Shown here: one piece after another, positions 1-64,000 of the stretch
How the letters are laid out: the number at the start of each line of letters is the position of its first letter
How positions within the stretch are numbered: the stretch's first letter is position 1
Origin: Candidatus Hydrogenedentota bacterium
GTDB lineage: Bacteria > Hydrogenedentota > Hydrogenedentia > Hydrogenedentales > JAEUWI01
NCBI GenBank assembly: GCA_016182605.1
Contig: JACPGE010000069.1
Coordinates: forward strand, 62,001-126,000
DNA length: 64,000 nucleotides
Reading direction: 5' to 3'
Translations under genes and position numbers: made by a program
The notes under the pieces: generated by a model
What the model was told of the DNA's origin: nothing
What the model saw: only the letters and a program-made list of their open reading frames with translations
The model's database searches: none

Positions 1-1
1 G

Positions 2-361
2 AAGCCGACGCCCGTCAAGAATCTCGACCTTCTGCCTGCCGGACGGCTGAAGAATGAATTGACCTTTCTTACCGAGGCGCGGCTCTATGAAACGGATGCC
101 TTCCTGGAAGCGCTTCAGGCCTGGAAAGAAAAGTATGATTACGTCCTTATCGACAGCCCGCCAGCGGCCGTGAATTCGTCTTCCATCGCATTGGCGGGCA
201 AGGCCGATGCGGTCCTTTGGGTGATCCAGGCTGAATATGTCCGCCAGCCGGTCGCCAAGTACGTTCACGAGTTGCTCACGCGGGAGAACGCGGTTATTCT
301 GGGGAGCGTATTCAACAAACGTCAGTTCCATATTCCCCGCTGGCTTTACCGCTATCTATAG
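2..361 (+). CDS. Exopolysaccharide BY-kinase / chain-length regulator, C-terminal part (5' cut by window)
   Basis: Only the last 119 residues are present; the gene starts before the window. The visible part carries the hydrophobic Walker B-like strand YDYVLIDSPP followed by ADAVLWVIQAEYVRQP, typical of the P-loop CpsD/CapB/Wzc tyrosine autokinases and the related MinD/ParA fold. Family knowledge: these cytoplasmic ATPases phosphorylate tyrosines and, with a Wzz-like membrane partner, set exopolysaccharide chain length and export. The tail ends in FHIPRWLYRYL with no tyrosine-rich cluster; only the two tyrosines near the end (WLYRYL) could be modified. The Walker A motif lies outside the window. 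It is followed after 16 bases by the initiating sugar transferase, which fits the start of an EPS operon. ParA-like ATPases are the main alternative, less likely in this context. Confidence 0.82.
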   Translation, partial: KPTPVKNLDLLPAGRLKNELTFLTEARLYETDAFLEALQAWKEKYDYVLIDSPPAAVNSSSIALAGKADAVLWVIQAEYVRQPVAKYVHELLTRENAVILGSVFNKRQFHIPRWLYRYL

Positions 362-377
362 CCCGGGGAATGCGCCC

Positions 378-1862
378 ATGCTGGCCGATCCGCACCCAGT
401 TCCACTGAAGGATATGCTGCCGCTCACACCCGCGGGCCGCCGCCGCGCGGTGACCTTGCTGCAACTTGTGGACCTCGGCGGGTTTCTTTTGGCGCTCGGC
501 GCCTCCTTTGGCATGCTTGCCGCGATCAATGAGGCGCCGATTCTCGGCCCCTTCCTGCAAAGCCGCGTTCACATCGAAAACTACCTTTTCGTAGTCGTGG
601 CGCTGCTCGTTTGGCATGGCATCTTCGCCCTCTTTCTCCTCTACGATTTCAGCGCGGGATATTTTCAGGAAGGGCGCTTTGCCAGTGTTATCAAGGCAAC
701 CGGCACAGGCACCCTTCTGTTGACGGTTTGCGCGGCTTTGCTCGACTACAATCTGATCGACTCCCGCTTCCTCAGCCTCTTCTTCCTCGTCTCCACGCTG
801 GTTTCCCTCTTGGGGCGTTTTGTCCTGTACCACCTCTCGCTGCGCATGCCCCACGCCGATGACCAAAAGAGACAGACGATCATCGTAGGCTCCAACCAGC
901 GCGCGCGCGATTTTGCCCTTCACATCAAGGCACACCCCGAGATGGGTTATCATCTCCTCGGTTTTGTGGACCGCCAGCGCCCGCCGGGGAGCGATCACGA
1001 GCAGGGCGGCCTGCTTGCCGACCTGGACTCCCTGCCCGGCTACCTCAGCCACAACGTCGTTGACGAAGTAATCATCTGCCTGCCGATCAAATCGGAGTAC
1101 GAGACCATTGCGCGCATTGTCTCCGTATGTGAGGAGCAGGGCATCCCCATGAGCATTTCCACGCAGTTGTTCGACGTCGAGAATCCCAGCGTGCGCCAGC
1201 GCTACTTCAAGTCCAGCCTGATTCTCATGATTCATTCGAGCATCCTGGATGGGCGCGACCTCGTATTGAAACGCCTCCTCGACATTGTCATAGCGGCACT
1301 GGGGATCGTTGCGGCCCTTCCCGTCATGGGGGCTGCCTGGCTTCTCATCCGCGCCACCTCGCGGGGTCCTGCCGTATTCGTGCAGAATCGCGTCGGCCTG
1401 AACAAACGCCTGTTCCGGCTCTACAAATTCCGCACCATGGTGCAAGACGCCGAAACATTGCAGAGCGAACTGGAGGCCCGGAACGAGGCGGTTGGCGGAC
1501 ACTTCAAAATGAAGAACGACCCGCGCGTGACCCCCATCGGGCGCTTCCTGCGGAAAACCAGCATCGACGAATTGCCCCAGCTCTTTAACGTGCTCAAGGG
1601 CGATATGAGCATCGTGGGGCCGCGCCCGCTGCCTGTCCGCGATGCGCGCCGGATTACCATGAACTGGCCCCGCCGCCGATTCGGCATCCGCCCGGGACTC
1701 ACCTGCCTGTGGCAGATAGAAGGCCGCGCCGATCAGTCCATCACCTTTGAGCGATGGATGGAACTCGACATGAAATACATCGACGAATGGTCGCTCTGGC
1801 TCGACGTCAAGATCATGCTGCGCACCGTGCCTGCGGTCCTCTTTGGCCGCGGCGCCTACTGA
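378..1862 (+). CDS. Undecaprenyl-phosphate sugar phosphotransferase (polyprenyl glycosylphosphotransferase)
   Basis: 494 residues. The first half has hydrophobic segments (about residues 17-170) and then a Rossmann-like CoA-binding-type domain (TIIVGSNQRARDFA, LLGFVDRQRPP). The C-terminal bacterial sugar transferase domain has its hallmark motifs: LYKFRTMV, TPIGRFLRKTSIDELPQL, SIVGPRPLP and RPGLTCLWQI. This is the WcaJ/EpsE-type architecture: the enzyme transfers a sugar-1-phosphate from a UDP-sugar to undecaprenyl phosphate at the inner face of the cytoplasmic membrane, the first step of repeat-unit synthesis. The reading frame is open further upstream, overlapping the kinase gene, but that stretch looks like a shadow; ATG 378 is the first start with a plausible N-terminus. 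The sugar (glucose, galactose or other) cannot be told from sequence. Confidence 0.93.
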   Translation: MLADPHPVPLKDMLPLTPAGRRRAVTLLQLVDLGGFLLALGASFGMLAAINEAPILGPFLQSRVHIENYLFVVVALLVWHGIFALFLLYDFSAGYFQEGRFASVIKATGTGTLLLTVCAALLDYNLIDSRFLSLFFLVSTLVSLLGRFVLYHLSLRMPHADDQKRQTIIVGSNQRARDFALHIKAHPEMGYHLLGFVDRQRPPGSDHEQGGLLADLDSLPGYLSHNVVDEVIICLPIKSEYETIARIVSVCEEQGIPMSISTQLFDVENPSVRQRYFKSSLILMIHSSILDGRDLVLKRLLDIVIAALGIVAALPVMGAAWLLIRATSRGPAVFVQNRVGLNKRLFRLYKFRTMVQDAETLQSELEARNEAVGGHFKMKNDPRVTPIGRFLRKTSIDELPQLFNVLKGDMSIVGPRPLPVRDARRITMNWPRRRFGIRPGLTCLWQIEGRADQSITFERWMELDMKYIDEWSLWLDVKIMLRTVPAVLFGRGAY

Positions 1863-1879
1863 CCCACGAAAGCAACGTT

Positions 1880-2917
1880 ATGCACGGCATTGCCATTATC
1901 ATCGTAACCTGGAATTCGGAAGCCTGTATCGCAAGGTGCCTCGACAGCGTCTTCGAATGCCACCCACAGTCCGATCTTCAAGTCATCGTTGTCGACAATG
2001 GAAGCCGCGACGCCACCGTCGATACCATTCAACAATATGCGCCCAGGGTGCGCGCGATCCCGCTCGGGGCAAACACCGGTTTTCCAAAGGCCTGCAATTT
2101 CGGCGCATCCCTTGCGCAATGCAGCCACCTGCTCTTCCTTAATCCCGATGCCTGCCTTGTGAACGACGTGCCCGCCATGCTCGTGCGCTTCCTCGAAGCC
2201 CATCCGGATGCCGGCGCGGCCGGACCCGCAATACGGGATCACCATGGCGCGCCCGCGCCCTTTGCCGCGCGTCACTTTCCGCGCCTGCGTTTCCATCTCC
2301 TCCGCCACTTCGGTTTGCGCGCCCTGGCGCCACACACGCCCTTTTTCAGCGGCGAGACCTTTGGAGACAAGGGCCTGACCCAGCCCCTCGCCGTGCCCTG
2401 CCTCACCGGCGCAGCCATCTGTATTCCCAGGACGCTTTTTGAGCAGGTGGGCGGTTTTCCCGAGTATCTGCCCATGTACCATGACGACATGGGGCTCTGT
2501 GCGGCGATTACGCATGCCGGCAGGCGCTGTTATTACATCCCTGAAGCGCATATCGAGCATCTCGGCGGCGAGAGTTCTTCCTTGTCGCCCGCACGGCTGC
2601 AATTGCGTCAGCTCGAAAATGGCCAGGCCCCCTGGCTTTTCTTCCGGCAGGAGCGCGGCCCCCTATTCGCCGCGCTTTTCACCACAATCGTCTTTCTTGC
2701 AAGCCTGTTCCGGCTCTTGCTCGTCTTCGTGCTGCTGCCCGCGGCGTTGTTGCGCGCACCGCTTCGCCCGCGCTTTCAACGCGTTTTCCGGGAGAGCCTC
2801 TTTCTCTTCCTGTGGAGCGTCTCCCGAAAGAGCCGTTTCGCCCGCCGCTTCGACACGTGCTTCGATCCGCTCCCGCCAGACTCCGTCCTTCAACGCTTCC
2901 GGCAGGCGCCGCCATGA
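1880..2917 (+). CDS. Family 2 glycosyltransferase (rhamnosyltransferase-like)
   Basis: 345 residues. The N-terminal GT-A fold is clear: GIAIIIVTWNSEACIARCL, VIVVDNGSRD, NTGFPKACNFGA and a DXD-type metal/nucleotide site in LLFLNPDACL. The acceptor-side motif PMYHDDMGLC follows near residue 200. This matches the WbbL/RfbF group that adds a deoxyhexose or hexose to a lipid-linked repeat unit. Residues about 258-300 form a strongly hydrophobic segment, so the protein probably sits at the inner membrane. ATG 1880 is preceded by AAAGCAACGTT, a poor ribosome site. The stop codon overlaps the next gene in an ATGA arrangement, indicating translational coupling. Donor and acceptor sugars are unknown. 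Confidence 0.9.
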   Translation: MHGIAIIIVTWNSEACIARCLDSVFECHPQSDLQVIVVDNGSRDATVDTIQQYAPRVRAIPLGANTGFPKACNFGASLAQCSHLLFLNPDACLVNDVPAMLVRFLEAHPDAGAAGPAIRDHHGAPAPFAARHFPRLRFHLLRHFGLRALAPHTPFFSGETFGDKGLTQPLAVPCLTGAAICIPRTLFEQVGGFPEYLPMYHDDMGLCAAITHAGRRCYYIPEAHIEHLGGESSSLSPARLQLRQLENGQAPWLFFRQERGPLFAALFTTIVFLASLFRLLLVFVLLPAALLRAPLRPRFQRVFRESLFLFLWSVSRKSRFARRFDTCFDPLPPDSVLQRFRQAPP

Positions 2918-4611
2918 AGATCAGCATGCTGATCCACAATCTCAACCGCGCGGAGGCCACCGGCGTCTGCCTGCGCTCGCTGGAGGCGCAGAACTGGCGC
3001 CCGCTGGAGATCGTCGTGCTCGATGCAGGCTCCACCGATCATTCACAAGATCTCTACGCCGCGTCTGCGGACCGTTGCCGTGATGCCGGCATCGAGTTCG
3101 TGTTCATGCCCTGTGCGCCAGCCGGTGTGGCGGTGTCGCGCAATTTGGCCGCCACACTTGCCACCGGCGACATACTCTTCTTTCTCGACAACGATGCCAC
3201 CCTCGACAGCCCGGAAGCCGTCGCACGGGCCGCCGGATTTTTCATCCAGGACACGCGCCTGGCGGTCTTGAGTTGCCGGATCAACGCGCGCGACACCGCG
3301 GAACTCGACCCTGCGTGCTGGGTGTACCGGTGCAGTAAAGTTCAGTGGGCAGGCACTCCCTTCGATACCTTTACCTTTACCGGCGGCGGCTGCGCCCTGC
3401 GTCGCGCTCCATTCCGCGGCGCGGGCGGCTTCTGGGAAGCGCTCCAGTACTCCCGCGAAGAAGAGGAACTTGCCATTGCCCTGCTGGATCAGGGCTGGCG
3501 CATCCGGTATACCCCCGAGATCCTCGTCCGTCATTATCCTGCGCAGCACCAGCTTCGCAATCTCACGAAACGCCGCTCCGTGGAACTCAAGAACGGCATC
3601 CTCATTTACTGGCGCCGCTTTCCGCTGCCCTTCGCCGTACTACTCATCGCCGCACGCTTCACCACCATGACCCTGCGTGCCCTCGTCACCGCCGAGGCGA
3701 ACCCGTTCTCCCTCTGCGCCGCACTGCCCGCCGCCCGGAAGGCCTGGCGTGATGGCCATGAAACGCGCCAGCCGATCTCCATCGCCGGGGCGCTGCTTTA
3801 CCTGGCGCTGAACCGCAAGCACCGCGCCGAAAGTCCTGTCGAGCCTTCGCTCCGTATCCGGCTCCTCGATTTTCCGCTGGATGCCGTCACGGAAGACGAA
3901 GCCGTCGCGCACATTCAACGGGCCATTGCCTCCGGGACCCGGCTGCACGTCGGAGTGGGCAACGTGGACATGATCATGAAGAGCCGCCGCGACCCCACCT
4001 TCAAGGCCATATTCGATGCCTGCGGTCTGGTCATCACCGACGGCGTGCCGTTGCTCTGGGCAGCCGCGCTTCTGGGCACCCCCCTGCGCGGCCGCGTGAA
4101 TGGCACCGACACCGTGTGGCGCTGCGCAGAGATCTCCGCCAATACAGGGCGCACCATCGCCCTGGTGGGCTCTTCGCATTCCGTGTCGCTCAAGGCCGCC
4201 AGCCTCATGAGCGCCCGTTACCCCGGCGCGCAGTTCTGTTGCATCGATACCCCCTTTCCCCTTGATCGGGCCGCAAGCGCCCGCATTGCCGAAGAAATCC
4301 GCGCCGCCGGCGCCGCGCTCGTGCTGGTCGCGCTTGGCGCACCCAAACAGGAGCGCTGGGTCTGTGACCATCTCGACGCCACCGGCGCCTGCGTGGGTAT
4401 TGGCATCGGCGGCGCGCTGGACCTGATCAGCGGCGCCAAGCCCCGTGCGCCCCGATGGATGCAGCGCAACGGTCTGGAATGGCTCCACCGCATCGCCACC
4501 GATCCCCGCCACGTCACGAAGCGCTATGTCTTGGAGGATCTCCCATTTCTTTGGCACTTCTTTCGGGAATGGCGCCGCAAAAACCGGACGCAACCAGGAA
4601 AACATGCGTAA
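2914..4611 (+). CDS. Two-domain glycosyltransferase: GT2 fused to WecG/TagA/CpsF-type GT26
   Basis: 565 residues with two catalytic modules. Residues 1-300 are a GT2 domain: ISMLIHNLNRAEATG, EIVVLDAGSTD, GVAVSRNLA and the DXD site LDNDA at about 91-95. From about residue 312 to 548 lies a complete GT26 domain: VGVGNVDMIMKSRRD, LVITDGVPLLWAA, RVNGTD, LGAPKQERWV and GIGGALDLISG. GT26 enzymes (WecG, TagA) transfer N-acetylmannosamine or its uronic acid to a polyprenyl-linked acceptor. The fusion would place two successive glycosyl transfers in one polypeptide. The start overlaps the previous stop (ATGA). The open frame continues about 100 bases upstream, but that lies inside the preceding gene. 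The separate roles are inferred from family, not shown. Confidence 0.88.
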   Translation: MKISMLIHNLNRAEATGVCLRSLEAQNWRPLEIVVLDAGSTDHSQDLYAASADRCRDAGIEFVFMPCAPAGVAVSRNLAATLATGDILFFLDNDATLDSPEAVARAAGFFIQDTRLAVLSCRINARDTAELDPACWVYRCSKVQWAGTPFDTFTFTGGGCALRRAPFRGAGGFWEALQYSREEEELAIALLDQGWRIRYTPEILVRHYPAQHQLRNLTKRRSVELKNGILIYWRRFPLPFAVLLIAARFTTMTLRALVTAEANPFSLCAALPAARKAWRDGHETRQPISIAGALLYLALNRKHRAESPVEPSLRIRLLDFPLDAVTEDEAVAHIQRAIASGTRLHVGVGNVDMIMKSRRDPTFKAIFDACGLVITDGVPLLWAAALLGTPLRGRVNGTDTVWRCAEISANTGRTIALVGSSHSVSLKAASLMSARYPGAQFCCIDTPFPLDRAASARIAEEIRAAGAALVLVALGAPKQERWVCDHLDATGACVGIGIGGALDLISGAKPRAPRWMQRNGLEWLHRIATDPRHVTKRYVLEDLPFLWHFFREWRRKNRTQPGKHA

Positions 4612-4640
4612 TGCCTCGTTGCAATCAAGTATAATCGGCC

Positions 4641-6110
4641 ATGATCAACACCCATTCCGAGACCCGGCTCCAAACCGGCATAGGCGCCCTGGGCGTGGCA
4701 CTGTTCGTGTTCTTGCTTGGCAGTGCCAGTTGGTTCCTGGCACGGCAGGAACTCCTTGTGCTTGGCATTGGCGCGGCAACCTTCGCGCTGGTCGTCCTTT
4801 TCTGTTATCTGCGCCCGCAGTTGGGCATGGTATTCGTCGTTTTCTTCTCCATCCTCTTCTCTCTCGATATCGCCATCACCATTGAGCCGCTGCCGCGCAT
4901 CGGCCCCACCCGCGGTTTTATGGGCGCCTTTGTTATCGCCGCCATTCTCAGAATCCTGTTTCACGGCCGCCTGGCAGACGAGGCGCGCGCCCAATTTCCA
5001 CTCATCAAACTTATTACGCTATACGTGCTTTCAAACTTTATCAGTACCGTCGTATCGGTTGCGCCTCTTACCAGTTTCTACGCCGTCGTGGGCCGCGAAA
5101 TCATAGAGCAGTTCTTCCTCTTCTTCCTGCTCACCTATTTCCTTCAGGCGCCCGGATTTTGGGGACGCCTCAAAACGGGCATCTACGCCGCCACCCTTGT
5201 TGTCTGCCTCTACGCCTTCGTGGAAGAGGCCATCGGTATGAATCCACTCCTGGTCTTTTATCCCGATGCATGGCCCGATGTCCGCGCCGGCATTCTGCGC
5301 GTCCGCTCCACCTTCTTTCACCCCATCGCCCTCGGCTGCTATATCAACCTCATCTTTCCCCTCGTCGTGACGGACCTGCTGCGCCCAAGCACCACGCCGC
5401 GCCGCATGTTCTTCGTGATGCTTGCCTTTTTTCTGCTCATCACCTCCTTTCTCACGGTCAGCCGCGTTCCCTGGATTTGCCTCTTCCTCGAAATCCTCGT
5501 CTTCGTCGTGTGGTTCGTGCGCCATGACTTGCGCCGCGTAACGATGCTGCTCTCCGTGGTCGTATTGGGTATGCTGGCCGTTGTGCTTGCCTACAACCTC
5601 AACGCAACCGTGAACAACCTCTTCAGCCCCTTCGTTGCGCCCACCAGGGTCGAAGAAGGCTCCACGTCCTACTACCGATGGGTCGTGGTCGAGGCGGTGT
5701 GGGATCGCGTGCAGTCCCCCCGCATGATCTTTGGCTACGGGCCCAATTCCTTCAATGAGGCGGAGGTGGAAGTCACCTACGACAACGTGACGCGCATCCT
5801 CTACGAGCCCGATCTCCACTACGCCCGCATCGTGTTCGAATTGGGTATCGTGGGTTCCACACTCTTCCTCCTCCTCTTGGGGCTCACCTTGCACAAAGGC
5901 TATTGCGCGCTGCGGGACCTGGAAGGAGAAGCCCAATTCCTCGCCCTGGCCTGCACCGCCGGCATCGCCGGGTTCATCCTCGTCAACTTTTCCGTGAGCA
6001 TGTACACCATGTATCCCCTGGGCATGCTTTACTGGTTGCTCGTCGCCGTACTCTACCGGCTTCCCCTCCAGGAAGAAGAGCAGCATAGCCCGGAAGCGCA
6101 GGCGCCCTGA
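4641..6110 (+). CDS. Wzy/WaaL-type O-antigen polymerase or ligase
   Basis: 489 residues, almost entirely membrane-spanning with roughly a dozen hydrophobic helices. The large extracytoplasmic loop contains TSYYRWVVVEAVWD and the polymerase/ligase signature FGYGPNSF, followed by the conserved histidine-containing stretch YEPDLHYARIVFELGIVG. It most likely polymerises flipped repeat units on the periplasmic side of the inner membrane. The position directly before a Wzx-like flippase supports a Wzx/Wzy pathway. Two further ligase-like proteins in this window carry long TPR tails; this one has none, so polymerase is the better guess. ATG 4641 starts 29 bases after the previous stop. A TATAAT hexamer lies at 4630-4635 but is too close to the start to be a normal promoter. 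Confidence 0.85.
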   Translation: MINTHSETRLQTGIGALGVALFVFLLGSASWFLARQELLVLGIGAATFALVVLFCYLRPQLGMVFVVFFSILFSLDIAITIEPLPRIGPTRGFMGAFVIAAILRILFHGRLADEARAQFPLIKLITLYVLSNFISTVVSVAPLTSFYAVVGREIIEQFFLFFLLTYFLQAPGFWGRLKTGIYAATLVVCLYAFVEEAIGMNPLLVFYPDAWPDVRAGILRVRSTFFHPIALGCYINLIFPLVVTDLLRPSTTPRRMFFVMLAFFLLITSFLTVSRVPWICLFLEILVFVVWFVRHDLRRVTMLLSVVVLGMLAVVLAYNLNATVNNLFSPFVAPTRVEEGSTSYYRWVVVEAVWDRVQSPRMIFGYGPNSFNEAEVEVTYDNVTRILYEPDLHYARIVFELGIVGSTLFLLLLGLTLHKGYCALRDLEGEAQFLALACTAGIAGFILVNFSVSMYTMYPLGMLYWLLVAVLYRLPLQEEEQHSPEAQAP

Positions 6111-7657
6111 TGTCCATGGAAGTCCATTCCGACGACCACCTGGCGGGGGTTGGGGTCATCGTCAAGAACACATTCTTGAATCTCATCGGCCGCGGATTGC
6201 CCATCATCGTGGGACTCATAGCCATCCCCATCACCGTGCGTTGGCTGGGCGAAGCGCGCTACGGCGTTTTCTCCCTCAGTTGGGAATTGCTGGCGCTCTT
6301 CTTCGTCTTCGACCTGGGGCTGGGGCGCACCGCAACACAGTTCACCGCGCGCGCTTTGGCCAGGGCCGACCACGCCGCCATTCCACGCATCATCTGGAGC
6401 ACCGTCTCGGTCCAGTTCTTCTTCGGCGCCCTGGGCGGGCTCCTGGTGGCCGCCGTGGCGCCCATCGCGGCCACCCAATGGTTTCAGATCCCGCCAGAGC
6501 AGATCGCCCTCATCCAGGAAGCCCGCTGGTGCATCTACGCACTGGCCGCCAATATCGCCATCTCGCTGATCGAGTACTCGCTCAGTGGCGCCCTGGAAGC
6601 CCGGCAGCGCTTCGATATCGTCAATCTCATCCGGGTGGTCTTCTCCGTGGCGGGCAGCCTGGTCATCATCCTCGTCGCGGGCATGGACTGGAACCTCGTC
6701 GTCTTCTTCATCATCAACTTCGTCCTGCGTATCCTTTCTTCGCTCAGCTTCTTTATCGCCTGCACACGCGTCTTCCCGGGAGACTGGTTCAAGCCGCGCT
6801 TCTCCTGGAGCACCCTGCGCGAACTCTTCAACTACGGCAAGTGGGTTGCCGTCTCCAGCATCCTCAATCCCTTCCTTGTTTACTTCGATCGCATCTGCCT
6901 GCCCATTCTCGTCGGCTTCGATCTCGTCGCGTTCTATATGGTCCCCTACCAGGTCGCCGAACGCCTGCTCATCATCCCCGCCACGCTTTCCACCACGCTT
7001 TTCCCCGCGCTCAGCGTTCTGGACGGCCGCGGCGACCACAACGTGATCAGCCACCTCTCCACCCAGTCACTCAAGTTCCTGATTGCGGCCATGGGCCTCA
7101 TCGCGGCGGTATTTATCGGCTTCGCGCATCCCCTGATGCTCCTGCTCTTTGGCGTGGAATACGGCGAGCACAGTACCCTCGTTTTCCGCATCCTCTGCAT
7201 CGGCTTCTCGGTGAACGCCATCGCCTTCATTCCCTATGCGGTCATCCAGGCCTGCGGCCGCCCCGACATTACCGCAAAGTTTCACCTCATCGAGTTCCCC
7301 ATCCACATGCTGCTTCTCTTCTCCCTGGGCTGGATCTGGTCGCTGGCTGGCGTTGCGCTTGCCTGGTCTCTGCGCGTTTCGCTCGATGCGGCCCTCCTCT
7401 TCGCCTACACCTTTCACAAAAACCTGCTGCATCGCGACCACCTGCGAGAACACAAAGTCCTCCGGCTGCTCTACATGGTTGTTGCCGTCAATGCCGCCGC
7501 CTTCCTGCTCGACGGTGTGCACCTCACTGCCCTCGTCGTGGCCACGATCCTGCCGATCCTCAGCGCGCTGCTGATATACTGGCTCTGCTTCACCCCCCAG
7601 GAACGAAGCCGGGTCTGGGTCTATCTGCGCAAGATCCGGGCGAAATTCGCAACGTAG
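6110..7657 (+). CDS. Wzx-like oligosaccharide flippase
   Basis: 515 residues with about 12-14 predicted membrane helices spread through the whole protein, beginning TFLNLIGRGLPIIVGLIAIP, the usual start of the polysaccharide-transport (PST/MviN-like) MOP superfamily. Members flip undecaprenyl-diphosphate-linked repeat units from the cytoplasmic to the periplasmic leaflet. The ATG shares one base with the preceding stop (TGATG), so it is translationally coupled to the polymerase gene. This completes the minimal set of initiating transferase, glycosyltransferases, polymerase and flippase in this operon. Substrate specificity cannot be read from the sequence. Confidence 0.9.
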   Translation: MSMEVHSDDHLAGVGVIVKNTFLNLIGRGLPIIVGLIAIPITVRWLGEARYGVFSLSWELLALFFVFDLGLGRTATQFTARALARADHAAIPRIIWSTVSVQFFFGALGGLLVAAVAPIAATQWFQIPPEQIALIQEARWCIYALAANIAISLIEYSLSGALEARQRFDIVNLIRVVFSVAGSLVIILVAGMDWNLVVFFIINFVLRILSSLSFFIACTRVFPGDWFKPRFSWSTLRELFNYGKWVAVSSILNPFLVYFDRICLPILVGFDLVAFYMVPYQVAERLLIIPATLSTTLFPALSVLDGRGDHNVISHLSTQSLKFLIAAMGLIAAVFIGFAHPLMLLLFGVEYGEHSTLVFRILCIGFSVNAIAFIPYAVIQACGRPDITAKFHLIEFPIHMLLLFSLGWIWSLAGVALAWSLRVSLDAALLFAYTFHKNLLHRDHLREHKVLRLLYMVVAVNAAAFLLDGVHLTALVVATILPILSALLIYWLCFTPQERSRVWVYLRKIRAKFAT

Positions 7658-7676
7658 AGGCCGGAGATTCATAGCC

Positions 7677-9323
7677 ATGCCCAGCCCATTCCACCCAGGC
7701 AGCATCGCGGCCAAGCCAAAGTCTGCATCGGTGGTGGACAGTGTCCTGGGATGGCTCGTGTTGATCCTGCTTCTCGCTCCCGGCTTGCACGCCACCAGTT
7801 ACTATATCGATCCAGCGAAAGGCGCCGACACGAACACCGGTGTATCGCAAGACACCCCCTGGAAGCACCTCGCCCGCCTGCAGCGCGAGGAACTCTCGCC
7901 CGGCGACATCGTTCATCTGCGGCGCGGCGCAATCTTCCGCGAAACCTTGCACACGTCGGCTTCCGGCACGCCGGACCAGCCCATAACTTATAGCGCGTAC
8001 GGCGAGGGCGAAGCACCAAGCCTGCGCGGCTCCGACACGTTTAATGATCCGCGTGACTGGAGCGAAAAATCGCCGGGCCTCTGGTACGCGATTGGCTTCG
8101 AACACGACCCGGGCATGATCGTCCACGACGGCACTACCGGCCGGCGTATCGAGGGCGAAGATACGGCAACCACTCCCTGGGACTACTGGTACGATGCCGC
8201 GCGCAAACGCATCTATGTCCGCAACGATCGGAACCCCGCGACGGCCGCCAAGTCACTGGAGATTCCCGTGCGCGAATACACTATTGCGCCACAGGAACAC
8301 AGCCACATCGTTTTTCAAGACCTCGACTTCCGGCAGCCGTGGCACATGGCTTGGGCCGGCTGGAAAGCCAACGGGGTAACCTTCAAGAACTGCTCCTTCT
8401 CCCATTCGCCGGGCAACCACCTGCAGTTTCAGATGGGCGCAAGAGATGGCCGCGTTGCCGGATGCCGCTTCGACGATTGGAACCTGGAAGACAAACGCAA
8501 CTATGCCATCCAGGCCATCAACGAAGGTACCGGCCCAATCGACATTGAAGATTGCGCGTTCACGGCAACGCGCGCGGGCGGGGGAGAGGATCACACCGCC
8601 ATCATGAACGACGAAAACAGTTGGGTGCGCTCCGTGCGCCGCTGCACCTTCGACGGTCAACACGGCAACCTGGCGGACGACGGCATCGTAATCTGGCATC
8701 TCGCACAACAGGCCACCGAAGTGACCATCGAAGACAACACGCTTCGCGGCCTCGGGGGAAGCGCGATCATCGTGCAGGAATTGGAGCACCATGGCGCCGC
8801 GCCTGCGGTCACTGTCCGGCGCAACCGCATCGAGGAAGTCTGTCTGCGGGACGACCTGGACAAGGAAGCGCTCCGGCTGCGTGTCTTCACCCCGGCCAGT
8901 CGCGTACTGGCGCACCACAATGTGATTCGCGGAAGTTTCGACGGGCGGAACGATCATTTCGGCATCGGCATCACGGAGGCTTCCGGTGTGCGGCTCTACC
9001 ATAACCTGATCACCGGCACGGACAACGCCATTCATCTCAAGAGTTCTGCGCGGGACGCGATAATTGCCAACAACATCGTGACGAAGAATCGCGGCTTCGG
9101 AATCGCCGTGCAGCCAGGCAGCACGGTTGTCCTCCTGGAGAACAACTGCTTCCATGAAAATGGGGGAGGGGACAGCCAGTACGTGGATTTGCCCGCTTCC
9201 AACCTGAGCGCAGATCCGCAACTTCAGCCGGACGGCACCCTCGCACCGGGCAGCCCATGCACCGGCGCGGGCCGCATGCTGGAGGAATTCTCTACCACAG
9301 GCGCGCCCAACATCGGGCCGTGA
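7677..9323 (+). CDS. Secreted right-handed parallel beta-helix protein (polysaccharide lyase/hydrolase-like)
   Basis: 548 residues. A hydrophobic stretch GWLVLILLLAPGLHA near residue 25 acts as signal peptide with a probable cut after LHA. The mature part begins YYIDPAKGADTNTG with TPWKHLARL, a pattern common at the start of secreted pectate-lyase-fold proteins. Irregular beta-helix coils follow (VTFKNCSFSHS, VRRNRIEE, VRLYHNLITG, IIANNIVTKN). In polymerase-dependent EPS operons such proteins often trim or bind the polymer in the periplasm or outside the cell. No catalytic residue set can be assigned, so lyase, hydrolase, epimerase and purely structural roles all remain possible. It sits 19 bases after the flippase and closes the operon; GGAG precedes the start. 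Confidence 0.82.
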   Translation: MPSPFHPGSIAAKPKSASVVDSVLGWLVLILLLAPGLHATSYYIDPAKGADTNTGVSQDTPWKHLARLQREELSPGDIVHLRRGAIFRETLHTSASGTPDQPITYSAYGEGEAPSLRGSDTFNDPRDWSEKSPGLWYAIGFEHDPGMIVHDGTTGRRIEGEDTATTPWDYWYDAARKRIYVRNDRNPATAAKSLEIPVREYTIAPQEHSHIVFQDLDFRQPWHMAWAGWKANGVTFKNCSFSHSPGNHLQFQMGARDGRVAGCRFDDWNLEDKRNYAIQAINEGTGPIDIEDCAFTATRAGGGEDHTAIMNDENSWVRSVRRCTFDGQHGNLADDGIVIWHLAQQATEVTIEDNTLRGLGGSAIIVQELEHHGAAPAVTVRRNRIEEVCLRDDLDKEALRLRVFTPASRVLAHHNVIRGSFDGRNDHFGIGITEASGVRLYHNLITGTDNAIHLKSSARDAIIANNIVTKNRGFGIAVQPGSTVVLLENNCFHENGGGDSQYVDLPASNLSADPQLQPDGTLAPGSPCTGAGRMLEEFSTTGAPNIGP

Positions 9324-9325
9324 GC

Positions 9326-9350
9326 GGGACGGAAACCAGGTGCCCGTCCC
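9326..9350. terminator. Possible bidirectional hairpin between convergent genes
   Basis: GGGACGG at 9326-9332 pairs with CCGTCCC at 9344-9350 around an 11-base loop. It lies in the 28 bases between the ends of two convergent genes. There is no good U-tract on either side, so it may be a weak or factor-assisted terminator. Confidence 0.4.
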
Positions 9351-9351
9351 C

Positions 9352-10122
9352 TCAGAACTTGTCTGCCATCACATCGATCTCGCCCACATCGTTCACAATA
9401 TACGTGGGCCGGTAGGGGAATTGCTCCACTTCTTCGCGGCGCGTGACACCGGTCAGCACGAGGATCGTGTCCATGCCCGCCTGCACGCCGCCGACGATGT
9501 CCGTGTCCATGCGATCGCCGACCATCACCGTGTTTTCCGAGTGCACGCCGAGATAGTTCAACGCCGTGCGCATCATGAGCGGATTCGGCTTGCCAATAAA
9601 GAAAGGAGCGCGCCCGGTGGCCTTCTCAATCAGGGCCGCCAGTGCGCCGCATGCCGGCACAATGCCATGCTCCGACGGGCCCGATGCGTCGGGGTTCGTC
9701 GCGATAAAGCGCGCGCCCGCGCCGACAAAGCGGATCGCCTTGGTGATGCTCTCGAAGTTGTAGGTCTCCGTTTCGCCCAGCACCACGTAATCCGGATCGT
9801 GATCCGTCAATACGAAGCCCGCCTCGTGCAAGGCGCTCGTCAGGCCGGTTTCCCCAATTACAAACGCCTTTCCCGCACCCGTCTGCGCCTTCAGGAAGCG
9901 GGCAGTGGCCATGGCGGAAGTGAAAATATTCTCCGTGGGAATATCCAATCCGATGATCTTCAGCCGGTGCGCCAGGTCCCCCGGGGTATACAGTGGATTG
10001 TTCGTCAGCACGGCGAAGCGCGCGCCCGACTCCTGCAAGCGCTTCACGAAAAGACTCGCCCCAGGCACCACGGTCCGCCCGCGCACCAACACACCATCCA
10101 TATCAATCAGGAAATTCTTCAT
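9352..10122 (-). CDS. HAD-IIA family sugar-phosphate phosphatase (NagD/AraL-like)
   Basis: 256 residues, the usual length for the family. Motif I is [12 protein letters not shown] with both aspartates (D7 and D9), motif II is VLTNNP, and the late motifs are [10 protein letters not shown] and [11 protein letters not shown], so the full HAD catalytic set is present. The cap is of the IIA type found in NagD, AraL and phosphoglycolate phosphatase. The reaction is Mg-dependent hydrolysis of a small phosphorylated metabolite in the cytoplasm; the real substrate cannot be told. It is convergent with the EPS operon. The next gene on this strand starts 54 bases further downstream in its own frame, so the two minus-strand genes are probably neighbours rather than a tight operon. 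Confidence 0.9.
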
Positions 10123-10176
10123 ACGGACCTGCTTCCACGTTGATTAACGGACCTGCCTGTTCCATCACACAGGCGC

Positions 10177-10878
10177 CTATTCCTTCGCCCACAAAAACGT
10201 AATCTTGTAGCCCGGATAAACCTGCACATACATCTCCCGCCCCACGTCCACCGTGGTATGCACATCGAATAGCGGCGACAGCGTCCGCACCTCCTCCCGG
10301 CCTTCTTTCGTTATCCCCGCCCCGTCAAACAAGGCGATCTGACGCGCCGTGTTCATCGCCGTGATGGCGCGCCGATCGAAGGGCCGGCTCCGCACCCGTC
10401 CGTTCTCCATCCGTGGCCGCACCTTGTCGTACGAGTTGTAATCGAATCCGGTATAGATGGTGACCGTCTTCGGCCCCGGGCTTTGCGGGCTCAACACAAT
10501 GGGATCGTTGCTCAATACAAACGTCTTTGCCGTGTGCAATGAAGAGGAAATGGAGAAGACCAAATCGCAGCGATCGCGCACGTCCTGTGCCAGCAATTTC
10601 TCGTGCCGCACCTGAATCAGATCGCCCGACTTCGTGTGGATGTCGAAATCTACAGGCGCCTCGGCCGTGCCCCGCGCCTTTACGCCCCGTTCATAAATGA
10701 AGTATTCCAGGGAGTTGATGGGCGGGTCGACGCTTCCCGCCTTCTCTGGCGCCGTCTCTGGCACCAGCGGCTTGTTCTGCACCACCGGCGCCTCCGGTGG
10801 CCGGGTATCTTCCTGGGCTGCCGCGTACAACGCCGTGACGGCCATCGTCAGGAACAGGTAACACCGCCAATATCGCAT
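10177..10878 (-). CDS. Secreted protein of unknown function
   Basis: 233 residues. It opens with a short signal peptide (RYWRCYLFLTMAVTALYAAA, cut near AAA-QED), followed by a proline-rich linker (PPEAPVVQNKPLVPETAPE) and a globular part of about 180 residues. Two stretches look like beta-strands, PVDFDIHTKSGDLIQV and KTVTIYTGFDYNSY. Nothing in it matches a family I recognise. The ribosome site AGGGAG lies 11 bases before the ATG. It is divergent from the response regulator at 11010, and the shared 131-base gap may serve both genes. Periplasmic location is the only safe statement. Confidence 0.72.
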   Translation of the reverse strand: MRYWRCYLFLTMAVTALYAAAQEDTRPPEAPVVQNKPLVPETAPEKAGSVDPPINSLEYFIYERGVKARGTAEAPVDFDIHTKSGDLIQVRHEKLLAQDVRDRCDLVFSISSSLHTAKTFVLSNDPIVLSPQSPGPKTVTIYTGFDYNSYDKVRPRMENGRVRSRPFDRRAITAMNTARQIALFDGAGITKEGREEVRTLSPLFDVHTTVDVGREMYVQVYPGYKITFLWAKE

Positions 10879-10941
10879 GGTTTTTCAACTCCCTGTGCCG
10901 CTCAGTATGCCACCCCCGGCGGGTCCGCTCAAGCCGGGGCT

Positions 10942-10969
10942 TTGAATTCCCGGGCCGGCACCCTATACT
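10942..10969 (+). promoter_or_regulatory. Candidate sigma-70-type promoter for the NtrC-like regulator
   Basis: TTGAAT at 10942-10947 and TATACT at 10964-10969 are separated by 16 bases, about 40 bases before the ATG at 11010. The site lies in the gap between two divergent genes. Confidence 0.5.
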
Positions 10970-11009
10970 TAGCCCCGTAAACGGCATCGCAACCCACACG
11001 GCCAGGTCC

Positions 11010-12368
11010 ATGGAACCCAGTTACACGATACTCATTGCCGACGATCAGGAAGACGTGCTCGACGCCTTGCGGCTGCTGCTGCGCAATGAACCCTTCATTC
11101 TGGACGCCTTTACCCGGCCAGACGAGGTGCGCGCGGCTGTTGCCGGCAAGGACTACGATCTTGTCCTGATCGACCTCAACTATCACCGCGACACGACTTC
11201 AGGCCGCGAAGGCATCGCCCTGCTCGACGATCTGCTCCAGCAGCAGCCGGCAATGCCTGTGGTCGTTATGACGGCCTGGGGCAGCGTGGAAGTGGCCGTG
11301 GAAGCCATGAAACGCGGCGCCCGGGACTTCATCCAGAAGCCCTGGGACAACGCCCGCCTGCGCGCGATACTGCACACGCAATTGCAGCTCGCCTCCGTGC
11401 TGCGCCAACGGGATCGCCTCTCACAGACCACGCAACTGCTGCAAGAGGCGTCGGCCATGCCCCTGCTGGCCCAGTCGCCTGCCCTGCGGCAAATACAGGA
11501 ACTTATCCGGCAGGTGGGGCCCTCCAGCGCCAATGTCCTGATCACCGGCGAGAATGGCACTGGCAAAGGGGTGGTGGCCCGGGCACTGCACCAGGCCTCG
11601 GAGCGTTCGGAAGCCCCAATGATTACCGTAAATGCGGGAGGGCTTTCCGAAAGCCTCTTCGAAAGCGAACTTTTCGGCCACGTAAAGGGTGCCTTCACCG
11701 ACGCGCGTGAAGACCGCGCGGGCCGCTTCGAATTGGCCGACGGCGGCACCCTCTTCCTCGACGAAATTGCCAATCTCTCCATGAAAATGCAGGCACGGCT
11801 TCTGCGCGTTCTCGAAACCGGCGAGTTCGAGCGCGTGGGCTCTTCCAGGACACGCCGCGTCAACACCCGCATCCTCGCGGCCACGAACGCCAACCTGCAT
11901 GCCGCAGTGGAAGCGGGAGAGTTCCGGCGTGACCTGTTTTTCCGCCTGAACACGGTGCACATCGACGTGCCGCCCCTGCGTGATCGCCCGGAAGACATCC
12001 CCCACCTGGCGGAACACTTTCTTTCGCGTCACGTCCAGCGATATCGAAAACCACCCCTGCATTTCAGCGTGGCGGCGCTCGAACATTTGCTCGCATACTC
12101 CTGGCCAGGCAATGTGCGTGAACTCGATCACGCCGTGGAACGCGCGGTGCTCCTGGTGGCCGGCGACACCATCGATGTGCCCGGCCTGCGCCTGCCCGGA
12201 AACAACGCAGGAAGACCCGATCTGGAGAGCCTCTCTCTCGAAGAGGTGGAACGCCTGCTCATCGAAAAGGCCTTGCGGCGGCACGAGGGCAACGTCAGCC
12301 GCGCGGCGAAAGCCCTGGGCCTCAGCCGTAGCGGCCTCTACCGGCGCATGGAAAAATATGCGCTCTGA
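11010..12368 (+). CDS. NtrC-family response regulator, sigma-54 activator
   Basis: 452 residues in three parts. Residues 1-120 are a receiver with acidic pair D11/D12, phospho-acceptor D55 (LVLIDLN) and K110. Residues about 155-385 are the AAA+ sigma-54 activator domain: Walker A GENGTGKG, GHVKGAFTDA (loop variant of GAFTGA) and LFLDEI, then SWPGNVREL. Residues about 410-450 are a Fis-type HTH (NVSRAAKALGLSRSGLYRRM). The protein should activate RpoN promoters when phosphorylated. No histidine kinase gene is visible nearby, so its sensor is elsewhere. The AAA+ entry reads VNAGGLSE where VNCAAIPE is usual. The final 11 bases overlap the next gene, a membrane protein, which suggests a linked function or simple crowding. 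Confidence 0.93.
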   Translation: MEPSYTILIADDQEDVLDALRLLLRNEPFILDAFTRPDEVRAAVAGKDYDLVLIDLNYHRDTTSGREGIALLDDLLQQQPAMPVVVMTAWGSVEVAVEAMKRGARDFIQKPWDNARLRAILHTQLQLASVLRQRDRLSQTTQLLQEASAMPLLAQSPALRQIQELIRQVGPSSANVLITGENGTGKGVVARALHQASERSEAPMITVNAGGLSESLFESELFGHVKGAFTDAREDRAGRFELADGGTLFLDEIANLSMKMQARLLRVLETGEFERVGSSRTRRVNTRILAATNANLHAAVEAGEFRRDLFFRLNTVHIDVPPLRDRPEDIPHLAEHFLSRHVQRYRKPPLHFSVAALEHLLAYSWPGNVRELDHAVERAVLLVAGDTIDVPGLRLPGNNAGRPDLESLSLEEVERLLIEKALRRHEGNVSRAAKALGLSRSGLYRRMEKYAL

Positions 12369-14235
12369 ACAAGAGGCCCTTTTGAGCGGCACCTCACACG
12401 CACCCACACCGCGCTGGGTCTGGGCCATCGTGTTGCTCCTCGCCGCTTCCCAGCCCTTGCTCCTGCTTTGGATTCGCTCCATGCCGCCCGAGGGCATGGC
12501 GCCCACGGGCCTGCACATCCCCGACAGTGCGCTCTTCCTCTACAGCATGGACATGTTCACCTCTGGCTTTCATTCTGATTATGCCTTCTGCACCTCGCCC
12601 AATGGCGATGCCTCGCTTTCGTACTACGCCGTGCCGCACCTCTGGCTCTACGGCGCACTCGGCGTGCTGCACAAGATGATTCCCATTCCGGCCTTCTTGC
12701 TCTACGGCCTGGCAAGCGGACTGGGCATGGGCCTCTATCTCTACGCAATCTACCGCTTCTTGCGGGTCACCCTGCCCCAATATGCGAATACGGCTTTCTT
12801 GCTCTTTGCGCTCAGCAGCGGTCCGGGCGGGCTTCTCTATATCGTCGCCGTGGCGGCGGGCCTGGATACGCATCCCAACTTCGAGCTGTACTTCGATCGC
12901 TTCGCCCTGTATACGCTCTGCGAAGGCCCGCACCTGAACCCGGTGCTCTATGCCCCGCGCTTCTATTACACGATCTCGCTGGCTGCGCTCTTCGGCGCGA
13001 TGACCCTGATGCTGGGGGAACGAAGGCCATCCCCAGGCCGCGTCACGGTGGTTGCGGTGTTGTGTGTCACGGGCAGTTTCCTGAACGCGCGCTTTGGCGT
13101 TTTCACCACGGGAATTCTAATCCTGGCACTCCTGGCGCAGCCCGAGCGGCCGGCACGGAAACGCTTGGGGACCTTCCTGGCATTCGCCACGCCCACCGCA
13201 ATCGGGTGCGCATTTTCCGCTTTGCTGATGCGGCTCAACCCTGCCACCGTTGCCAACCATATGCAAGCCGGCGCCATGGCCATGTGGTTCTCTCCCTTCA
13301 TCGCAGCCGCACTCTTCCACCTGATCATCGCGGTGCCAAGCTGGAAAGCCGCAGCGCTCGATTCCGGCGGCTGGGCCGTTCGGGTGCAGCGCGCATTGCT
13401 GGGCTATCTTGCCCTCTATGCCCTGGGCTGCCTGGCACATCAGGGCTACTACGGCACACTGCTTACCGGGCGCGATGCCACCGTAGCGGCGACCATTTCC
13501 GACTGGGCCCTGCCGGGGCTGCTTGCTGGATTATGGCGTGGCCATCGGTTCACGGCCCGGCCCGATAACCACGCCTTCTTCCTCATCTGGTTCTTGCTCT
13601 TTCTCGCCGTCAGCATGTCGGGATGGGGTCAGGGCTGGTTTCTTCGTTTTGGCCCGCAGCGGCTGGAGCCATTGCTGTGGCTGCCGCTCTGTGCGCTTTG
13701 TGCCCTGGCGCTGCACGCCTGTGCGCCCGGACTGCGAACTCGTCTCACGGTGGGCCTTGTGGCAATCAGCCTGCCGAGTCTCTTGATCGCCTTGCTCGTG
13801 TTTCAGGGGCCGCTGGGCGCATCCGGAAATGAAGCGCCCTACGGCGGCCAGCAACCCGAATTCATGACCATGCACGATGCGGAACTCATCGCCAATCTCC
13901 CTGAAGGCAGGGTCCTAGCCCCCGCGCCCGCTGCCGATGCGATCGCGTTGCAGCGTCGTCAGCCCGTTGTTCAGGGCATCGGCTCGTTCAACCTCACCGA
14001 CCTCCCCGTCGCTGAACTGAGCGCCGACGCCGCGCGCTTTTTTGCTCCAGACACCCTCGGCGAAGTCCGCAAGTCGATTTGCCGGAAATACTGCGTGGAT
14101 TGGGTCTATTGTCCCGATACCTGGCCGGTGGATGCGGGCGTCCTCGAGAGCTTCCGCGGTCATGCATGGATGGAATCCGTGGCTCAAGCGGGTGGCGGTG
14201 TGGTGTTCCGGGTCAACCTCGAAGCCGCATTTTGA
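12358..14235 (+). CDS. Large polytopic membrane protein, possibly GT-C glycosyltransferase-like
   Basis: 625 residues with about 10-12 hydrophobic helices in the first 470 residues, then a soluble periplasmic-type tail of about 150 residues (HDAELIANLPEGRVLAP through WVYCPDTW). This layout of a membrane bundle, acidic residues in the first outer loop (HIPDSALFLYSMDMF) and a C-terminal soluble domain resembles GT-C enzymes that use polyprenyl-phosphate sugars. I see no decisive catalytic motif. ATG 12358 lies within the last codons of the regulator gene, an 11-base overlap. The frame is open much further upstream but only as a shadow of the regulator. The function is therefore unassigned; a glycan-related role is inferred from neighbours only. 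Confidence 0.75.
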   Translation: MRSEQEALLSGTSHAPTPRWVWAIVLLLAASQPLLLLWIRSMPPEGMAPTGLHIPDSALFLYSMDMFTSGFHSDYAFCTSPNGDASLSYYAVPHLWLYGALGVLHKMIPIPAFLLYGLASGLGMGLYLYAIYRFLRVTLPQYANTAFLLFALSSGPGGLLYIVAVAAGLDTHPNFELYFDRFALYTLCEGPHLNPVLYAPRFYYTISLAALFGAMTLMLGERRPSPGRVTVVAVLCVTGSFLNARFGVFTTGILILALLAQPERPARKRLGTFLAFATPTAIGCAFSALLMRLNPATVANHMQAGAMAMWFSPFIAAALFHLIIAVPSWKAAALDSGGWAVRVQRALLGYLALYALGCLAHQGYYGTLLTGRDATVAATISDWALPGLLAGLWRGHRFTARPDNHAFFLIWFLLFLAVSMSGWGQGWFLRFGPQRLEPLLWLPLCALCALALHACAPGLRTRLTVGLVAISLPSLLIALLVFQGPLGASGNEAPYGGQQPEFMTMHDAELIANLPEGRVLAPAPAADAIALQRRQPVVQGIGSFNLTDLPVAELSADAARFFAPDTLGEVRKSICRKYCVDWVYCPDTWPVDAGVLESFRGHAWMESVAQAGGGVVFRVNLEAAF

Positions 14236-14244
14236 AGGCGGCGC

Positions 14245-15135
14245 TTATTCGGGATAGTGCAGAAACCCCGCGCGTTTCCAAGCCGATTCCTCAAACGCCC
14301 CAAGTTTGCGCGCATAACCCAGCGCGGAATAACTCGGACTCAGCGGCAATCCACAACCACTGCCCACGAAGCCCGGCGCACTGCAATCCAGCGTTTCCCG
14401 CCACCAGGCTGTGTCAAAGAAGACCTTGACCACATCCAGATCGCCTGCGTCGTCGGAGTAGAGATAGCCTCCCTCCACCAGGAGCGGCCAGATCGCGCGC
14501 ACGCAATCCCGCATGGAAGATTCCAGGTCCACATCGAGAAAACCCAGCGCCACGGGGCTGTGCAGTGCCTTCAACGATTCCGAGAAGAAGCCCGGCACGA
14601 AATCGCACACCTCAATGGCCCCCCACGCGCGAATGTTCGCTTGCACCTCGTCCAGCGCGCCGGCGAACATTCCCTCCCGGTAATACCCATAGACACCCGT
14701 ATGCACGCCCACATGGCGGCGCATGCCGTCGCCGGGCAGTCCCGCAAAGGAATCGCAGACCACTAGCCGGCGCCCCGTCAGTGCGCAGACGCGTGACAGG
14801 CTCGCGGAACTGGCTCCTTTCCAGCAGCCACACTCCACCACGACGCCCTCCGTCTCCCGGGGAATGCTGAGGATAGCCTCCGCAAGCACCACATGCACGA
14901 TGGGAGCCGTGCCCGACGGCACGTGCTGGGTCACCGCGCGGAATGCCGCAGCCAGTTCCGCCTTTGCCCCGGCGCCCACACCGTAGTCCGCGCCACTGGG
15001 ACCGTGGATAAAGCGATCCACGATCGCCGCAGACCAATCCTGCGCACCGAGCGCGGCCAACTCATGCCGCAGTACGCGCTGGAACAGGGGATTGGCCCGA
15101 AGCAGGCGGTAGAAGGGACGGATTAAGCTTTTCAT
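14245..15135 (-). CDS. TylF/MycF-type SAM-dependent O-methyltransferase
   Basis: 296 residues. The SAM-binding segment is GVVVECGCWKGASSASLS with RLVVCDSFAGLP and the later LGFLDVDLESSM and YLYSDDAGDLDVVK. This is the TylF/macrocin methyltransferase pattern, in which aspartates of the D...DD region bind a metal at the acceptor hydroxyl. Such enzymes methylate sugar hydroxyls in antibiotics and, more broadly, in surface polysaccharides. It lies on the minus strand, convergent with the membrane protein (9-base gap) and divergent from the glycosyltransferase block, so it probably has its own promoter. A role decorating the polymer made by the neighbours is inferred. Confidence 0.86.
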   Translation of the reverse strand: MKSLIRPFYRLLRANPLFQRVLRHELAALGAQDWSAAIVDRFIHGPSGADYGVGAGAKAELAAAFRAVTQHVPSGTAPIVHVVLAEAILSIPRETEGVVVECGCWKGASSASLSRVCALTGRRLVVCDSFAGLPGDGMRRHVGVHTGVYGYYREGMFAGALDEVQANIRAWGAIEVCDFVPGFFSESLKALHSPVALGFLDVDLESSMRDCVRAIWPLLVEGGYLYSDDAGDLDVVKVFFDTAWWRETLDCSAPGFVGSGCGLPLSPSYSALGYARKLGAFEESAWKRAGFLHYPE

Positions 15136-15238
15136 CAGGATTCTGGCCTCACGGGTTCCTTCTGGCGTTCGCTATCGTATCAGTTTGATTCCGCCTTTGT
15201 GTATAGTGGTGGACGTGACCAGTGTGAACCGGAGCGAC

Positions 15239-16108
15239 ATGAACCAGCCCCTTCCCGACATCACGATTGGCATTCCCACACGCAACGGCGGCGCGCTGCT
15301 CAGCCGCTTGCTGGCACGGGTAGTTGCACAAGAGACGCCGCGCCGATTCGAAGTTCTCGCGCTCGACTCGGGCTCCACCGATGCTTCCCTCGACGTGATC
15401 CGCGCGCACCCCGTCCGGCTGCTCCAGATCGCCCAGGATAATTTCGACTGGGGCCGCATGCGCGAGCGCCTTTTCGAAGAAGCACGTGGCAGCATCGTCG
15501 TCAACCTGTCGCAGGACGCCGTCCCCGCGCGCACGGACTGGCTCGAACGGCTCATCGCCCCCTTGTCCGATCCCGCCGTGGGCGTTTCATGTGGCTCGTC
15601 CATTCCCGATCCAGAACGCCCTTTCGCACAATTCCAATGGGAGCGGAATGGCTACTACTACTTCACCCGCGAGATTGCAAAATTCACGCGCCGCTATGGC
15701 AAGGGCCTCTCCTTTGCCAACACCGCCGTGCGCCGCAGCGTGTGGGAGGCCCTGCGCATCGACCCGCAAGCCACGGGCGAGGACTTCGGTTTCCAGATGA
15801 AACTCCATGCCGCGGGTGTGCCCATTGCCTTTCCAGATGACGCGCCCGTGCTGCACCACCACAACTATACCCTGCGCGGCGTTTACCGCCGTTGCCGGAA
15901 CGAGGGCCTGGCACTGCGCCAGATGGGGTGCGCCTATCACGAGATGGATCTCGTGCGCGATCTCCTCAGCACCCGAAAGTACATCCAGTGGCTCCGGGAA
16001 GTGAAGCGCGGCAGCCTGCGCTCCGCCGCGGAATGGGTTTACCCCGTGCTGCGGCCCGCCGCCGTCTATCACGGCAGCCGCTTCGCACGCAAAATGGTGT
16101 GGTACTGA
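15239..16108 (+). CDS. Family 2 glycosyltransferase
   Basis: 289 residues from ATG 15239, chosen because CCGGAGCGAC provides a ribosome site and the protein then begins directly at the GT-A fold (DITIGIPTRNGGALLSRLL). Other marks are EVLALDSGSTDASLDVI, a nucleotide-site strand SIVVNLSQDAVPARTDW (D in place of a clean DXD) and the late GEDFGFQMKLHAAG that resembles the ED acceptor motif. It belongs to the rhamnosyltransferase-like GT2 group acting at the cytoplasmic side. It starts a run of eight genes on the plus strand whose frames touch or overlap; its stop shares a base with the next ATG. Confidence 0.87.
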   Translation: MNQPLPDITIGIPTRNGGALLSRLLARVVAQETPRRFEVLALDSGSTDASLDVIRAHPVRLLQIAQDNFDWGRMRERLFEEARGSIVVNLSQDAVPARTDWLERLIAPLSDPAVGVSCGSSIPDPERPFAQFQWERNGYYYFTREIAKFTRRYGKGLSFANTAVRRSVWEALRIDPQATGEDFGFQMKLHAAGVPIAFPDDAPVLHHHNYTLRGVYRRCRNEGLALRQMGCAYHEMDLVRDLLSTRKYIQWLREVKRGSLRSAAEWVYPVLRPAAVYHGSRFARKMVWY

Positions 16109-16872
16109 TGACCGAAAACCGCGCCATTCAGGAATTCTATACGCGCCACCCGCGCATGGTCAGTTCCCCCTTCGGCGGGGTCGAAGGCATCAACCTGCCT
16201 CTTTTCGAGTCGGTACTTGCCCGGCTGAACATCGATTGCCATGGAAAACGCGTTCTCGACGTGGGCTGCGGCCGGGGCTTCAGTCAGGCCTGCGTTGAAG
16301 CCCAGGGCGGCCACTATACCGGTCTGGACTTTGTGGTGAGCCGGGGCGGCTTTCCGCTGGTGCAGGGGGATGCAGCCGCGCTGCCTTTTCCAGACAGCGC
16401 CTTCGATGTGCTCCTTTGCATCGACGCCTCCGAGCATTTCCCCGAGCCCGAAAAGGCCGCCTCGGAGTTTTTGCGCGTGCTCAAACCCGGCGGTGTCTAT
16501 TTCCTCTCCGCGCCCAACTATGGCAACGTGGCCGGCATCGTAAAATTTGCCTGCGAGGCTCTGGGGTGGTACGAAAAACACACTTGGGCGCCCTTCGGCC
16601 GCTGGCAGCCCCAGGAACTCGAACAACCCCTCACCGCCCGCCGAGTCCGCACCCTCTACCGCAACGCGGGCTTTACTGGCATCCACTGCTTTGGGTATGG
16701 TCTTGAGGCTGGCCTCGGCATCTGCCCTTGGATCGATCATCCGCGCATGCCCGAAGCCGTTCAGTTCCGCTTGCAGCGCTTGTTCCGGGCGCTGGGCCCC
16801 GCGCTCGTGCGGCTATGGCCCGGCAGTTCACTCCATCTGTTCTGGCGCATGGATGTGCCAGCGAAAGGATAG
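16108..16872 (+). CDS. Class I SAM-dependent methyltransferase
   Basis: 254 residues. Motif I is VLDVGCGRGFSQACV, followed by YTGLDFV, an acidic loop LVQGDAAALPFPDSAFDVLLCID and the post-motif FLRVLKPGGVYFLSAPN, the classic Methyltransf_11 order. The substrate is not evident; the surrounding glycosyltransferases suggest a sugar or lipid-linked sugar. The ATG shares one base with the previous stop (TGATG). The C-terminal 60 residues (IDHPRMPEAVQFRLQRLF) are hydrophobic-basic and could touch the membrane. A start further upstream in the same frame would lie inside the previous gene and is not supported. Confidence 0.87.
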   Translation: MTENRAIQEFYTRHPRMVSSPFGGVEGINLPLFESVLARLNIDCHGKRVLDVGCGRGFSQACVEAQGGHYTGLDFVVSRGGFPLVQGDAAALPFPDSAFDVLLCIDASEHFPEPEKAASEFLRVLKPGGVYFLSAPNYGNVAGIVKFACEALGWYEKHTWAPFGRWQPQELEQPLTARRVRTLYRNAGFTGIHCFGYGLEAGLGICPWIDHPRMPEAVQFRLQRLFRALGPALVRLWPGSSLHLFWRMDVPAKG

Positions 16873-16883
16873 TCCGCCTCTTC

Positions 16884-17402
16884 ATGGGTATCAGTCGCAT
16901 CCTGCAAAAACTCAAGCTCCGCTACGGTTCGCAGGAAACCGTCATCCGGACGCTTCGTGGCATGGGCGTGCAGATCGGCGAGCGCTGCCGCATCTACTCC
17001 AGCGACTTTGGCGGCGAACCCTGGCTCATCCGCATCGGCAACCATGTCTGCATCTCCAACGACGTCACCTTCGTGAACCACGGTCTGACCTGGCCCTTCC
17101 AGGACAAATACGATTCCCTCACCAGTTTCGGCGCCATCGAAATCCGCGACAACTGTCAGATCGGCGTGCGCGCCACCATCCTCCCAAACATCACCATCGG
17201 ACCCAACGCCATCGTCGGCGCCTGCGCCGTGGTGACCAAAGACGTGCCGCCCAACACCGTCGTGGCGGGCAGCCCGGCACGGGTGATCTGCACGATCGAC
17301 GAATACGAGGCCAAGTGCCGCGAGGGCCACATCGACATCCCGCTCGACCGCGATGCCGCGCGCGAGGTGCTCGTCAAGCACTTCTGGGGTACGCGCGAAT
17401 GA
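16884..17402 (+). CDS. Hexapeptide-repeat acyltransferase (left-handed beta-helix)
   Basis: 172 residues. The isoleucine-rich hexapeptide repeats are visible in IRIGNHVCISNDVTFVNHG and DNCQIGVRATILPNITIGPNAIVGACAVVTKDVPPNTVVAGSPA, with the histidine in VNHG as likely catalytic base. The PPNTVVAGSPARVI ending is the standard xenobiotic/sugar acetyltransferase C-cap. The product probably O- or N-acetylates a sugar using acetyl-CoA as a trimer in the cytoplasm. The upstream sequence TCCGCCTCTTC gives no clear ribosome site, so translation may depend on coupling to the previous gene, which ends 11 bases earlier. The stop overlaps the next start. Confidence 0.88.
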   Translation: MGISRILQKLKLRYGSQETVIRTLRGMGVQIGERCRIYSSDFGGEPWLIRIGNHVCISNDVTFVNHGLTWPFQDKYDSLTSFGAIEIRDNCQIGVRATILPNITIGPNAIVGACAVVTKDVPPNTVVAGSPARVICTIDEYEAKCREGHIDIPLDRDAAREVLVKHFWGTRE

Positions 17403-18568
17403 AGCTCGCGCTCCTCAACGGCAACCGCTTCAACCCCTGGCACATGCGCGTGTTCAACCTGTTGAATCCGCCCGCCGAAGTCACGGCCTTCCGCGCCGAA
17501 TCGGAGATTCAACAATATTTCCAGGAGCGCGACGATGGCTCCACGCAACAGGCCATCGAGCCTATCTACTACGACACCCAGGCCGGGCCATTGCACAGGC
17601 GCCTGCTCTACAAAGCGCAGGAGCGTTACCTCAACCGGGCGCCGGTTATCGTGCCGTTTCACGAACGCCTGCAAGGCTACGACATCATTCAGTCCTGGGA
17701 ACTCTTCACCGACTGGACCGAACAGGCCCTCGAAGCCCGCCGCCGTTTCAATGTGCCCTTAAGCCTCATGGTCTGGGACAATATCCCCTTCAACATGGAG
17801 CGCACGCCCCACATCCGCCAACGGAAAATGCGCGCCGCACAAGAGGCCGATCGCTTTATCGTTCACAGCCGCCGCTCCGCACGCGTGCTCGATATCGAAG
17901 GCGTTGCCGCGGACAAAATCATCCATGCCGATCCCGGCGTGGACACCGATCGCTTCTGCCCCGGTTCTGTAACCCGCACCGCCTTGAATCTGCCGGAGGA
18001 TGCCTTCGTTATCCTCTTCGTGGGCTGGTTCCTGCCGCGCAAAGGCCTCGATTTTCTGCTGCTCGCGCTGCGTGAACTACTCCACGCCCGCCGTCCCGGC
18101 GATGCACCCGTACACCTCGCCATGGTGGGCTCCGGCCCAGGGAGGGAACGCGTCGAGAAACTCATTCACCGCCTCCACCTTGATGGACACTGCACCTTCG
18201 CGGGCAGCGTTCCCTACGATCGCATGCCCGAGTGGTTCCGGGCATCGGATGTCTTTGTTCTGCCCAGCATCGCCACGCCCGAATGGCAAGAACAGTTCGG
18301 CATGTCGCTTATTGAAGCCATGGCGTGCGGCGTGCCTGTCATCAGCACCTGGTCCGGCGCGATACCCGAGATCGTCGAAGACGCGGGCGTGCTTTGCCAG
18401 CCCAACGACTTCATGTCGCTTTTCGACGCCCTGAAGCTCCTCCACGAATCCGCCGGCCTGCGCAAGGAGCGCGCCCAACAGGGCCGCGAACTCGCGCTTC
18501 GCCGTTTCACCCTCGCCCGCGCGGCCGAGGCCCTATCCGGGGTCTACCGCGGCCTGCTTCCCGGGTAA
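17399..18568 (+). CDS. Family 4 glycosyltransferase
   Basis: 389 residues with the GT-B two-domain arrangement. The C-terminal domain has FVILFVGWFLPRKGLDFLL, MVGSGPGRERVEKL, VPYDRMPEWFRASDVFVLPS and the nucleotide-sugar signature EQFGMSLIEAMACGVPVIST, in which E..xxxxxE is the donor-binding EX7E motif. The N-terminal acceptor domain (KLALLNGNRFNPWHMRVFN) is short and unusual in lacking the glycine-rich loop seen in many GT4 members. The ATG overlaps the acyltransferase stop (ATGA). A cytoplasmic sugar transfer to the growing repeat unit is the likely role. Confidence 0.88.
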   Translation: MKLALLNGNRFNPWHMRVFNLLNPPAEVTAFRAESEIQQYFQERDDGSTQQAIEPIYYDTQAGPLHRRLLYKAQERYLNRAPVIVPFHERLQGYDIIQSWELFTDWTEQALEARRRFNVPLSLMVWDNIPFNMERTPHIRQRKMRAAQEADRFIVHSRRSARVLDIEGVAADKIIHADPGVDTDRFCPGSVTRTALNLPEDAFVILFVGWFLPRKGLDFLLLALRELLHARRPGDAPVHLAMVGSGPGRERVEKLIHRLHLDGHCTFAGSVPYDRMPEWFRASDVFVLPSIATPEWQEQFGMSLIEAMACGVPVISTWSGAIPEIVEDAGVLCQPNDFMSLFDALKLLHESAGLRKERAQQGRELALRRFTLARAAEALSGVYRGLLPG

Positions 18569-18574
18569 CGCGCA

Positions 18575-19492
18575 ATGGCGCGCGCGGAAAGCTATGAGGC
18601 GGCCTGGGGTCCCGTGAGCCGCCGCGTTCAACGCGTGCTCCGCGGCCTTCACTGGTCCATGAAGACCTTCCGCGGAAAGCAGCGCATGATCCTCGTGGAG
18701 ATTGACTGGCGGCTCGGTGACGAGATCATGGCGATTGAGGCGGTGCACGCACTGCGCATGCGCTATCCCCGCGACGCCATCTTCGTTCTCAGCAACTACC
18801 CCGAGCTCTACGCCTTCGTGGATTTCCCCGTCATTGTAAACACCCGGCCGCCCAGGGTGGATCGCTACTACCTGCTGCGGGGGGAAGACCGCCTGCTCCC
18901 CCGGCCGGAATCCAACGCGCGGCGCATCGGCCAGGCGCAGCCACTGCCGAATCCGCACCTACTCCTGAACGGGCCGCCCCACCCCAAGGTGCAGGCTCTA
19001 CGCAACGATTGCCCGGTGATCGTGATCGCGCACGAAACCACCTGGATCAACAAGCACTGGGCGCCGGAGAACTGGATCGAACTCACCGAGCGCCTCCTGG
19101 CGTGTCACATGGCCGTGATCGAACTCGGCGTGCGCAATGCCCTCGGCCTCGGACAGGATCTCGTCGGAAAAACCGCCGTGCGCGATGCGGCGCATATCCT
19201 CCGCGATGTGGACCTCCTCGTCTCCGTCGACTGCGGACTCATGCACCTGGCGCTCGCCGTGGGCACCCCCGTGGTCGCCCTCTTTGGCCCCACAGACCCC
19301 GGCTTCCTCGTTCCCGATCACCCGCTCCTCCACGCCATCCTCAATCCGAAACCCTGCCAGGGATTCTGGAACCATGATCCCATAGTTCCGCCAGCAGGAG
19401 AGTGTACCTGTGGCGAGATTGCCTGTCTCGACGCGATCACCGTTGATGTGGTCTTTGAGGCAATTCAGCAGGCACTCAAGGAGGGCCGCTAG
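18575..19492 (+). CDS. Family 9 glycosyltransferase (heptosyltransferase-like)
   Basis: 305 residues. N-terminal ILVEIDWRLGDEIMAIEAVHALRMRYP corresponds to the GD..(L/M)..P.L.ALR.R.P motif of ADP-heptose transferases, and the C-terminal half has LLVSVDCGLMHLALAVGTPVVALFGPTDP, the donor-binding signature. True WaaC/WaaF enzymes are about 320-350 residues, so this is slightly short. The late CTCGEIACLDAITVD is the usual cysteine-bearing loop. The enzyme would add a heptose or related sugar to lipid A core or to a surface glycan. An internal ATG at codon 29 (MKTFRGKQRM) is an alternative start. Confidence 0.86.
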   Translation: MARAESYEAAWGPVSRRVQRVLRGLHWSMKTFRGKQRMILVEIDWRLGDEIMAIEAVHALRMRYPRDAIFVLSNYPELYAFVDFPVIVNTRPPRVDRYYLLRGEDRLLPRPESNARRIGQAQPLPNPHLLLNGPPHPKVQALRNDCPVIVIAHETTWINKHWAPENWIELTERLLACHMAVIELGVRNALGLGQDLVGKTAVRDAAHILRDVDLLVSVDCGLMHLALAVGTPVVALFGPTDPGFLVPDHPLLHAILNPKPCQGFWNHDPIVPPAGECTCGEIACLDAITVDVVFEAIQQALKEGR

Positions 19493-19495
19493 ATC

Positions 19496-20545
19496 GTGCG
19501 CGTGCTCTTCCTTAACCTCTATCCCGATCAGGCTGCCAGTGCGCGTTATCGCATCTGCCAGTTCCTTCCCTACCTGAGGGCCCACGGCGTCGATTGCACC
19601 GTCTCCGCACCGCTTTCAAACGAGGACTGGCGCAGATTCTCCGGAGCCACCCGCACGCACCGGCCCTTCTGGTATCACTTCCATGAAACCTCGGCCCGCT
19701 TCCGGCAGTTGCTTTCCACGCGTCCGTACGATGCCGTCGTGCTGCAAAAAGCCATCACAACCGCCTCCATACGCGGCTTGGACAGCCTCCTCTTTGCTCT
19801 CGCCAGGCGTGTCGTATTCGACATGGACGATGCCGTTCACCTCCGCCCGCCCCAGCCCTTGTCCCCGCGTTTCGACGCGATCATGGACGCCTCGCAGATT
19901 CAGAAGATCATGGCGCGTGCCGCGTGCGTGCTCGCGGGCAACCACTGGCTCGTTGGCGAAGTTCAGGCCGCCGGCGGGCATGCCGTGTATTTTCCCACCG
20001 TCGTCGATACAACCCGTTTTGTCCCGCCCGTCCGCGAAGTCCAGCACTACACCCTCGGCTGGATGGGCAGCCCGAGCACCGCGCCCGCACTCCGGTTGCT
20101 CGAAGAGGCCTCGCCATTTCCAGAAGACGTCCACCTCAAACTGGTGGGCGCCCCGCCTGGAACGCTACACTTAGCCCAAGCTACCTGCGAAGCCTGGCGC
20201 CACGACACGGAGGTCGAAGCTGTGCAACAGATGTCTGTTGGATTGATGCCCCTGGAGGCCACACCCTGGAATCAGGGGAAGTGTGCCCTCAAGGCGCTCA
20301 CCTATATGGCCTGCGCGCGTCCCGTCATCGCCACGCCCTTCGGTGCGGTATGCGATTTTCTTCACCACGGCGAGAATGGCTGCTTCGCACAATCACCCGA
20401 AGAATGGCGCAGCGCGATCGAGAGCTTGCGCGATCCCGACCTGCGCCGCCGCCTCGGCCAAAACGCACGCGCCACAGTGGAAACTGGGTACGCCCTGGAT
20501 CAGGCCGCGCCCCGGCTGCTCGCCCTGTTGGAGGATCTTCAATGA
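19496..20545 (+). CDS. Glycosyltransferase, GT4-like (GTG start)
   Basis: 349 residues. The GTG start at 19496 is backed by AAGGAGGG at 19478-19485. The first strand RVLFLNLYPDQAASARYRICQFLPYL and a DMDDAVHLRPP segment are typical of a GT-B group that reads as 'glycosyltransferase family 1/4' in EPS loci; the second domain has YTLGWMGSPSTAPAL and GLMPLEATPWNQGKCALKALTYMACARPVIATPFGA. The usual EX7E is replaced here by KCALKALTYMA, so catalytic competence by the standard GT4 mechanism is less certain. Its last bases overlap the next gene in an ATGA manner. Confidence 0.82.
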   Translation: MRVLFLNLYPDQAASARYRICQFLPYLRAHGVDCTVSAPLSNEDWRRFSGATRTHRPFWYHFHETSARFRQLLSTRPYDAVVLQKAITTASIRGLDSLLFALARRVVFDMDDAVHLRPPQPLSPRFDAIMDASQIQKIMARAACVLAGNHWLVGEVQAAGGHAVYFPTVVDTTRFVPPVREVQHYTLGWMGSPSTAPALRLLEEASPFPEDVHLKLVGAPPGTLHLAQATCEAWRHDTEVEAVQQMSVGLMPLEATPWNQGKCALKALTYMACARPVIATPFGAVCDFLHHGENGCFAQSPEEWRSAIESLRDPDLRRRLGQNARATVETGYALDQAAPRLLALLEDLQ

Positions 20546-21672
20546 GCCCGCGCCCGCGCATCACCTGGATCGTGCCCACCATGCGCGTCGGCGGCACCGA
20601 ACTCCAACTTCTTCATCTCATGCAGGGGCTGTCCGATGATTTCGACTTGAACCTCATCTGTACACGCTCCGAAGGCGCCCTCATCGGCGACGCCCGGCGC
20701 ATCGGCGCGCACGTCCGCGTGATGGATACCGTCAGCGGATGGGATCCCCGCATTCAACGCCGCCTTTACCGAATCCTCCGCGTGCACACCCCCCAGATTG
20801 TCCACTCCTACTTGTCCGGATTCGACTTCTGGGCAAACCGCGCGGCCTGGCAGAACCACGTCCCCGTCATCATCTCCAGCCGGCGGGAACTGGCCTCCTG
20901 GCAGAAGCGCAGGCACCTCTGGATGCAGCGGCTTGGAAACCAATACGTCGATTGCATCATCGCCAACAGCAATGCCGTCGCCGCCTACGCCGCCGGGAAA
21001 GAGGGATTTCCCAGGGACCGCTACAAGGTCATCTACAACGGCGTCAAGGCCGATTCCTTCGTCTCAAAAAATACCAAGATCGAACTGCGCCGCCGCTTCA
21101 AGCTGCCCGAAAAAGCGCTCGTAGTCGGCATGGTCGCCAATTTCAGCCCGGTCAAGGATCACCGTCTCTTTCTGGATATGGCGCGAATTCTCCTGAAACA
21201 ACGCAGCGACGTCCACTTTCTTCTCGTCGGCACCGGCCCCCTCGCCAACACCATTCGCGCCTCCATAGACCGGCACAGACAGCATCTCTTCATTACGGTT
21301 ATGACCTCGGTCGGCGAAGTGGCCGACCTCTACAGCGCCATGGACGTCGCCGTACTTACCAGCAAGGTCGAGGGTTTTCCCAATACCCTGCTCGAAGCCA
21401 TGGCGTCCCATACCGCGCCCGTCGCCGCCAGTGTCGGAGGCGTCTCCGAGATTATTCAGGATGGACAGACAGGCATCCTCGTCGACAGCCGCAATCCCGA
21501 GGACTTTGCGCGCGCCGTCGCCGGCCTCCTCGACAACCCTGAAAAACGAATCGCCATAGGGCAGCGGGCAGGCGCGTGGGTGCGGGAAACGCTGCCGATG
21601 GAAGCCATGGTCCGGCAGCACAAGGAACTCTACTTTCAGCTTCTCGACGAGAAGCTCCGTCCAGGGGGGTGA
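20542..21672 (+). CDS. Family 4 glycosyltransferase
   Basis: 376 residues. A clear GT4: ITWIVPTMRVGGTELQLLHL at the N-terminus (the glycine-rich acceptor loop), VGMVANFSPVKDHRLFLDMA at the hinge, and EGFPNTLLEAMASHTAPVAASVGG carrying the EX7E pair. Enzymes of this kind transfer a sugar from a nucleotide donor to lipid-linked intermediates in the cytoplasm. The start overlaps the previous stop (ATGA). It ends three bases before the amidotransferase gene, which keeps it in the same operon. Confidence 0.9.
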   Translation: MSPRPRITWIVPTMRVGGTELQLLHLMQGLSDDFDLNLICTRSEGALIGDARRIGAHVRVMDTVSGWDPRIQRRLYRILRVHTPQIVHSYLSGFDFWANRAAWQNHVPVIISSRRELASWQKRRHLWMQRLGNQYVDCIIANSNAVAAYAAGKEGFPRDRYKVIYNGVKADSFVSKNTKIELRRRFKLPEKALVVGMVANFSPVKDHRLFLDMARILLKQRSDVHFLLVGTGPLANTIRASIDRHRQHLFITVMTSVGEVADLYSAMDVAVLTSKVEGFPNTLLEAMASHTAPVAASVGGVSEIIQDGQTGILVDSRNPEDFARAVAGLLDNPEKRIAIGQRAGAWVRETLPMEAMVRQHKELYFQLLDEKLRPGG

Positions 21673-21675
21673 ACC

Positions 21676-23547
21676 GTGTGCGGCATTGGTGGTGTGCTCT
21701 TCACAGACCCGGAGCGGCCGGTATCGCGCGATTGCCTCGAAAGCATGAATGCGGCGCTCAAACATCGCGGGCCCGACGGTGAGGGCGTGTGGCAGGATGG
21801 GCCCGCTGGTCTCTGCCACCGCCGCCTCAGCATTCTCGATCTCTCCCAAGCAGCCGCCCAGCCGATGCATTCGCCCGATGGCCGTTACGTGCTCAGCTAC
21901 AACGGCGAAGTCTACAACTACCGCGATATCCGCGCCGAACTGGAAGCCCAAGGCTGGCGCTTCCACAGCACGGGCGATACGGAAGTGGTCCTGGCCGCAC
22001 TCGCGACGTGGGGCGAGGCCGCGCTCCACCGTTTCAACGGCATGTTCGCCATCGCCTTCTACGACACCTGCGAACGCGCACTCTTGCTCGCCCGCGATCG
22101 CATCGGCATCAAACCTCTCTATTACGCGCACTCCCCCGAAGCCTTCGCCTTCGCCTCGGAACTGCCCGCGCTCCTGCGGTCCGGGCTCGTGGATAGCACC
22201 CTCAACACCCGCGCCCTCGCCGACTACTTCACCTATCTCTACATCCCCGCGCCCGCAAGCATCTACAACGGGGTGCTCAAACTGCTCCCCGGTCACGTGC
22301 TGCGGGTGCAGAACGGGCGCCTCCGCACGCACCCCTGGTGGGAACTGCTTCCCAATCCCCAGCCCCATTGGACCCTGCACAGCGCCGCTGCGTGTTACCG
22401 CGAGCTGCTTGAAGACGCCATCCGCCTGCGCCGTATCAGCGACGTGCCGCTCGGCGCCTTTCTCAGTGGCGGCATCGATTCCTCCAGTGTGGTCGCGTTG
22501 CTGGCCGCACAATCCGACCGTCCCGTGAAAACCTTCACCATCGGTTTTGACGATGCGCAGATGGATGAACTGCGCTTCGCCCGGGAAGCCGCAAAGGCCT
22601 TCGGCGCCGATCACACCGAAGCCATCCTCCGGCCCGACGCAGCAGCCCTGCTCCCCGAAATTGTGCAATCCTTTGGCGAACCCTTCGCCGATTCTTCTGC
22701 CCTCCCCACTTGGCTCGTTTCCAGGATCGCCAGACAACACGTTACCGTCGCGCTTTCCGGGGACGGAGGCGATGAACTCTTTGCCGGATACACCTGGACA
22801 CACCGCGCCCTTCAGGCCGCACGCTACCGGCAGGTGCCTGCGATCCTGCGCGCTTGCGCCGGTGGAGCCCTCGCGCTCATGCCGCGTTCCCCCGCCCTGA
22901 ACAAGGTGCGACGCTTCCACCAGGATGCCTGGCTCTCCCCGTTTGACGCCTTCAACCGGCGCCTTTCCTGTCTGGAACCGGGATTGCGCAGGCAACTCCT
23001 GCGGGAAGCGTTGCGGCCTTTCGATGACATGCCGCTCATCTCGCCGCACCAGGCCGCGTGGCAGCGTCATCCGATCGGGGATCCGGATCGTATGTTGTAC
23101 GTGGATGCCATGATCTATCTTCCCGACGACATTCTCACCAAGGTGGATCGCATGTCCATGGCCCATGGACTCGAAGCGCGCGTGCCCCTGCTCGATTACC
23201 GCATGGTGGAATTCGCCGCGTCCGTACCCTTCTCCCTGAAGTTCGCCCAGGGCATTTCCAAGCTGCTCGTGAAGGAAGCCGTGCGCGGTATACTGCCGCC
23301 GTCCCTGCTTGCCCAGCGAAAACAGGGTTTCGCCGTACCCATCCACAAGTGGTTTCGCGGACCGCTCGCGCCCCTCTTTCAAGATACCGTCCTGGGAGCC
23401 GATCCCGTCTCGCGGGATTATCTGGACCGGAATGTCGTAGAATCACTGTTTAGATCGCACCAATCCGGCCGGGAGAATCACGGCCATGTCCTGTGGGCTA
23501 TGCTGGTCTTCGACCAGTGGTTGCGCGGATGCCATAGGCACCCGTAG
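21676..23547 (+). CDS. asnB: Glutamine-hydrolysing asparagine synthase-type amidotransferase
   Basis: 623 residues, the normal AsnB size. The GTG start is right because the mature protein must begin with cysteine: MCGIGGVLF gives catalytic Cys2 of the class II glutaminase domain, with HRGPDGEG and YNGEVYNYRDIRAEL behind it. The synthetase domain has the ATP pyrophosphatase loop LGAFLSGGIDSSSVVALLA and VALSGDGGDELFAGY. In housekeeping form it makes asparagine from aspartate; in EPS and O-antigen loci this family commonly amidates sugar uronic acids or other carboxylates. The setting at the end of a glycosyltransferase run favours the second role, though I cannot exclude the first. AGGGGGGTG precedes the start. 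Confidence 0.93.
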   Translation: MCGIGGVLFTDPERPVSRDCLESMNAALKHRGPDGEGVWQDGPAGLCHRRLSILDLSQAAAQPMHSPDGRYVLSYNGEVYNYRDIRAELEAQGWRFHSTGDTEVVLAALATWGEAALHRFNGMFAIAFYDTCERALLLARDRIGIKPLYYAHSPEAFAFASELPALLRSGLVDSTLNTRALADYFTYLYIPAPASIYNGVLKLLPGHVLRVQNGRLRTHPWWELLPNPQPHWTLHSAAACYRELLEDAIRLRRISDVPLGAFLSGGIDSSSVVALLAAQSDRPVKTFTIGFDDAQMDELRFAREAAKAFGADHTEAILRPDAAALLPEIVQSFGEPFADSSALPTWLVSRIARQHVTVALSGDGGDELFAGYTWTHRALQAARYRQVPAILRACAGGALALMPRSPALNKVRRFHQDAWLSPFDAFNRRLSCLEPGLRRQLLREALRPFDDMPLISPHQAAWQRHPIGDPDRMLYVDAMIYLPDDILTKVDRMSMAHGLEARVPLLDYRMVEFAASVPFSLKFAQGISKLLVKEAVRGILPPSLLAQRKQGFAVPIHKWFRGPLAPLFQDTVLGADPVSRDYLDRNVVESLFRSHQSGRENHGHVLWAMLVFDQWLRGCHRHP

Positions 23548-23574
23548 CCGGGCTGCCCCCAGAGGAGTGTACGG

Positions 23575-25005
23575 ATGAAACGATTGTTATTGGCGCTCGT
23601 GTTGTTCACTGCCTGCGCCGTGCAGGCCCAGCCTCTGGATCTCGAAGCGCTGCTCGGTGAAAGCTGGTACGGACTCTACATGAATGGGCAGAAGGCCGGC
23701 TTCGCGCGCAACAGCGCCGAACGCACCGATGCCGGCACCATCCGGATCGTGGAAGACGCCCAGTTCCGTATCTCCATGGCCGGCATGCATCAGGAAATGA
23801 AGATCTACACCCAGCGCGACTACACCCTCGAAGGCGATCTTATCGTTATCGAATCCCACGTGGATGACTTCTCCGGCAAGACCAGTTTCTCTGCCATTGT
23901 CAACGGAGACAAGATGGAACTCACCTCCCAGGTCGGCGGCAAGACCGAAACCGTCACCTTGCCCAAGCCCGCCGAGTCCCTCCGCGATGCCGTCAAGCAT
24001 GCCCAATGGGTGCAACAGAAGCCGGTTATTGGCGATGCCATGACCTTCTCGGCGTTTGAACCCATGTACCGTAAGGAGATTCAGGGCACAAGCACCCTGC
24101 TCAGCGTGGAAGAGCGCATCTTCGAGGGGGTGCTCACCAAAGTCTACAAGATCGAGACCAATCTGGACCTGATCGGTGTCCACTCCATCGCCTACGTCGC
24201 GGAGGACGGTACAACCCTGGAAGACGTCGTCTCCGGCCTCATCACCATGCGGCTGGAGCCCGAGGCCATGGCAAAGGACGTCAATTACAACAACGACGTT
24301 ATCATCAGCAACGCCGCGCTCGTCGAAGAGCCCATCGAGGATGCGCGTATCCGTAAGGCGCTCGGACTCATCGTGGAAGGCCCTCTCAGTGAAGATCACC
24401 TCTTCAACGACGACCGTCAATCCTTCACCAAAGAAGGCGAGACCTACCTCTTCTCTTCCCAATTGCAGGCCGTCGACGAGAAGGATGCCGCAACCCTCCC
24501 CATTACCAATCCGGAAGTGACGCAACACATCCAGGCCACCGCGTTCGTTCAAAGTTCCGACCCCAAGATCATCGAAAAGGCACGCGAGATCGCCGGCGAT
24601 GAAACCAACGCAAAAACCGTTTCCGACAAACTCTGCGATTGGGTGCACAAGAACATGAGAAGCACTTTCTCCGCCCGCCTCACCAACACCCTCGAAGTGC
24701 TCGACAGCATGGCCGGCGACTGCACCGAACACAGCATGCTCTTCATTGGGCTCGCCCGTGCTGCCGGCCTCCCCGCACGCGAGGTCGCTGGTCTCATCTA
24801 TGTCGAGAGCGAGCCCACAGGATTCTACTTCCACCAGTGGGCCAAGGTCTGGGTCGGGCAATGGATCGATGTGGACCCTACCTTCAACCAGACCATCGCC
24901 GATGTGACCCACATCAAACTGGCGGAAGGCGATCTCTTCGAACAGGCCAAACTCATCCCGGTCATCGGTAAACTCAAAATAAAGGTGGCCCCAAAGGCGC
25001 CGTAG
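23575..25005 (+). CDS. Secreted transglutaminase-like (papain-fold) protein
   Basis: 476 residues with a cleavable signal peptide (RLLLALVLFTACAVQAQ, cut after AQA or QAQ). The transglutaminase-like core sits at the C-terminus with the triad visible: Cys383 in MAGDCTEHSMLF, His420 in FYFHQWAKVWV and Asp434 in WIDVDPTFNQ. The first 300 residues are beta-rich and include LYMNGQKAGFA, a motif often found ahead of this domain in periplasmic proteins. Family members act as proteases, amidases or cross-linkers; the reaction here is unknown. It is 58 bases before the YdbH-like gene, shares the leader string AGGAGTGTAC with it, and is probably co-transcribed. AGGAG lies seven bases before the ATG. 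Confidence 0.86.
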   Translation: MKRLLLALVLFTACAVQAQPLDLEALLGESWYGLYMNGQKAGFARNSAERTDAGTIRIVEDAQFRISMAGMHQEMKIYTQRDYTLEGDLIVIESHVDDFSGKTSFSAIVNGDKMELTSQVGGKTETVTLPKPAESLRDAVKHAQWVQQKPVIGDAMTFSAFEPMYRKEIQGTSTLLSVEERIFEGVLTKVYKIETNLDLIGVHSIAYVAEDGTTLEDVVSGLITMRLEPEAMAKDVNYNNDVIISNAALVEEPIEDARIRKALGLIVEGPLSEDHLFNDDRQSFTKEGETYLFSSQLQAVDEKDAATLPITNPEVTQHIQATAFVQSSDPKIIEKAREIAGDETNAKTVSDKLCDWVHKNMRSTFSARLTNTLEVLDSMAGDCTEHSMLFIGLARAAGLPAREVAGLIYVESEPTGFYFHQWAKVWVGQWIDVDPTFNQTIADVTHIKLAEGDLFEQAKLIPVIGKLKIKVAPKAP

Positions 25006-25018
25006 ATACCGCTTCGCA

Positions 25019-25052
25019 GCGTTGATTGAACGCAGTCCTCCTCTGGAAGGAG
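25019..25052 (+). promoter_or_regulatory. Two small hairpins, one covering the ribosome site of the YdbH-like gene
   Basis: GCGTT (25019-25023) pairs with AACGC (25029-25033), and CTCCT (25038-25042) pairs with AGGAG (25048-25052), which is the Shine-Dalgarno sequence itself. Each has a five-base loop. The second stem could lower translation of the large downstream gene. Stems of 5 bp are weak, so this is tentative. Confidence 0.3.
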
Positions 25053-25062
25053 TGTACAGGTC

Positions 25063-27951
25063 ATGTCCGAAATTCCGGCCACTCCCAGATCCCGGCGAAA
25101 ATGGCTGTTGCGACTTGCCGCGCTTGCGCTGACTGTCATGGCATTCCTGGCGCTGCTGACGTGGTTCTTCGCAACACCCCTGATGGAAAACGTGCTCCTC
25201 CCCGCCGCGGCACACCGCATGCTCCATGCCAATATCGACACAACGGGCCTGGACATCTACCCCATCCTGAAAGCGGACACCGTCCAGTTTTCCGATTTCA
25301 AGACGCCCAATGCGCCCGTGCTCTCGATCTCCAACCTTGAAGCACCCTGGCGCTGGCCCGCGCGCGATGGCCGCTATATCGACAGCTTCTCCGCAAGCGA
25401 TGCCACGCTTCAGATTCAATCAGGCGATACGATGGAGTCGAACCTGGGCTTTGTGATCGGCTTGCTTAACGCGCCGTCTTCCGGCATCGACCCCATGCCC
25501 TACATTCCGCGTACGATTGACATTGCCCAGATCAAGGCGGGCATCTACTTGCAGGACTGGCACACGCGTCTGCAGGGACTCGCGCTCGCAGCCTCCATCG
25601 ACGCCATCGATCGGGCCCACCTTCGTCTCTATGCCAATGATGCCGCCATTGAATGGCGTAACCCACTGTCCAACGCGGTCGAGAGCAGCTCATTCGAACT
25701 GAGCAGCGCCTCCGTCACCGGCACACCCGCCGGCTACGAGGCGCAACTCGAATTGCACGCACCGGATCTTGCCGATATTACGCTCGCCGCCAGGATGGCC
25801 GATGAGGGCGCTATGCATATTGATGTGCCCGCCGCCACGCTTTATCCCGCATACTGGCGCGGACTCGCCGCCGGGCTTACCGGGCTCGATCTCCAGTTTG
25901 ACCCCATTCAGATCGAAGGGGCCGCTTTCGAAGGCTCGAAACAAGGCGCAACCTGGGAAAACTGGACGGCCCAGGCCGGGCTCCACACGCCGCACTTCTC
26001 TCTCGCCGTGCCCGAGATTGCGGCCGCTGAAGGACCGCTGAGCATAAGTCTCTCTGGCAGCCAGGAAGAGGCCCTCCATGCGACCGTGAGCGCCAGTTTC
26101 GGCGAAGGTCAACACCTCTCGCTGAGCTCGGAAGGAAAGGATCCCATTTCCTGGAGTGCCACGTCCGAGGGCATTCCCGCTGTCTGGCTTGCACCCGCTG
26201 CCGCCCGCGTAAACAACGCCGTGCTCAATCAATTCATTCAAGAGAGCCACCTGGCCCTCAATGCTGCGGGCACCTGGACCTCGGGCACGCTCAAGGGAAA
26301 CGCCGAATTGAACTTCACACAGGCCGGGCGCGCACTGAAGCCACTCGTGCTCAACTTCGAGCGGGGAGCGGATCACTTCGAGGCCGCACTGGAGTCGCGC
26401 CAAGAGGATGCCCTGTTGCGCCTCGCCCTTCGCCAGCAGCAAGACTCCGGCATGCTGGTTGAAGCGAGCGCCACGGCGCTGCCCATTGCCGCGTGGTGGC
26501 CCCAGCCATTGCCCCTGGGTCTGGATGGCTTGATAACGGCTTCGGTATCCGCAGATTTTACCGATGTGGGCAACGTCCCCTGGCAGGCCACACTGCAATC
26601 CGATCGCATCGGCAGCACGGCCACAGGCTGGCCCGAAAGCATGCCGCTCCAGGCCAGTTTGACAGGCGCAATCGAAACCCCCGGAACCGTGCGGGTCTCC
26701 GGGGAAGCGGCTTTCGGCGGCGGGAACATGCTCAAACTGGAAGATACCCGCTATGCAGCAGGCACACTCACGACCAGCCTGGAATGCGCAATATATCTCG
26801 AAGACTGGGCTGCGTTCGGGGGCGTGCCCGATCTCTATGGCGATCTCGTGGTCCAGGCTTCGCTCCAGGCCGCGGGCGAACAGCTCACGGGTAACTTTAC
26901 TGCCACCGCGGAACGCTTGGGTCACGGTGATTTCGCGCTGCCTTACCGCAGCGCAATCACTTTACAGTCGCAGGCCACCTGGAACACTGCCACGCGCGCT
27001 GGTGTTCTGAACGAACTCCAGATGGCTTTGCCGCCAGGTACGGCCATCTCCAGTGCCAGCGTCGACCTGAATCCGCTGGAAACCGGATATGACATCGCGA
27101 TGAAGGCGACCCGCATCGAAAGCGATCTTGCACAACTCGCGAAACTCGGCTATGCCGAAAGCGCCGAGGGAACATTCAACGCCGATCTGCCCCTGCTGCA
27201 TGCGGGTGGCGGAGAACTCCGTGTGGAAGCAACGGGCATCGCGATTACAGCCGCTACCCTCTTCCTTTCCGACGGCGGGCCGCGCTTCTTTGACCTTTCC
27301 CTTAGCGGCGCGGGCAACTATGCGCCCGGCGAACAAATCACCGGTGCGCTTCAGGCCAGCCGCGTCGAATCGGGTGGGGCAAGGATTACTGCGATCAGCG
27401 GCACGTGGAATTTCGGCGATGCAGGCCTCAAATTCAGTCCACTGAATGCCACTCTCTTCGGTGGCGCCGTAGAGGCAAGCGCTGTCCTCCAGCCGCTCAC
27501 TGAAGGCCTCCCCATTACCTTCAACGCCACCTTCGAGAATGTCGATCTCGCCGCATTCACCACCGAGATGAAGCCCCCCGACGTTAACCTTACGGGCATA
27601 GTGCGCGGCACGGTCCAAGTGGCAATCGCCGCCGGTCAGCTCACCCTGTTCGAAGCGCACCTGGAGGCCAATGAAGGCGTTACCATCAACCGCGACATGG
27701 TCGAATCCATCCTGCTCTCCCAGCAGTTTGGCGGCGTGACGGGCGCCGCCGTCACCCGCACGCTCAGAAAAGTGCTCGGCGATGAGCCCCAGCGCCCCTT
27801 CGACAGCGCCGCTATGGATCTCACCCTGGAAGACGGCCGCATCACCGGAGATGCCCGCCTCGAAAGCGAGTCGCTTGGACTGACGGTCGACATCAAGGCC
27901 GATCCCAAGGCCATCCTGGAAGCGCTTCGTGCGCGGCAGCAGAATCCATGA
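25063..27951 (+). CDS. YdbH/AsmA-like inter-membrane bridge protein
   Basis: 962 residues. A single N-terminal membrane anchor (about residues 15-40, LRLAALALTVMAFLALLTWFF) is followed by a very long repetitive beta-rich periplasmic domain with no catalytic motifs. The last 120 residues (GIVRGTVQVAIAAGQLTLFEA, EGVTINRDMVESILLSQQFG, LEDGRITGDARLESESLGL) resemble the YdbH C-terminal domain. AsmA-like proteins (YhdP, TamB, YdbH in E. coli) form hydrophobic grooves that carry phospholipid from the inner to the outer membrane. Assignment to the YdbH branch rests mainly on the neighbouring YnbE/YdbL-like gene. E. coli YdbH is about 880 residues, so the size fits. TamB-like is the alternative. Confidence 0.8.
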   Translation: MSEIPATPRSRRKWLLRLAALALTVMAFLALLTWFFATPLMENVLLPAAAHRMLHANIDTTGLDIYPILKADTVQFSDFKTPNAPVLSISNLEAPWRWPARDGRYIDSFSASDATLQIQSGDTMESNLGFVIGLLNAPSSGIDPMPYIPRTIDIAQIKAGIYLQDWHTRLQGLALAASIDAIDRAHLRLYANDAAIEWRNPLSNAVESSSFELSSASVTGTPAGYEAQLELHAPDLADITLAARMADEGAMHIDVPAATLYPAYWRGLAAGLTGLDLQFDPIQIEGAAFEGSKQGATWENWTAQAGLHTPHFSLAVPEIAAAEGPLSISLSGSQEEALHATVSASFGEGQHLSLSSEGKDPISWSATSEGIPAVWLAPAAARVNNAVLNQFIQESHLALNAAGTWTSGTLKGNAELNFTQAGRALKPLVLNFERGADHFEAALESRQEDALLRLALRQQQDSGMLVEASATALPIAAWWPQPLPLGLDGLITASVSADFTDVGNVPWQATLQSDRIGSTATGWPESMPLQASLTGAIETPGTVRVSGEAAFGGGNMLKLEDTRYAAGTLTTSLECAIYLEDWAAFGGVPDLYGDLVVQASLQAAGEQLTGNFTATAERLGHGDFALPYRSAITLQSQATWNTATRAGVLNELQMALPPGTAISSASVDLNPLETGYDIAMKATRIESDLAQLAKLGYAESAEGTFNADLPLLHAGGGELRVEATGIAITAATLFLSDGGPRFFDLSLSGAGNYAPGEQITGALQASRVESGGARITAISGTWNFGDAGLKFSPLNATLFGGAVEASAVLQPLTEGLPITFNATFENVDLAAFTTEMKPPDVNLTGIVRGTVQVAIAAGQLTLFEAHLEANEGVTINRDMVESILLSQQFGGVTGAAVTRTLRKVLGDEPQRPFDSAAMDLTLEDGRITGDARLESESLGLTVDIKADPKAILEALRARQQNP

Positions 27952-27981
27952 AAACACGTTCCTGACTCCAGGCGGCAATGC

Positions 27982-28007
27982 TTTCCTGTACGCATGTTTT
28001 CCTGTAC
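27982..28007 (+). repeat. Direct repeat TTTCCTGTAC x2 ahead of the YnbE-YdbL gene
   Basis: TTTCCTGTAC occurs at 27982-27991 and again at 27998-28007, a pitch of 16 bases, just upstream of a perfect -10 hexamer. It may be an operator or a small tandem duplication. Confidence 0.5.
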
Positions 28008-28031
28008 TCATCGCCCGCCCTGCACTATAAT
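28003..28031 (+). promoter_or_regulatory. Candidate sigma-70 promoter for the YnbE-YdbL-like lipoprotein
   Basis: A perfect TATAAT at 28026-28031 lies 17 bases after a poor -35 (TGTACT, 28003-28008). The gene starts at 28112, giving a leader of about 75 bases. The poor -35 together with the direct repeat that overlaps it suggests activator control. Confidence 0.45.
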
Positions 28032-28111
28032 GAATATCAGCGCCTCCGCGCTCGTCTGATTCGCATGAGATTGTCCCATACCGTTTAACTGCTTTCAGGA
28101 GGATCTATCCC

Positions 28112-28795
28112 ATGACCCGTGTGAAACTGGCTGCCCTGGCCGTGATCGTGCTTTTCGTCGCCGGATGCGTTATCCGCACCGAGCACCGCATCGACGCACA
28201 CATCACCCTCGACATCCGTCATATCGAAGAGCAGGTCGGCGGCATTTTCGATTACGTCGAAGGCCGCTCCGACACCCTCCCCGGCGCCGAAGAGCCCAAG
28301 GCCGAACCCACCTCGTGGCTTTACGAGGCTATCGACGCCTTCAATCCCATCAAGGTCGCCTATGCCGCCGAACTCAATCAGGCTTCGCCCCTCGTCAAGG
28401 AAATCGCACAGAGCATGCGCGACCGAAATGCGGAAATTGCCGCGCTGAAAGACAAGGGCTGCCTGGGCGAAAACAACCGCGGCTACGTTGAACTGCGCGA
28501 CTGCGACGGCTTGGCCGACGCCGCCGCAAAAAACGCCGCACAGAAGACCCTTTCCGAAGAAAACAAAGACCGCAAGGCCCTCTACAACGAACTCGCCCGC
28601 CTGAACAAGGAGGGGGGCGCCACGGTCTCCACCATGGAGGCAGTGGGCGCGGCCGAAAAGCTCAAGAATGCTAAATCGGGCCACAGCGTGCAATTGCCGC
28701 CCGCCGGAAAGTACTTTGACGAGTTTAAAGCCTCCGCGCCCGGCACCGCCCTCGGCGCCGCGTGCAAGCCCGAAGCCTGGGTCACCCTGCCGTAA
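28112..28795 (+). CDS. Lipoprotein fusing YnbE-like and YdbL-like (DUF1318) parts
   Basis: 227 residues. Signal peptide with lipobox VAGC gives lipidated Cys19. Immediately after it, IRTEHRIDAHITLDIRHIEE and a helix ending YVEGRSD resemble the whole of YnbE, a tiny outer-membrane lipoprotein. Residues about 96-195 (MRDRNAEIAALKDKGCLGEN, GYVELRD, KDRKALYNELARLN, KLKNAKSGHSVQLP) match the YdbL/DUF1318 pattern in which a short-lived periplasmic protein regulates YdbH-YnbE. In E. coli these are separate genes in the order ydbH-ynbE-ydbL; here the order is the same but the last two appear joined. Cys117, Cys131 and Cys218 could form disulfides. AGGAGG precedes the ATG by nine bases. Confidence 0.78.
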   Translation: MTRVKLAALAVIVLFVAGCVIRTEHRIDAHITLDIRHIEEQVGGIFDYVEGRSDTLPGAEEPKAEPTSWLYEAIDAFNPIKVAYAAELNQASPLVKEIAQSMRDRNAEIAALKDKGCLGENNRGYVELRDCDGLADAAAKNAAQKTLSEENKDRKALYNELARLNKEGGATVSTMEAVGAAEKLKNAKSGHSVQLPPAGKYFDEFKASAPGTALGAACKPEAWVTLP

Positions 28796-28820
28796 ACCTC
28801 GCGCATTTCCCCGGAAACTC

Positions 28821-28849
28821 ACCAGGGCGCTCTTCGGAGCGCCCTTGGT
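28821..28849 (+). terminator. Intrinsic terminator with UUCG tetraloop
   Basis: AGGGCGCTC (28824-28832) and GAGCGCCCT (28837-28845) form a perfect 9-bp stem closed by TTCG; ACC/TGGT extends it with one bulge. TTGGTTATTT follows. It sits 25 bases after the lipoprotein stop and faces a convergent gene. Confidence 0.8.
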
Positions 28850-28894
28850 TATTTGAACAGGTACAACTTTTCCAGTTCGTTCATCCAGTCCGTG

Positions 28895-29353
28895 CTACTC
28901 CTCCAACTCCCGCACCTCCACCTCCATGCCGGCGCCGTCCAGGATGATCTTTCCTGCAGTTATGGGCAATTGGAAGCGGCGCGGACCCGCGCTGCCAGGA
29001 TTGAAGTACAGCACACCGTCCACCACTTCCTGAAAGACCATGTGCGAATGCCCGAAGATGACCACGTCGATCCCTGCCGCCCTGGGATCGAGATCGAGTT
29101 CCCCGCGATCGTGCAGCACGTAGATATTCTTGCCCCCAGCCTGCACCAGGGTATCTGCCGGGTAGTCGCGTGTCCACGCGCCGTGATCCACATTGCCGAG
29201 CACCGCGTGCACCGGCGCAATCTCGCGCAATTGCGCCAGTACGGATTCACTTCCCATGTCGCCCGCGTGGATGATCAGATCCACACCGGCCAGGTAGGCC
29301 AGCGCCGAATTCCGCAGCAGACCGTGCGTATCCGAGATCACACCAATGACCAT
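28895..29353 (-). CDS. YfcE/MJ0936-type metallophosphoesterase
   Basis: 152 residues, the right size for this small family. The metal ligands are visible in order: D8 and H10 in GVISDTHG, the aspartate in IIHAGDMGSE, the asparagine and histidine of VLGNVDHG, and GHSHM near residue 104. The usual 'LxHG' strand reads YVLHDRGEL here. YfcE-type proteins are Mn-dependent phosphodiesterases with broad in vitro activity and poorly known natural substrates. The ribosome site AGGAGA precedes the ATG. The gene is the last of a minus-strand group with the LSm-like gene and the giant kinase, separated from the former by a triple 7-bp repeat. Confidence 0.9.
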   Translation of the reverse strand: MVIGVISDTHGLLRNSALAYLAGVDLIIHAGDMGSESVLAQLREIAPVHAVLGNVDHGAWTRDYPADTLVQAGGKNIYVLHDRGELDLDPRAAGIDVVIFGHSHMVFQEVVDGVLYFNPGSAGPRRFQLPITAGKIILDGAGMEVEVRELEE

Positions 29354-29376
29354 TGCCGGTCTCCTGCTTCAGCGCT

Positions 29377-29397
29377 GCCCGACGCCCGACGCCCGAT
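29377..29397. repeat. Three tandem 7-bp repeats
   Basis: GCCCGAC, GCCCGAC and GCCCGAT follow each other exactly in the gap between two minus-strand genes, touching the end of the LSm-like gene. Such short tandem arrays arise by slippage; I see no regulatory role. Confidence 0.6.
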
Positions 29398-29729
29398 CAG
29401 CCCTCGCCGATCTCGCCAATATACGTGTCTGCCGCGCCCTCAACTTTCACATGAAGTTGCTGGCCTTCGGTTAGGATTTCGATCTTCTTGATGTCGAAAC
29501 CGTCGGGCAATACCTGGATGCTCTCGATGTTGTCCCGTGGCACCAGTATCGCGCTTCGATCCTTGTCCACCTGCACGTGATTCGGCTGGGAACGCGCCAC
29601 CATCAGCGCGCGGCCCTCCATTACCACCCAGTAGTCCGAAAACGCGGTGCATTTGCCGATATAGGATATGGGCCGCTGTTCCTTGAAGCTCTTCTTCAGC
29701 TTCACCCGGATCATTCTGTCTTTCAGCAT
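29397..29729 (-). CDS. Small conserved protein, possibly LSm-like fold
   Basis: 110 residues, no signal peptide. The pattern of short strands (IRVKLKKSFKE, SYIGKCTAFSDYWVVMEGRAL, SAILVPRDNIESIQVLPDG) resembles Sm/LSm beta-barrels, in which a strand-loop-strand hairpin ends in a hydrophobic 'I..I.VL' edge. I do not recognise a specific family and no RNA-binding residues of Hfq are evident. GGAGAGG precedes the ATG at good spacing. It lies between the phosphoesterase and the kinase on the same strand; a link to either is unproven. Confidence 0.68.
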   Translation of the reverse strand: MLKDRMIRVKLKKSFKEQRPISYIGKCTAFSDYWVVMEGRALMVARSQPNHVQVDKDRSAILVPRDNIESIQVLPDGFDIKKIEILTEGQQLHVKVEGAADTYIGEIGEG

Positions 29730-29833
29730 CGCATACCTCTCCGATGTTGCCGTTCGCCGCTGCAGAACGGTTCCTGCCCGAGTTTCGCCCGCGGGCCTGC
29801 CGTAAACTCAAGTATACCACGCACTCCCGCCGG

Positions 29834-32800
29834 CTAACGCCGCCAGTACGCCCGCTTGTACGCCTCCATCCGCTCTTCCAGCGGCGCTTCCGCCGCGCCC
29901 GGATACTTCGACGTGTCCCATTCGAACGCGTGCAGCACAAATGGCGGCACCGGATCGTTCAACACCGTCATCAGTTGCAGGCCATCGCCGCTGAAGGAAA
30001 TCTGCGCCGGGGTCAGCGCTTCGCCCGAGGCGGTGCGCGCCGCCTTCTGCACGGTCAAGGCCTCCATTTGTCCCCCCACGTCCCAGAGCCGGAACGTCCC
30101 GTCCGCACTGGCCGAGGCGAGCCTCTTGCCATCCGGACTGAAGCTCACATCAATCACCCCGCCGGAATGTCCCTTCAATTCACCCGCCTTCTCTCCCGTT
30201 GCCCCGTTCCAGAGCAGGATCAGATTGTCACTGCCCGCCGAAGCAAAGATCGGGTTGCCGGGCGCCGGGCTGAAGCCCAAGCCATTCACCAGCCCCGTGT
30301 GGCCCGCGAAAGAAGGTCCGGAACTGCCATCGGCCGTCTTGTACAACTGGATCGTGTGGTAGCGGTTGCCATCATCGTTAAAGGTGTGCGTCACCAACAG
30401 GCTGTTGTTGTCCAGCGTAAACGCCATTTGCACCGCCACCTTGATCTTCCCCGCAAGGCGCGGTATCGAGACTTCGAAGGCCTGCTCCCAAGGGGTGGTC
30501 CTGAATACGCGCACGGCGGAACTGCTCGTTTCACCCGCGTCCACCTTGTCCATTAAGACCGCGGCAAACGTGCCGTCGCTGGACCAGGCAATCTTCTCCG
30601 CATCCGGCGCCTCGTGCACCACATTGCCATTGCTGAGATCAAGGATGGAAAGTTTTTCGAAGAGTACCGAAGCCAGGGTCTCGGCGCCGAGTACGACATC
30701 GTTCGCATTGTCCAGCACCGCCGCGGTCCCCTCCTGCGCGCCCGTCACAGCATTCCAGAGGATCACCTTGTCGGTATCGCCCTCATGCGCAATCGTGGCC
30801 ACGCGCTCGCCCGACGGGCTGAAGTCCACCGACTTCACCATCTCCTGGTGCCCCGCCAGCTCCGCAATCCGGTGGCCGCTTCGCGCGTCCCAGACCCACG
30901 CAGACTTCTCAAAGCACCCTGCCGCACGGTTGCTTCCCGCGTGGTGGGTCAATTCCTTCAGATTGGCCGTGAACTCCAGCTCCGCGCCAAAATCCCACAA
31001 CTTGGTGCGCCCGTCGTAGGCGCCCGTCGCCAAGATGGCGCCGTCGTTGTTGAATGCGCCCACAAACAAGGCGTCATTGTGGCCGCGCAGCGTGCGCAGA
31101 GGGACAGATTCCGGCGTGAAGCCCGCGGCAAGCCACACGCGCGCAGTACGGTCGTCGCCGGCCGTCACCAATTGACTGCCGTTCTTGCCGAAGGCCACAG
31201 CCCGCACATAGCCTTCGTGGCCCTTGGGCTTCACGCGCCCCTGGCCGCTCTCGAAGTTCCAAATGCCCACGTCACCATCGGTGTTCCCGGCAGCCACCCA
31301 CACACCGTCCGGACTGAAGGCCACCGTGCCCGGCGTCTGAATCTTCCACTTCGGCTGCCCCGCCTCCGTCCCCGGGATCGGCGCCGCCCAAACGGCCTGG
31401 CTCGCCTCGGTCCAGCCATTCACGTTCCAAAGGATCAGTTTCTCGTCCGTTCCCAAGGCCAGCCGTGTGCCATCCGGAGAGAAGGCCGCCGCCTTGATCG
31501 TATTCGGGGCGGGCACGATCGATTGGCCCAGTGGCGCACCGTCGGGAAGATGGTAGCCCTCGAATACGTTCTCCCAGCCGTTCTCGCCAAAGTTCTTCTT
31601 CACCACCAGCAGCGTGTCCCCCGCCGGGCTCAGATAGGCTCCAAAGCCCTGCGTTTGTTGCACCTCGGCGGAGAAGATTGCCGTGCCGCCATCCGTCTCC
31701 CAGACCTTCACCGTCTTGTCGCTGTTCAGTGTGGCCACGCGCGTGCCGTCGCCGCTTAGCGCCAGGAAATGCCGCTCGCCCTGCTGTTCTTCAGGCTGAT
31801 CGAAATTAAACAAGACCGCGCCATCCGCCGTATTCCACACCGTCAACGCCTTGTCACCGCGCACCGCCAGCCTGCTGCCATCTGCGCTCACTGCCGCGTC
31901 GAAGCCCAGGCCGGATTGTTCCACAAACGTGTGCACCGTCTCGCCAGTCTTCGGATCCTGTTTTAACAGCGTGCCTGCCTTGCTGCCCGCAATGATCGCG
32001 TCGCCGGCAAAGGCCACGAAACGGCCGCCCTTGTCCAGCGTCATCATGTCGGCGTGGGAGAGGGCCTCAAGATGTCCCCATTCCCAATGGCGGTATTCGG
32101 CCGGCGCCTCCGCCAGGTAGGTGCGCGCCTGCTCCATCTCCTGATCGTTGATGGCCGTCTGCGCACGCGATACGTTGGCCTGGTACAACTTTTCTTCCGC
32201 GCGATCCCGTTCCGTCACCGCCACCGCCTTCTGTTCTTCCGCTACCCCCCGTTGTTCCACCGCCTCCGCTTCCGCAAGCACCGCGCGATCGCGCTGTGCC
32301 CGGATCTGGAAATATGAAAAAACCCCGAAGGCCACCAGCACCAGTGCCGCAGCGGACGACGTAAGGATGATCGTCCGGTGCTTCCTGTAAAAACGCTTCA
32401 CCAGTTCGCTGAACTTGTACTCATAGGCGCTAACCAGTCCGCCAGACAAAAACTTCTGAACATCCGCCGTGAGTTCCTTCGCCGTCTGGTAGCGCTTCGC
32501 CGGTTCGGACTCCATCGCCCGGCTCACCACTGCGATGAGTTCCTTCGGCGCCATGGGTTCCGCTTCCGTGATCGGTTTCGGTTTCACCGCGCCCACGCTG
32601 TGAATGAACTCGCGCACGTTCATGCCCGCATAGGGCGGCTTGCCCGCAAGTATCGTGTACAAGATCGCGCCCAGCGCATACACATCCGCCCGCTCGTCGA
32701 TCAGATCGATCTGGCCCATGGCCTGCTCCGGCGGCATGTAATACGGCGACCCAATCGTCTGCCCGGCCATCGTCTTCTGCGAATGCTCCGCCTCGCTCAG

Positions 32801-33991
32801 CGTCAGCACCCGCACGTTATCCTCCACCTCCTTCTCGTGAATGTCCTTCTCGCCCTTCACCTTCGCAATGCCCCAGTCGATGACCAGCGTCTCGCCGAAC
32901 TCCCCAATCATCACGTTCATCGGCTTCAAATCGCGGTGGATCACCTTGCGGCTGTGCGCGTAAGACATCGCGTTGCACAAGTCCAGGAAGTGGGGGAGGA
33001 TCTGCAGCCGGTCCGTCAGTGACTGCGTCTCCTTCAGCTTGTCCTGCATGCTCATGCCGCGCACAAACTTCATCGTGTAATACAGGCTGCCATCCGCGCG
33101 GTAGCCCAGTTCATAGACCGGGACAATGGACGGATGCTCCAACTGCCCCGTGATCCGCGCCTCCTGCAAAAAGCGCGCAATGATCGGCACCGTCAGCAAC
33201 TGCGTCGTCGGCGCACCCGGCTTCGTCGCTATGTTCAGCCGGTTTTGCAGCAGTTGCTTCAGCGCAATGTCGCGCCCGATATGCGTGTCGTGCACCAGCG
33301 TGATCTTGCCCATACCGCCCGCGGCAAAATCCCGGATCTTCCGGTACCGGTTCCGGTGCTCTTCCACCGCAGGCACCAGGTCATCATCCCCCGGCCGCTC
33401 CGTATGCACCTGCGTGATGTGCGATTCCCCCGTCGCCCGGGTGGCTGCCGAATTCAGGTCGAGCGAAGCGTCGGATTCCGAGGGGATGGTCGGCGCAATG
33501 TCGGAATTCTCCGGAAAGTCCGAACCCGACCCCCCCAGACTGCCCATAAGCGAATCCGGAGAGGCTTTTGGTTTGAAGCCCGCTCCACCGTCGTCGCTCC
33601 CGAGGGTCTCGTTCTCCGGCGCTTTCTTGCCGAAAAGCGAGTCCTCCAGACCGCCAACATCATGGGGCAAACCCAAGGTATCCAGATTCGCCGGTTGCGA
33701 TTTCTCCCCCGTCAGCGAGACTGTAAGGTTCGGCAGAAATTCCGGATCCCCGCTCAGGCTGTGAATCGTCCCCTTGGCGTCTCCGTTGTGCCGCCGTAGC
33801 GCCTCATCCACCAGGCTGTTCAGCGTAAAGTGCTCGTCCTCCGTGAGATCGCCCGTATTCACCAACTGCAAGCCCAGATCCGGTGGCGTCTCCACGCCTG
33901 CCGCCGCGGAAAGCTCCCGCAAACGCTTGGGCGATACCTTGTGCAACGCAACCGCCATCAATCCATACAGCAGGTTTCTATCACGACTCAT
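29834..33991 (-). CDS. Giant Ser/Thr protein kinase with WD40 propeller sensor domain
   Basis: 1385 residues. Residues 1-210 are a cytoplasmic low-complexity region. The kinase domain runs from about 215 to 520: glycine loop FAAGGMGKI, Lys245 in IALKQL, catalytic IHRDLKPMNV (D354), DWG at 372-374 instead of DFG, and GSPYYMPPEQA. One membrane helix (about 541-561) follows, then a short coiled coil (RDRAVLAEAEAVEQRG), then WD40 repeats to the end (for example AFSPDGTRLALGTDEKLILW and SFSPDGKRLASASADGTFRLW), presumably outside the membrane. This architecture is common in Planctomycetota-type genomes and is thought to couple an external propeller to kinase output. Its targets are unknown. A -35/-10 pair lies upstream at 34037-34066. 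Confidence 0.93.
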   Translation of the reverse strand: MSRDRNLLYGLMAVALHKVSPKRLRELSAAAGVETPPDLGLQLVNTGDLTEDEHFTLNSLVDEALRRHNGDAKGTIHSLSGDPEFLPNLTVSLTGEKSQPANLDTLGLPHDVGGLEDSLFGKKAPENETLGSDDGGAGFKPKASPDSLMGSLGGSGSDFPENSDIAPTIPSESDASLDLNSAATRATGESHITQVHTERPGDDDLVPAVEEHRNRYRKIRDFAAGGMGKITLVHDTHIGRDIALKQLLQNRLNIATKPGAPTTQLLTVPIIARFLQEARITGQLEHPSIVPVYELGYRADGSLYYTMKFVRGMSMQDKLKETQSLTDRLQILPHFLDLCNAMSYAHSRKVIHRDLKPMNVMIGEFGETLVIDWGIAKVKGEKDIHEKEVEDNVRVLTLSEAEHSQKTMAGQTIGSPYYMPPEQAMGQIDLIDERADVYALGAILYTILAGKPPYAGMNVREFIHSVGAVKPKPITEAEPMAPKELIAVVSRAMESEPAKRYQTAKELTADVQKFLSGGLVSAYEYKFSELVKRFYRKHRTIILTSSAAALVLVAFGVFSYFQIRAQRDRAVLAEAEAVEQRGVAEEQKAVAVTERDRAEEKLYQANVSRAQTAINDQEMEQARTYLAEAPAEYRHWEWGHLEALSHADMMTLDKGGRFVAFAGDAIIAGSKAGTLLKQDPKTGETVHTFVEQSGLGFDAAVSADGSRLAVRGDKALTVWNTADGAVLFNFDQPEEQQGERHFLALSGDGTRVATLNSDKTVKVWETDGGTAIFSAEVQQTQGFGAYLSPAGDTLLVVKKNFGENGWENVFEGYHLPDGAPLGQSIVPAPNTIKAAAFSPDGTRLALGTDEKLILWNVNGWTEASQAVWAAPIPGTEAGQPKWKIQTPGTVAFSPDGVWVAAGNTDGDVGIWNFESGQGRVKPKGHEGYVRAVAFGKNGSQLVTAGDDRTARVWLAAGFTPESVPLRTLRGHNDALFVGAFNNDGAILATGAYDGRTKLWDFGAELEFTANLKELTHHAGSNRAAGCFEKSAWVWDARSGHRIAELAGHQEMVKSVDFSPSGERVATIAHEGDTDKVILWNAVTGAQEGTAAVLDNANDVVLGAETLASVLFEKLSILDLSNGNVVHEAPDAEKIAWSSDGTFAAVLMDKVDAGETSSSAVRVFRTTPWEQAFEVSIPRLAGKIKVAVQMAFTLDNNSLLVTHTFNDDGNRYHTIQLYKTADGSSGPSFAGHTGLVNGLGFSPAPGNPIFASAGSDNLILLWNGATGEKAGELKGHSGGVIDVSFSPDGKRLASASADGTFRLWDVGGQMEALTVQKAARTASGEALTPAQISFSGDGLQLMTVLNDPVPPFVLHAFEWDTSKYPGAAEAPLEERMEAYKRAYWRR

Positions 33992-34036
33992 GCCCTTGCT
34001 CCACTCTAAGGTAGTTCACCGCTTCCTGTCCCGGTG

Positions 34037-34066
34037 ATTCTGTGGCACCACCCGGCGTGTTGTCAA
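34037..34066 (-). promoter_or_regulatory. Candidate sigma-70 promoter for the kinase
   Basis: On the minus strand, a perfect TTGACA (34066-34061) and CAGAAT (34042-34037, 4 of 6) are 18 bases apart, placing the start about 40 bases before the kinase ATG. Confidence 0.45.
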
Positions 34067-34122
34067 AAAGCCCCCGGATGATTTAGCCTGCCCGGTGAAC
34101 GCCAGCACCATCGCCACGCTGA

Positions 34123-34185
34123 GCATATTTCACCACCTTCCAAGTCGAACTCGTTGCCAAGAAACCTCGAAGTGGTGAAATATGC
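34123..34185. repeat. Perfect 14-bp inverted repeat with 35-base spacer
   Basis: GCATATTTCACCAC (34123-34136) and its exact complement GTGGTGAAATATGC (34172-34185) flank 35 bases. It sits between divergent genes. It could be an operator, a long-loop hairpin or the ends of a tiny decayed mobile element; the flanks outside the repeat do not match. Confidence 0.65.
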
Positions 34186-34268
34186 GGGTTAGCCGCGCGG
34201 TCATGCCCTCCAGGCAGCTTGCGTATAGAGCGCCCATCGTGCACCATGGTTATCTCTGGAGACCCGCC

Positions 34269-34694
34269 ATGACGCGCCCTGTTGCATTGCTACTAATCGC
34301 TTCGGCCCTGGCCGCCTCCTGCGCCACCACGAAAGACGCCGCCACCCCAACCGCACCGGCCGCTACCGCCGCCAAACCGGAAGGCGGGCCCATCCTCGGT
34401 GGCCGCTGGTACCACTACTACGAACGCGGCCTTCAATTCCTGGAAGACATGCAATACGCCCTGGCCGTTGCCGATTTCCAGCGCGCCCTGGAAGCCCGCC
34501 CAGTCGAATCCCAGCGCGCCCGCACCTACGGCATGCATTTTATCCCCTACTTTCCCAGCCGGGAACTGGGTATTGCCTATTTTCACCTCGGAGAGAACGA
34601 TGAGGCCAAGTCTGCCTTGCAGCACTCCATGGACCAACTTCCGAGTGACCGCGCCCAGGAGTACCTGAACCAATTGGCCACGGCCCCGGAGTGA
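34269..34694 (+). CDS. TPR-like lipoprotein, paralogue of the next gene's N-terminus
   Basis: 141 residues from ATG 34269. The signal peptide RPVALLLIASALAAS leads to a likely lipidated Cys18; the lipobox ALAASC has alanine rather than leucine at -3, which is tolerated but not ideal. A spacer rich in Ala, Thr and Pro follows, then a helical TPR-type domain: GRWYHYYERGLQFLED, YALAVADFQRALEARPV and RARTYGMHFIPYFPSRELGI. The last block recurs nearly unchanged in the larger lipoprotein 280 bases downstream (RARTYGLHFVEYFPNRELGI). It is probably anchored to the inner leaflet of the outer membrane and a scaffold for partners. The frame is open upstream but that part lacks a signal sequence. Confidence 0.83.
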   Translation: MTRPVALLLIASALAASCATTKDAATPTAPAATAAKPEGGPILGGRWYHYYERGLQFLEDMQYALAVADFQRALEARPVESQRARTYGMHFIPYFPSRELGIAYFHLGENDEAKSALQHSMDQLPSDRAQEYLNQLATAPE

Positions 34695-34971
34695 TCCCCG
34701 GTCTTTGCCAAGGGCAAAACGGGTGCCTGTCCCGCCAGATAAATCCGTTCACACTGCAAAAACAGAGATTTTTGTGTAAATCGACGGATAGCCCCAAGGC
34801 TGCACGCCAATTCCCCACGGAAAAGCTTGAATTTACACCCGCCCACTCCGCTATAGTGGCGCAAATCGTCCGATCCCGGCCCCCTGCGACCGTAAACGCA
34901 TATAGGTAATGATTTACAACGCGTTCAGGTTATGGTAGGCTTAGGTAGCATCATGGAAGGTGGGAGGTTTG
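34695..34971. other. Intergenic region with promoter candidates
   Basis: 277 bases between the two paralogous lipoprotein genes. It contains a 6-bp hairpin (TTTGCC/GGCAAA, 34704-34718), an 8-bp inverted repeat GTGTAAAT/ATTTACAC (34773-34780 and 34831-34838) and a promoter candidate. No coding frame is convincing. Confidence 0.55.
34827..34857 (+). promoter_or_regulatory. Possible sigma-70 promoter of the CsgG-chimera operon
   Basis: TTGAAT (34827-34832) and TATAGT (34852-34857) are separated by 19 bases, which is long. One arm of the 8-bp inverted repeat ends at 34838, so a bound protein could cover the -35 region. Confidence 0.35.
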
Positions 34972-37290
34972 ATGGTTAGAGCACTGAGTGTACTCCTTCT
35001 TGCTGGCGTTATTTTCGCCGGCTGCGCTACCAATTCCAAAGCCCCGGAAACGGCGGAAACCAAGGCAACGAATGACTCCTTCTGGAGTTATGAAGGCGCC
35101 TTCCGCGGTCGCTGGTGGAGCTACCACGAACGCGGCGGGGAATTCCTCTCCCAGGAACAGTTCCAGCAAGCGGCCGGCGATTTTCAGAAAGCCCTGGAAG
35201 GGCGGAGCGTCGATTCCTGGCGCGCACGCACCTACGGCCTTCACTTCGTCGAGTACTTCCCCAACCGCGAACTGGGCATCGCCTATTTTCAGTTGGGCCA
35301 GCTCGATGAGGCCGAACAGTACCTCAAACGCTCCCTGGAACAGGTGGACACAGAGCGCGCCCACTATTATATCGACATGATCACCAAGGAACGCATCGCC
35401 AAAGGCACCGTGCAAGACAATACCCAGCCGCAACTTGCGGCCTTGGTAAGCGTCGCGGAACTGGCGAAGCCCGCCCTGCCGGAAGCGCCTGCCGAACCCG
35501 AAATCGCAGAGGCGCCGACCGCTCCCAAGCCTGAAGCGGCCCCCAAGCCGGAAGCCGCTCCGAAACCCGAACCCAAGCCGGAAGCCGCCCCCAAGCCCGA
35601 GCCGGCACCTGCGGCGGAGCCCAAGGCCCCGGAAACCCCAGCGCCGGTGACCTCGCCCGAAAAAGGCACCATCATTGCCGACCGCACCCTCGACGTCAAC
35701 GTCAATGCCAAAGACGATGTGGGTGTGGCCGAGGTCAAGGTGAATGGTCAGGCCCTCTACCAGCGTGGCGCGCAGGAAGACGCCTCCTTCAAAGAGGAGA
35801 TGGTCCTCGAAGAAGGCACCCACCAACTGGAGGTGCAGGCGACCGATCTCGCCGACAAGGAAACCAAAGAGATTATCACGGTCACCGTGGACATTACCGG
35901 GCCGAATATTGGTGTTTTTTCTCCCATTGAGCCGACCATAACCCAGGATGGCACCGTGATCCTGGAAGGTGCCACGGTGGACAAGAATGGGGTGGTCGCA
36001 GTTACCGTGGGCGAAAGCGTCCTGGCCAAGTCCGAAGGCGCTCCCAAACTCGACTTCGACACCGAAATGCCCCTGGGCGACGGAGAAAATGTCTTTGTCC
36101 TCGCAGCGCGCGATGTGGCCGGCAACGAGACCCGTGCCGCAGTCAAGGTCTTCCGGGGCGACCCCGAATCGCTCGAAGCCAGGCTGTGGCTCCTGGAACA
36201 AAAGGCCGAACAGCACTTCCAGATCGCCAGCGCCACCACCAACGGCGCCGTCCTCGACATGATCCTCTCCGCGGAACTGGCCGAGGGGGGCGGCGAAATC
36301 CGCATGAAGTCACCCGACGAATCGCGCCCCTATCACAACAGCCGCACCATGCGGATCTCCGGCGAAGTCGTCACCCAAAGCAAAGTCACCGAATTGACCA
36401 TCAACGGCGAGCCCTTCGATGAACTCACCGGCGCCCCGAAAGAAAGCTTCAACCGCCGCCTGCCCATCCCCGCGGAAGCCGTTGAAGGCGATGGCGGCAA
36501 GATGCAGATAGTCATCGCCGCGAAGGACGAAGCGGGCAATGCCTACAACAGCACCCTCGATGTGACCATCCAGCCGGTGGATCTCAACAGCAAGGAATCG
36601 AAGATGCCGGTCGCCGTGCTGGCCTTTGCGCCACAGGGCGTGGAAGGCGCCACGGCCGAGAGCCTCCGCGTGGAGACCGAAACCCAGCTCTTCAATTACC
36701 GGAACGAGCGCTTCCGCGTACTCGACCGCACCCGCCTCCAGGAAGTGCTCACCGAGCAGGAACTGGGCGCGGCCCTCGCCGATCCCAACGAGGCCATCCG
36801 CCTCGGCAAAATTACCAATGCCCAGGTTTTCATCATCGCGGACGTTTTCGCCCGCGATCAGAAGGGCTTGGAAATCAAGGCCCGCGCCGTCAGCACGGAA
36901 ACCACCGATGTCATTGCCACGCTGGACGCCTTCATCGATGACAGTTCCGACAGCGCCAAAGTGTCTGAAGCGTGCGTCGGGCTGGCCGCCCAGTTGGACA
37001 AGGTCTTCCCGCGTCTCTCCGGCCAGATTATGTCCGTCAAGGACAATCAGGTCCTCCTCGATTGGGGCGAAGAAGATGGCATCAAGGAAGGCGCCTACAT
37101 CATTCTCGTGGGCCAGGAAGAGCCTTGGGTAGACGAAGATACCGGTGAAGTCCTGGAGCCGGGCGAGTTTTACGAAATTGGCCGTGCGCGCGTGGTAACG
37201 GTTCGCAGCGGCAGTTCCCAAGCGGAGACCGTTGAGATCAAGAAGGAAGGAGTCACGCTTGAAAAGGGCATGCCTGCTATCACTATGTAG
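34972..37290 (+). CDS. Multidomain lipoprotein: TPR-like, Ig-like and CsgG-like domains
   Basis: 772 residues from ATG 34972, which has GGGAGG just before it; a GTG four codons earlier is the other possibility. Lipobox VIFAGC lipidates Cys18. Then come a TPR-like domain paralogous to the previous gene (about 35-140), a proline-rich linker of PKPEAA units (185-214), two or three Ig-like beta sandwiches (about 226-400 and 455-540), a CsgG/FlgO-like domain (about 545-680; VAVLAFAPQG, RFRVLDRTRLQEVLTEQEL, NAQVFIIADVFA) and a C-terminal SH3-like unit (GEEDGIKEGAYIILV). CsgG itself is a secretion pore; this one lacks obvious membrane hairpins and is more like a periplasmic assembly factor. Its end overlaps the next gene by 32 bases. 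Confidence 0.85.
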   Translation: MVRALSVLLLAGVIFAGCATNSKAPETAETKATNDSFWSYEGAFRGRWWSYHERGGEFLSQEQFQQAAGDFQKALEGRSVDSWRARTYGLHFVEYFPNRELGIAYFQLGQLDEAEQYLKRSLEQVDTERAHYYIDMITKERIAKGTVQDNTQPQLAALVSVAELAKPALPEAPAEPEIAEAPTAPKPEAAPKPEAAPKPEPKPEAAPKPEPAPAAEPKAPETPAPVTSPEKGTIIADRTLDVNVNAKDDVGVAEVKVNGQALYQRGAQEDASFKEEMVLEEGTHQLEVQATDLADKETKEIITVTVDITGPNIGVFSPIEPTITQDGTVILEGATVDKNGVVAVTVGESVLAKSEGAPKLDFDTEMPLGDGENVFVLAARDVAGNETRAAVKVFRGDPESLEARLWLLEQKAEQHFQIASATTNGAVLDMILSAELAEGGGEIRMKSPDESRPYHNSRTMRISGEVVTQSKVTELTINGEPFDELTGAPKESFNRRLPIPAEAVEGDGGKMQIVIAAKDEAGNAYNSTLDVTIQPVDLNSKESKMPVAVLAFAPQGVEGATAESLRVETETQLFNYRNERFRVLDRTRLQEVLTEQELGAALADPNEAIRLGKITNAQVFIIADVFARDQKGLEIKARAVSTETTDVIATLDAFIDDSSDSAKVSEACVGLAAQLDKVFPRLSGQIMSVKDNQVLLDWGEEDGIKEGAYIILVGQEEPWVDEDTGEVLEPGEFYEIGRARVVTVRSGSSQAETVEIKKEGVTLEKGMPAITM
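35524..35612 (+). repeat. PKPEAA-type proline-rich repeat in coding sequence
   Basis: The hexapeptide PKPEAA and shortened PKPE units repeat through 89 bases, forming a stiff linker inside the large lipoprotein. Codons differ between units (CCC/CCG/CCT, GAA/GAG), so the array is not brand new. Confidence 0.75.
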
Positions 37291-38677
37291 TCTGGGGGCG
37301 CTGCTGCTGTTTGCGCAACCCGCCCAGGCACAGCTCGAAATCACCTCCGCGCCCAGCCCCGTGGGCAGCGGCGCGCGCGCCATCGGGATGGGCAGTGCCT
37401 TCATCGCCGTCGCCGACGACGCCACCGCCGCTTCCTGGAACCCGGCAGGCCTCACCCAGTTGGAGCGCCCGGAACTGTCGCTGGTCTACAGCTTCAAGTT
37501 CTTCGAAGAAGACTTCAACTCGGAGGTCCATCCCGGCCTCGACTTCAGCAATGAAGTCGATCTCGACGAGATCAACTACGCGAGCTTCGTGTATCCCATC
37601 CCGCGCACCTTCGGCGGCCGCAACGTCGTCCTCAGCCTGAACTACCTGCGCCAATACAACTTCAACCGCGACCTGGACTTCAATTTCAACGATATCCAGG
37701 CGGGCGCCGGGGGCGCCATACTCGGATTCCGCTCCAACTACAAATACAGTCAGCGCGGCGGTCTTTCCACCATTTCACCCGCTATCGGTTTCGAAATCAC
37801 CGACAAGCTCTCCGTGGGTCTCGCCTACAACATCTGGGATCAGTCCCTCCTCGGCAGTAACGAATGGAAGACCCGGAACAAGATTCAGAGCCGAGCGTTC
37901 ATCAACGGCACCCTGCTTCCAGAGGCGACCACCTACGTCGACGAAAACTTCGACAATTTCAAAGGCCGCAATTTCACGGCGGGCGCCCTCTACAAACCCA
38001 CCGAACGCCTGAGCCTCGGGGCCGTCTATCACTCCAAGTTCACCGCCGATGTGACCTACTCGCAGGTTGTGCGTGTCCGCAACAACGGCTTCTTTGGCAT
38101 GACCCGGACCAAACGCAACCGCGACTACACCTTCCCCAGCGCTTTCGGGCTCGGCGCCGCCTACCGCTTCCCCAACGACAAGCTCACGCTTTCTCTCGAC
38201 ATCACCCGCACCGAATGGGATCAGTTCGAAATCCTCGATCCAGACAACCGCAATCCCTACAGCCGCCGCCGTTCCGGCGTCACCGGGCAGGCGCTGAAAT
38301 ACAGTGAGGTCGATCCCACCTACACCGTGCGTCTCGGTGCGGAATACGTCTTCGTCAATGCCACCAAGCCCAAGCAAGACTACCTGCCCAGCCTGCGCGG
38401 CGGGATCTTCTACGATCCCGAGCCCTCCGGGGGCCGCGCCACCGTCCCCTTCGGACTCGGCACCTTTGGCCGCCAGATCAAGGGCGATGGCGACCCCGTC
38501 GATTTCTGGGGCTTCAGCCTGGGCGCCGGCGTGCTCGTGAAAGACCGCGTCAACCTCGACATTGCCTACGTATACCGCTGGGGTGACGAAGCGCGCACCG
38601 ATACCTTCGGGCTCGCAACCACCAGCGCGGATGTGGAGCAGCATACCCTCTACTTCTCCACCGTCGTCTACTTCTAA
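37259..38677 (+). CDS. FadL/PorV-like outer-membrane beta-barrel protein (TTG start)
   Basis: 472 residues. TTG 37259 is chosen because AAGGAG sits six bases before it and the protein then opens with a signal peptide (LLSLCSLGALLLFAQPAQAQ). The mature N-terminus GSGARAIGMGSAFIAVADDATAASWNPAGLTQLE is the hallmark of the FadL/PorV barrel family (hatch region with the 'WNPAG' motif). Alternating aromatic strands run to the terminal phenylalanine in STVVYF, the outer-membrane insertion signal. FadL carries hydrophobic compounds; PorV anchors type IX secreted proteins. Which applies here is open. The gene overlaps the CsgG chimera by 32 bases, so the two products are translated together and likely cooperate at the outer membrane. 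Confidence 0.87.
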   Translation: MKRACLLSLCSLGALLLFAQPAQAQLEITSAPSPVGSGARAIGMGSAFIAVADDATAASWNPAGLTQLERPELSLVYSFKFFEEDFNSEVHPGLDFSNEVDLDEINYASFVYPIPRTFGGRNVVLSLNYLRQYNFNRDLDFNFNDIQAGAGGAILGFRSNYKYSQRGGLSTISPAIGFEITDKLSVGLAYNIWDQSLLGSNEWKTRNKIQSRAFINGTLLPEATTYVDENFDNFKGRNFTAGALYKPTERLSLGAVYHSKFTADVTYSQVVRVRNNGFFGMTRTKRNRDYTFPSAFGLGAAYRFPNDKLTLSLDITRTEWDQFEILDPDNRNPYSRRRSGVTGQALKYSEVDPTYTVRLGAEYVFVNATKPKQDYLPSLRGGIFYDPEPSGGRATVPFGLGTFGRQIKGDGDPVDFWGFSLGAGVLVKDRVNLDIAYVYRWGDEARTDTFGLATTSADVEQHTLYFSTVVYF

Positions 38678-38798
38678 TCCCTTTCTGCACCCTCCGGGCC
38701 GTACGAATCTGGCGAAGCGGTCCGGTTCCTTTTCCGGCCGCCCCGTGTTCTGATAGACTGTGCACAAGGTCAAGCGGCACATCCGCGGGAGAAGGTCC

Positions 38799-39203
38799 AT
38801 GAAATTACGCCTGGAAGAAAACTCGGTGCGTTTCCGGCTCAGCGAAGCAGAGCTTGATGAGTTGGCCAACAACGGACGCGTCGAATCGGTCACCGAGATT
38901 CTCAGCGAAGAAACCCGCCTCCCCGAAGGCCGCTTCATCTACGCCGTCGCCTGCACCAAAAATGCCGAGCCCGAAACCTGCCTCATCCAGCCGAGCTACA
39001 TCCTCGTGCTGCTCCACGCCAAAACGATCGATGCCCTCCAGCAAGATCCTGGCGCGCCCGTATTCATCCGGAGGGAAGTGCAATTGCACGACGGCGCCCG
39101 CCACCGCTTCATGGCCTACGTCGAAGTCGACAAGCCTATGAAACACAAGAAGCGCCACGAAAACTGGCTAGACACCGGCCAAGCGGATACCTCCCGCGAA
39201 TAG
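38799..39203 (+). CDS. Small conserved cytoplasmic protein of unknown function
   Basis: 134 residues from ATG 38799, preceded by GAGAAGG. It begins MKLRLEENSVRFRLSEAEL, a pattern I have seen in small conserved proteins of unknown role, and contains VACTKNAEPETCLIQPSYI with two cysteines, YILVLLHAKTID and a basic tail. No signal peptide or membrane helix. The gene is 121 bases after the barrel protein and convergent with a glycosyltransferase (12-base gap), so it is probably a separate unit. No function is proposed. Confidence 0.75.
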   Translation: MKLRLEENSVRFRLSEAELDELANNGRVESVTEILSEETRLPEGRFIYAVACTKNAEPETCLIQPSYILVLLHAKTIDALQQDPGAPVFIRREVQLHDGARHRFMAYVEVDKPMKHKKRHENWLDTGQADTSRE

Positions 39204-39215
39204 CACCCCCACACC

Positions 39216-40484
39216 TCATCGCCCCCCCAGCACCTCCTCCATGCACGCCAGAAAATCCTGCGCTTTCTGGCTGCGGCTGTAGTGCGCCACCACGTGCGCA
39301 CGGCCCTGTTCGCCAAAGCGTTGACGCAACGCCGCATCATCCGCCAGCGCCACGATGGCATCGCGGTATGCATTCGGATCTTCCGGCTCCACGGCGATGC
39401 CCGCCTGGGCCTCTTCGAGCAACTGCCGGGATTGGCCCTTCGCCCCCAGCAGAATGGGCCTTCCGCATGCCATGATCTCGAACATCTTCGAGGGAATGTT
39501 GTACAAGAACACGTCGCGCTTCTTCAGTGGCACGAGACAGATGTCTGCCGCGGCATAAAATTCGGGCATGTCGTCTTTCGTCTGGAACGGCAGGAAATCG
39601 AAGCGGGGCAGCGCCATCCGTTTCGCCTCCTCCATCAGCATCTCCCGTTCGGCCCCGGTCCCCGCGAAGACAAAACGGATATCCGTGCGATCGCGCAGCA
39701 TGGCCGCCGTCTCCAGAATCGTCATGAGCCCCTGGGAGAGACCGTGGGTGCCAATGTACATCACCACGATATCCTTCCCCCAGCCGTGCCGCGCGCGCAG
39801 CGGCGCCATGCGATCGCGCGGCATAAAAAACGACTCGTTGATCCCGTTGGTGATCGTATAGAGCTTCGCAATGGGTATCCCGCGCCCCGCGATCTCCTGG
39901 CGTGTCGCCTCGGCCACCGTCACGACGGCCCGGGCCTTGCGGTACATGAACATCTCGATCCAGGACAAGCCCCCGATGATGATCGGGTTCGTCACCGCAC
40001 CCAGATCGACAATCTGCTTTGGCCAGAGATCCCGGATCTCCAGTATGAAGGGGCGGCGCTTGAAACGCGACGCCACGTAGCCGCCCAGCGCACACAACAT
40101 CTGTGGCGATGTGGCGACGATCAGGTCGCACTTGCCGGAGAAAAAAGTGCCCACGAGGGTGGAGGAGATCATGAACGAAAGAAAACTGAAACTGCGCTTC
40201 ACCACCCCCCGGTTCGGCGTCGTGAAGAACCAGCAACGCACCACCTTCACCCCTTCGATCGTCTCGCGGTAAATGGGCGTGCCCCGGTATTTCAGCGGCA
40301 CTATCCCGTCGGGATGATTGGGTACGCCGCACACCACCGTCACCTCATGCCCCTGCGCCGCCCAATACCGGGCATGCTCAAAGGTCCGGGCCGCGGGCGC
40401 GCCCATTTCGGGCGGAAAATACTGGCAATAGAAATGTATCCGCACGTCGTTCCGGTCATCTTTGAAGTGAGGGCGATCCGCCAT
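39216..40484 (-). CDS. Family 4 glycosyltransferase (WbuB-like)
   Basis: 422 residues from ATG 40484. The N-terminus RIHFYCQYFPPEMGAPAAR and the next strand VTVVCGVPNHPDG are the WbuB/fucosaminyl-transferase-type GT4 signature. The C-terminal half has VVMYIGTHGLSQGLMTIL, FVFAGTGAEREMLM and the EX7E-like PSKMFEIMACGRPILLG. The enzyme would move an amino-deoxy sugar onto a lipid-linked intermediate in the cytoplasm. A GTG at codon 14 (VRIHFY) could be the real start. It diverges from the heparinase-like gene over a 198-base gap that contains a strong hairpin. Confidence 0.89.
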   Translation of the reverse strand: MADRPHFKDDRNDVRIHFYCQYFPPEMGAPAARTFEHARYWAAQGHEVTVVCGVPNHPDGIVPLKYRGTPIYRETIEGVKVVRCWFFTTPNRGVVKRSFSFLSFMISSTLVGTFFSGKCDLIVATSPQMLCALGGYVASRFKRRPFILEIRDLWPKQIVDLGAVTNPIIIGGLSWIEMFMYRKARAVVTVAEATRQEIAGRGIPIAKLYTITNGINESFFMPRDRMAPLRARHGWGKDIVVMYIGTHGLSQGLMTILETAAMLRDRTDIRFVFAGTGAEREMLMEEAKRMALPRFDFLPFQTKDDMPEFYAAADICLVPLKKRDVFLYNIPSKMFEIMACGRPILLGAKGQSRQLLEEAQAGIAVEPEDPNAYRDAIVALADDAALRQRFGEQGRAHVVAHYSRSQKAQDFLACMEEVLGGR

Positions 40485-40620
40485 TGCGCCGCGGGCACGG
40501 GGCCCGCAGGGTATCACGGCGGCACAAGAGTACAAATTCCAGATCGTAGAGCATTGACCCGGGCCTGTCAAATCGCAGGCGCTCGCTGGAAGCGCGCGGG
40601 GCACTTCGCATACCATCAGC

Positions 40621-40647
40621 GGCACGGGCGGCAGGCCTGCCCGTGCC
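40621..40647. repeat. Strong hairpin with nested palindrome upstream of the heparinase-like gene
   Basis: GGCACGGGC (40621-40629) and GCCCGTGCC (40639-40647) form a perfect 9-bp stem; the centre is itself the 12-bp palindrome GGCAGGCCTGCC. It lies 36 bases before the GTG at 40683 and has no U-tract. It may act as operator or leader hairpin. Confidence 0.5.
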
Positions 40648-40682
40648 TGGAAAACCAACCGACAGGATATGCGCGAACTACC

Positions 40683-42431
40683 GTGTCCATCACCCTGCTT
40701 CGCTATCTGCACACCCTGCGCACCCTTCGGCCGGTGCAATGGTGGTGGCTGTTGCGCTACCGGGTTTACCCGGGGCGGCCCGTGCTTCGCGCTCCCCTAC
40801 CGCAAGCACACTGGAACGAGGAAGTCTGCGCCAGGCTGCTGGACGCACTCGATGCGGCGCAGGCCGTGCGCCCACTCTCAGACGGGCACGCCGCGGAACT
40901 GCGCGAGGGACACTTCCACATCCTCAGCGAAATAGGTTCAATGGAACCCGAGCCCCAATGGCACAGCCCCAACCGATCGCGGCTCTGGAACTACCACCTC
41001 CACTACTTCCACTACGCACGGCTGTTGGCACAGCACGGCGATCCGCGGGGCGCCGCCGCCGTGGCCCGGTGGATGGACTCCTGGATTCGGCACAACCCGC
41101 CAGGCACAGACATCGCCTGGGATGCCTACACCATCTCGCTCCGTGTGGTGAATTGGATCCTCGCCGCGGCGCGCTGGCCCGAACTGCGGTTCGCCATAGA
41201 GGAAAGCCTCGTCCGGCAGATCCAGCACTTGGCCGCTTATCCCGAATATGACCTCCAGGCAAACCACCTCTTCCGGAACGCCACCGCGTTGAGCATCACA
41301 GGCGCCGCCCTTGGGCTAAGCAGTATCCAGCGCCAGGGAGAATCCCTGCTGTCGGCCCAATGCAAGGAACAATTCTTCCCCGATGGCGGACACTACGAGC
41401 GCTCGCCCATGTACCACGCGGAGATCCTGAACGATCTCCTGCTCGTGCATGCCGTCCTGGATCAGGATGCAGCGGTATTCCGCGCCCACACGTCTGCCGC
41501 GGCGGCGTACCTCGCGGGCATCCTCCATGGCGACGGCAGGTTGCCGCTCTTTGGCGATGCCGCGGAAGACCCCTGCGCCAGTGCCCGAAGCACCGTCGGC
41601 CTCGCGCAACGAATCTTGGGCATGCCGCTGTCCCCCCCTGCAGGCTCCAGGGCATTCCCGCACACCGGCATTCATGTGATCCAGACCGGCCCGGGCGCGG
41701 TATGGATAAAGACCGGCGGGGTGTCGCCCAACTACCAGCCCGGCCATACCCATTGCGATATGCTCAGTTTCGAATACGATTATCAGGGCCGTCCCATCGC
41801 CGTCGACTCAGGCACCCACGGCTACGCGGAAAGCCCCCACCGGGAATACAACCGTGCCACGCGCGCCCACAACACCACCATGCTCGACGGCGTAGAGCAA
41901 CACGAATGCTGGCCGGTATTCCGCGTCGCGCGCCGTGGCGCCTGCTCCGTCCTGGCGTGGGAGCCAAACACGTCCCTCGCACATCTTGCCGCACGCTGCG
42001 AGAATTTCCGTGGCCGCGCCTTCACCCGTGTGATCGCCATGTCGCCCGAAGGCGGACTGCTCGTCGTCGATCAGATACTTCCAGGCGCCGCTCGCGAGGC
42101 CACATCGTGGCTTCACCTTCATCCCGGTTGCACCCTCCGCGATGCCGGCGGCGTGCCAAAGGGCGCAACAGGCGTCTTTACACTGCAATGCGAAGATGCA
42201 TCGCTTGGCCTCGCGATCTTCGGCTGGAACACCGCGCAAGCCTCCGATCAAGACAGCTATTCCCCCCAGATGGGCCTCGCACGCACAGCGCCCGTTCTGT
42301 GTCTGTCCGTGGCAGCGCCCCTTCCCAATTACGTAGGCTATACGCTGCTTCCTCCATCGGAGCATCCCCGCGCCGCGGAACACTGGGCCGCTGCGGTGCG
42401 TTTGCTGCAACATTCGAACAAGCGCCCATGA
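40683..42431 (+). CDS. Heparinase II/III-like polysaccharide lyase
   Basis: 582 residues if GTG 40683 is the start; no ATG is available in frame. It opens LLRYLHTLRTLRPVQ, typical of this group, with an alpha/alpha toroid in the first 340 residues (DLQANHLFRNATAL, GGHYERSPMYHAEIL) and a beta-sandwich behind it (GHTHCDMLSFEYDYQG, IAVDSGTHGY, EYNRATRAHNTTMLDG). The Asn, Tyr and His residues used in heparinase II catalysis have likely counterparts in these blocks. No signal peptide is seen, which is common for EPS-locus members. It probably cleaves or edits a uronic-acid-containing polymer. The stop overlaps the next ATG (ATGA). Confidence 0.86.
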   Translation: MSITLLRYLHTLRTLRPVQWWWLLRYRVYPGRPVLRAPLPQAHWNEEVCARLLDALDAAQAVRPLSDGHAAELREGHFHILSEIGSMEPEPQWHSPNRSRLWNYHLHYFHYARLLAQHGDPRGAAAVARWMDSWIRHNPPGTDIAWDAYTISLRVVNWILAAARWPELRFAIEESLVRQIQHLAAYPEYDLQANHLFRNATALSITGAALGLSSIQRQGESLLSAQCKEQFFPDGGHYERSPMYHAEILNDLLLVHAVLDQDAAVFRAHTSAAAAYLAGILHGDGRLPLFGDAAEDPCASARSTVGLAQRILGMPLSPPAGSRAFPHTGIHVIQTGPGAVWIKTGGVSPNYQPGHTHCDMLSFEYDYQGRPIAVDSGTHGYAESPHREYNRATRAHNTTMLDGVEQHECWPVFRVARRGACSVLAWEPNTSLAHLAARCENFRGRAFTRVIAMSPEGGLLVVDQILPGAAREATSWLHLHPGCTLRDAGGVPKGATGVFTLQCEDASLGLAIFGWNTAQASDQDSYSPQMGLARTAPVLCLSVAAPLPNYVGYTLLPPSEHPRAAEHWAAAVRLLQHSNKRP

Positions 42432-45403
42432 GCAACACCATGCCCGATCCCCACATCGACTCTCCCGGCACACGGGGCGGACGCCTGCTCACCGCGATCG
42501 CGCCGCTCTGGATCGCCGCGCTTGTTCTTGCCCTCTATCCCTACACGGAGAATCCCGCTGAGCCCATCAAGCTGCTCCTTTCCGCCTGGGCACTCGCGTT
42601 GCTCACGCTGGGGATGCTCGTCCAGGGGCTCCGCAAGTCGTGGTCTGTGCCCGCACACGGACTGCTCCTTGTGCTCGTCTCGTGGATGCTCTTCCAATAC
42701 GCGCTTCTCGCCGGGTCTGGCTCGCCCAGGGGCGCATTTGCCACCCTGGCCCCCTGGAGCATCTTCACCCTCATCGGGCTAGCACTCTACGCGTTCGCCA
42801 TGAATCCCATGCTGAGGCGCACACCAGAATCCGTCTTTGACCGCCTGTTCTTCGCCTATTGCTATGCGGTGGCCCTGGCCTCGCTCTATGGTTTCGCGCA
42901 GTATTTCGGCTTCGACCCCTTCCCCTGGGGAATGACCGCCGTCGAAGAATACCGGGCGCTGCCCGCCACCTACGGAAACCCAAATTTTGCCGGCCACGCC
43001 ATGATCGTCTCCATGGTCTTGCTCGCCGCCGCCCTCGCATACGCCTGGAAACAGCGGCGTGTGTCCCTCGTGCTCGCAACGCTCCTGCCCTTGGGCGTCC
43101 AGGCCGTGCACCTCTGGCTCACCCACATGCGCTCCGGGTGGCTTGCGCTCGCTGCCGCCGCTTTCACCGCATTGCTCTGCGTGGCTTTGGGGCGGCTCCG
43201 GTGGACGCCCCTGAAGAAAACCATCGCGCTCTGCGCGGTGCTCGTGCTCTGCGCCGTCATCGGATTCGTACTCGCCCTCGCCGCATTCGATCGCGTCGCC
43301 CAGATCGGAGACACCTCCCTGCTGTTGCGCCTCAACGGATACGCCAACGCCCTCGCCATGATCGCCACACATCCCTTCCTGGGGTGGGGAGCAAACGCTT
43401 TCGGCGTAAACACGCCCGCGTTCTGGACAAGTTTCGAAGCCGACTGGTTCGCCCTCGCGGGAAAACGCAATCTACACGTCCACAATGAATTGCTGGAGTT
43501 TGCCGTGGAGGGCGGACTCGCCGGTCTTTTCCTCTTCCTCACCCTCGTCTCCGCCGCGCTCTGCACCGCATTCCACACGGCCTTTGCAGGCGGGCCAGGC
43601 GCCTGGCGCAGCCGCGCGCTCGGTCTCGCACTGGTCGCCTATCTTGCAGACGGCCTCTTCGGTTTCAATCTGCACGTGCCCGTCTCCGGCGCGCTCTTCT
43701 TCCTTCTGATCGCTGGCATTGCCGCCTGCAACAACGACCGGCACAGACAGCGTGGCCTGCCCGTCATGCTCTATGGCACAGCGCTCCTCGTGTTCGCCTT
43801 TCCACTCGCATGGTTCGCCACCCACACCTTCAATGCGGAGCGTCGCTTTCAGGCGGGACAGGGCGCCCTGGTGCACGCGCGCAATCTGGCGGCAAGCGGC
43901 GATGCCGCCGGCGCTTCCAGGCTCGCGGGCATCGCGGAACAACTGTTGCTCCGCGCTCAATCGGCCCAGCCGTGGGACAGCCGCATGGCCGCCCAACTCG
44001 GCAAGCTCGCGCAAGACACGCGAAACTGGGATTCCGCCATCGCCTGGTACGAAGAGGCGCGCCGCTCCGATCCCCTCGAACCCACCCTGATCACACAGCG
44101 CGCACAATGCATGATCGCGCGCGATGCTGCGGCCAATTCTGTGGCCAACCTGCACGCAGCGGAAACCCTGCTGGATGAAGTGGAGACGCGCAGTCCAAAA
44201 CTTGCTGCACTGCACGCGCTTCGAGGCCAGATGGCCGCCCTTCGTGCGCGGCAGGCAAGCGATGACGCGAAACCGCACTGGCAGGCCGCCGCCGAAGCCT
44301 ACGACAAGGCCATGCGCAACAGCCCCACGCCGCAACCCGAGTGGACTACCGCGCTCGCCGAGGCCAGTTTTGAATCCGGAGACCACAAGACGTTGCAGCG
44401 CGCACTGAACTGCGCGGTGGAACAGGCCGTCTTTAATCCGGTGCTCTGGGCCTTGATGCAGCGCATCGGAGATGATCCAGACCTGCGCACCATGGCGGTG
44501 GATCTCGTGTTGACGGCGCTGGGCCAGACCCTGCGCGATGACGTCCAGGATCGCCCCGCCATCTGGTTCCAGGCGCGTACCCAGTGCTTGCCGGTTATGG
44601 CGGGCCTGCTCGCGGAGTATGGCCGTGAGGCCAGCGTAAATCCAGAGGCGCAGATCGCGCTCCTCACCGGCGCCTTGAAGCTCCAGCCCGATGCGCTCGA
44701 ATTGTGGGGCGCCGTCGCCGCCGCACAGCATGGGGGAGAGGATCTGCGTCAGGTCTTTCTGGATCTGGAAAGTACGCTGTCGGCCCCAGACGCCGGAAAC
44801 AACGCCCTGCCGCCGCTCGTGAAGAGCCTGGCCGCCGCGTTGCGCCGTCCGGAGGACTGCGCTGCCTTTCTGAATCTACTGGACCGCAGCCTGGATCGCC
44901 TTCCACAGTCCGATCGCTACCGCGCGAACCGGCAACGCTGGGGCTGGCTCTTGCCCTTCCTGCCCATTTTGGCAAACTCCCCGAATGCGGAGGAAGAGAA
45001 TCAGCTCCGGATCCAGGTCATGGAAGGCGCCCTGCACACAGCGTGTGGCACGTGGGAAGCCGGCATCGTCAAGTTGTCGCCGATTGTGGATTCGCTGCCC
45101 GCGCAGTGGCAAGGCATGGCCAACTACGATCTCGCCCGCGGTCTCGAAGGAGCCGGCCGCCTGCTCGAGGCGCTCACCGCCCTGGAAAACGCGCGCAGGC
45201 GCCTGCCCTCAGCCATGGAAGTGCAATGGTATCAGGCGCACCTGCAGCAGGCGTCGGGAAACCACACCGCCGCTGCGTTCGAGTTGAAACGCCTGATACC
45301 GCGCCTTTCTGTGGATACACCGCTCTACCTCCACGCACGCGCGACTTATTGTGCCGCCCTCGCCGCCCTCGGCCAGACCGATGAGATCGGGGTGTGTCCA
45401 TGA
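42428..45403 (+). CDS. O-antigen ligase-like membrane protein with long TPR tail
   Basis: 991 residues. Ten to twelve membrane helices fill about residues 15-460. The large outer loop has the Wzy_C signature GWGANAFGVNTPAFW followed by NLHVHNELLEFAVEGG, including the histidine used by ligases and polymerases. From about 470 to the end is an alpha-helical TPR-type domain (WDSAIAWYEEARRSDPLEP). Members either ligate polymer to a lipid or glycosylate proteins. TPR tails on such enzymes usually recruit partners. A second protein with the same layout is encoded on the opposite strand at 51200-54127. Start overlaps the heparinase stop; end overlaps the next gene. Confidence 0.87.
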   Translation: MSNTMPDPHIDSPGTRGGRLLTAIAPLWIAALVLALYPYTENPAEPIKLLLSAWALALLTLGMLVQGLRKSWSVPAHGLLLVLVSWMLFQYALLAGSGSPRGAFATLAPWSIFTLIGLALYAFAMNPMLRRTPESVFDRLFFAYCYAVALASLYGFAQYFGFDPFPWGMTAVEEYRALPATYGNPNFAGHAMIVSMVLLAAALAYAWKQRRVSLVLATLLPLGVQAVHLWLTHMRSGWLALAAAAFTALLCVALGRLRWTPLKKTIALCAVLVLCAVIGFVLALAAFDRVAQIGDTSLLLRLNGYANALAMIATHPFLGWGANAFGVNTPAFWTSFEADWFALAGKRNLHVHNELLEFAVEGGLAGLFLFLTLVSAALCTAFHTAFAGGPGAWRSRALGLALVAYLADGLFGFNLHVPVSGALFFLLIAGIAACNNDRHRQRGLPVMLYGTALLVFAFPLAWFATHTFNAERRFQAGQGALVHARNLAASGDAAGASRLAGIAEQLLLRAQSAQPWDSRMAAQLGKLAQDTRNWDSAIAWYEEARRSDPLEPTLITQRAQCMIARDAAANSVANLHAAETLLDEVETRSPKLAALHALRGQMAALRARQASDDAKPHWQAAAEAYDKAMRNSPTPQPEWTTALAEASFESGDHKTLQRALNCAVEQAVFNPVLWALMQRIGDDPDLRTMAVDLVLTALGQTLRDDVQDRPAIWFQARTQCLPVMAGLLAEYGREASVNPEAQIALLTGALKLQPDALELWGAVAAAQHGGEDLRQVFLDLESTLSAPDAGNNALPPLVKSLAAALRRPEDCAAFLNLLDRSLDRLPQSDRYRANRQRWGWLLPFLPILANSPNAEEENQLRIQVMEGALHTACGTWEAGIVKLSPIVDSLPAQWQGMANYDLARGLEGAGRLLEALTALENARRRLPSAMEVQWYQAHLQQASGNHTAAAFELKRLIPRLSVDTPLYLHARATYCAALAALGQTDEIGVCP

Positions 45404-46137
45404 AGCCTCCAGCAAGAAAGCTCTGGATCGTTATCACGCTCTTCAGCATGGCCTTGTTCGCAGTGGCCGTGGGCGCAGGCGTGGGCTTTCACCAAGTGGA
45501 GCACACAGCTCTCCCACGCATCAACGAAAGCCCGGGCGAATGGCGCATGCGCGAAGCCATGCGCCTGGAATCCGCAGGCGACTACAGCGCGGCCCTCGAT
45601 GTTTACGAGGCCGCCCTTCCCCTGGCCTTCGCCGCAGAGCACAACCGTGACCGTGTGAAACTGCGTATCGGGACCCTGCTCTCGCACGACGGCAACTTCG
45701 AGGCAAGCCTGCCCTATCTGCAAGAGCTGGTGCGCAATCCCAGCGCGGATATTCACGTCTATGAGCCGCTTTGCGTGTCGCTCTTCGGCCTGGAACAGTG
45801 GCAGGAAACCCGGCAATCGGCAGAGACGTGGCTGGCTCGCGCCAAGGAGGCCGGGGATGAAATGCAGCAAGGTCTGGCGCTCTTGTACCTTGGCCGCGGC
45901 AATCGGGGTCTCGGTGAAACCGCCGCCGCTGGGCAAGCACTGCGGGCCAGTGCCGAACTGCGGCCGGGAACGCGCGCGGATGTGGAACTCGCGCGCTTAT
46001 TGCATGAATCCGGAAAGAATGGCGAAGCCCTCGCCTTGACGCAGCGCTATCTGAACTCGGGCGCCGCCGATAAGGAAGGCGCAGAGGCGCGCGCGCTGCT
46101 CGAACGCATTCGAAATGCCGGGGCAGAAGCACAATGA
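45400..46137 (+). CDS. TPR protein with one membrane anchor
   Basis: 245 residues. An N-terminal membrane helix (WIVITLFSMALFAVAVGAGV) is followed by about five TPR-like helical pairs (AGDYSAALDVYEAALPL, GNFEASLPYLQELV, ETWLARAKEAGDEMQQG). It is the partner gene of the ligase: ATG 45400 overlaps the ligase stop, and a homologous pair exists at 51200/54248, where the same TWL.KA.EA...QQ motif occurs. It probably docks with the ligase tail at the periplasmic face. A GTG six bases earlier is an alternative start. The stop overlaps the glycerate kinase start. Confidence 0.83.
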   Translation: MKPPARKLWIVITLFSMALFAVAVGAGVGFHQVEHTALPRINESPGEWRMREAMRLESAGDYSAALDVYEAALPLAFAAEHNRDRVKLRIGTLLSHDGNFEASLPYLQELVRNPSADIHVYEPLCVSLFGLEQWQETRQSAETWLARAKEAGDEMQQGLALLYLGRGNRGLGETAAAGQALRASAELRPGTRADVELARLLHESGKNGEALALTQRYLNSGAADKEGAEARALLERIRNAGAEAQ

Positions 46138-47309
46138 TCGCGCGTCCATTTCACGTCCTCATCGCACCAGACTCCTTCAAAGAGTCGATGAGTGCGCCGG
46201 AGGCCGCCGCTGCCATGGCCGCCGGTTGGTCGGCAGGCTTTCCAGAATCCACCTGCCGCGTGCTGCCCATGGCCGACGGGGGAGAGGGCACGGCCGAGAT
46301 ACTCAGGATCGCATTGGGTGGCGTGGCGCTGAATCGCCGCGTGCGCGGACCCTTGGGAGCACCGGTGGAAGCGCGCTACACCCTGCTCGACAGCGGAAAG
46401 ACCGCCGTCATCGAACTGGCGGCGGCATCCGGGCTGGCCCTGGCGCCGCCAGCACAACGCGATCCCTTCCGGGCAAGCACCTACGGAACGGGTGAACTCC
46501 TTCGGGATGCTCTCAAACGCGGCGCCGCTCAAATTATCCTGACCCTGGGCGGCAGTGCCACCAACGACGGTGGCGCAGGGCTGGCTCAAGCACTCGGGTT
46601 GTCTCTGCGAGACAAAGCGGGTTGTGAACTTGCCCCCGGAGCAGCCGCATTGGCAAACCTGCACTCGGTCGACGCATCCAATCTGGACCCCAGGCTCTCC
46701 CAAGTCACCATCACCATTGCGTGCGATGTGACCAACCCCCTGTGCGGACCCAATGGCGCCACGCGGATCTACGGACCGCAGAAAGGGGTACTGCCCGGGC
46801 AAGTGGAAGAGATGGACCGCAACTTGAACCATTTTGGGACCCTATTGGAAGGGTTAAGCGGGAGGTCCTTGTGTGCCATTCAGGGAATGGGCGCCGCTGG
46901 TGGCGCGGCTCTACCCTTGGTTGCCTTCGCATTGGCCAAGCTGGAGTCCGGATTCGACCTCGTCGCCCGCGCCTCTCGCTTGGAGGAGGCCATCTCCGAG
47001 GCCGACCTGGTGCTGACTGGAGAGGGTTCCATGGACCGGCAGTCCGCCCAAGGCAAGGTTATCTCTGGTATCTTGGGGCTGGCGTCCCACTCTGATACAG
47101 GCGTCGTCGCGCTTGCCGGTCAATTGGGCGAGGGCTGTGATTCGCTCTTCGCTTTGGGACTGACCGCCGTGTTCAGCATCGCGCCTGGACCGCGCTCCCT
47201 GGATAAGTTGCTCGCCCAAGCGCCGCAACTGATTGAAAACAGAGCGTTTAACGTCGCGCGTTGCTACCGCCATGCGGCACTTCGTTGCCCCCGAAGTGGC
47301 CCGCAATAA
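46134..47309 (+). CDS. Glycerate kinase (GlxK/GarK family)
   Basis: 391 residues, the normal size. VLIAPDSFKESMSAPEAAAAM at the N-terminus, MADGGEGTAEIL, STYGTGELLRDAL and TLGGSATNDGGAGLAQALG are the conserved blocks of the type 1 glycerate kinase fold, and LVLTGEGSMDRQSAQGK lies near the end. It phosphorylates D-glycerate with ATP, to 2- or 3-phosphoglycerate depending on the subgroup, in the cytoplasm. The setting is odd: the gene is the last of a surface-polymer operon, overlapping the TPR gene by four bases. It may supply or salvage glycerate for polymer decoration, or simply share transcription. A strong terminator follows four bases after its stop. Confidence 0.92.
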   Translation: MIARPFHVLIAPDSFKESMSAPEAAAAMAAGWSAGFPESTCRVLPMADGGEGTAEILRIALGGVALNRRVRGPLGAPVEARYTLLDSGKTAVIELAAASGLALAPPAQRDPFRASTYGTGELLRDALKRGAAQIILTLGGSATNDGGAGLAQALGLSLRDKAGCELAPGAAALANLHSVDASNLDPRLSQVTITIACDVTNPLCGPNGATRIYGPQKGVLPGQVEEMDRNLNHFGTLLEGLSGRSLCAIQGMGAAGGAALPLVAFALAKLESGFDLVARASRLEEAISEADLVLTGEGSMDRQSAQGKVISGILGLASHSDTGVVALAGQLGEGCDSLFALGLTAVFSIAPGPRSLDKLLAQAPQLIENRAFNVARCYRHAALRCPRSGPQ

Positions 47310-47313
47310 AATC

Positions 47314-47364
47314 GAGGACGGCGCCGCTGGAGCGGTTAACAGCATCAGCGCCGTCCTCTTATAA
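47314..47364 (+). terminator. Strong intrinsic terminator after the glycerate kinase
   Basis: GAGGACGGCGC (47314-47324) and GCGCCGTCCTC (47348-47358) form a perfect 11-bp stem, with a 23-base loop and TTATAAT behind it. It closes the heparinase-ligase-TPR-kinase operon. Confidence 0.85.
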
Positions 47365-47753
47365 TGCCTCGGGCAGGCCCGCTATGGGTCCTGCCCCTCA
47401 CCGGAGTCTATCGCCCCTCATTCGTTCATCATTATAAGAGCAAGTGTGGTGCCAGAAAACCGATCGTACGGTAAAGTTTATCTAACAATTGGGAAACAAA
47501 AGGGTTGCAGTCAATTGGCGCAATTGGAGCAAGACGGCTTTCGGCCTTCGTCTGCTTCAATGTGTATCTTTCTTGGAAGTTCACTGTGTCAATTCAGGAT
47601 TGCAAACAATCAAAAACAATAAAAGCAATACGGCAAAATTTCTCCTACAATTTTTCGGCAATCGATGATATTCTAGTGTCGCATTTATATACAGGGTATC
47701 TGAGCTCCAGGCACTACCCTGACTTCCCGGGGCAAAGAAAGAAAGCGTTTAAC
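47365..47753. other. AT-rich regulatory region upstream of the FHA activator
   Basis: About 390 bases without a gene, clearly richer in A and T than the surroundings (for example AATCAAAAACAATAAAAGC around 47610-47625). A frame is open through part of it but the codon use is unlike the neighbours and no ribosome site is present. It holds one extended -10 candidate and a GG-N10-GC pair at 47517-47530 that lacks the -12 TT. It likely carries the control region of the next gene. Confidence 0.6.
47666..47674 (+). promoter_or_regulatory. Possible extended -10 promoter for the FHA activator
   Basis: TGATATTCT combines a TG extension with a -10 (TATTCT), about 73 bases before the ATG after allowing for the start point. 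No -35 is apparent. Confidence 0.3.
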
Positions 47754-49613
47754 ATGTTTCATCTCACCGCGAAATCGGGCGCCGCAAAGGGGCGCACTTG
47801 GTCGCTCACCAATAGCGGCATGGTCATTGGACGCGACATGGGTTGCGATATCTGGATCAACGACCCGCTTATCAGCCGCCGCCATTGTATGGTCCACCCG
47901 CACCCCGAAGGCATCCGCGTGGAAGACCTCGGCAGCAGCAACGCAACGCTTATCAACGGCGATCCGGTGGTCCAGGGTCTCGTGCGCCCGGGCGACGAGA
48001 TTACGCTGGGCAACGTCATTCTGCTGGTCACTCAGTTGGAGGGGCTCGAAAGCCAGGCATTCTCCGCACCGGTCGAGCAGCCCACAAGTTCCCTCGCGTG
48101 GGGCAAACCCATTTTTATCGAGGAGGACTCGGAGAAGCTCTTCTCCAAGGGCCGCCCGCGCACTGTGGAGGAGATGGCGGAACTGTTGCGGCTTGGGCGC
48201 ACCTTGAGCCAATGTCATTCCATCAGCGGATGCATCACGCTGTTGTTGGAACGGCTGACGGATGCCTTTGCGCCAAACAGCATGTGGATCCTCCTCAAGC
48301 GGGCACAGCAAAACGAACCCGTGGTCTTTCCTCCGGGCGCGACGGACGAGTGGCGGCGCGACAGCGAGATTCATGAGAACATTACGCGTCTCTTTGCCCG
48401 TCCACGAGGAATCCTGTTGCCGCAACGCGTGTCAAAAAACGGTTTGAAGTGCGTCGCCACCACGGTCATGGCGCCCATGGTGATGGGGGATGAAGTGGCC
48501 GGCATTATCGTCATCCGGACCGAGTCCCCGGGCCGTATCTACGATGAGAGCGATCTCGAAATGCTCCTTGCGATTGCCCATACCGTGGCCCCCTATATCA
48601 AGGCCGTGGAGCGTCTGGAGCAATTGCGCCTGGAGAACCAGCGCCTTGCCACGCGCATTCCAAACGCCGTCGCCCTCGTCGGCAACAGCCCCCCCATGAC
48701 CCGCCTGCGCGAAACCATCACCAGTTGCGCCCGCTCCAACCTCAACGTGATGGTCCTCGGTGAAACCGGCACCGGCAAAGAACTCGTTGCCCACATGATT
48801 CACAACCTCAGCGAACGTTCAGACCGCGATCTCATTGTCGTGAACTGTGCAGCCATCCCCGACGAACTCTTCGAGAGCGAAGTTTTCGGCCATGTGCGCG
48901 GAGCCTTCACCGGCGCCCATACCGAACGCCGCGGACTCATGGAGGAGAGCGACGTCAGCACGCTCTTCCTCGACGAAGTCTGCGACCTCAGCCTGGCCAA
49001 TCAGGCCCGCCTCCTGCGTGCCATCGAAACGGGCGCCTTCCGAAGACTCGGCGGCAAGGAAACCATACGCGTCAACGTGCGCGTGCTCTCCGCTACCAAC
49101 AAATTCGTCGCGGAGGAAGTCGCGCGCGGCACCTTCCGGCGCGACCTTTACCACCGCCTCAACGCCTTCGAAATCCATATGCCGCCCCTGCGCGAACGCA
49201 TCGCCGACATCCCCATTCTCGCGGAACATTTTCTCCGGCGCGCCATGGAGAATCACCATGTCAGTCTCGAAGGTTTTGAGCCCGAGGCCATGCAGACCCT
49301 CGAACAGCGTGAATGGCTGGGCAACGTGCGCGAACTCAAGAACGTGATCGAGCGTGCCGTGGTCGTCGCACGCTATGACCGCATCCGCCTCGAAGACCTG
49401 CACGCGGGCGCAAGCGGCACTGTGCGGGGCGACGACTTTCCAACACTCGAGACGATGGAATGCGAACACATCCAGCGTGCCCTGGAGTTGTGCCGGGGCA
49501 ACGTGTCTGAAGCTTCCAAAATGCTGGGTATAGGACGCAGTACCCTCTACCGCAAAGTGACTGCCTACAACCTTTCCATACTAGCCCGGAGTGACTTTCC
49601 CGCCAATTCCTGA
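47754..49613 (+). CDS. FHA-GAF-AAA+ sigma-54 transcription activator
   Basis: 619 residues. FHA domain (1-95) with GRD at 26-28, SRRH at 41-44 and SSNATLING in place of the usual N-G-T, so phosphothreonine binding is plausible. A GAF-like domain covers about 145-290. The AAA+ domain (305-545) has GETGTGKE at 336-343, an intact GAFTGA loop (383-388) and LFLDEVCDL. An HTH_8/Fis unit (NVSEASKMLGIGRSTLYRKV) ends the protein. It should activate RpoN promoters in response to a Ser/Thr kinase or a ligand; the giant kinase of this window is an obvious but unproven partner. The small HTH gene downstream has a sigma-54 promoter starting four bases after this stop. Confidence 0.94.
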   Translation: MFHLTAKSGAAKGRTWSLTNSGMVIGRDMGCDIWINDPLISRRHCMVHPHPEGIRVEDLGSSNATLINGDPVVQGLVRPGDEITLGNVILLVTQLEGLESQAFSAPVEQPTSSLAWGKPIFIEEDSEKLFSKGRPRTVEEMAELLRLGRTLSQCHSISGCITLLLERLTDAFAPNSMWILLKRAQQNEPVVFPPGATDEWRRDSEIHENITRLFARPRGILLPQRVSKNGLKCVATTVMAPMVMGDEVAGIIVIRTESPGRIYDESDLEMLLAIAHTVAPYIKAVERLEQLRLENQRLATRIPNAVALVGNSPPMTRLRETITSCARSNLNVMVLGETGTGKELVAHMIHNLSERSDRDLIVVNCAAIPDELFESEVFGHVRGAFTGAHTERRGLMEESDVSTLFLDEVCDLSLANQARLLRAIETGAFRRLGGKETIRVNVRVLSATNKFVAEEVARGTFRRDLYHRLNAFEIHMPPLRERIADIPILAEHFLRRAMENHHVSLEGFEPEAMQTLEQREWLGNVRELKNVIERAVVVARYDRIRLEDLHAGASGTVRGDDFPTLETMECEHIQRALELCRGNVSEASKMLGIGRSTLYRKVTAYNLSILARSDFPANS

Positions 49614-49616
49614 ACT

Positions 49617-49632
49617 TGGCATTTCACTTGCT
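49617..49632 (+). promoter_or_regulatory. Sigma-54 (RpoN) -24/-12 promoter
   Basis: TGGCAT-TTCAC-TTGCT: GG at 49618-49619 and GC at 49630-49631 are separated by exactly ten bases, matching the TGGCAC-N5-TTGCW consensus in all but the last base of the -24 box. The predicted start is near 49643, 37 bases ahead of the ATG at 49680. It begins four bases after the stop of the sigma-54 activator gene. Confidence 0.8.
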
Positions 49633-49679
49633 CCTGTACATGCAGATGTGGATGCACCAAAGACAGGAGAACGGAAACC

Positions 49680-49907
49680 ATGAAAAAGAACCCCCTGAAC
49701 TTCAACGACGTATTTCGAAGTAGTGGCGCTGCACAGATCATCCCCAAGTCCAAGATCGAAAAGGCGTTACGGGAATCCGGCGGCGACCTGCGCCGGGCCG
49801 CGCGCCAATGCGATTTGACGACCCGGGAGCTGTTGCAGCATATCGTGGAACAGGGTATTTCGCCGGAATACATTCCGGAACAGGTGATTTGTCTGCAAGA
49901 GGGCTGA
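49680..49907 (+). CDS. 75-residue Fis-type HTH protein under a sigma-54 promoter
   Basis: 75 residues. AGGAGA (49665-49670) gives a good ribosome site nine bases before the ATG. The core KIEKALRESGGDLRRAARQ followed by DLTTRELLQHIVEQGI has the HTH_8/Fis spacing (I..AL....G....AA......R.L......GI) seen at the end of the activator just upstream. There is no AAA+ or sensor domain, so on its own it can only bind DNA or compete with a larger activator. It is the only gene directly behind the -24/-12 promoter. The downstream 147 bases contain three hairpins before a convergent gene. The role as a feedback regulator is inference. Confidence 0.85.
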   Translation: MKKNPLNFNDVFRSSGAAQIIPKSKIEKALRESGGDLRRAARQCDLTTRELLQHIVEQGISPEYIPEQVICLQEG

Positions 49908-49995
49908 AACGTTCGAAATCGAACAGAGCCCCACTCGGACGGGGAGTGACAAAAAAGGTCCCGGGCGGGAGCCGGCAAGGCCACCCGGCCCGGGA
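49901..49995 (+). repeat. Hairpins at the 3' end of the micro-HTH gene
   Basis: A two-step stem GGGCT/AGCCC plus GTTCGA-AA-TCGAAC (49901-49931) starts inside the last codons. A second stem TCCCGGG/CCCGGGA (49959-49965 and 49989-49995) follows. CACTC/GAGTG (49932-49936 and 49944-49948) forms a small one between. None has a U-tract on the plus strand. Confidence 0.5.
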
Positions 49996-50000
49996 ACATG

Positions 50001-50033
50001 CAAAACGGCTGCAACCCACCTGGATTGCAGCCG
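50001..50033 (-). terminator. Terminator of the aldo/keto reductase transcript
   Basis: CGGCTGCAA (50006-50014) and TTGCAGCCG (50025-50033) form a perfect 9-bp stem. Read on the minus strand it is followed by TTTTG (50005-50001), as expected for an intrinsic terminator after the gene ending at 50055. Confidence 0.78.
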
Positions 50034-50054
50034 CTTCCGTTTCGCACCGGTCGA

Positions 50055-51107
50055 TCAGACCGTTTCCAATTCCGAGATCAGTGGGTGCTTGTACGCCTGG
50101 CCGGCAAACTCGGACAACAACATCCGGTCGTCGTTCGTCAGCGCCAGATCCCCCGTGAAGATCTCCAGATTCCGATCGATATCGCTGGGCATCGATATCC
50201 CGATGTTGAGCAATTGCACCCGGGAGTCGTTCAACACCCATCGAATCGCCGCGCGCGCAAGCTGGCCGCGGCGCTCCGGATCGAAGCCGGGCACCACCTT
50301 TTCCGCATTGTGACTGAACACGTTCGCGCCCAGCACCTTCATCGCAAGAATTCCCATGCCCAAAGACGAAGCCTTCGCCACCGTCAGTTCACGCCACTCC
50401 AGCGACTCGAGCGAGTGCCGGGTATTGTAGCCCTTGCGCATATAGCCAAACTCAATGAGCAACGTGTCGAATACCCCTTCGCTCACCAGCTTGTACATCT
50501 CCTCGAAGCGGCTGTGCCCCGTAATCCCTATGAAGCGGACCAGGCCCTCCTCGCGCAGCTTTACCAGTTCTTCATACAGCGGCATGCACCCGTCGCGGCC
50601 AAGCCGTTCAATGCTCGGCCCGTGAATCTGCACCCCGTCAATGTAGGCCGTCTGAAGCTGCTCCAGCGAACCTTCCACGCTCGCCCGCACCTCCTCCGGC
50701 TTCCCCACCAGAACTTTCGACGCCAGATACACATTCTCGCGCACATCCTTCAGCGCTTCCGCCATGATGTGCTCGCTCTCCCCGTAGATCCGCGCCGTGT
50801 CAAAATAGCGGATGCCGATGTCATAACCCTTGCGCACCATCTTGATGCGCTCTTCCATGGAAATGAGTTCCAAGCCGTACTTTTCGATGTCCGAGGCCAT
50901 CATGGCCGATCCGCCGTGCGCGAATATGGGCAAGGTGTGACCCGTCTTGCCAAAGGCCCGCTCCGGCAGCTTGCCCACCGTCTGAATCGTTTTTGCGGGC
51001 GGCAGCGCGGCATGCGCCAGGGTGCTGCCCAGCGCCAGTGCGGCGCCCGTCGCAACGCCGCCCTTCAAGAAGTTCCGGCGGTTCAATTCATGCTCCAGCA
51101 TTCCCAT
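50055..51107 (-). CDS. Tat-exported aldo/keto reductase
   Basis: 350 residues from ATG 51107, preceded by GGGAGA. The twin-arginine signal RRNFLKGGVATGAALALGS ends near AHA, so the enzyme is exported folded with its cofactor, as several periplasmic members are. The catalytic tetrad Asp-Tyr-Lys-His is visible in RYFDTARIYGESE (D and Y), YLASKVLVG (K) and DGVQIHGPS (H). The fold is the usual TIM barrel (GFDPERRGQLARAAIRWVL, LNIGISMP). It reduces an aldehyde or ketone with NAD(P)H; substrates in the periplasm are unknown. It lies 92 bases behind the second ligase-TPR gene on the same strand and is probably read through from it. Confidence 0.88.
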   Translation of the reverse strand: MGMLEHELNRRNFLKGGVATGAALALGSTLAHAALPPAKTIQTVGKLPERAFGKTGHTLPIFAHGGSAMMASDIEKYGLELISMEERIKMVRKGYDIGIRYFDTARIYGESEHIMAEALKDVRENVYLASKVLVGKPEEVRASVEGSLEQLQTAYIDGVQIHGPSIERLGRDGCMPLYEELVKLREEGLVRFIGITGHSRFEEMYKLVSEGVFDTLLIEFGYMRKGYNTRHSLESLEWRELTVAKASSLGMGILAMKVLGANVFSHNAEKVVPGFDPERRGQLARAAIRWVLNDSRVQLLNIGISMPSDIDRNLEIFTGDLALTNDDRMLLSEFAGQAYKHPLISELETV

Positions 51108-51199
51108 CGCTTTTCTCCCTGGCTGTGCGGCGCCTGCGTGCCCGCGTTCCGGTTCACTGCCCATCATCATGACATGCGGCGCCCTGCGGCGCAATCCCC

Positions 51200-54127
51200 T
51201 CACAGTGCGCTCAGTTCCGCCTCGATCAACGCCCGGCTTTGCGGGTCGCTGCTCACCTTCTCCAGCACAATCCGATACTCGGCCCGAGCCTCCTCCACGA
51301 AGCCAAAATTCTTCAATGACCGCGCGAGCCCCAGCCGCACGTCCAGGCTTTCCGGAAAGAGCGCCAGCGCCTCCCGCAGCTTGCCGATGGCTTCTTCGCC
51401 CCGGTTCATGCGCGCCAGCGTGTCCGCCCAGTGCACCGCGAGCACCGCGCGCTCGCTCTCCGCCGCACAACCGTCAATCTCGCGGAAGCCAGCCTCCGCC
51501 GTGCCCAGTTGGTTCAAGCGCGCGGCAATGATCGCCAGGTTCAACCGGCTGCGGCATAGCATGGCAGCATCGATCCCGCCTGTTTCGCCGATGAGGTCCT
51601 TCAAAAGCTGTGCCGCCCAACTGTACGCTGGCACCGCGTCCATTCCCGTCTCGCTGTTATGCGATCGGATGGCCGCAAGCAATCCGAGCGTGGCATCTTC
51701 TGCCGCGCCGCCGCCATGCGTAAGCAGCGCATGGATCGCGTTCACATGCGAGAGCGCGTGGGCGCCCGTGGCTTCAAGCGATTGGCAACTTGTGACTATA
51801 CTGCCCTTGAGCAGGTCGAGGCGTTCATTGCGGAACGCATACTGGGCAAACTGCGTCCACACCTCGGGCAGCAGCGGCGCATATTGAACTGCCATCTGAA
51901 ACGCATGATCCGCCGCGCCAAAGTTCTTGTCCCCCTTCTCCAAGACTTGGGCAAGCCACAGATGCGCCGTGGCCACGGCGATATGGTCCACCGGTTCCAT
52001 GGCCAGCAGCCGGTCGATCTGTGCGTAAATCGCGCCGCGGGCCCGGTCAAAACGCTGGTGTTCGTAGGCAAATTTCAAGTAGGCCGACCACGCCGCCTGA
52101 TTCGCCGGCTCCACTTGCACCGCGCGCACCCGCATCGCTTCCGCCGCATCCAAATCATGCGACAGTTCCGCATTGCTCGCGATCATCCCGTAGAGTTCGC
52201 CCTGGTTCCGTGCCCCCAGTTCGATCGCTTTGAGAAAATGCTGGTTGGCTTCATGCCGGAACGCCGCCTGCGCCCCCGCGCCCGCGCCCCCGCCCGGCGT
52301 GAGCAAGGCCCCGATCGACGCCGCACGCCCCAGCAGGGTCTCTCCCCGCGCAAACATCGGGCAAATCGCCAACATGTTTCCGGCGTGGCCCTTTGCCTCT
52401 TCCAGCAGCGCCATCCCGCCTCCCGCATCGCCGCCCGTGGAAGCCTGGGCAGCAAGCAACAGTTTCGTATCGGCCAGGTCCAGTTGCGTAAGCATGTAAT
52501 CTGGACACACACGGGCCGCCTCGCTGAAGTGCGTTTGTGCCAGCTCCGGCCGATCCTGTTTCAGCGCAATCAGGCCCATCCAGCGGCTCGGCTGCCAGTT
52601 CCATGGCGCCAGGCGCCGCGCCGCATCGAAATCCGCCAACGCGGCCTCATAGTCCCGCTCCGCATCCGCTGCCTTCCCCGCCTGAATCCAATATTCTCCC
52701 GCAAAGACCCGTGTATTCATCATCAGCATGGCCAGGATCAACACGGCTACTGCGCCTCCGGCGAGGCGCCTGCGAAATGCCGTGCCCTGAATATCCTGCG
52801 TCATGCCACCCTGGCCAAGCCACAGGCCTTCCAGCGCGCCCAGCAACAGAAAAAAAATCGCGGCAGACACCGGCACACGCAGATTGAACCCGAAAAGACC
52901 ATCCGCCGCAAAGGCCGTAAAGATCCCGGCAAGCATATACCCCGTCCGGCGGCGCTGCGCGCTGACCGCGTCATACGCCAGCATGAGGCTGAATCCAATC
53001 GCAAGAAGCAAAATCGAGACATAAAGTCCCGCGGTGGCCATGCCCCCATCGATCGCAAGTTCCAGCAAATCGTTGTGCACATGCGCATTCTGACGGAGTT
53101 CCTCGGCAAACCACTGCTGCTCGAACTCGGTCCAATATTCGGGATAGCCGATCTTGTAGACACCCGGCCCATGACCCAGCAAGGGCGCGTCCAGCAACAT
53201 TGCCGATGCGCTCACATACGACTGATACCGGATCAGCAGCGACACGTCCAGAGGGAACGGCGTCCCCGTGCGCGCATGGGTGTATGCGAGCATCGCCCCT
53301 GCGCCCGCAATGCCCAGGACCACCGCCGCCACCATCGCCGCCACGGCCGCCCGCAGCGATCGCTTGAGAATCCGTTTTGAAAGCCACGCCGTGCCCACGA
53401 GCAGCCCCGCCGCGGCCAATGCCAGCCATCCTGCGCGCTGGCCCGTCTGCGACAAGTGAAAAAGGAAAAGCACCAGGCACGGCACGGAGAACCACCAGCC
53501 CTGGAAGAAGAGGTAGATCGCCGCCACGATTAGCAAGATGAGCGCGTGCGCCGCATAATTGGGGTTGCCATACGTCGCCGGCAGGTTCGTGTACGTGTCC
53601 GACGTGCGATCCGCCCACGGAAGCGGGTCTTCGCCGCTTTTCTGGACAATCGCGTAGACCGCCGCCAAGGCTGCGGCTGCGCAGAGCCACTTGAGCAGCG
53701 ACGTCACCGCCGCCTCGTTCAGGTAGACCTGGCTCGCGAGCACGTAGAGCAGGAACAGGGACAGAAAGCCCATCCACTCCAGCACACTGATCCGGAAATA
53801 GTCCGAGCCCAGGGTCGCCACGGCATAGAAGGCGAAAAACAATACGAACACGTCGAGGAAAATCGCCGGACGGCGGAATCCAACCCGCTGCCAGTAGAGC
53901 GCGCCCACCCAGATTAGCGACAAGAGCCCCGCAGTCCACGCGATCAAGAGCCGTTTAATGTCCCCAGCGGGATCCGGCGTGTAAAAGTACACCGCCAAAA
54001 TCACCATAAAGGCAAATAGGTTCAGACACACCCGCGTCAACTGGGGCAGCCGCTGTTCTGCTTCGTGCAAGATCGTACTCCAAGGACAGGAAATCCCCGA
54101 TTCAGGCTCGTTGCCAATCGCGCCCAT
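51200..54127 (-). CDS. O-antigen ligase-like membrane protein with TPR tail (second copy)
   Basis: 975 residues from ATG 54127, which has AGGGG seven bases before it; the frame is open further up but without a ribosome site. The same design as 42428-45403: membrane helices to about residue 480, a ligase loop with GHGPGVYKIGYPEYW and NAHVHNDLLELAIDGG, then a long TPR region (DYEAALADFDAARRLAPWN, LGTAEAGFREIDGCA). The two proteins are clearly paralogous but diverged. It may ligate a second polymer or glycosylate another target. It is transcribed away from a TPR-anchor gene at 54248, its likely partner. Confidence 0.87.
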   Translation of the reverse strand: MGAIGNEPESGISCPWSTILHEAEQRLPQLTRVCLNLFAFMVILAVYFYTPDPAGDIKRLLIAWTAGLLSLIWVGALYWQRVGFRRPAIFLDVFVLFFAFYAVATLGSDYFRISVLEWMGFLSLFLLYVLASQVYLNEAAVTSLLKWLCAAAALAAVYAIVQKSGEDPLPWADRTSDTYTNLPATYGNPNYAAHALILLIVAAIYLFFQGWWFSVPCLVLFLFHLSQTGQRAGWLALAAAGLLVGTAWLSKRILKRSLRAAVAAMVAAVVLGIAGAGAMLAYTHARTGTPFPLDVSLLIRYQSYVSASAMLLDAPLLGHGPGVYKIGYPEYWTEFEQQWFAEELRQNAHVHNDLLELAIDGGMATAGLYVSILLLAIGFSLMLAYDAVSAQRRRTGYMLAGIFTAFAADGLFGFNLRVPVSAAIFFLLLGALEGLWLGQGGMTQDIQGTAFRRRLAGGAVAVLILAMLMMNTRVFAGEYWIQAGKAADAERDYEAALADFDAARRLAPWNWQPSRWMGLIALKQDRPELAQTHFSEAARVCPDYMLTQLDLADTKLLLAAQASTGGDAGGGMALLEEAKGHAGNMLAICPMFARGETLLGRAASIGALLTPGGGAGAGAQAAFRHEANQHFLKAIELGARNQGELYGMIASNAELSHDLDAAEAMRVRAVQVEPANQAAWSAYLKFAYEHQRFDRARGAIYAQIDRLLAMEPVDHIAVATAHLWLAQVLEKGDKNFGAADHAFQMAVQYAPLLPEVWTQFAQYAFRNERLDLLKGSIVTSCQSLEATGAHALSHVNAIHALLTHGGGAAEDATLGLLAAIRSHNSETGMDAVPAYSWAAQLLKDLIGETGGIDAAMLCRSRLNLAIIAARLNQLGTAEAGFREIDGCAAESERAVLAVHWADTLARMNRGEEAIGKLREALALFPESLDVRLGLARSLKNFGFVEEARAEYRIVLEKVSSDPQSRALIEAELSAL

Positions 54128-54194
54128 GCTAGCACCCCTGCGGACGGCAGCGCAAAAGCAGGGGGCCGGGCACTCGTGCACGGCGTGTGTATTC

Positions 54195-54203
54195 TGCTAC
54201 AAT
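54195..54203 (+). promoter_or_regulatory. Extended -10 promoter of the second TPR-anchor gene
   Basis: TGCTACAAT has the TG extension and a -10 TACAAT. The start of transcription would lie near 54210, about 38 bases before ATG 54248. No -35 is evident. Confidence 0.4.
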
Positions 54204-54247
54204 TGACACGCAACGCTCCCCGCCGCCAATCAGGATGAGATCGCCGC

Positions 54248-54991
54248 ATGTCCGACAACATTGCCACACCGCCCGCAACGGTTTTGCCCAAGTCCGCTTA
54301 CGAGACCTTCCTCGTACTTTGTGGCGCCGCCTTCCTCCTCGTGGCCGCCGTCATCTTCGCCTATGGCCGCTACGGCAGCGTCCTGGCCGATGGGCTCGAT
54401 GAAGCCTGCGCCGAGGCCGCCTTCCTCTCCGGGCAGCGCCTTGAAGCCTTGGGAAACAACGATCAGGCGATCCGCCGCTACCGCCAGGCTCTCGAAGGCC
54501 GCTTCTCCGATCCGGAGCGCCGCCACATGTGCGGGCGCGCCATCGGCGACCTGCTCGTCCGCGAAAACCGTTTCACAGAGGCTGTGGAAGCCTATACCCA
54601 GCTCCCTGTCGAAGCCTTTTCAGCCGCCGGCGCCTACACAGGCTACGTCACGGCGCTCTGGCGCGAGGGGCGTTTCACCGAAGCCGGGCAACTGGGCAAT
54701 ACTTGGCTGAAAAAAGCCCAGGAGGCGCAAGATACTACCCAGCAGGCTTGGGCCTGTGACGCTCTCATGCGGATTTGTGAGCAGACCGGACGCCTCGAAG
54801 AGGCGCTTGCCCACGGCATGCGCGCCGTGGAACTCCAGCCGGCAAGCAGTGTCCGTCTTGACTTGGCGCGTCTCTTTCAGCGCTTGGGCCGCAGCCAGGA
54901 AGCCCGCGAGCAGGTCGAGCAACTGCTCTCTGTGTCCCAAGACACCCAAATCCTTGATGCCGCCCGGAAGCTGCTCCCCACCATCTCCTGA
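54248..54991 (+). CDS. TPR protein with one membrane anchor (second copy)
   Basis: 247 residues. One membrane helix (FLVLCGAAFLLVAAVIFAYG) then TPR-like repeats (GNNDQAIRRYRQALEG, ENRFTEAVEAYTQLP, GRLEEALAHGMRAVELQP). It matches the product of 45400-46137 in size, layout and the TWL.KA.EA...QQ motif, so the ligase-TPR plus TPR-anchor pair exists twice in this window. Here the pair is divergent rather than co-directional. It is the last gene before the 608-base leader of the complex III operon and has no obvious terminator of its own. Confidence 0.83.
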   Translation: MSDNIATPPATVLPKSAYETFLVLCGAAFLLVAAVIFAYGRYGSVLADGLDEACAEAAFLSGQRLEALGNNDQAIRRYRQALEGRFSDPERRHMCGRAIGDLLVRENRFTEAVEAYTQLPVEAFSAAGAYTGYVTALWREGRFTEAGQLGNTWLKKAQEAQDTTQQAWACDALMRICEQTGRLEEALAHGMRAVELQPASSVRLDLARLFQRLGRSQEAREQVEQLLSVSQDTQILDAARKLLPTIS

Positions 54992-55061
54992 GGGGCCCCT
55001 TGCGCGGGCCGCGGCAGCTTTGCCAGCACAGCCCGGCAAGATACCCCCCTATTCGGCATTT

Positions 55062-55070
55062 TGTTATAAT
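55062..55070 (+). promoter_or_regulatory. Extended -10 promoter, distal candidate for actA
   Basis: TGTTATAAT combines a TG extension with a perfect TATAAT (55065-55070). If used, the leader would be about 520 bases long. Confidence 0.45.
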
Positions 55071-55388
55071 GAGTATAGGAAAAACTAGATATATACCATC
55101 GAATGTGCGCGGCTCCTCCCGCCCCTGTGTTTACAGGGCAATGCTGGGGAAATGCGCCACAAACAATCCCGTGACGCTTTCTATTCCCGCCCCCCCGCCC
55201 CCGCAGTGGACGCCGCCTACGGTCCCGTACCCGGATTTTTCCGCGCACCAACAGCACAATCTTGAACTGACCCTCGTTTCTGTGGATAATACTGCCGTTC
55301 CAGCCCAAACATGTTGGGTGTACGTCGAATACGACCCCCCTTCGGGAGGGGAACGATGCAGAGCAGTGTCTGCTGCCAGGAATCGGGG

Positions 55389-55418
55389 TTGTATAACGAA
55401 CGGTAGGTATTGTATACT
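55389..55418 (+). promoter_or_regulatory. Proximal promoter candidate for actA
   Basis: TTGTAT (55389-55394) and TATACT (55413-55418) are 18 bases apart. A leader of about 175 bases would follow. TTGTATA occurs twice in this stretch (55389 and 55410), so the site may also be an operator. Confidence 0.4.
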
Positions 55419-55599
55419 CGCCCGGCCATGCGGTCCTCCATACCGAAGGTACGTGCAAGACTAACGCTTTTTCATTCATTGTGGTAGTGCTTTGCGGCCC
55501 AAACCCTCATCGCGAGGCCCCTTTTTTCCGCAGAGGCGGAGCGGGTGCCTGCAAATGCCGGATGGGGTGAAATCCGTCGCAGCGAGAAGGAACCAACCA

Positions 55600-56256
55600 G
55601 TGGCTCAAGTGTTTCCGCGTAGCGCGAATGTGCTGGTCCGCGCAGGTATCGCCAGCAGCGTGCTTTTGGTGAGCGTGCTCACCCTCGTTGCCGCGGGGAT
55701 GTACCAATCCCCGTTGGTGAACAGCATGAAGATCGCCAAGGCCCAGCCCATTCCGTTTTCCCACCAGCGCCACGTTGGCGGCAACGGCATGGATTGCCGC
55801 TATTGCCATACTTCGGTGGACAGCAGCAATTTTGCCGGCGTCCCCCCCACCGAAACCTGCATGACCTGCCACTCCCAGATCCTCACCGATGCACCGATGC
55901 TGCAGCCGGTGCATGAAAGCTGGAAGAACGGCACTCCGATCGAATGGACCCGGATCTACGATCTGCCCGATTTCGTTTACTTCGACCACAGCGTACACAT
56001 TGCCAAGGGCGTGGGCTGCACGACCTGCCACGGCGCCATCGACCAGATGCGCCTCACCCACAAGGCCACCAATCTTTACATGGGCTGGTGTCTTCAGTGC
56101 CACCGCGCCCCCGAGAAATTCTTGCGCCCCCAAGACAAGGTCTTCGATGTGGAGTGGAAAGCGCCCAGGAACCAGATTGAAGAGGGGCTGCGTCTCGTCA
56201 AGGAAAACAATGTCAATGTCGGGCAGTTGACCAACTGCTCCATTTGTCACCGATAA
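55600..56256 (+). CDS. actA: Alternative complex III subunit ActA, pentahaem cytochrome c
   Basis: 218 residues from GTG 55600, chosen because AGAAGGA sits eight bases before it and the protein then begins just ahead of its membrane anchor (RAGIASSVLLVSVLTLVAAG). Five CXXCH haem sites are present: CRYCH, CMTCH, CTTCH, CLQCH and CSICH. An ATG at codon -15 is the alternative start but has no ribosome site. ActA relays electrons in the periplasm from the ActB/ActC/ActF quinol oxidase core toward ActE and the terminal oxidase. It opens the operon; the next gene starts 13 bases later with GGAAGAG. Confidence 0.92.
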   Translation: MAQVFPRSANVLVRAGIASSVLLVSVLTLVAAGMYQSPLVNSMKIAKAQPIPFSHQRHVGGNGMDCRYCHTSVDSSNFAGVPPTETCMTCHSQILTDAPMLQPVHESWKNGTPIEWTRIYDLPDFVYFDHSVHIAKGVGCTTCHGAIDQMRLTHKATNLYMGWCLQCHRAPEKFLRPQDKVFDVEWKAPRNQIEEGLRLVKENNVNVGQLTNCSICHR

Positions 56257-56269
56257 CGCGGGAAGAGCC

Positions 56270-59200
56270 ATGAGCCCGGAAGCTACCTCAACGACGAAAA
56301 TCGAAACAACGGTGGAACTGCCTGTGTCCAGTGATTCGATCATGACAAAGAAGGGCCCGCAATACTGGCGGAGTCTCGATGAACTCCTCGGGAAACAGGA
56401 GATCGACGCCCTCGTGCACCGGGAATTCCCCGCACAGGTCTCGGATGTTCTCGATCCTGTCGGCCGCCGCAACTTCCTCAAGGTCATGGGCGCCTCCATG
56501 ATGCTTGCCGGTCTCTCCAGTTGCGCCCGCCAGCCCGACGAAAAAATTGTGCCCTACATCAAGCCGCCCGAATACGCCGTGCCCGGAAAGGCCAATTACT
56601 ACGCGACCGCCGTTGCCGAAAACGGCTATGGCATGGGTGTCGTGGCCACCAGCTTTGAAGGCCGGCCAACCAAATATGAAGGCCTCCGGGAACACCCCGC
56701 TTCACTCGGCGCGACCAACGCCACCACCCAGGCCGCCATACTCGACATGTACGACCCCGACCGTCTCGACACCGTCTTGAACGAGGGCGACATCAGCACG
56801 TGGAAAAGCTTCATTACCGCCGTTGCCAAAGGGCTTAACGGTATCGACACCAAGGGAGGCGCTGGACTGCGCATCCTCTCCGGCACGGTCACCTCGCCCA
56901 CCTTTGGCTGGCAGTTCCAACGCCTTCAGGCGCTCTACCCCGAAGCGCGCTGGCATCAATTCACCCCGTTGAACAAAGACAATGTGAAGGCCGGCGCGGA
57001 ACTCGCCTTTGGACGCATCGTCGACCAGGTTATCGATTTCACCCAGGCGGCCGTCGTGCTCTCCCTCGATTCCAATTTCCTGCACGAAGGCCCCGCCGCC
57101 GTGCGCTACGCCCGCGACTACGCCCTCAGCCGCGACTTCGAAAACAACGGCGGCCGCATGAGCCGGCTCTACGCACTGGAATCCAGCCCGACCGGCACCG
57201 GCGCGCAGGCGGACCACCGCGTCACCGTGCGCTACCCTGGCGTCGAAACCTTCGCGCGCACCGTCGCCGCACGGCTTGGCATTGCAGGATGCGAAGCCGC
57301 CGCCGGCGCGGTCACGGGCGTCTCCGATGCCTGGCTGAATGCCGTTGTCGAAGACCTCCAGGCAAACCGGGGCAAGGCCATCGTGGTTGCCGGCCCCCAG
57401 CAGCCCGCCGCGGTTCACGCCCTGGCTCATGCCATCAACGCGCAGACCGGCGCCGTGGAAGCCGGAACCATCTCCTACATCGAGCCCGTGGAAGTGCAGC
57501 CCACCCTGCACGGAGCCTCACTGGCGTCCCTCGTGGCCGATATGAACTCGGGCGCCGTTCAGATCCTCGTCATTCTCGGCGGGAATCCCGTCTATGACAC
57601 CCCGGCCGACATCAACTTCGCAGACGCCATGACGAAAGTCGCGCTTTGTGCGCACCTTACGTCCGCGCGCAACGAAACGACCCGCCTTTGCCACTGGGCC
57701 GTCCCTCAAAATCACAGTTTGGAATGCTGGAGCGATATCCGCGCCTACGATGGCACCACTTCGCTCATTCAGCCCCTCATCCTGCCCCTTTATGCGGGCA
57801 AGTCAGCCCATGACGTGCTCAATGTGCTCCTGGGCGAAGACGAAATCGACGATCTAAACACCGTTCAGGCGGCCTGGATGGCCAAGCGCGGCGCGGAAGG
57901 CTTCCCCGCTTTCTGGAAACAAGCCCTCGCAACCGGCATCATCACGGGAACGGCCTCCCCCAAGGCAACCGTGCAGCACAAGCTCCAGTTCCCGGCCCAT
58001 GTGCCCGTGGAAAAGCCTGCGGGGCTGGATATCGTTTTCCTCCCCGATCCCACTATCGGCGACGGCGCACGCGCCAACAACGCCTGGTTGCAGGAACTGC
58101 CCAAGCCTCTCACCAACCTCACCTGGGACAACGCGGTGCACATCAACCCCCGCACGGCCCGCACCCTGCACCTGCAGCATGAAGACGAAGTCATCGTCGA
58201 GTTCGGCGGCAAGGAAGTGAAAGCCGCGGTTATGATGCAGTTTGGCCACCCGCAAAACGCGATCACCGTGCATCTGGGCTACGGCCGTACACACTGCGGC
58301 GCCGTCGGCGCCGGGCTCGGCTTCAACGCCTACGCCCTGCAGCAGTCGGCCTCGCCCTGGTTTGGCACCAACGCCAGTCTGCGCAAAACCGGCAATACCT
58401 ATGTGCTCGCGCGCACGGAAGAGCACTACAACATCGAGCAAAGCCAAATCGAGCAGGGCAGGAAGGCGGCCGACCGCCACCTCGTCCGCGAAGCCGCCCT
58501 CGATCATTTCAAGGAACACCCCGATTTCGCCCAGCACGTGGCGCACGAACCCTCCGAAGACTTCACGCTCTATGACCCGGCCGAAAAGAAGTACGACGGC
58601 TACAACTGGGGCATGAGCATCGATCTGAACAAGTGCACCGGCTGCGGCGTTTGCGTCGTTGCCTGCCAGTCGGAAAATAACACTGCCGTCGTCGGCAAGG
58701 ACCAGGTGCTCCTCGGCCGCGAAATGCAATGGATCCGTGTCGACCGCTACTACCGCGCGGGCGATGACGGCACCTTCGATGGCGATGTCGCCGCCGTGCA
58801 CCAGCCGGTGCCCTGCATGCAGTGCGAGAACGCGCCCTGCGAACCCGTCTGCCCCGTGGGCGCCACCATGCACAGCGAGGAAGGCCTCAACGACATGGTC
58901 TACAACCGCTGCGTCGGCACCCGCTATTGCGCGAACAACTGCCCCTACAAGGTGCGCCGCTTCAACTTCTTCAAATATTCCGATCACGGCGCCGAGCAGC
59001 TCAAGATGATGCGCAACCCGAACGTGACCGTCCGCAGCCGCGGCGTCATGGAAAAGTGCACCTACTGCGTGCAGCGCATCAACATCGCGCGTATTGACGC
59101 GAAGCGCGAAGGCCGCGACGTGCGCGAAGGCGAAATCGTAACCGCGTGCCAGGCCGCATGCCCCTCCACTGCCATTGTCTTCGGCAACATCGCCGACCCG

Positions 59201-59368
59201 AACAGCGCCGTGGCCAGGCAGAAGGCCAGCAAGCGCAACTACGGATTAATCGCCGATGTCGGTACGCGCCCGCGGACCACTTATCTGGCGAAGCTGAATA
59301 ACCCCTCTCCGGCCCTGCAAACGGCCCATAGCGGCGCAGCCGATAACTCTCATCAATCGGAGCACTAA
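56270..59368 (+). CDS. actB: Alternative complex III subunit ActB, iron-sulfur and molybdopterin-oxidoreductase-like
   Basis: 1032 residues, a natural fusion. After an extended N-terminus (YWRSLDELLGKQEIDALVHR) comes the variant Tat signal GRRNFLKVMGASMMLAGLSSC, which ends in a lipobox-like LSSC. A molybdopterin-oxidoreductase-like domain follows (about 90-740); in known complexes it holds no cofactor. The C-terminal ferredoxin-like domain has CTGCGVCVVACQ, CMQCENAPCEPVCPVG, CVGTRYCANNCPY and CTYCVQRIN with CQAACP, enough cysteines for three or four clusters. It passes electrons from quinol to ActA in the periplasm. It has the order and length expected of the family. Confidence 0.94.
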   Translation: MSPEATSTTKIETTVELPVSSDSIMTKKGPQYWRSLDELLGKQEIDALVHREFPAQVSDVLDPVGRRNFLKVMGASMMLAGLSSCARQPDEKIVPYIKPPEYAVPGKANYYATAVAENGYGMGVVATSFEGRPTKYEGLREHPASLGATNATTQAAILDMYDPDRLDTVLNEGDISTWKSFITAVAKGLNGIDTKGGAGLRILSGTVTSPTFGWQFQRLQALYPEARWHQFTPLNKDNVKAGAELAFGRIVDQVIDFTQAAVVLSLDSNFLHEGPAAVRYARDYALSRDFENNGGRMSRLYALESSPTGTGAQADHRVTVRYPGVETFARTVAARLGIAGCEAAAGAVTGVSDAWLNAVVEDLQANRGKAIVVAGPQQPAAVHALAHAINAQTGAVEAGTISYIEPVEVQPTLHGASLASLVADMNSGAVQILVILGGNPVYDTPADINFADAMTKVALCAHLTSARNETTRLCHWAVPQNHSLECWSDIRAYDGTTSLIQPLILPLYAGKSAHDVLNVLLGEDEIDDLNTVQAAWMAKRGAEGFPAFWKQALATGIITGTASPKATVQHKLQFPAHVPVEKPAGLDIVFLPDPTIGDGARANNAWLQELPKPLTNLTWDNAVHINPRTARTLHLQHEDEVIVEFGGKEVKAAVMMQFGHPQNAITVHLGYGRTHCGAVGAGLGFNAYALQQSASPWFGTNASLRKTGNTYVLARTEEHYNIEQSQIEQGRKAADRHLVREAALDHFKEHPDFAQHVAHEPSEDFTLYDPAEKKYDGYNWGMSIDLNKCTGCGVCVVACQSENNTAVVGKDQVLLGREMQWIRVDRYYRAGDDGTFDGDVAAVHQPVPCMQCENAPCEPVCPVGATMHSEEGLNDMVYNRCVGTRYCANNCPYKVRRFNFFKYSDHGAEQLKMMRNPNVTVRSRGVMEKCTYCVQRINIARIDAKREGRDVREGEIVTACQAACPSTAIVFGNIADPNSAVARQKASKRNYGLIADVGTRPRTTYLAKLNNPSPALQTAHSGAADNSHQSEH

Positions 59369-59376
59369 GCCAGACC

Positions 59377-60765
59377 ATGGAAGCACGCATTAAAACAGTC
59401 CCGCCGGTTCTCAAGGCGGTGGCCCCCCTGATGGAAGACGGCCACAGCCACGAATCCATCTCCCGCGCGGTGAGCGATGTCGTTCTGGAAATGCCCATGC
59501 CCCGCCCGTGGTATGCCACGATCAGCGTCGGCCTCATCCTCCTCTCCATCCTCGGCATCAGCACCGCCATCCTCTTCTGGGAAGGCCTCGGACTTTGGGG
59601 CATCAACAACCCCGTCGGATGGGGCTTTGCCATCGTCAACCTCGTCTGGTGGATCGGGATCGGCCACGCGGGCACCCTCATCTCCGCCATCCTCCTCCTC
59701 TTCAACCAGGACTGGCGCACCGCCATCAACCGCTTCGCAGAAGCCATGACCCTCTTCGCCGTCATGTGCGCGGGCATTTTCCCGCTCCTCCACGTCGGCC
59801 GCCCCTGGGCTATCTTCTTCATCCTGCCCTACCCCAACACCATGGCCCTCTGGCCCCAGTTCCGCAGCCCGCTGCTGTGGGACGTCTTCGCCATCTCCAC
59901 CTACTTCACCGTCTCCCTCCTCTTCTGGTACACGGGTCTCATCCCCGATTTGGCCACCCTGCGCGACCGCATGCCCAAGGGCATCGCACGCTCCATCTAC
60001 GGCTTCTTCGCCCTCGGCTGGCGCGGCTCCGCACGGCACTGGTTCCGCTACGAAATGGCCTACATCCTCCTCGGCGGCATGTCGGCGCCGCTCGTCGTCT
60101 CCGTGCACACCATCGTGTCCTTCGACTTCGCGGTCTCCGTCATCCCCGGCTGGCACACCACCATCTTCCCGCCCTACTTCGTCGCGGGCGCCATCTACTC
60201 CGGCTTCGCCATGGTGCTTACCATCATGATCCCGGCCCGCGAATGGTTCGGCATGAAGGACTTCATTACCCTGCGCCACCTCGACAACATGGCCAAGGTC
60301 ATGCTCGCCACCGGTCTCGTCGTCTGCTACGGCTACGGCTGCGAACTCTTCTTCGCCTGGTACAGCGGCAGCGACTACGAACGCACCATGATGTGGTATC
60401 GCGGATTCGAAAGCCCCTTCGCCTGGGTCTACCTCTGCCTGCTCCTCTGCAACCTCGTCACCCCGCAGTTCCTGTGGATCAAATGGATGCGCATCACACC
60501 CATCCCCCTGTTCATCATCAGCATCATCGTGAATATCGGCATGTGGCTCGAGCGCTTCGTCATCGTCGTGACCAGCCTGCGCCGCGACTACCTGCCTTCG
60601 TCCTGGGGAACCTACACGCCCACCATCTTCGACTGGGCCGCATACATCGGTTCCATCGGACTCTTCCTCACCATGATGTGTCTCTTCGTCAAGTTTCTCC
60701 CCATGATCAGTATCTTCGAACTTCGTTTGCAGCACCACCTCATGAAGCGTGGCGAGATTCGTTAA
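59377..60765 (+). CDS. actC: Alternative complex III subunit ActC, NrfD-like membrane protein
   Basis: 462 residues with about ten membrane helices (for example ISVGLILLSILGISTAILFW, VMCAGIFPLLHVGRPW and VSLLFWYTGLIPDL). This is the NrfD/PsrC family, which binds quinol at its periplasmic side. The HVGRPW and RYEMAYILLGG segments carry residues placed as in other ActC proteins. The subunit pairs with ActF to form the membrane core of complex III. It starts eight bases after ActB. Confidence 0.93.
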   Translation: MEARIKTVPPVLKAVAPLMEDGHSHESISRAVSDVVLEMPMPRPWYATISVGLILLSILGISTAILFWEGLGLWGINNPVGWGFAIVNLVWWIGIGHAGTLISAILLLFNQDWRTAINRFAEAMTLFAVMCAGIFPLLHVGRPWAIFFILPYPNTMALWPQFRSPLLWDVFAISTYFTVSLLFWYTGLIPDLATLRDRMPKGIARSIYGFFALGWRGSARHWFRYEMAYILLGGMSAPLVVSVHTIVSFDFAVSVIPGWHTTIFPPYFVAGAIYSGFAMVLTIMIPAREWFGMKDFITLRHLDNMAKVMLATGLVVCYGYGCELFFAWYSGSDYERTMMWYRGFESPFAWVYLCLLLCNLVTPQFLWIKWMRITPIPLFIISIIVNIGMWLERFVIVVTSLRRDYLPSSWGTYTPTIFDWAAYIGSIGLFLTMMCLFVKFLPMISIFELRLQHHLMKRGEIR

Positions 60766-60784
60766 CCAGTAGGATTTGGACAGC

Positions 60785-61342
60785 ATGGCGCATCAAGAAC
60801 ATCATACCGATGAAGCCCAGGTCTTCGGCCTGATCGCGGAATTTGATGAGGCGGATCAGCTCCTGTCGGCGGCCAGCAAGGCCTATGCCGCGGGCTACCG
60901 CACCATGGACGCGTATAGCCCGTTTCCCATTCACGGGCTGTCGGAGGCCATCGGTTTCAACAAGACCTATGTCTCGCTGTTTACCCTGATCGGCGGCCTC
61001 TCCGGAACCGCCACTGCCATCTTCATGCAGTGGTTCGCCTCCTCCATCCATTATCCCTACCACATCGGCGGCAAGCCCTTTTTCAGTTGGCCCTCTTTCA
61101 TGCCCATTACCTTCGAATTGACCATACTCTTCGGCGCATTTTCCGCCCTCGGGAGCATGCTCCTGCTCAACGGCCTGCCGCGCCACCATCACCCGGTCTT
61201 CAATGCGAAACGCTTCGAGCGCGCCAGCAACGACGGATTCTTCCTGTGCATCGAGCAAACCGATGTGCAGTACGACAAGGAAAAGACCACCGCATTCCTC
61301 CAGGGGCTCAACCCGGTCGAAGTGTCGGAAGTACTGGACTAA
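60785..61342 (+). CDS. actD: Alternative complex III subunit ActD (DUF3341)
   Basis: 185 residues. The N-terminal soluble part (VFGLIAEFDEADQLLSAA, YRTMDAYSPFPIHGL) and the following two membrane helices (TYVSLFTLIGGLSGTATAIF and ITFELTILFGAFSALGSMLLL) are the DUF3341 layout. It is a small peripheral-plus-membrane subunit that stabilises the ActC/ActF core. ATG 60785 is preferred to a TTG three codons earlier; AGGA lies ten bases before it. Confidence 0.9.
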   Translation: MAHQEHHTDEAQVFGLIAEFDEADQLLSAASKAYAAGYRTMDAYSPFPIHGLSEAIGFNKTYVSLFTLIGGLSGTATAIFMQWFASSIHYPYHIGGKPFFSWPSFMPITFELTILFGAFSALGSMLLLNGLPRHHHPVFNAKRFERASNDGFFLCIEQTDVQYDKEKTTAFLQGLNPVEVSEVLD

Positions 61343-61383
61343 CGAATCACCGGGTACCCCGGCCAATCTAAAAAGTTGGATTG

Positions 61384-62103
61384 ATGAAAACGAACACCAT
61401 GAACGCAGCGGAATTCACATCCCAAGGGCACTGGCGCACACTTGCCGCATGCGCCGCCTGTATGCTCGCCCTGATGGGCTGCCACCCCGATATGTGGAAT
61501 CAACCGCGCTTTGCCGCGCTCCAGAAATCGGGCTTCTTCACCGACGGCCGCGCATCCCGCGATCCCGTGCCCGGTACCATCCAATACGACGGACAGCGGC
61601 GCCCCTGGAAAAGCGCCGTATTCGAAGGCATCTCCGGCGGGCAGTTGACCGTCCCCTCCATTATGGACGACACGTTCTATACCGGACGCCAGGGTGAAGG
61701 CTTCAAAGCGGACAACTACTTTCCCGTGAGCGCGGAACTGCTCGCACGCGGGCGGGAACGTTACGACGTGACCTGCACCCCCTGCCACGGCTTCGCCGGT
61801 GACGGATTCGGCGTGGTCACGCGGCGCGGCTTTCCCAATCCGCCCTCCTTCCACATAGACCGCCTCCGCGAAGTGGAGGATGGTTACCTCTTCGACGTGA
61901 TGACCAACGGATTCGGGCGCATGTACAGCTATGCCGCCCGCGTTACCCCGGAAGATCGCTGGGCGATCGCGGCTTACATCCGTGCCCTGCAATTCAGCCA
62001 GTATGCCCCACTCGATACCGTTCCCGCGGATGTCAAGGAAGCCATCCTGAATCCGCAACCAGTTGTCGAAAACCCTGCAGATAGCTCTGCGGCACACCAC
62101 TAA
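61384..62103 (+). CDS. actE: Alternative complex III subunit ActE, monohaem cytochrome c lipoprotein
   Basis: 239 residues. The signal sequence ends with lipobox ALMGC, giving a lipid-anchored periplasmic protein. A single CTPCH haem site follows at about residue 130, with the conserved GDGFGVVTRRGF behind it and a likely axial methionine in GRMYSY or later. ActE hands electrons from ActA to the terminal oxidase. The ribosome site is weak (AAAAGTTGG), so coupling to ActD may help. The start could be the second Met. Confidence 0.9.
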   Translation: MKTNTMNAAEFTSQGHWRTLAACAACMLALMGCHPDMWNQPRFAALQKSGFFTDGRASRDPVPGTIQYDGQRRPWKSAVFEGISGGQLTVPSIMDDTFYTGRQGEGFKADNYFPVSAELLARGRERYDVTCTPCHGFAGDGFGVVTRRGFPNPPSFHIDRLREVEDGYLFDVMTNGFGRMYSYAARVTPEDRWAIAAYIRALQFSQYAPLDTVPADVKEAILNPQPVVENPADSSAAHH

Positions 62104-62121
62104 AACACGCGGCGGACAGTC

Positions 62122-63336
62122 ATGCTCACTAACGAAAAATTACTCGGCATCGGTGGATTACAGCGGAAAGCCCTGCTGGCAGGGCTCATCGGCTGTGTCG
62201 TGGCCCTGCTTGGCGGCCTCCTCCTTGGCGAAAGGGGAGACAAGATTTTCGAATCCTTCCTCATCGCTTTTCTACTCTGCTTCGGCCTCGGCGCCGGTTC
62301 CATGGCCTGCATGGTCCTCCACCACCTCTGCGGCGGCGGATGGTCCTTCCTCATCCAGCGCATCTGCGAAGCGGGCTCACGCACCCTCTGGTTTTTCTTC
62401 GTGCTCGGCATCCTCATCTTGCTCGGCGGCCTCTACAGCGGCAGTCTCTACGAATGGTCTGACCTCGCATTCCGGCAGGCGCACCATATCGTGGAGAACA
62501 AGGAACGCTTCCTCAATCCCAGCACCTTCACCGTCTGCTTCCTGGTCTACTTCGCCATCTGGTTCGCCATCGCCACCCTCTACAACCGCTGGTCCAAACA
62601 ACTGGACGCCACCGGGAATCACAGCTACCTCGCAGCCATGAAGGTGTGCGCGGGGCCCTGCCTCATCCTCTACGTGCTCTCCATGACCTTCGCCGCCACC
62701 CACTGGGCCATGTCCCTGGAGCCCGAATGGTTCTCCACCATCTACGGCGCCTGGATGATCGCGGGTTACAACCTCACCGTTATCGCCTTCGCCATCCTTA
62801 TGCTCACCTACCTCAAAGACGAGCCCGGCATCAAGGAGCGCATTCAGACCAAGCACTACCACCACCTCGGCAACTTCCTCCTGGGTTTCACCATCTTCTG
62901 GACCTACATCTCCTTCTCCCAGTTCCTCATCATCTGGAACGGCAACCTCCCCGAGGAAATCGGTTTCTACATCCACCGCACCGATGGCGGACTTACCACC
63001 ATCCTGCTCATCCTCATGATCTTCAACTGGTTCGTCCCCATGATGGTCCTCCTCATGCGCCGGCAGAAGACCGATCTGCGCAAACTCCGCCGCATCGCCA
63101 TCTACACGCTGGTAATGCGTTTCTTCGATATGTACTGGAACATCGCCCCCTCCTTCCCCGATCACCACGGCAAAATCGTTCCCAGCACCCTGATACTGTC
63201 GGCCGCCGCCACCATCGGCATTGGCGGCCTTTGGTTCTATATTTACCTGAATGAACTCAAGAAGCGCCCGCTCACGCCCCAGCAGGATCCGCGCGGCGAA
63301 CTCATGTTCTACGAGGAAGAGCACAGCCATGCATAA
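62122..63336 (+). CDS. actF: Alternative complex III subunit ActF, NrfD-like membrane protein
   Basis: 404 residues, about ten membrane helices (for example ALLAGLIGCVVALLGGLLLG, FLVYFAIWFAIATLYNRW and GNFLLGFTIFWTYISFSQF). It is the ActC homologue that completes the membrane core. The conserved histidine-rich segment KHYHHLGNFLLG near residue 247 is typical. The gene overlaps the next start by eight bases. Confidence 0.92.
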   Translation: MLTNEKLLGIGGLQRKALLAGLIGCVVALLGGLLLGERGDKIFESFLIAFLLCFGLGAGSMACMVLHHLCGGGWSFLIQRICEAGSRTLWFFFVLGILILLGGLYSGSLYEWSDLAFRQAHHIVENKERFLNPSTFTVCFLVYFAIWFAIATLYNRWSKQLDATGNHSYLAAMKVCAGPCLILYVLSMTFAATHWAMSLEPEWFSTIYGAWMIAGYNLTVIAFAILMLTYLKDEPGIKERIQTKHYHHLGNFLLGFTIFWTYISFSQFLIIWNGNLPEEIGFYIHRTDGGLTTILLILMIFNWFVPMMVLLMRRQKTDLRKLRRIAIYTLVMRFFDMYWNIAPSFPDHHGKIVPSTLILSAAATIGIGGLWFYIYLNELKKRPLTPQQDPRGELMFYEEEHSHA

Positions 63337-63811
63337 CGGACATGACAACTACAACGCCGAAGAAAGCATCAAGGCCGGATACGAAGTTACCGATCTGAAT
63401 GCGAAGCTCATCGTTATCTTTCTCGCGGCCTTGGCCTTCCTTATCGCGGGTTCCGTTTTCGTAATCATCATCTTCCAGCGCGGCTTCGACAAGTCGCGCC
63501 TGCCCATGAACCTCAATGAGGCCTCGCCCGTCGCCGTCACACCGCCTCCGGTCGTCGTCCCCGGTTTTGCGCCCCTGGCCCCCGGCACGGAGGAAGGCAC
63601 GGCCCTGCTGCAACAAGATCCCGTGGCGGAGAGGAAGAAATACTTCGCGGAATCGCACGCGCACCTCGCCGGCCAGGGCTTTGTAAGCCAGGAAGCCGGC
63701 GCGGAGCGGGTCCACATTCCCATCGAAACCGCCATGGCGCTCGTGGCGGAAGCCAAAGTGCCCTACCGCCAAGTCCCCGTAACTGCACTCGCGGAAGAAG
63801 CAAAGCCATAA
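63329..63811 (+). CDS. Conserved single-TM periplasmic protein of complex III/oxidase loci
   Basis: 160 residues. One membrane helix (LIVIFLAALAFLIAGSVFVIIIF) is followed by a proline-rich linker and a short conserved segment with the order '...VHIPIETAMALVAEAKVPYR...'. The same pattern (a strand like VRIPI then AM.L.AE..LP) recurs in small proteins sitting between actF and the oxidase genes in many bacteria. Its job is not known; attachment to the oxidase or to ActF is an inference. The ATG lies inside the end of actF, and its stop overlaps the next ATG (TAATG). Confidence 0.78.
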   Translation: MHNGHDNYNAEESIKAGYEVTDLNAKLIVIFLAALAFLIAGSVFVIIIFQRGFDKSRLPMNLNEASPVAVTPPPVVVPGFAPLAPGTEEGTALLQQDPVAERKKYFAESHAHLAGQGFVSQEAGAERVHIPIETAMALVAEAKVPYRQVPVTALAEEAKP

Positions 63812-64000
63812 TGTCACAGCATGGGCCGCACAAGCATAGACCGCACTTTGCGGTATCGGGCATTCTGGCCGTATTGACGGCACTGGCGTGCTTCTGCATC
63901 GCCACGCCCGCCCGCGCACAGGAAGTGCCCGGCGAGCAGGTCGACGCGGTTAAGCTCGACCCCATCGCCTTCCGCGGACCCAAGCCCAGCGACCGCTTCA
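63811..64000 (+). CDS. Secreted protein, 5' part (cut by window end), possibly SCO1-like
   Basis: Only 63 codons are present. The start ATG 63811 shares a base with the previous stop. A signal peptide (HFAVSGILAVLTALACFCIATPARAQ, cut after ARA) is clear, then EVPGEQVDAVKLDP. No motif of the mature domain is in view. In comparable loci the gene at this place is often a SCO1/SenC copper chaperone followed by coxB and coxA, so that is the best guess, made on position only. Confidence 0.6.
   Translation, partial: MSQHGPHKHRPHFAVSGILAVLTALACFCIATPARAQEVPGEQVDAVKLDPIAFRGPKPSDRF

Follow-up and report, generated by a model that had tools for sequence, protein, structure and literature searches.

A stretch of DNA of 64,000 nt (hereafter, the window) carries a gene for a protein of only 75 residues directly behind the gene for a sigma-54 activator, with a -24/-12 (sigma-54) promoter-like site between the two. 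This raises the question of what a protein limited to an HTH_8-like domain might do for an activator that carries a domain of the same kind. The features of the locus that bear on this question are the following.

47754-49613, plus strand: FHA-GAF-AAA+(GAFTGA)-HTH_8 sigma-54 activator, 619 aa (Pfam and translation; member of a clade of 19, SH-aLRT 100)
49617-49632, plus strand: -24/-12 (sigma-54) promoter-like site TGGCATTTCACTTGCT (consensus match)
49680-49907, plus strand: gene for the 75-residue HTH_8-like mini-protein, P0001 (coding potential and predicted structure)
49746-49853, plus strand: three-helix HTH_8-like core of P0001, residues 23-58 (AlphaFold helices; Foldseek match to the NtrC4 DNA-binding domain)
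49818-49841, plus strand: degenerate recognition-helix octet TTRELLQH, where activators have GRSTLYRK (column comparison with 81 activators)

The activator has FHA, sigma-54 AAA+ (Sigma54_activat, 210.5 bits) and HTH_8 (55.9 bits) domains that score above the Pfam cut-offs and an intact GAFTGA loop, while GAF was found as a sub-threshold match only. The genome encodes approximately 20 full sigma-54 activators, and a scan of the genome_contigs collection with the activator alignment matched generic sigma-54 activators only. The stop codon of the activator, TGA, occupies 49611-49613, and TGGCATTTCACTTGCT lies 3 nt past it and 63 nt 5' of the mini-gene, with exact GG-N10-GC spacing and one mismatch to TGGCAYRN4TTGCW. 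Loose sites (no more than 2 mismatches) are not rare, as 29 were found in the 64 kb compared to 31.6 expected. By comparison, the strict motif TGGCAYN5TTGCW has 29 copies in the 6.76-Mb genome versus 4 for the reversed control, and 2 of these 29 copies flank one and the same activator, that at 47754-49613. Other strict copies precede an rpoN-like gene (L116), ammonium-transporter-like genes (L123/L125) and a prepilin-like gene (L120), as identified by eye from translations, which argues that the -24/-12 motif is in use in this genome. The rpoN-like gene (L116, G000:C10:84048) has its strict site about 35 nt before the start, which suggests autoregulation. In 49300-49617, nothing convincing was found that resembles the enhancer palindrome of the activator's clade, when scored with a position weight matrix (PWM) that was built from 19 clade sites and may not be this activator's. 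Transcription of the mini-gene would probably depend on RpoN and may be controlled by the activator encoded at 47754-49613.

The 75-codon mini-gene is a real gene. Its codon usage (0.365 bits/codon) equals that of the activator (0.361) in strength and is the top of the six frames, and AGGAG is found 10 nt 5' of its ATG at 49680. The mini-gene stands alone in the window; the next gene is convergent and encodes an aldo/keto reductase (Pfam), and a simple scan found no intrinsic terminator 3' of the mini-gene. Pfam HTH_8 (PF02954) matches P0001 below threshold (E 0.025; 14.7 bits against a gathering cut-off of 22) and matches 10 of 15 mini-proteins of this kind at E<=0.1 (best 1e-7). The top Pfam match for P0001, UBA_HYPK (E 3.6e-4, below its own cut-off), was read as a three-helix look-alike. 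AlphaFold places helices at residues 23-33, 37-43 and 48-58, with a pLDDT of about 86 for core residues 21-60, and the modelled core superposes on the DNA-binding domain of NtrC4. The best structural matches include 3e7l and 4fth, DNA-binding domains from sigma-54 activators that align over 38-40 columns at an rmsd of 0.8-0.9. In the Foldseek ranking, most of the top places are taken by domains of this kind (2m8g, NtrC4, NtrC1), with Fis next; the E values are at least 0.25, the model being so short, and rank and rmsd agree. The model therefore suggests, for P0001, the tri-helical fold of NtrC/Fis DNA-binding domains.

Recurrence of this arrangement was assessed across the host order, sampled as 68 genomes in 11 families with 81 activator homologues, the window's own included; sites were scored by our own weighting of the -24/-12 consensus. 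Sites with a score of at least 0.93 were found within 450 nt downstream of 22 of the 81 activators on the same strand; the opposite strand had none, and a stretch of equal length inside the gene had 3. An HTH_8-like small frame behind both the activator and a site (score at least 0.87) was present for 11 of the 81 homologues. These mini-HTH loci are scattered across the activator tree (7 changes), which indicates that the pairing of activator and mini-gene is recurrent. Five further short genes in the order were identified with a profile built from the small HTH proteins, and with a total of 16 such genes the case of the window is not a one-off. Fourteen of the 16 have a -24/-12 site (score at least 0.89) 32-114 nt before the start, compared to 6.8% of random 330-nt stretches of the loci; the 11 mini-genes found via activator and site are biased towards having one, and a site is present for three of the five found by the profile. 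An FHA-GAF activator directly precedes 11 of the 16 and does not directly precede the other five. When 318 genomes outside the order were scanned, nearly all hits of the profile were full-length activators and no such mini-gene was recognised, with the possible exception of one 136-codon frame (G091). Moreover, palindromes of the kind expected for enhancers lie between activator and site at several loci (L054, L056, L067, L070, L092 and L059).

These results bear out most of what a preliminary description of the locus had read from the sequence, i.e., a near-consensus -24/-12 site with exact spacing just past the activator stop, an FHA sigma-54 activator upstream and, behind the site, a 75-residue HTH_8-type gene, which has a coding signal and an NtrC4/Fis-like modelled core. 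The same description had left the conservation of the neighbourhood and its site to be sought in relatives, where both were found, at the 11 homologues given above.

Within the window's own activator clade (19 members), the HTH mini-gene was found in the window alone and in 0 of the 18 closest homologues. A second, unrelated family of small proteins (approximately 55 residues, WYLV-GY-RW-L) was observed behind -24/-12 sites at L036-L038, L055, L075, L054 and L069; no Pfam match above cut-off was found for this family, and two loci have both an HTH_8-like frame and a WYLV-GY-RW-L frame. In L036-L038, which belong to the window's family, the WYLV-GY-RW-L ORF takes the slot of the mini-gene, preceded by a -24/-12 site and followed by a convergent gene. 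This convergent gene resembles, by eye, the ligase/TPR gene that is found one gene beyond the convergent neighbour in the window (51200-54181, minus strand). Upstream of the site, enhancer-type palindromes were found in L036 and, as a pair with 23 nt spacing, in L038; the match in L037 is weaker. At three further loci (L265, L267 and L269), the HTH mini-gene appears by eye to head runs of genes that include some for very large proteins of secreted or beta-helix-like type, so that the partner of the mini-protein may not be the adjoining activator; this layout also suggests RpoN control of the cell exterior.

With regard to the origin of the mini-gene, no close homologue of P0001 was found in 100 relatives (distant HTH_8 tails only), in the genome_contigs collection or in phages. 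A leave-one-out profile, built without P0001, ranked it 74 of 82, with no preference over activator HTHs. The preliminary description had likened the mini-protein to the C-terminus of its neighbour, but the likeness is not a special one, as the neighbour's own HTH ranks 71 of 81 activator HTHs in similarity to P0001. Across the mini-proteins, the cognate HTH ranks first in only 1 of 11 cases. The idea that the mini-gene arose recently by copying of the neighbour's C-terminus was therefore rejected. Ordinary truncated activators are disfavoured by the position of the promoter and by consistent residue changes.

These changes became apparent when 15 mini-proteins were compared column by column with the 81 activators. 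In Fis, Arg85 has been described as the sole important base contact (PMC3711457); the equivalent residue is R/K in 79 of 81 activators and in none of the 15 mini-proteins. The Thr87-equivalent is Thr in 76 of 81 activators, and Glu, which is found there in 0 of 81 activators, takes its place in 10 of 15 mini-proteins including P0001. Similarly, the terminal Lys/Arg of the recognition helix is present in 80 of 81 activators and 0 of 15 mini-proteins, and the Asn of the 'GN' turn is changed to Asp in 12 of 15 mini-proteins, P0001 among them. For LuxO, the critical residues include Tyr426 and Lys428 of the equivalent helix, and helix 1 may function in dimerisation (PMC11407668). A helix-1 Glu is near-invariant in activators (78 of 81) and is never found in the mini-proteins (0 of 15), 7 of which have Arg; its loss could thus reflect an interface specific to heterodimers or else a lost interface. 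The mean net charge of the core is +3.3 in activators versus -1.5 in mini-proteins (p 3.5e-9), while the core of P0001 itself is neutral to slightly basic (+1), with one Arg left in the octet TTRELLQH. By these alignments, the recognition helix is degenerate, with its DNA-contacting residues lost, in all mini-proteins compared. The preliminary description had also proposed that the mini-protein could bind the same upstream sites as the activator; this is now disfavoured because the family is acidic and no longer has the residues with which the HTH_8 recognition helix contacts DNA.

The second of the two strict sites that flank the activator faces the opposite direction, and the region upstream of the activator has the following features.

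47439-47454, minus strand: second, divergent -24/-12 site TGGCACCACACTTGCT (strict match; same place in seven relatives)
47300-47428, minus strand: candidate structured RNA with a long GC hairpin at its end (folding energy -59.4 kcal/mol, z -4.2)
47564-47578, strand not assigned: degenerate candidate for an enhancer element, copy 1 (PWM score of 0.0 bits, ranked second in the region; weak)
47586-47600, strand not assigned: degenerate candidate for an enhancer element, copy 2 (PWM score of 7.7 bits, ranked 6th in the 64 kb)

The divergent site (47454-47439, minus strand) lies 299 nt upstream of the activator and was found in 7 of the 18 closest activator relatives (L033, L035, L040, L043, L046, L047 and L049). 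No convincing gene was found behind it; a 144-codon antisense ORF (46911-47345, minus strand) has a weak coding signal (0.067), overlaps the glycerate kinase gene and was not considered a gene. The divergent stretch matched no Rfam family above threshold, and a sub-threshold match to ncS035 (E 0.049 alone, 0.97 in a larger search) was taken as chance. An RNA-like stretch with a stem-loop (ACTCCT-GAGGA-AGGAGT) is conserved within one genus, and beyond this genus the primary sequence is poorly conserved. The motif CTCCGGTGAGG followed by a hairpin was observed in the window (47407-47370, minus strand), L033 and L035; in the rest of the order it is rare, as judged from a longer version of the pattern. 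The motif was not accepted as the mark of one RNA family, since its distance from the site is approximately 260-280 nt in L033/L035 and 48 nt in the window. The apparently non-coding stretch at 47300-47454 (minus strand) is a candidate for an RpoN-dependent sRNA, and the module probably includes a divergent RNA beside the mini-regulator.

Two clear palindromes of the TTCCCAAATTGGGAA type, 23 nt apart, were found in L035, L040, L043, L046 and L047; L049 has one clear copy with a weaker one 23 nt off, and L033 has one weaker copy. In L043, L046, L047 and L049, a near-perfect TTCCCA(A/T)3TGGGAA tandem with 23 nt spacing (its second copy weaker in L049) precedes the activator homologue by approximately 97-132 nt. 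By their sequence, these tandems are strong candidates for the enhancers of the activator clade. The copies of the degenerate pair in the window (47564 and 47586) are 22 nt apart, and the distance from copy 2 to the divergent -24 element matches that in the relatives.

Which role does the mini-protein then have? The explanation to which we lean, tentatively and at somewhat under an even chance for the whole, is that the RpoN-driven mini-protein works at the protein level, as a partner of sigma-54 activators or as their antagonist, and acts as a feedback brake. The FHA-GAF activator would probably be tuned by phosphothreonine via FHA and by a ligand via GAF, and it or a paralogue would open the -24/-12 promoter directly behind the activator gene. 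The promoter at 49617-49632 would then drive the 75-residue HTH_8-only protein, which appears to keep the DNA-binding fold of the activator and its first helix, with a recognition helix that is degenerate and no longer basic. With the fold kept and the DNA-reading residues lost, the mini-protein most likely acts at the protein level; it may pair with the HTH_8 of the neighbouring sigma-54 activator or of one of its paralogues, and this pairing would spoil or retune the enhancer binding of the activator, as in TrlR/TraR or Id/bHLH. The gene, the site, their recurring arrangement and the degenerate helix can be read from the sequences themselves; that heterodimers form, that the effect is negative and which protein is the partner is what we infer. 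The more specific proposal of a lineage-specific, RpoN-controlled HTH_8-only family that inhibits or retunes activators by heterodimers of DNA-binding domains, with several recruitments beside FHA-GAF activators and as a bacterial equivalent of Id-type microproteins, is possible and still doubtful.

The fold of P0001, which is that of NtrC-type/Fis DNA-binding domains, could also belong to a DNA-binding competitor or architectural factor, i.e., a small Fis that occupies the enhancers of the activator or bends promoter DNA. The Arg retained in TTRELLQH and the core charge of +1 would suit such a role. Against it, the family has acidic cores and is without the Arg85-, Thr87- and Lys-equivalents, and P0001 is poorly similar to the neighbour's HTH; we consider it distinctly unlikely, and a partner or antagonist at the protein level is favoured over competition for DNA. 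The partner could instead be a different activator, RNA polymerase or a product of the secreted-protein operons that the mini-gene heads in relatives, with the neighbouring activator controlling expression only. The operon-like runs at L265, L267 and L269, the five mini-genes not directly after an FHA-GAF activator and the approximately 20 full sigma-54 activators encoded in the genome are consistent with this explanation. Against it, 11 of 16 mini-genes do directly follow such an activator and the mini-gene in the window is solitary, with a convergent gene next; we consider it unlikely but deserving of serious attention.

Another explanation makes a divergent, Qrr-like sRNA (47428-47300, minus strand) the main output of the activator, and the downstream site and mini-gene a late and minor addition here. 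This would account for a divergent site kept in 7 other clade members, most of them with tandem palindromes 23 nt apart, and for a mini-HTH gene that within the clade is confined to the window. Taking into consideration that the primary sequence of the RNA is poorly conserved past one genus and that three members of the family lack the divergent site and instead have the downstream site with a different small ORF, we regard it as improbable. That a decayed HTH fragment came to lie behind a fortuitous -24/-12 match is more improbable still; the lack of a close homologue of P0001 in 100 relatives and the abundance of loose sites could indicate chance, but the coding signal is as strong as that of the activator, strict sites are rare genome-wide and the arrangement recurs in relatives.

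The activator resembles sigma-54 activators (bEBPs) of type Ib with HTH_8, in the classification of PMC3162934, in having a signal domain, an AAA+ domain with GAFTGA, a C-terminal HTH_8 and a target promoter that adjoins the activator gene; the window differs by an HTH_8-only mini-gene behind its own -24/-12 site. The types distinguished in PMC3162934 include activators without a sensor or DNA-binding domain and do not include HTH-only proteins. Like Fis, the mini-protein is a small stand-alone protein with the HTH_8 fold; unlike Fis, its model has no N-terminal beta hairpin, the Arg85-, Thr87- and Lys-equivalents are lost and its promoter is of the RpoN type. The partners in hetero-oligomeric bEBPs, such as HrpR/HrpS, FleQ/FleT and VnfA1/VnfA3, carry AAA+ domains, whereas the mini-protein has no AAA+ domain. 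The likeness to these systems is one of control by mixed complexes of sigma-54 activators (PMC9542535).

In the TrlR-TraR system of Agrobacterium (PMC3907764), a defective relative of an activator has been shown to block it via inactive dimers, as is proposed here. However, TrlR is without a DNA-binding domain while the mini-proteins consist of that domain only, with a degenerate reading helix, and the system belongs to the LuxR family and not to sigma-54. LuxO-Qrr1 of Vibrio (PMC8043402, PMC11407668) is similar in that a divergent -24/-12 promoter for a structured RNA lies ahead of the sigma-54 activator gene, with two enhancer sites approximately 100 bp from the promoter; in the window, the RNA and the degenerate pair of enhancer elements are candidates. 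It differs in that LuxO has a receiver domain in place of the FHA-GAF sensor of the window's activator, which has an extra downstream mini-HTH gene, and the putative RNA of the window is unrelated and of no known Rfam family.

What is known at this locus is thus the sigma-54 activator module, and what is new is the domain-only small regulator that has been added to it. To our knowledge, the restrainers of sigma-54 activators are mostly proteins unrelated to the activators. If the proposed role is true, a domain-only relative with RpoN-dependent expression would represent a minimal and easily tested feedback design, and the consistent residue changes (Thr to Glu, Asn to Asp and the loss of Arg and Lys) predict targets for mutation. 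The locus also points to a divergent RpoN-type RNA at the same activator. The recurring mini-genes beside sister regulators suggest a previously unrecognised small-protein brake or partner, and short HTH_8 genes behind -24/-12 sites, which are easily missed in annotation, are worth seeking in other phyla.
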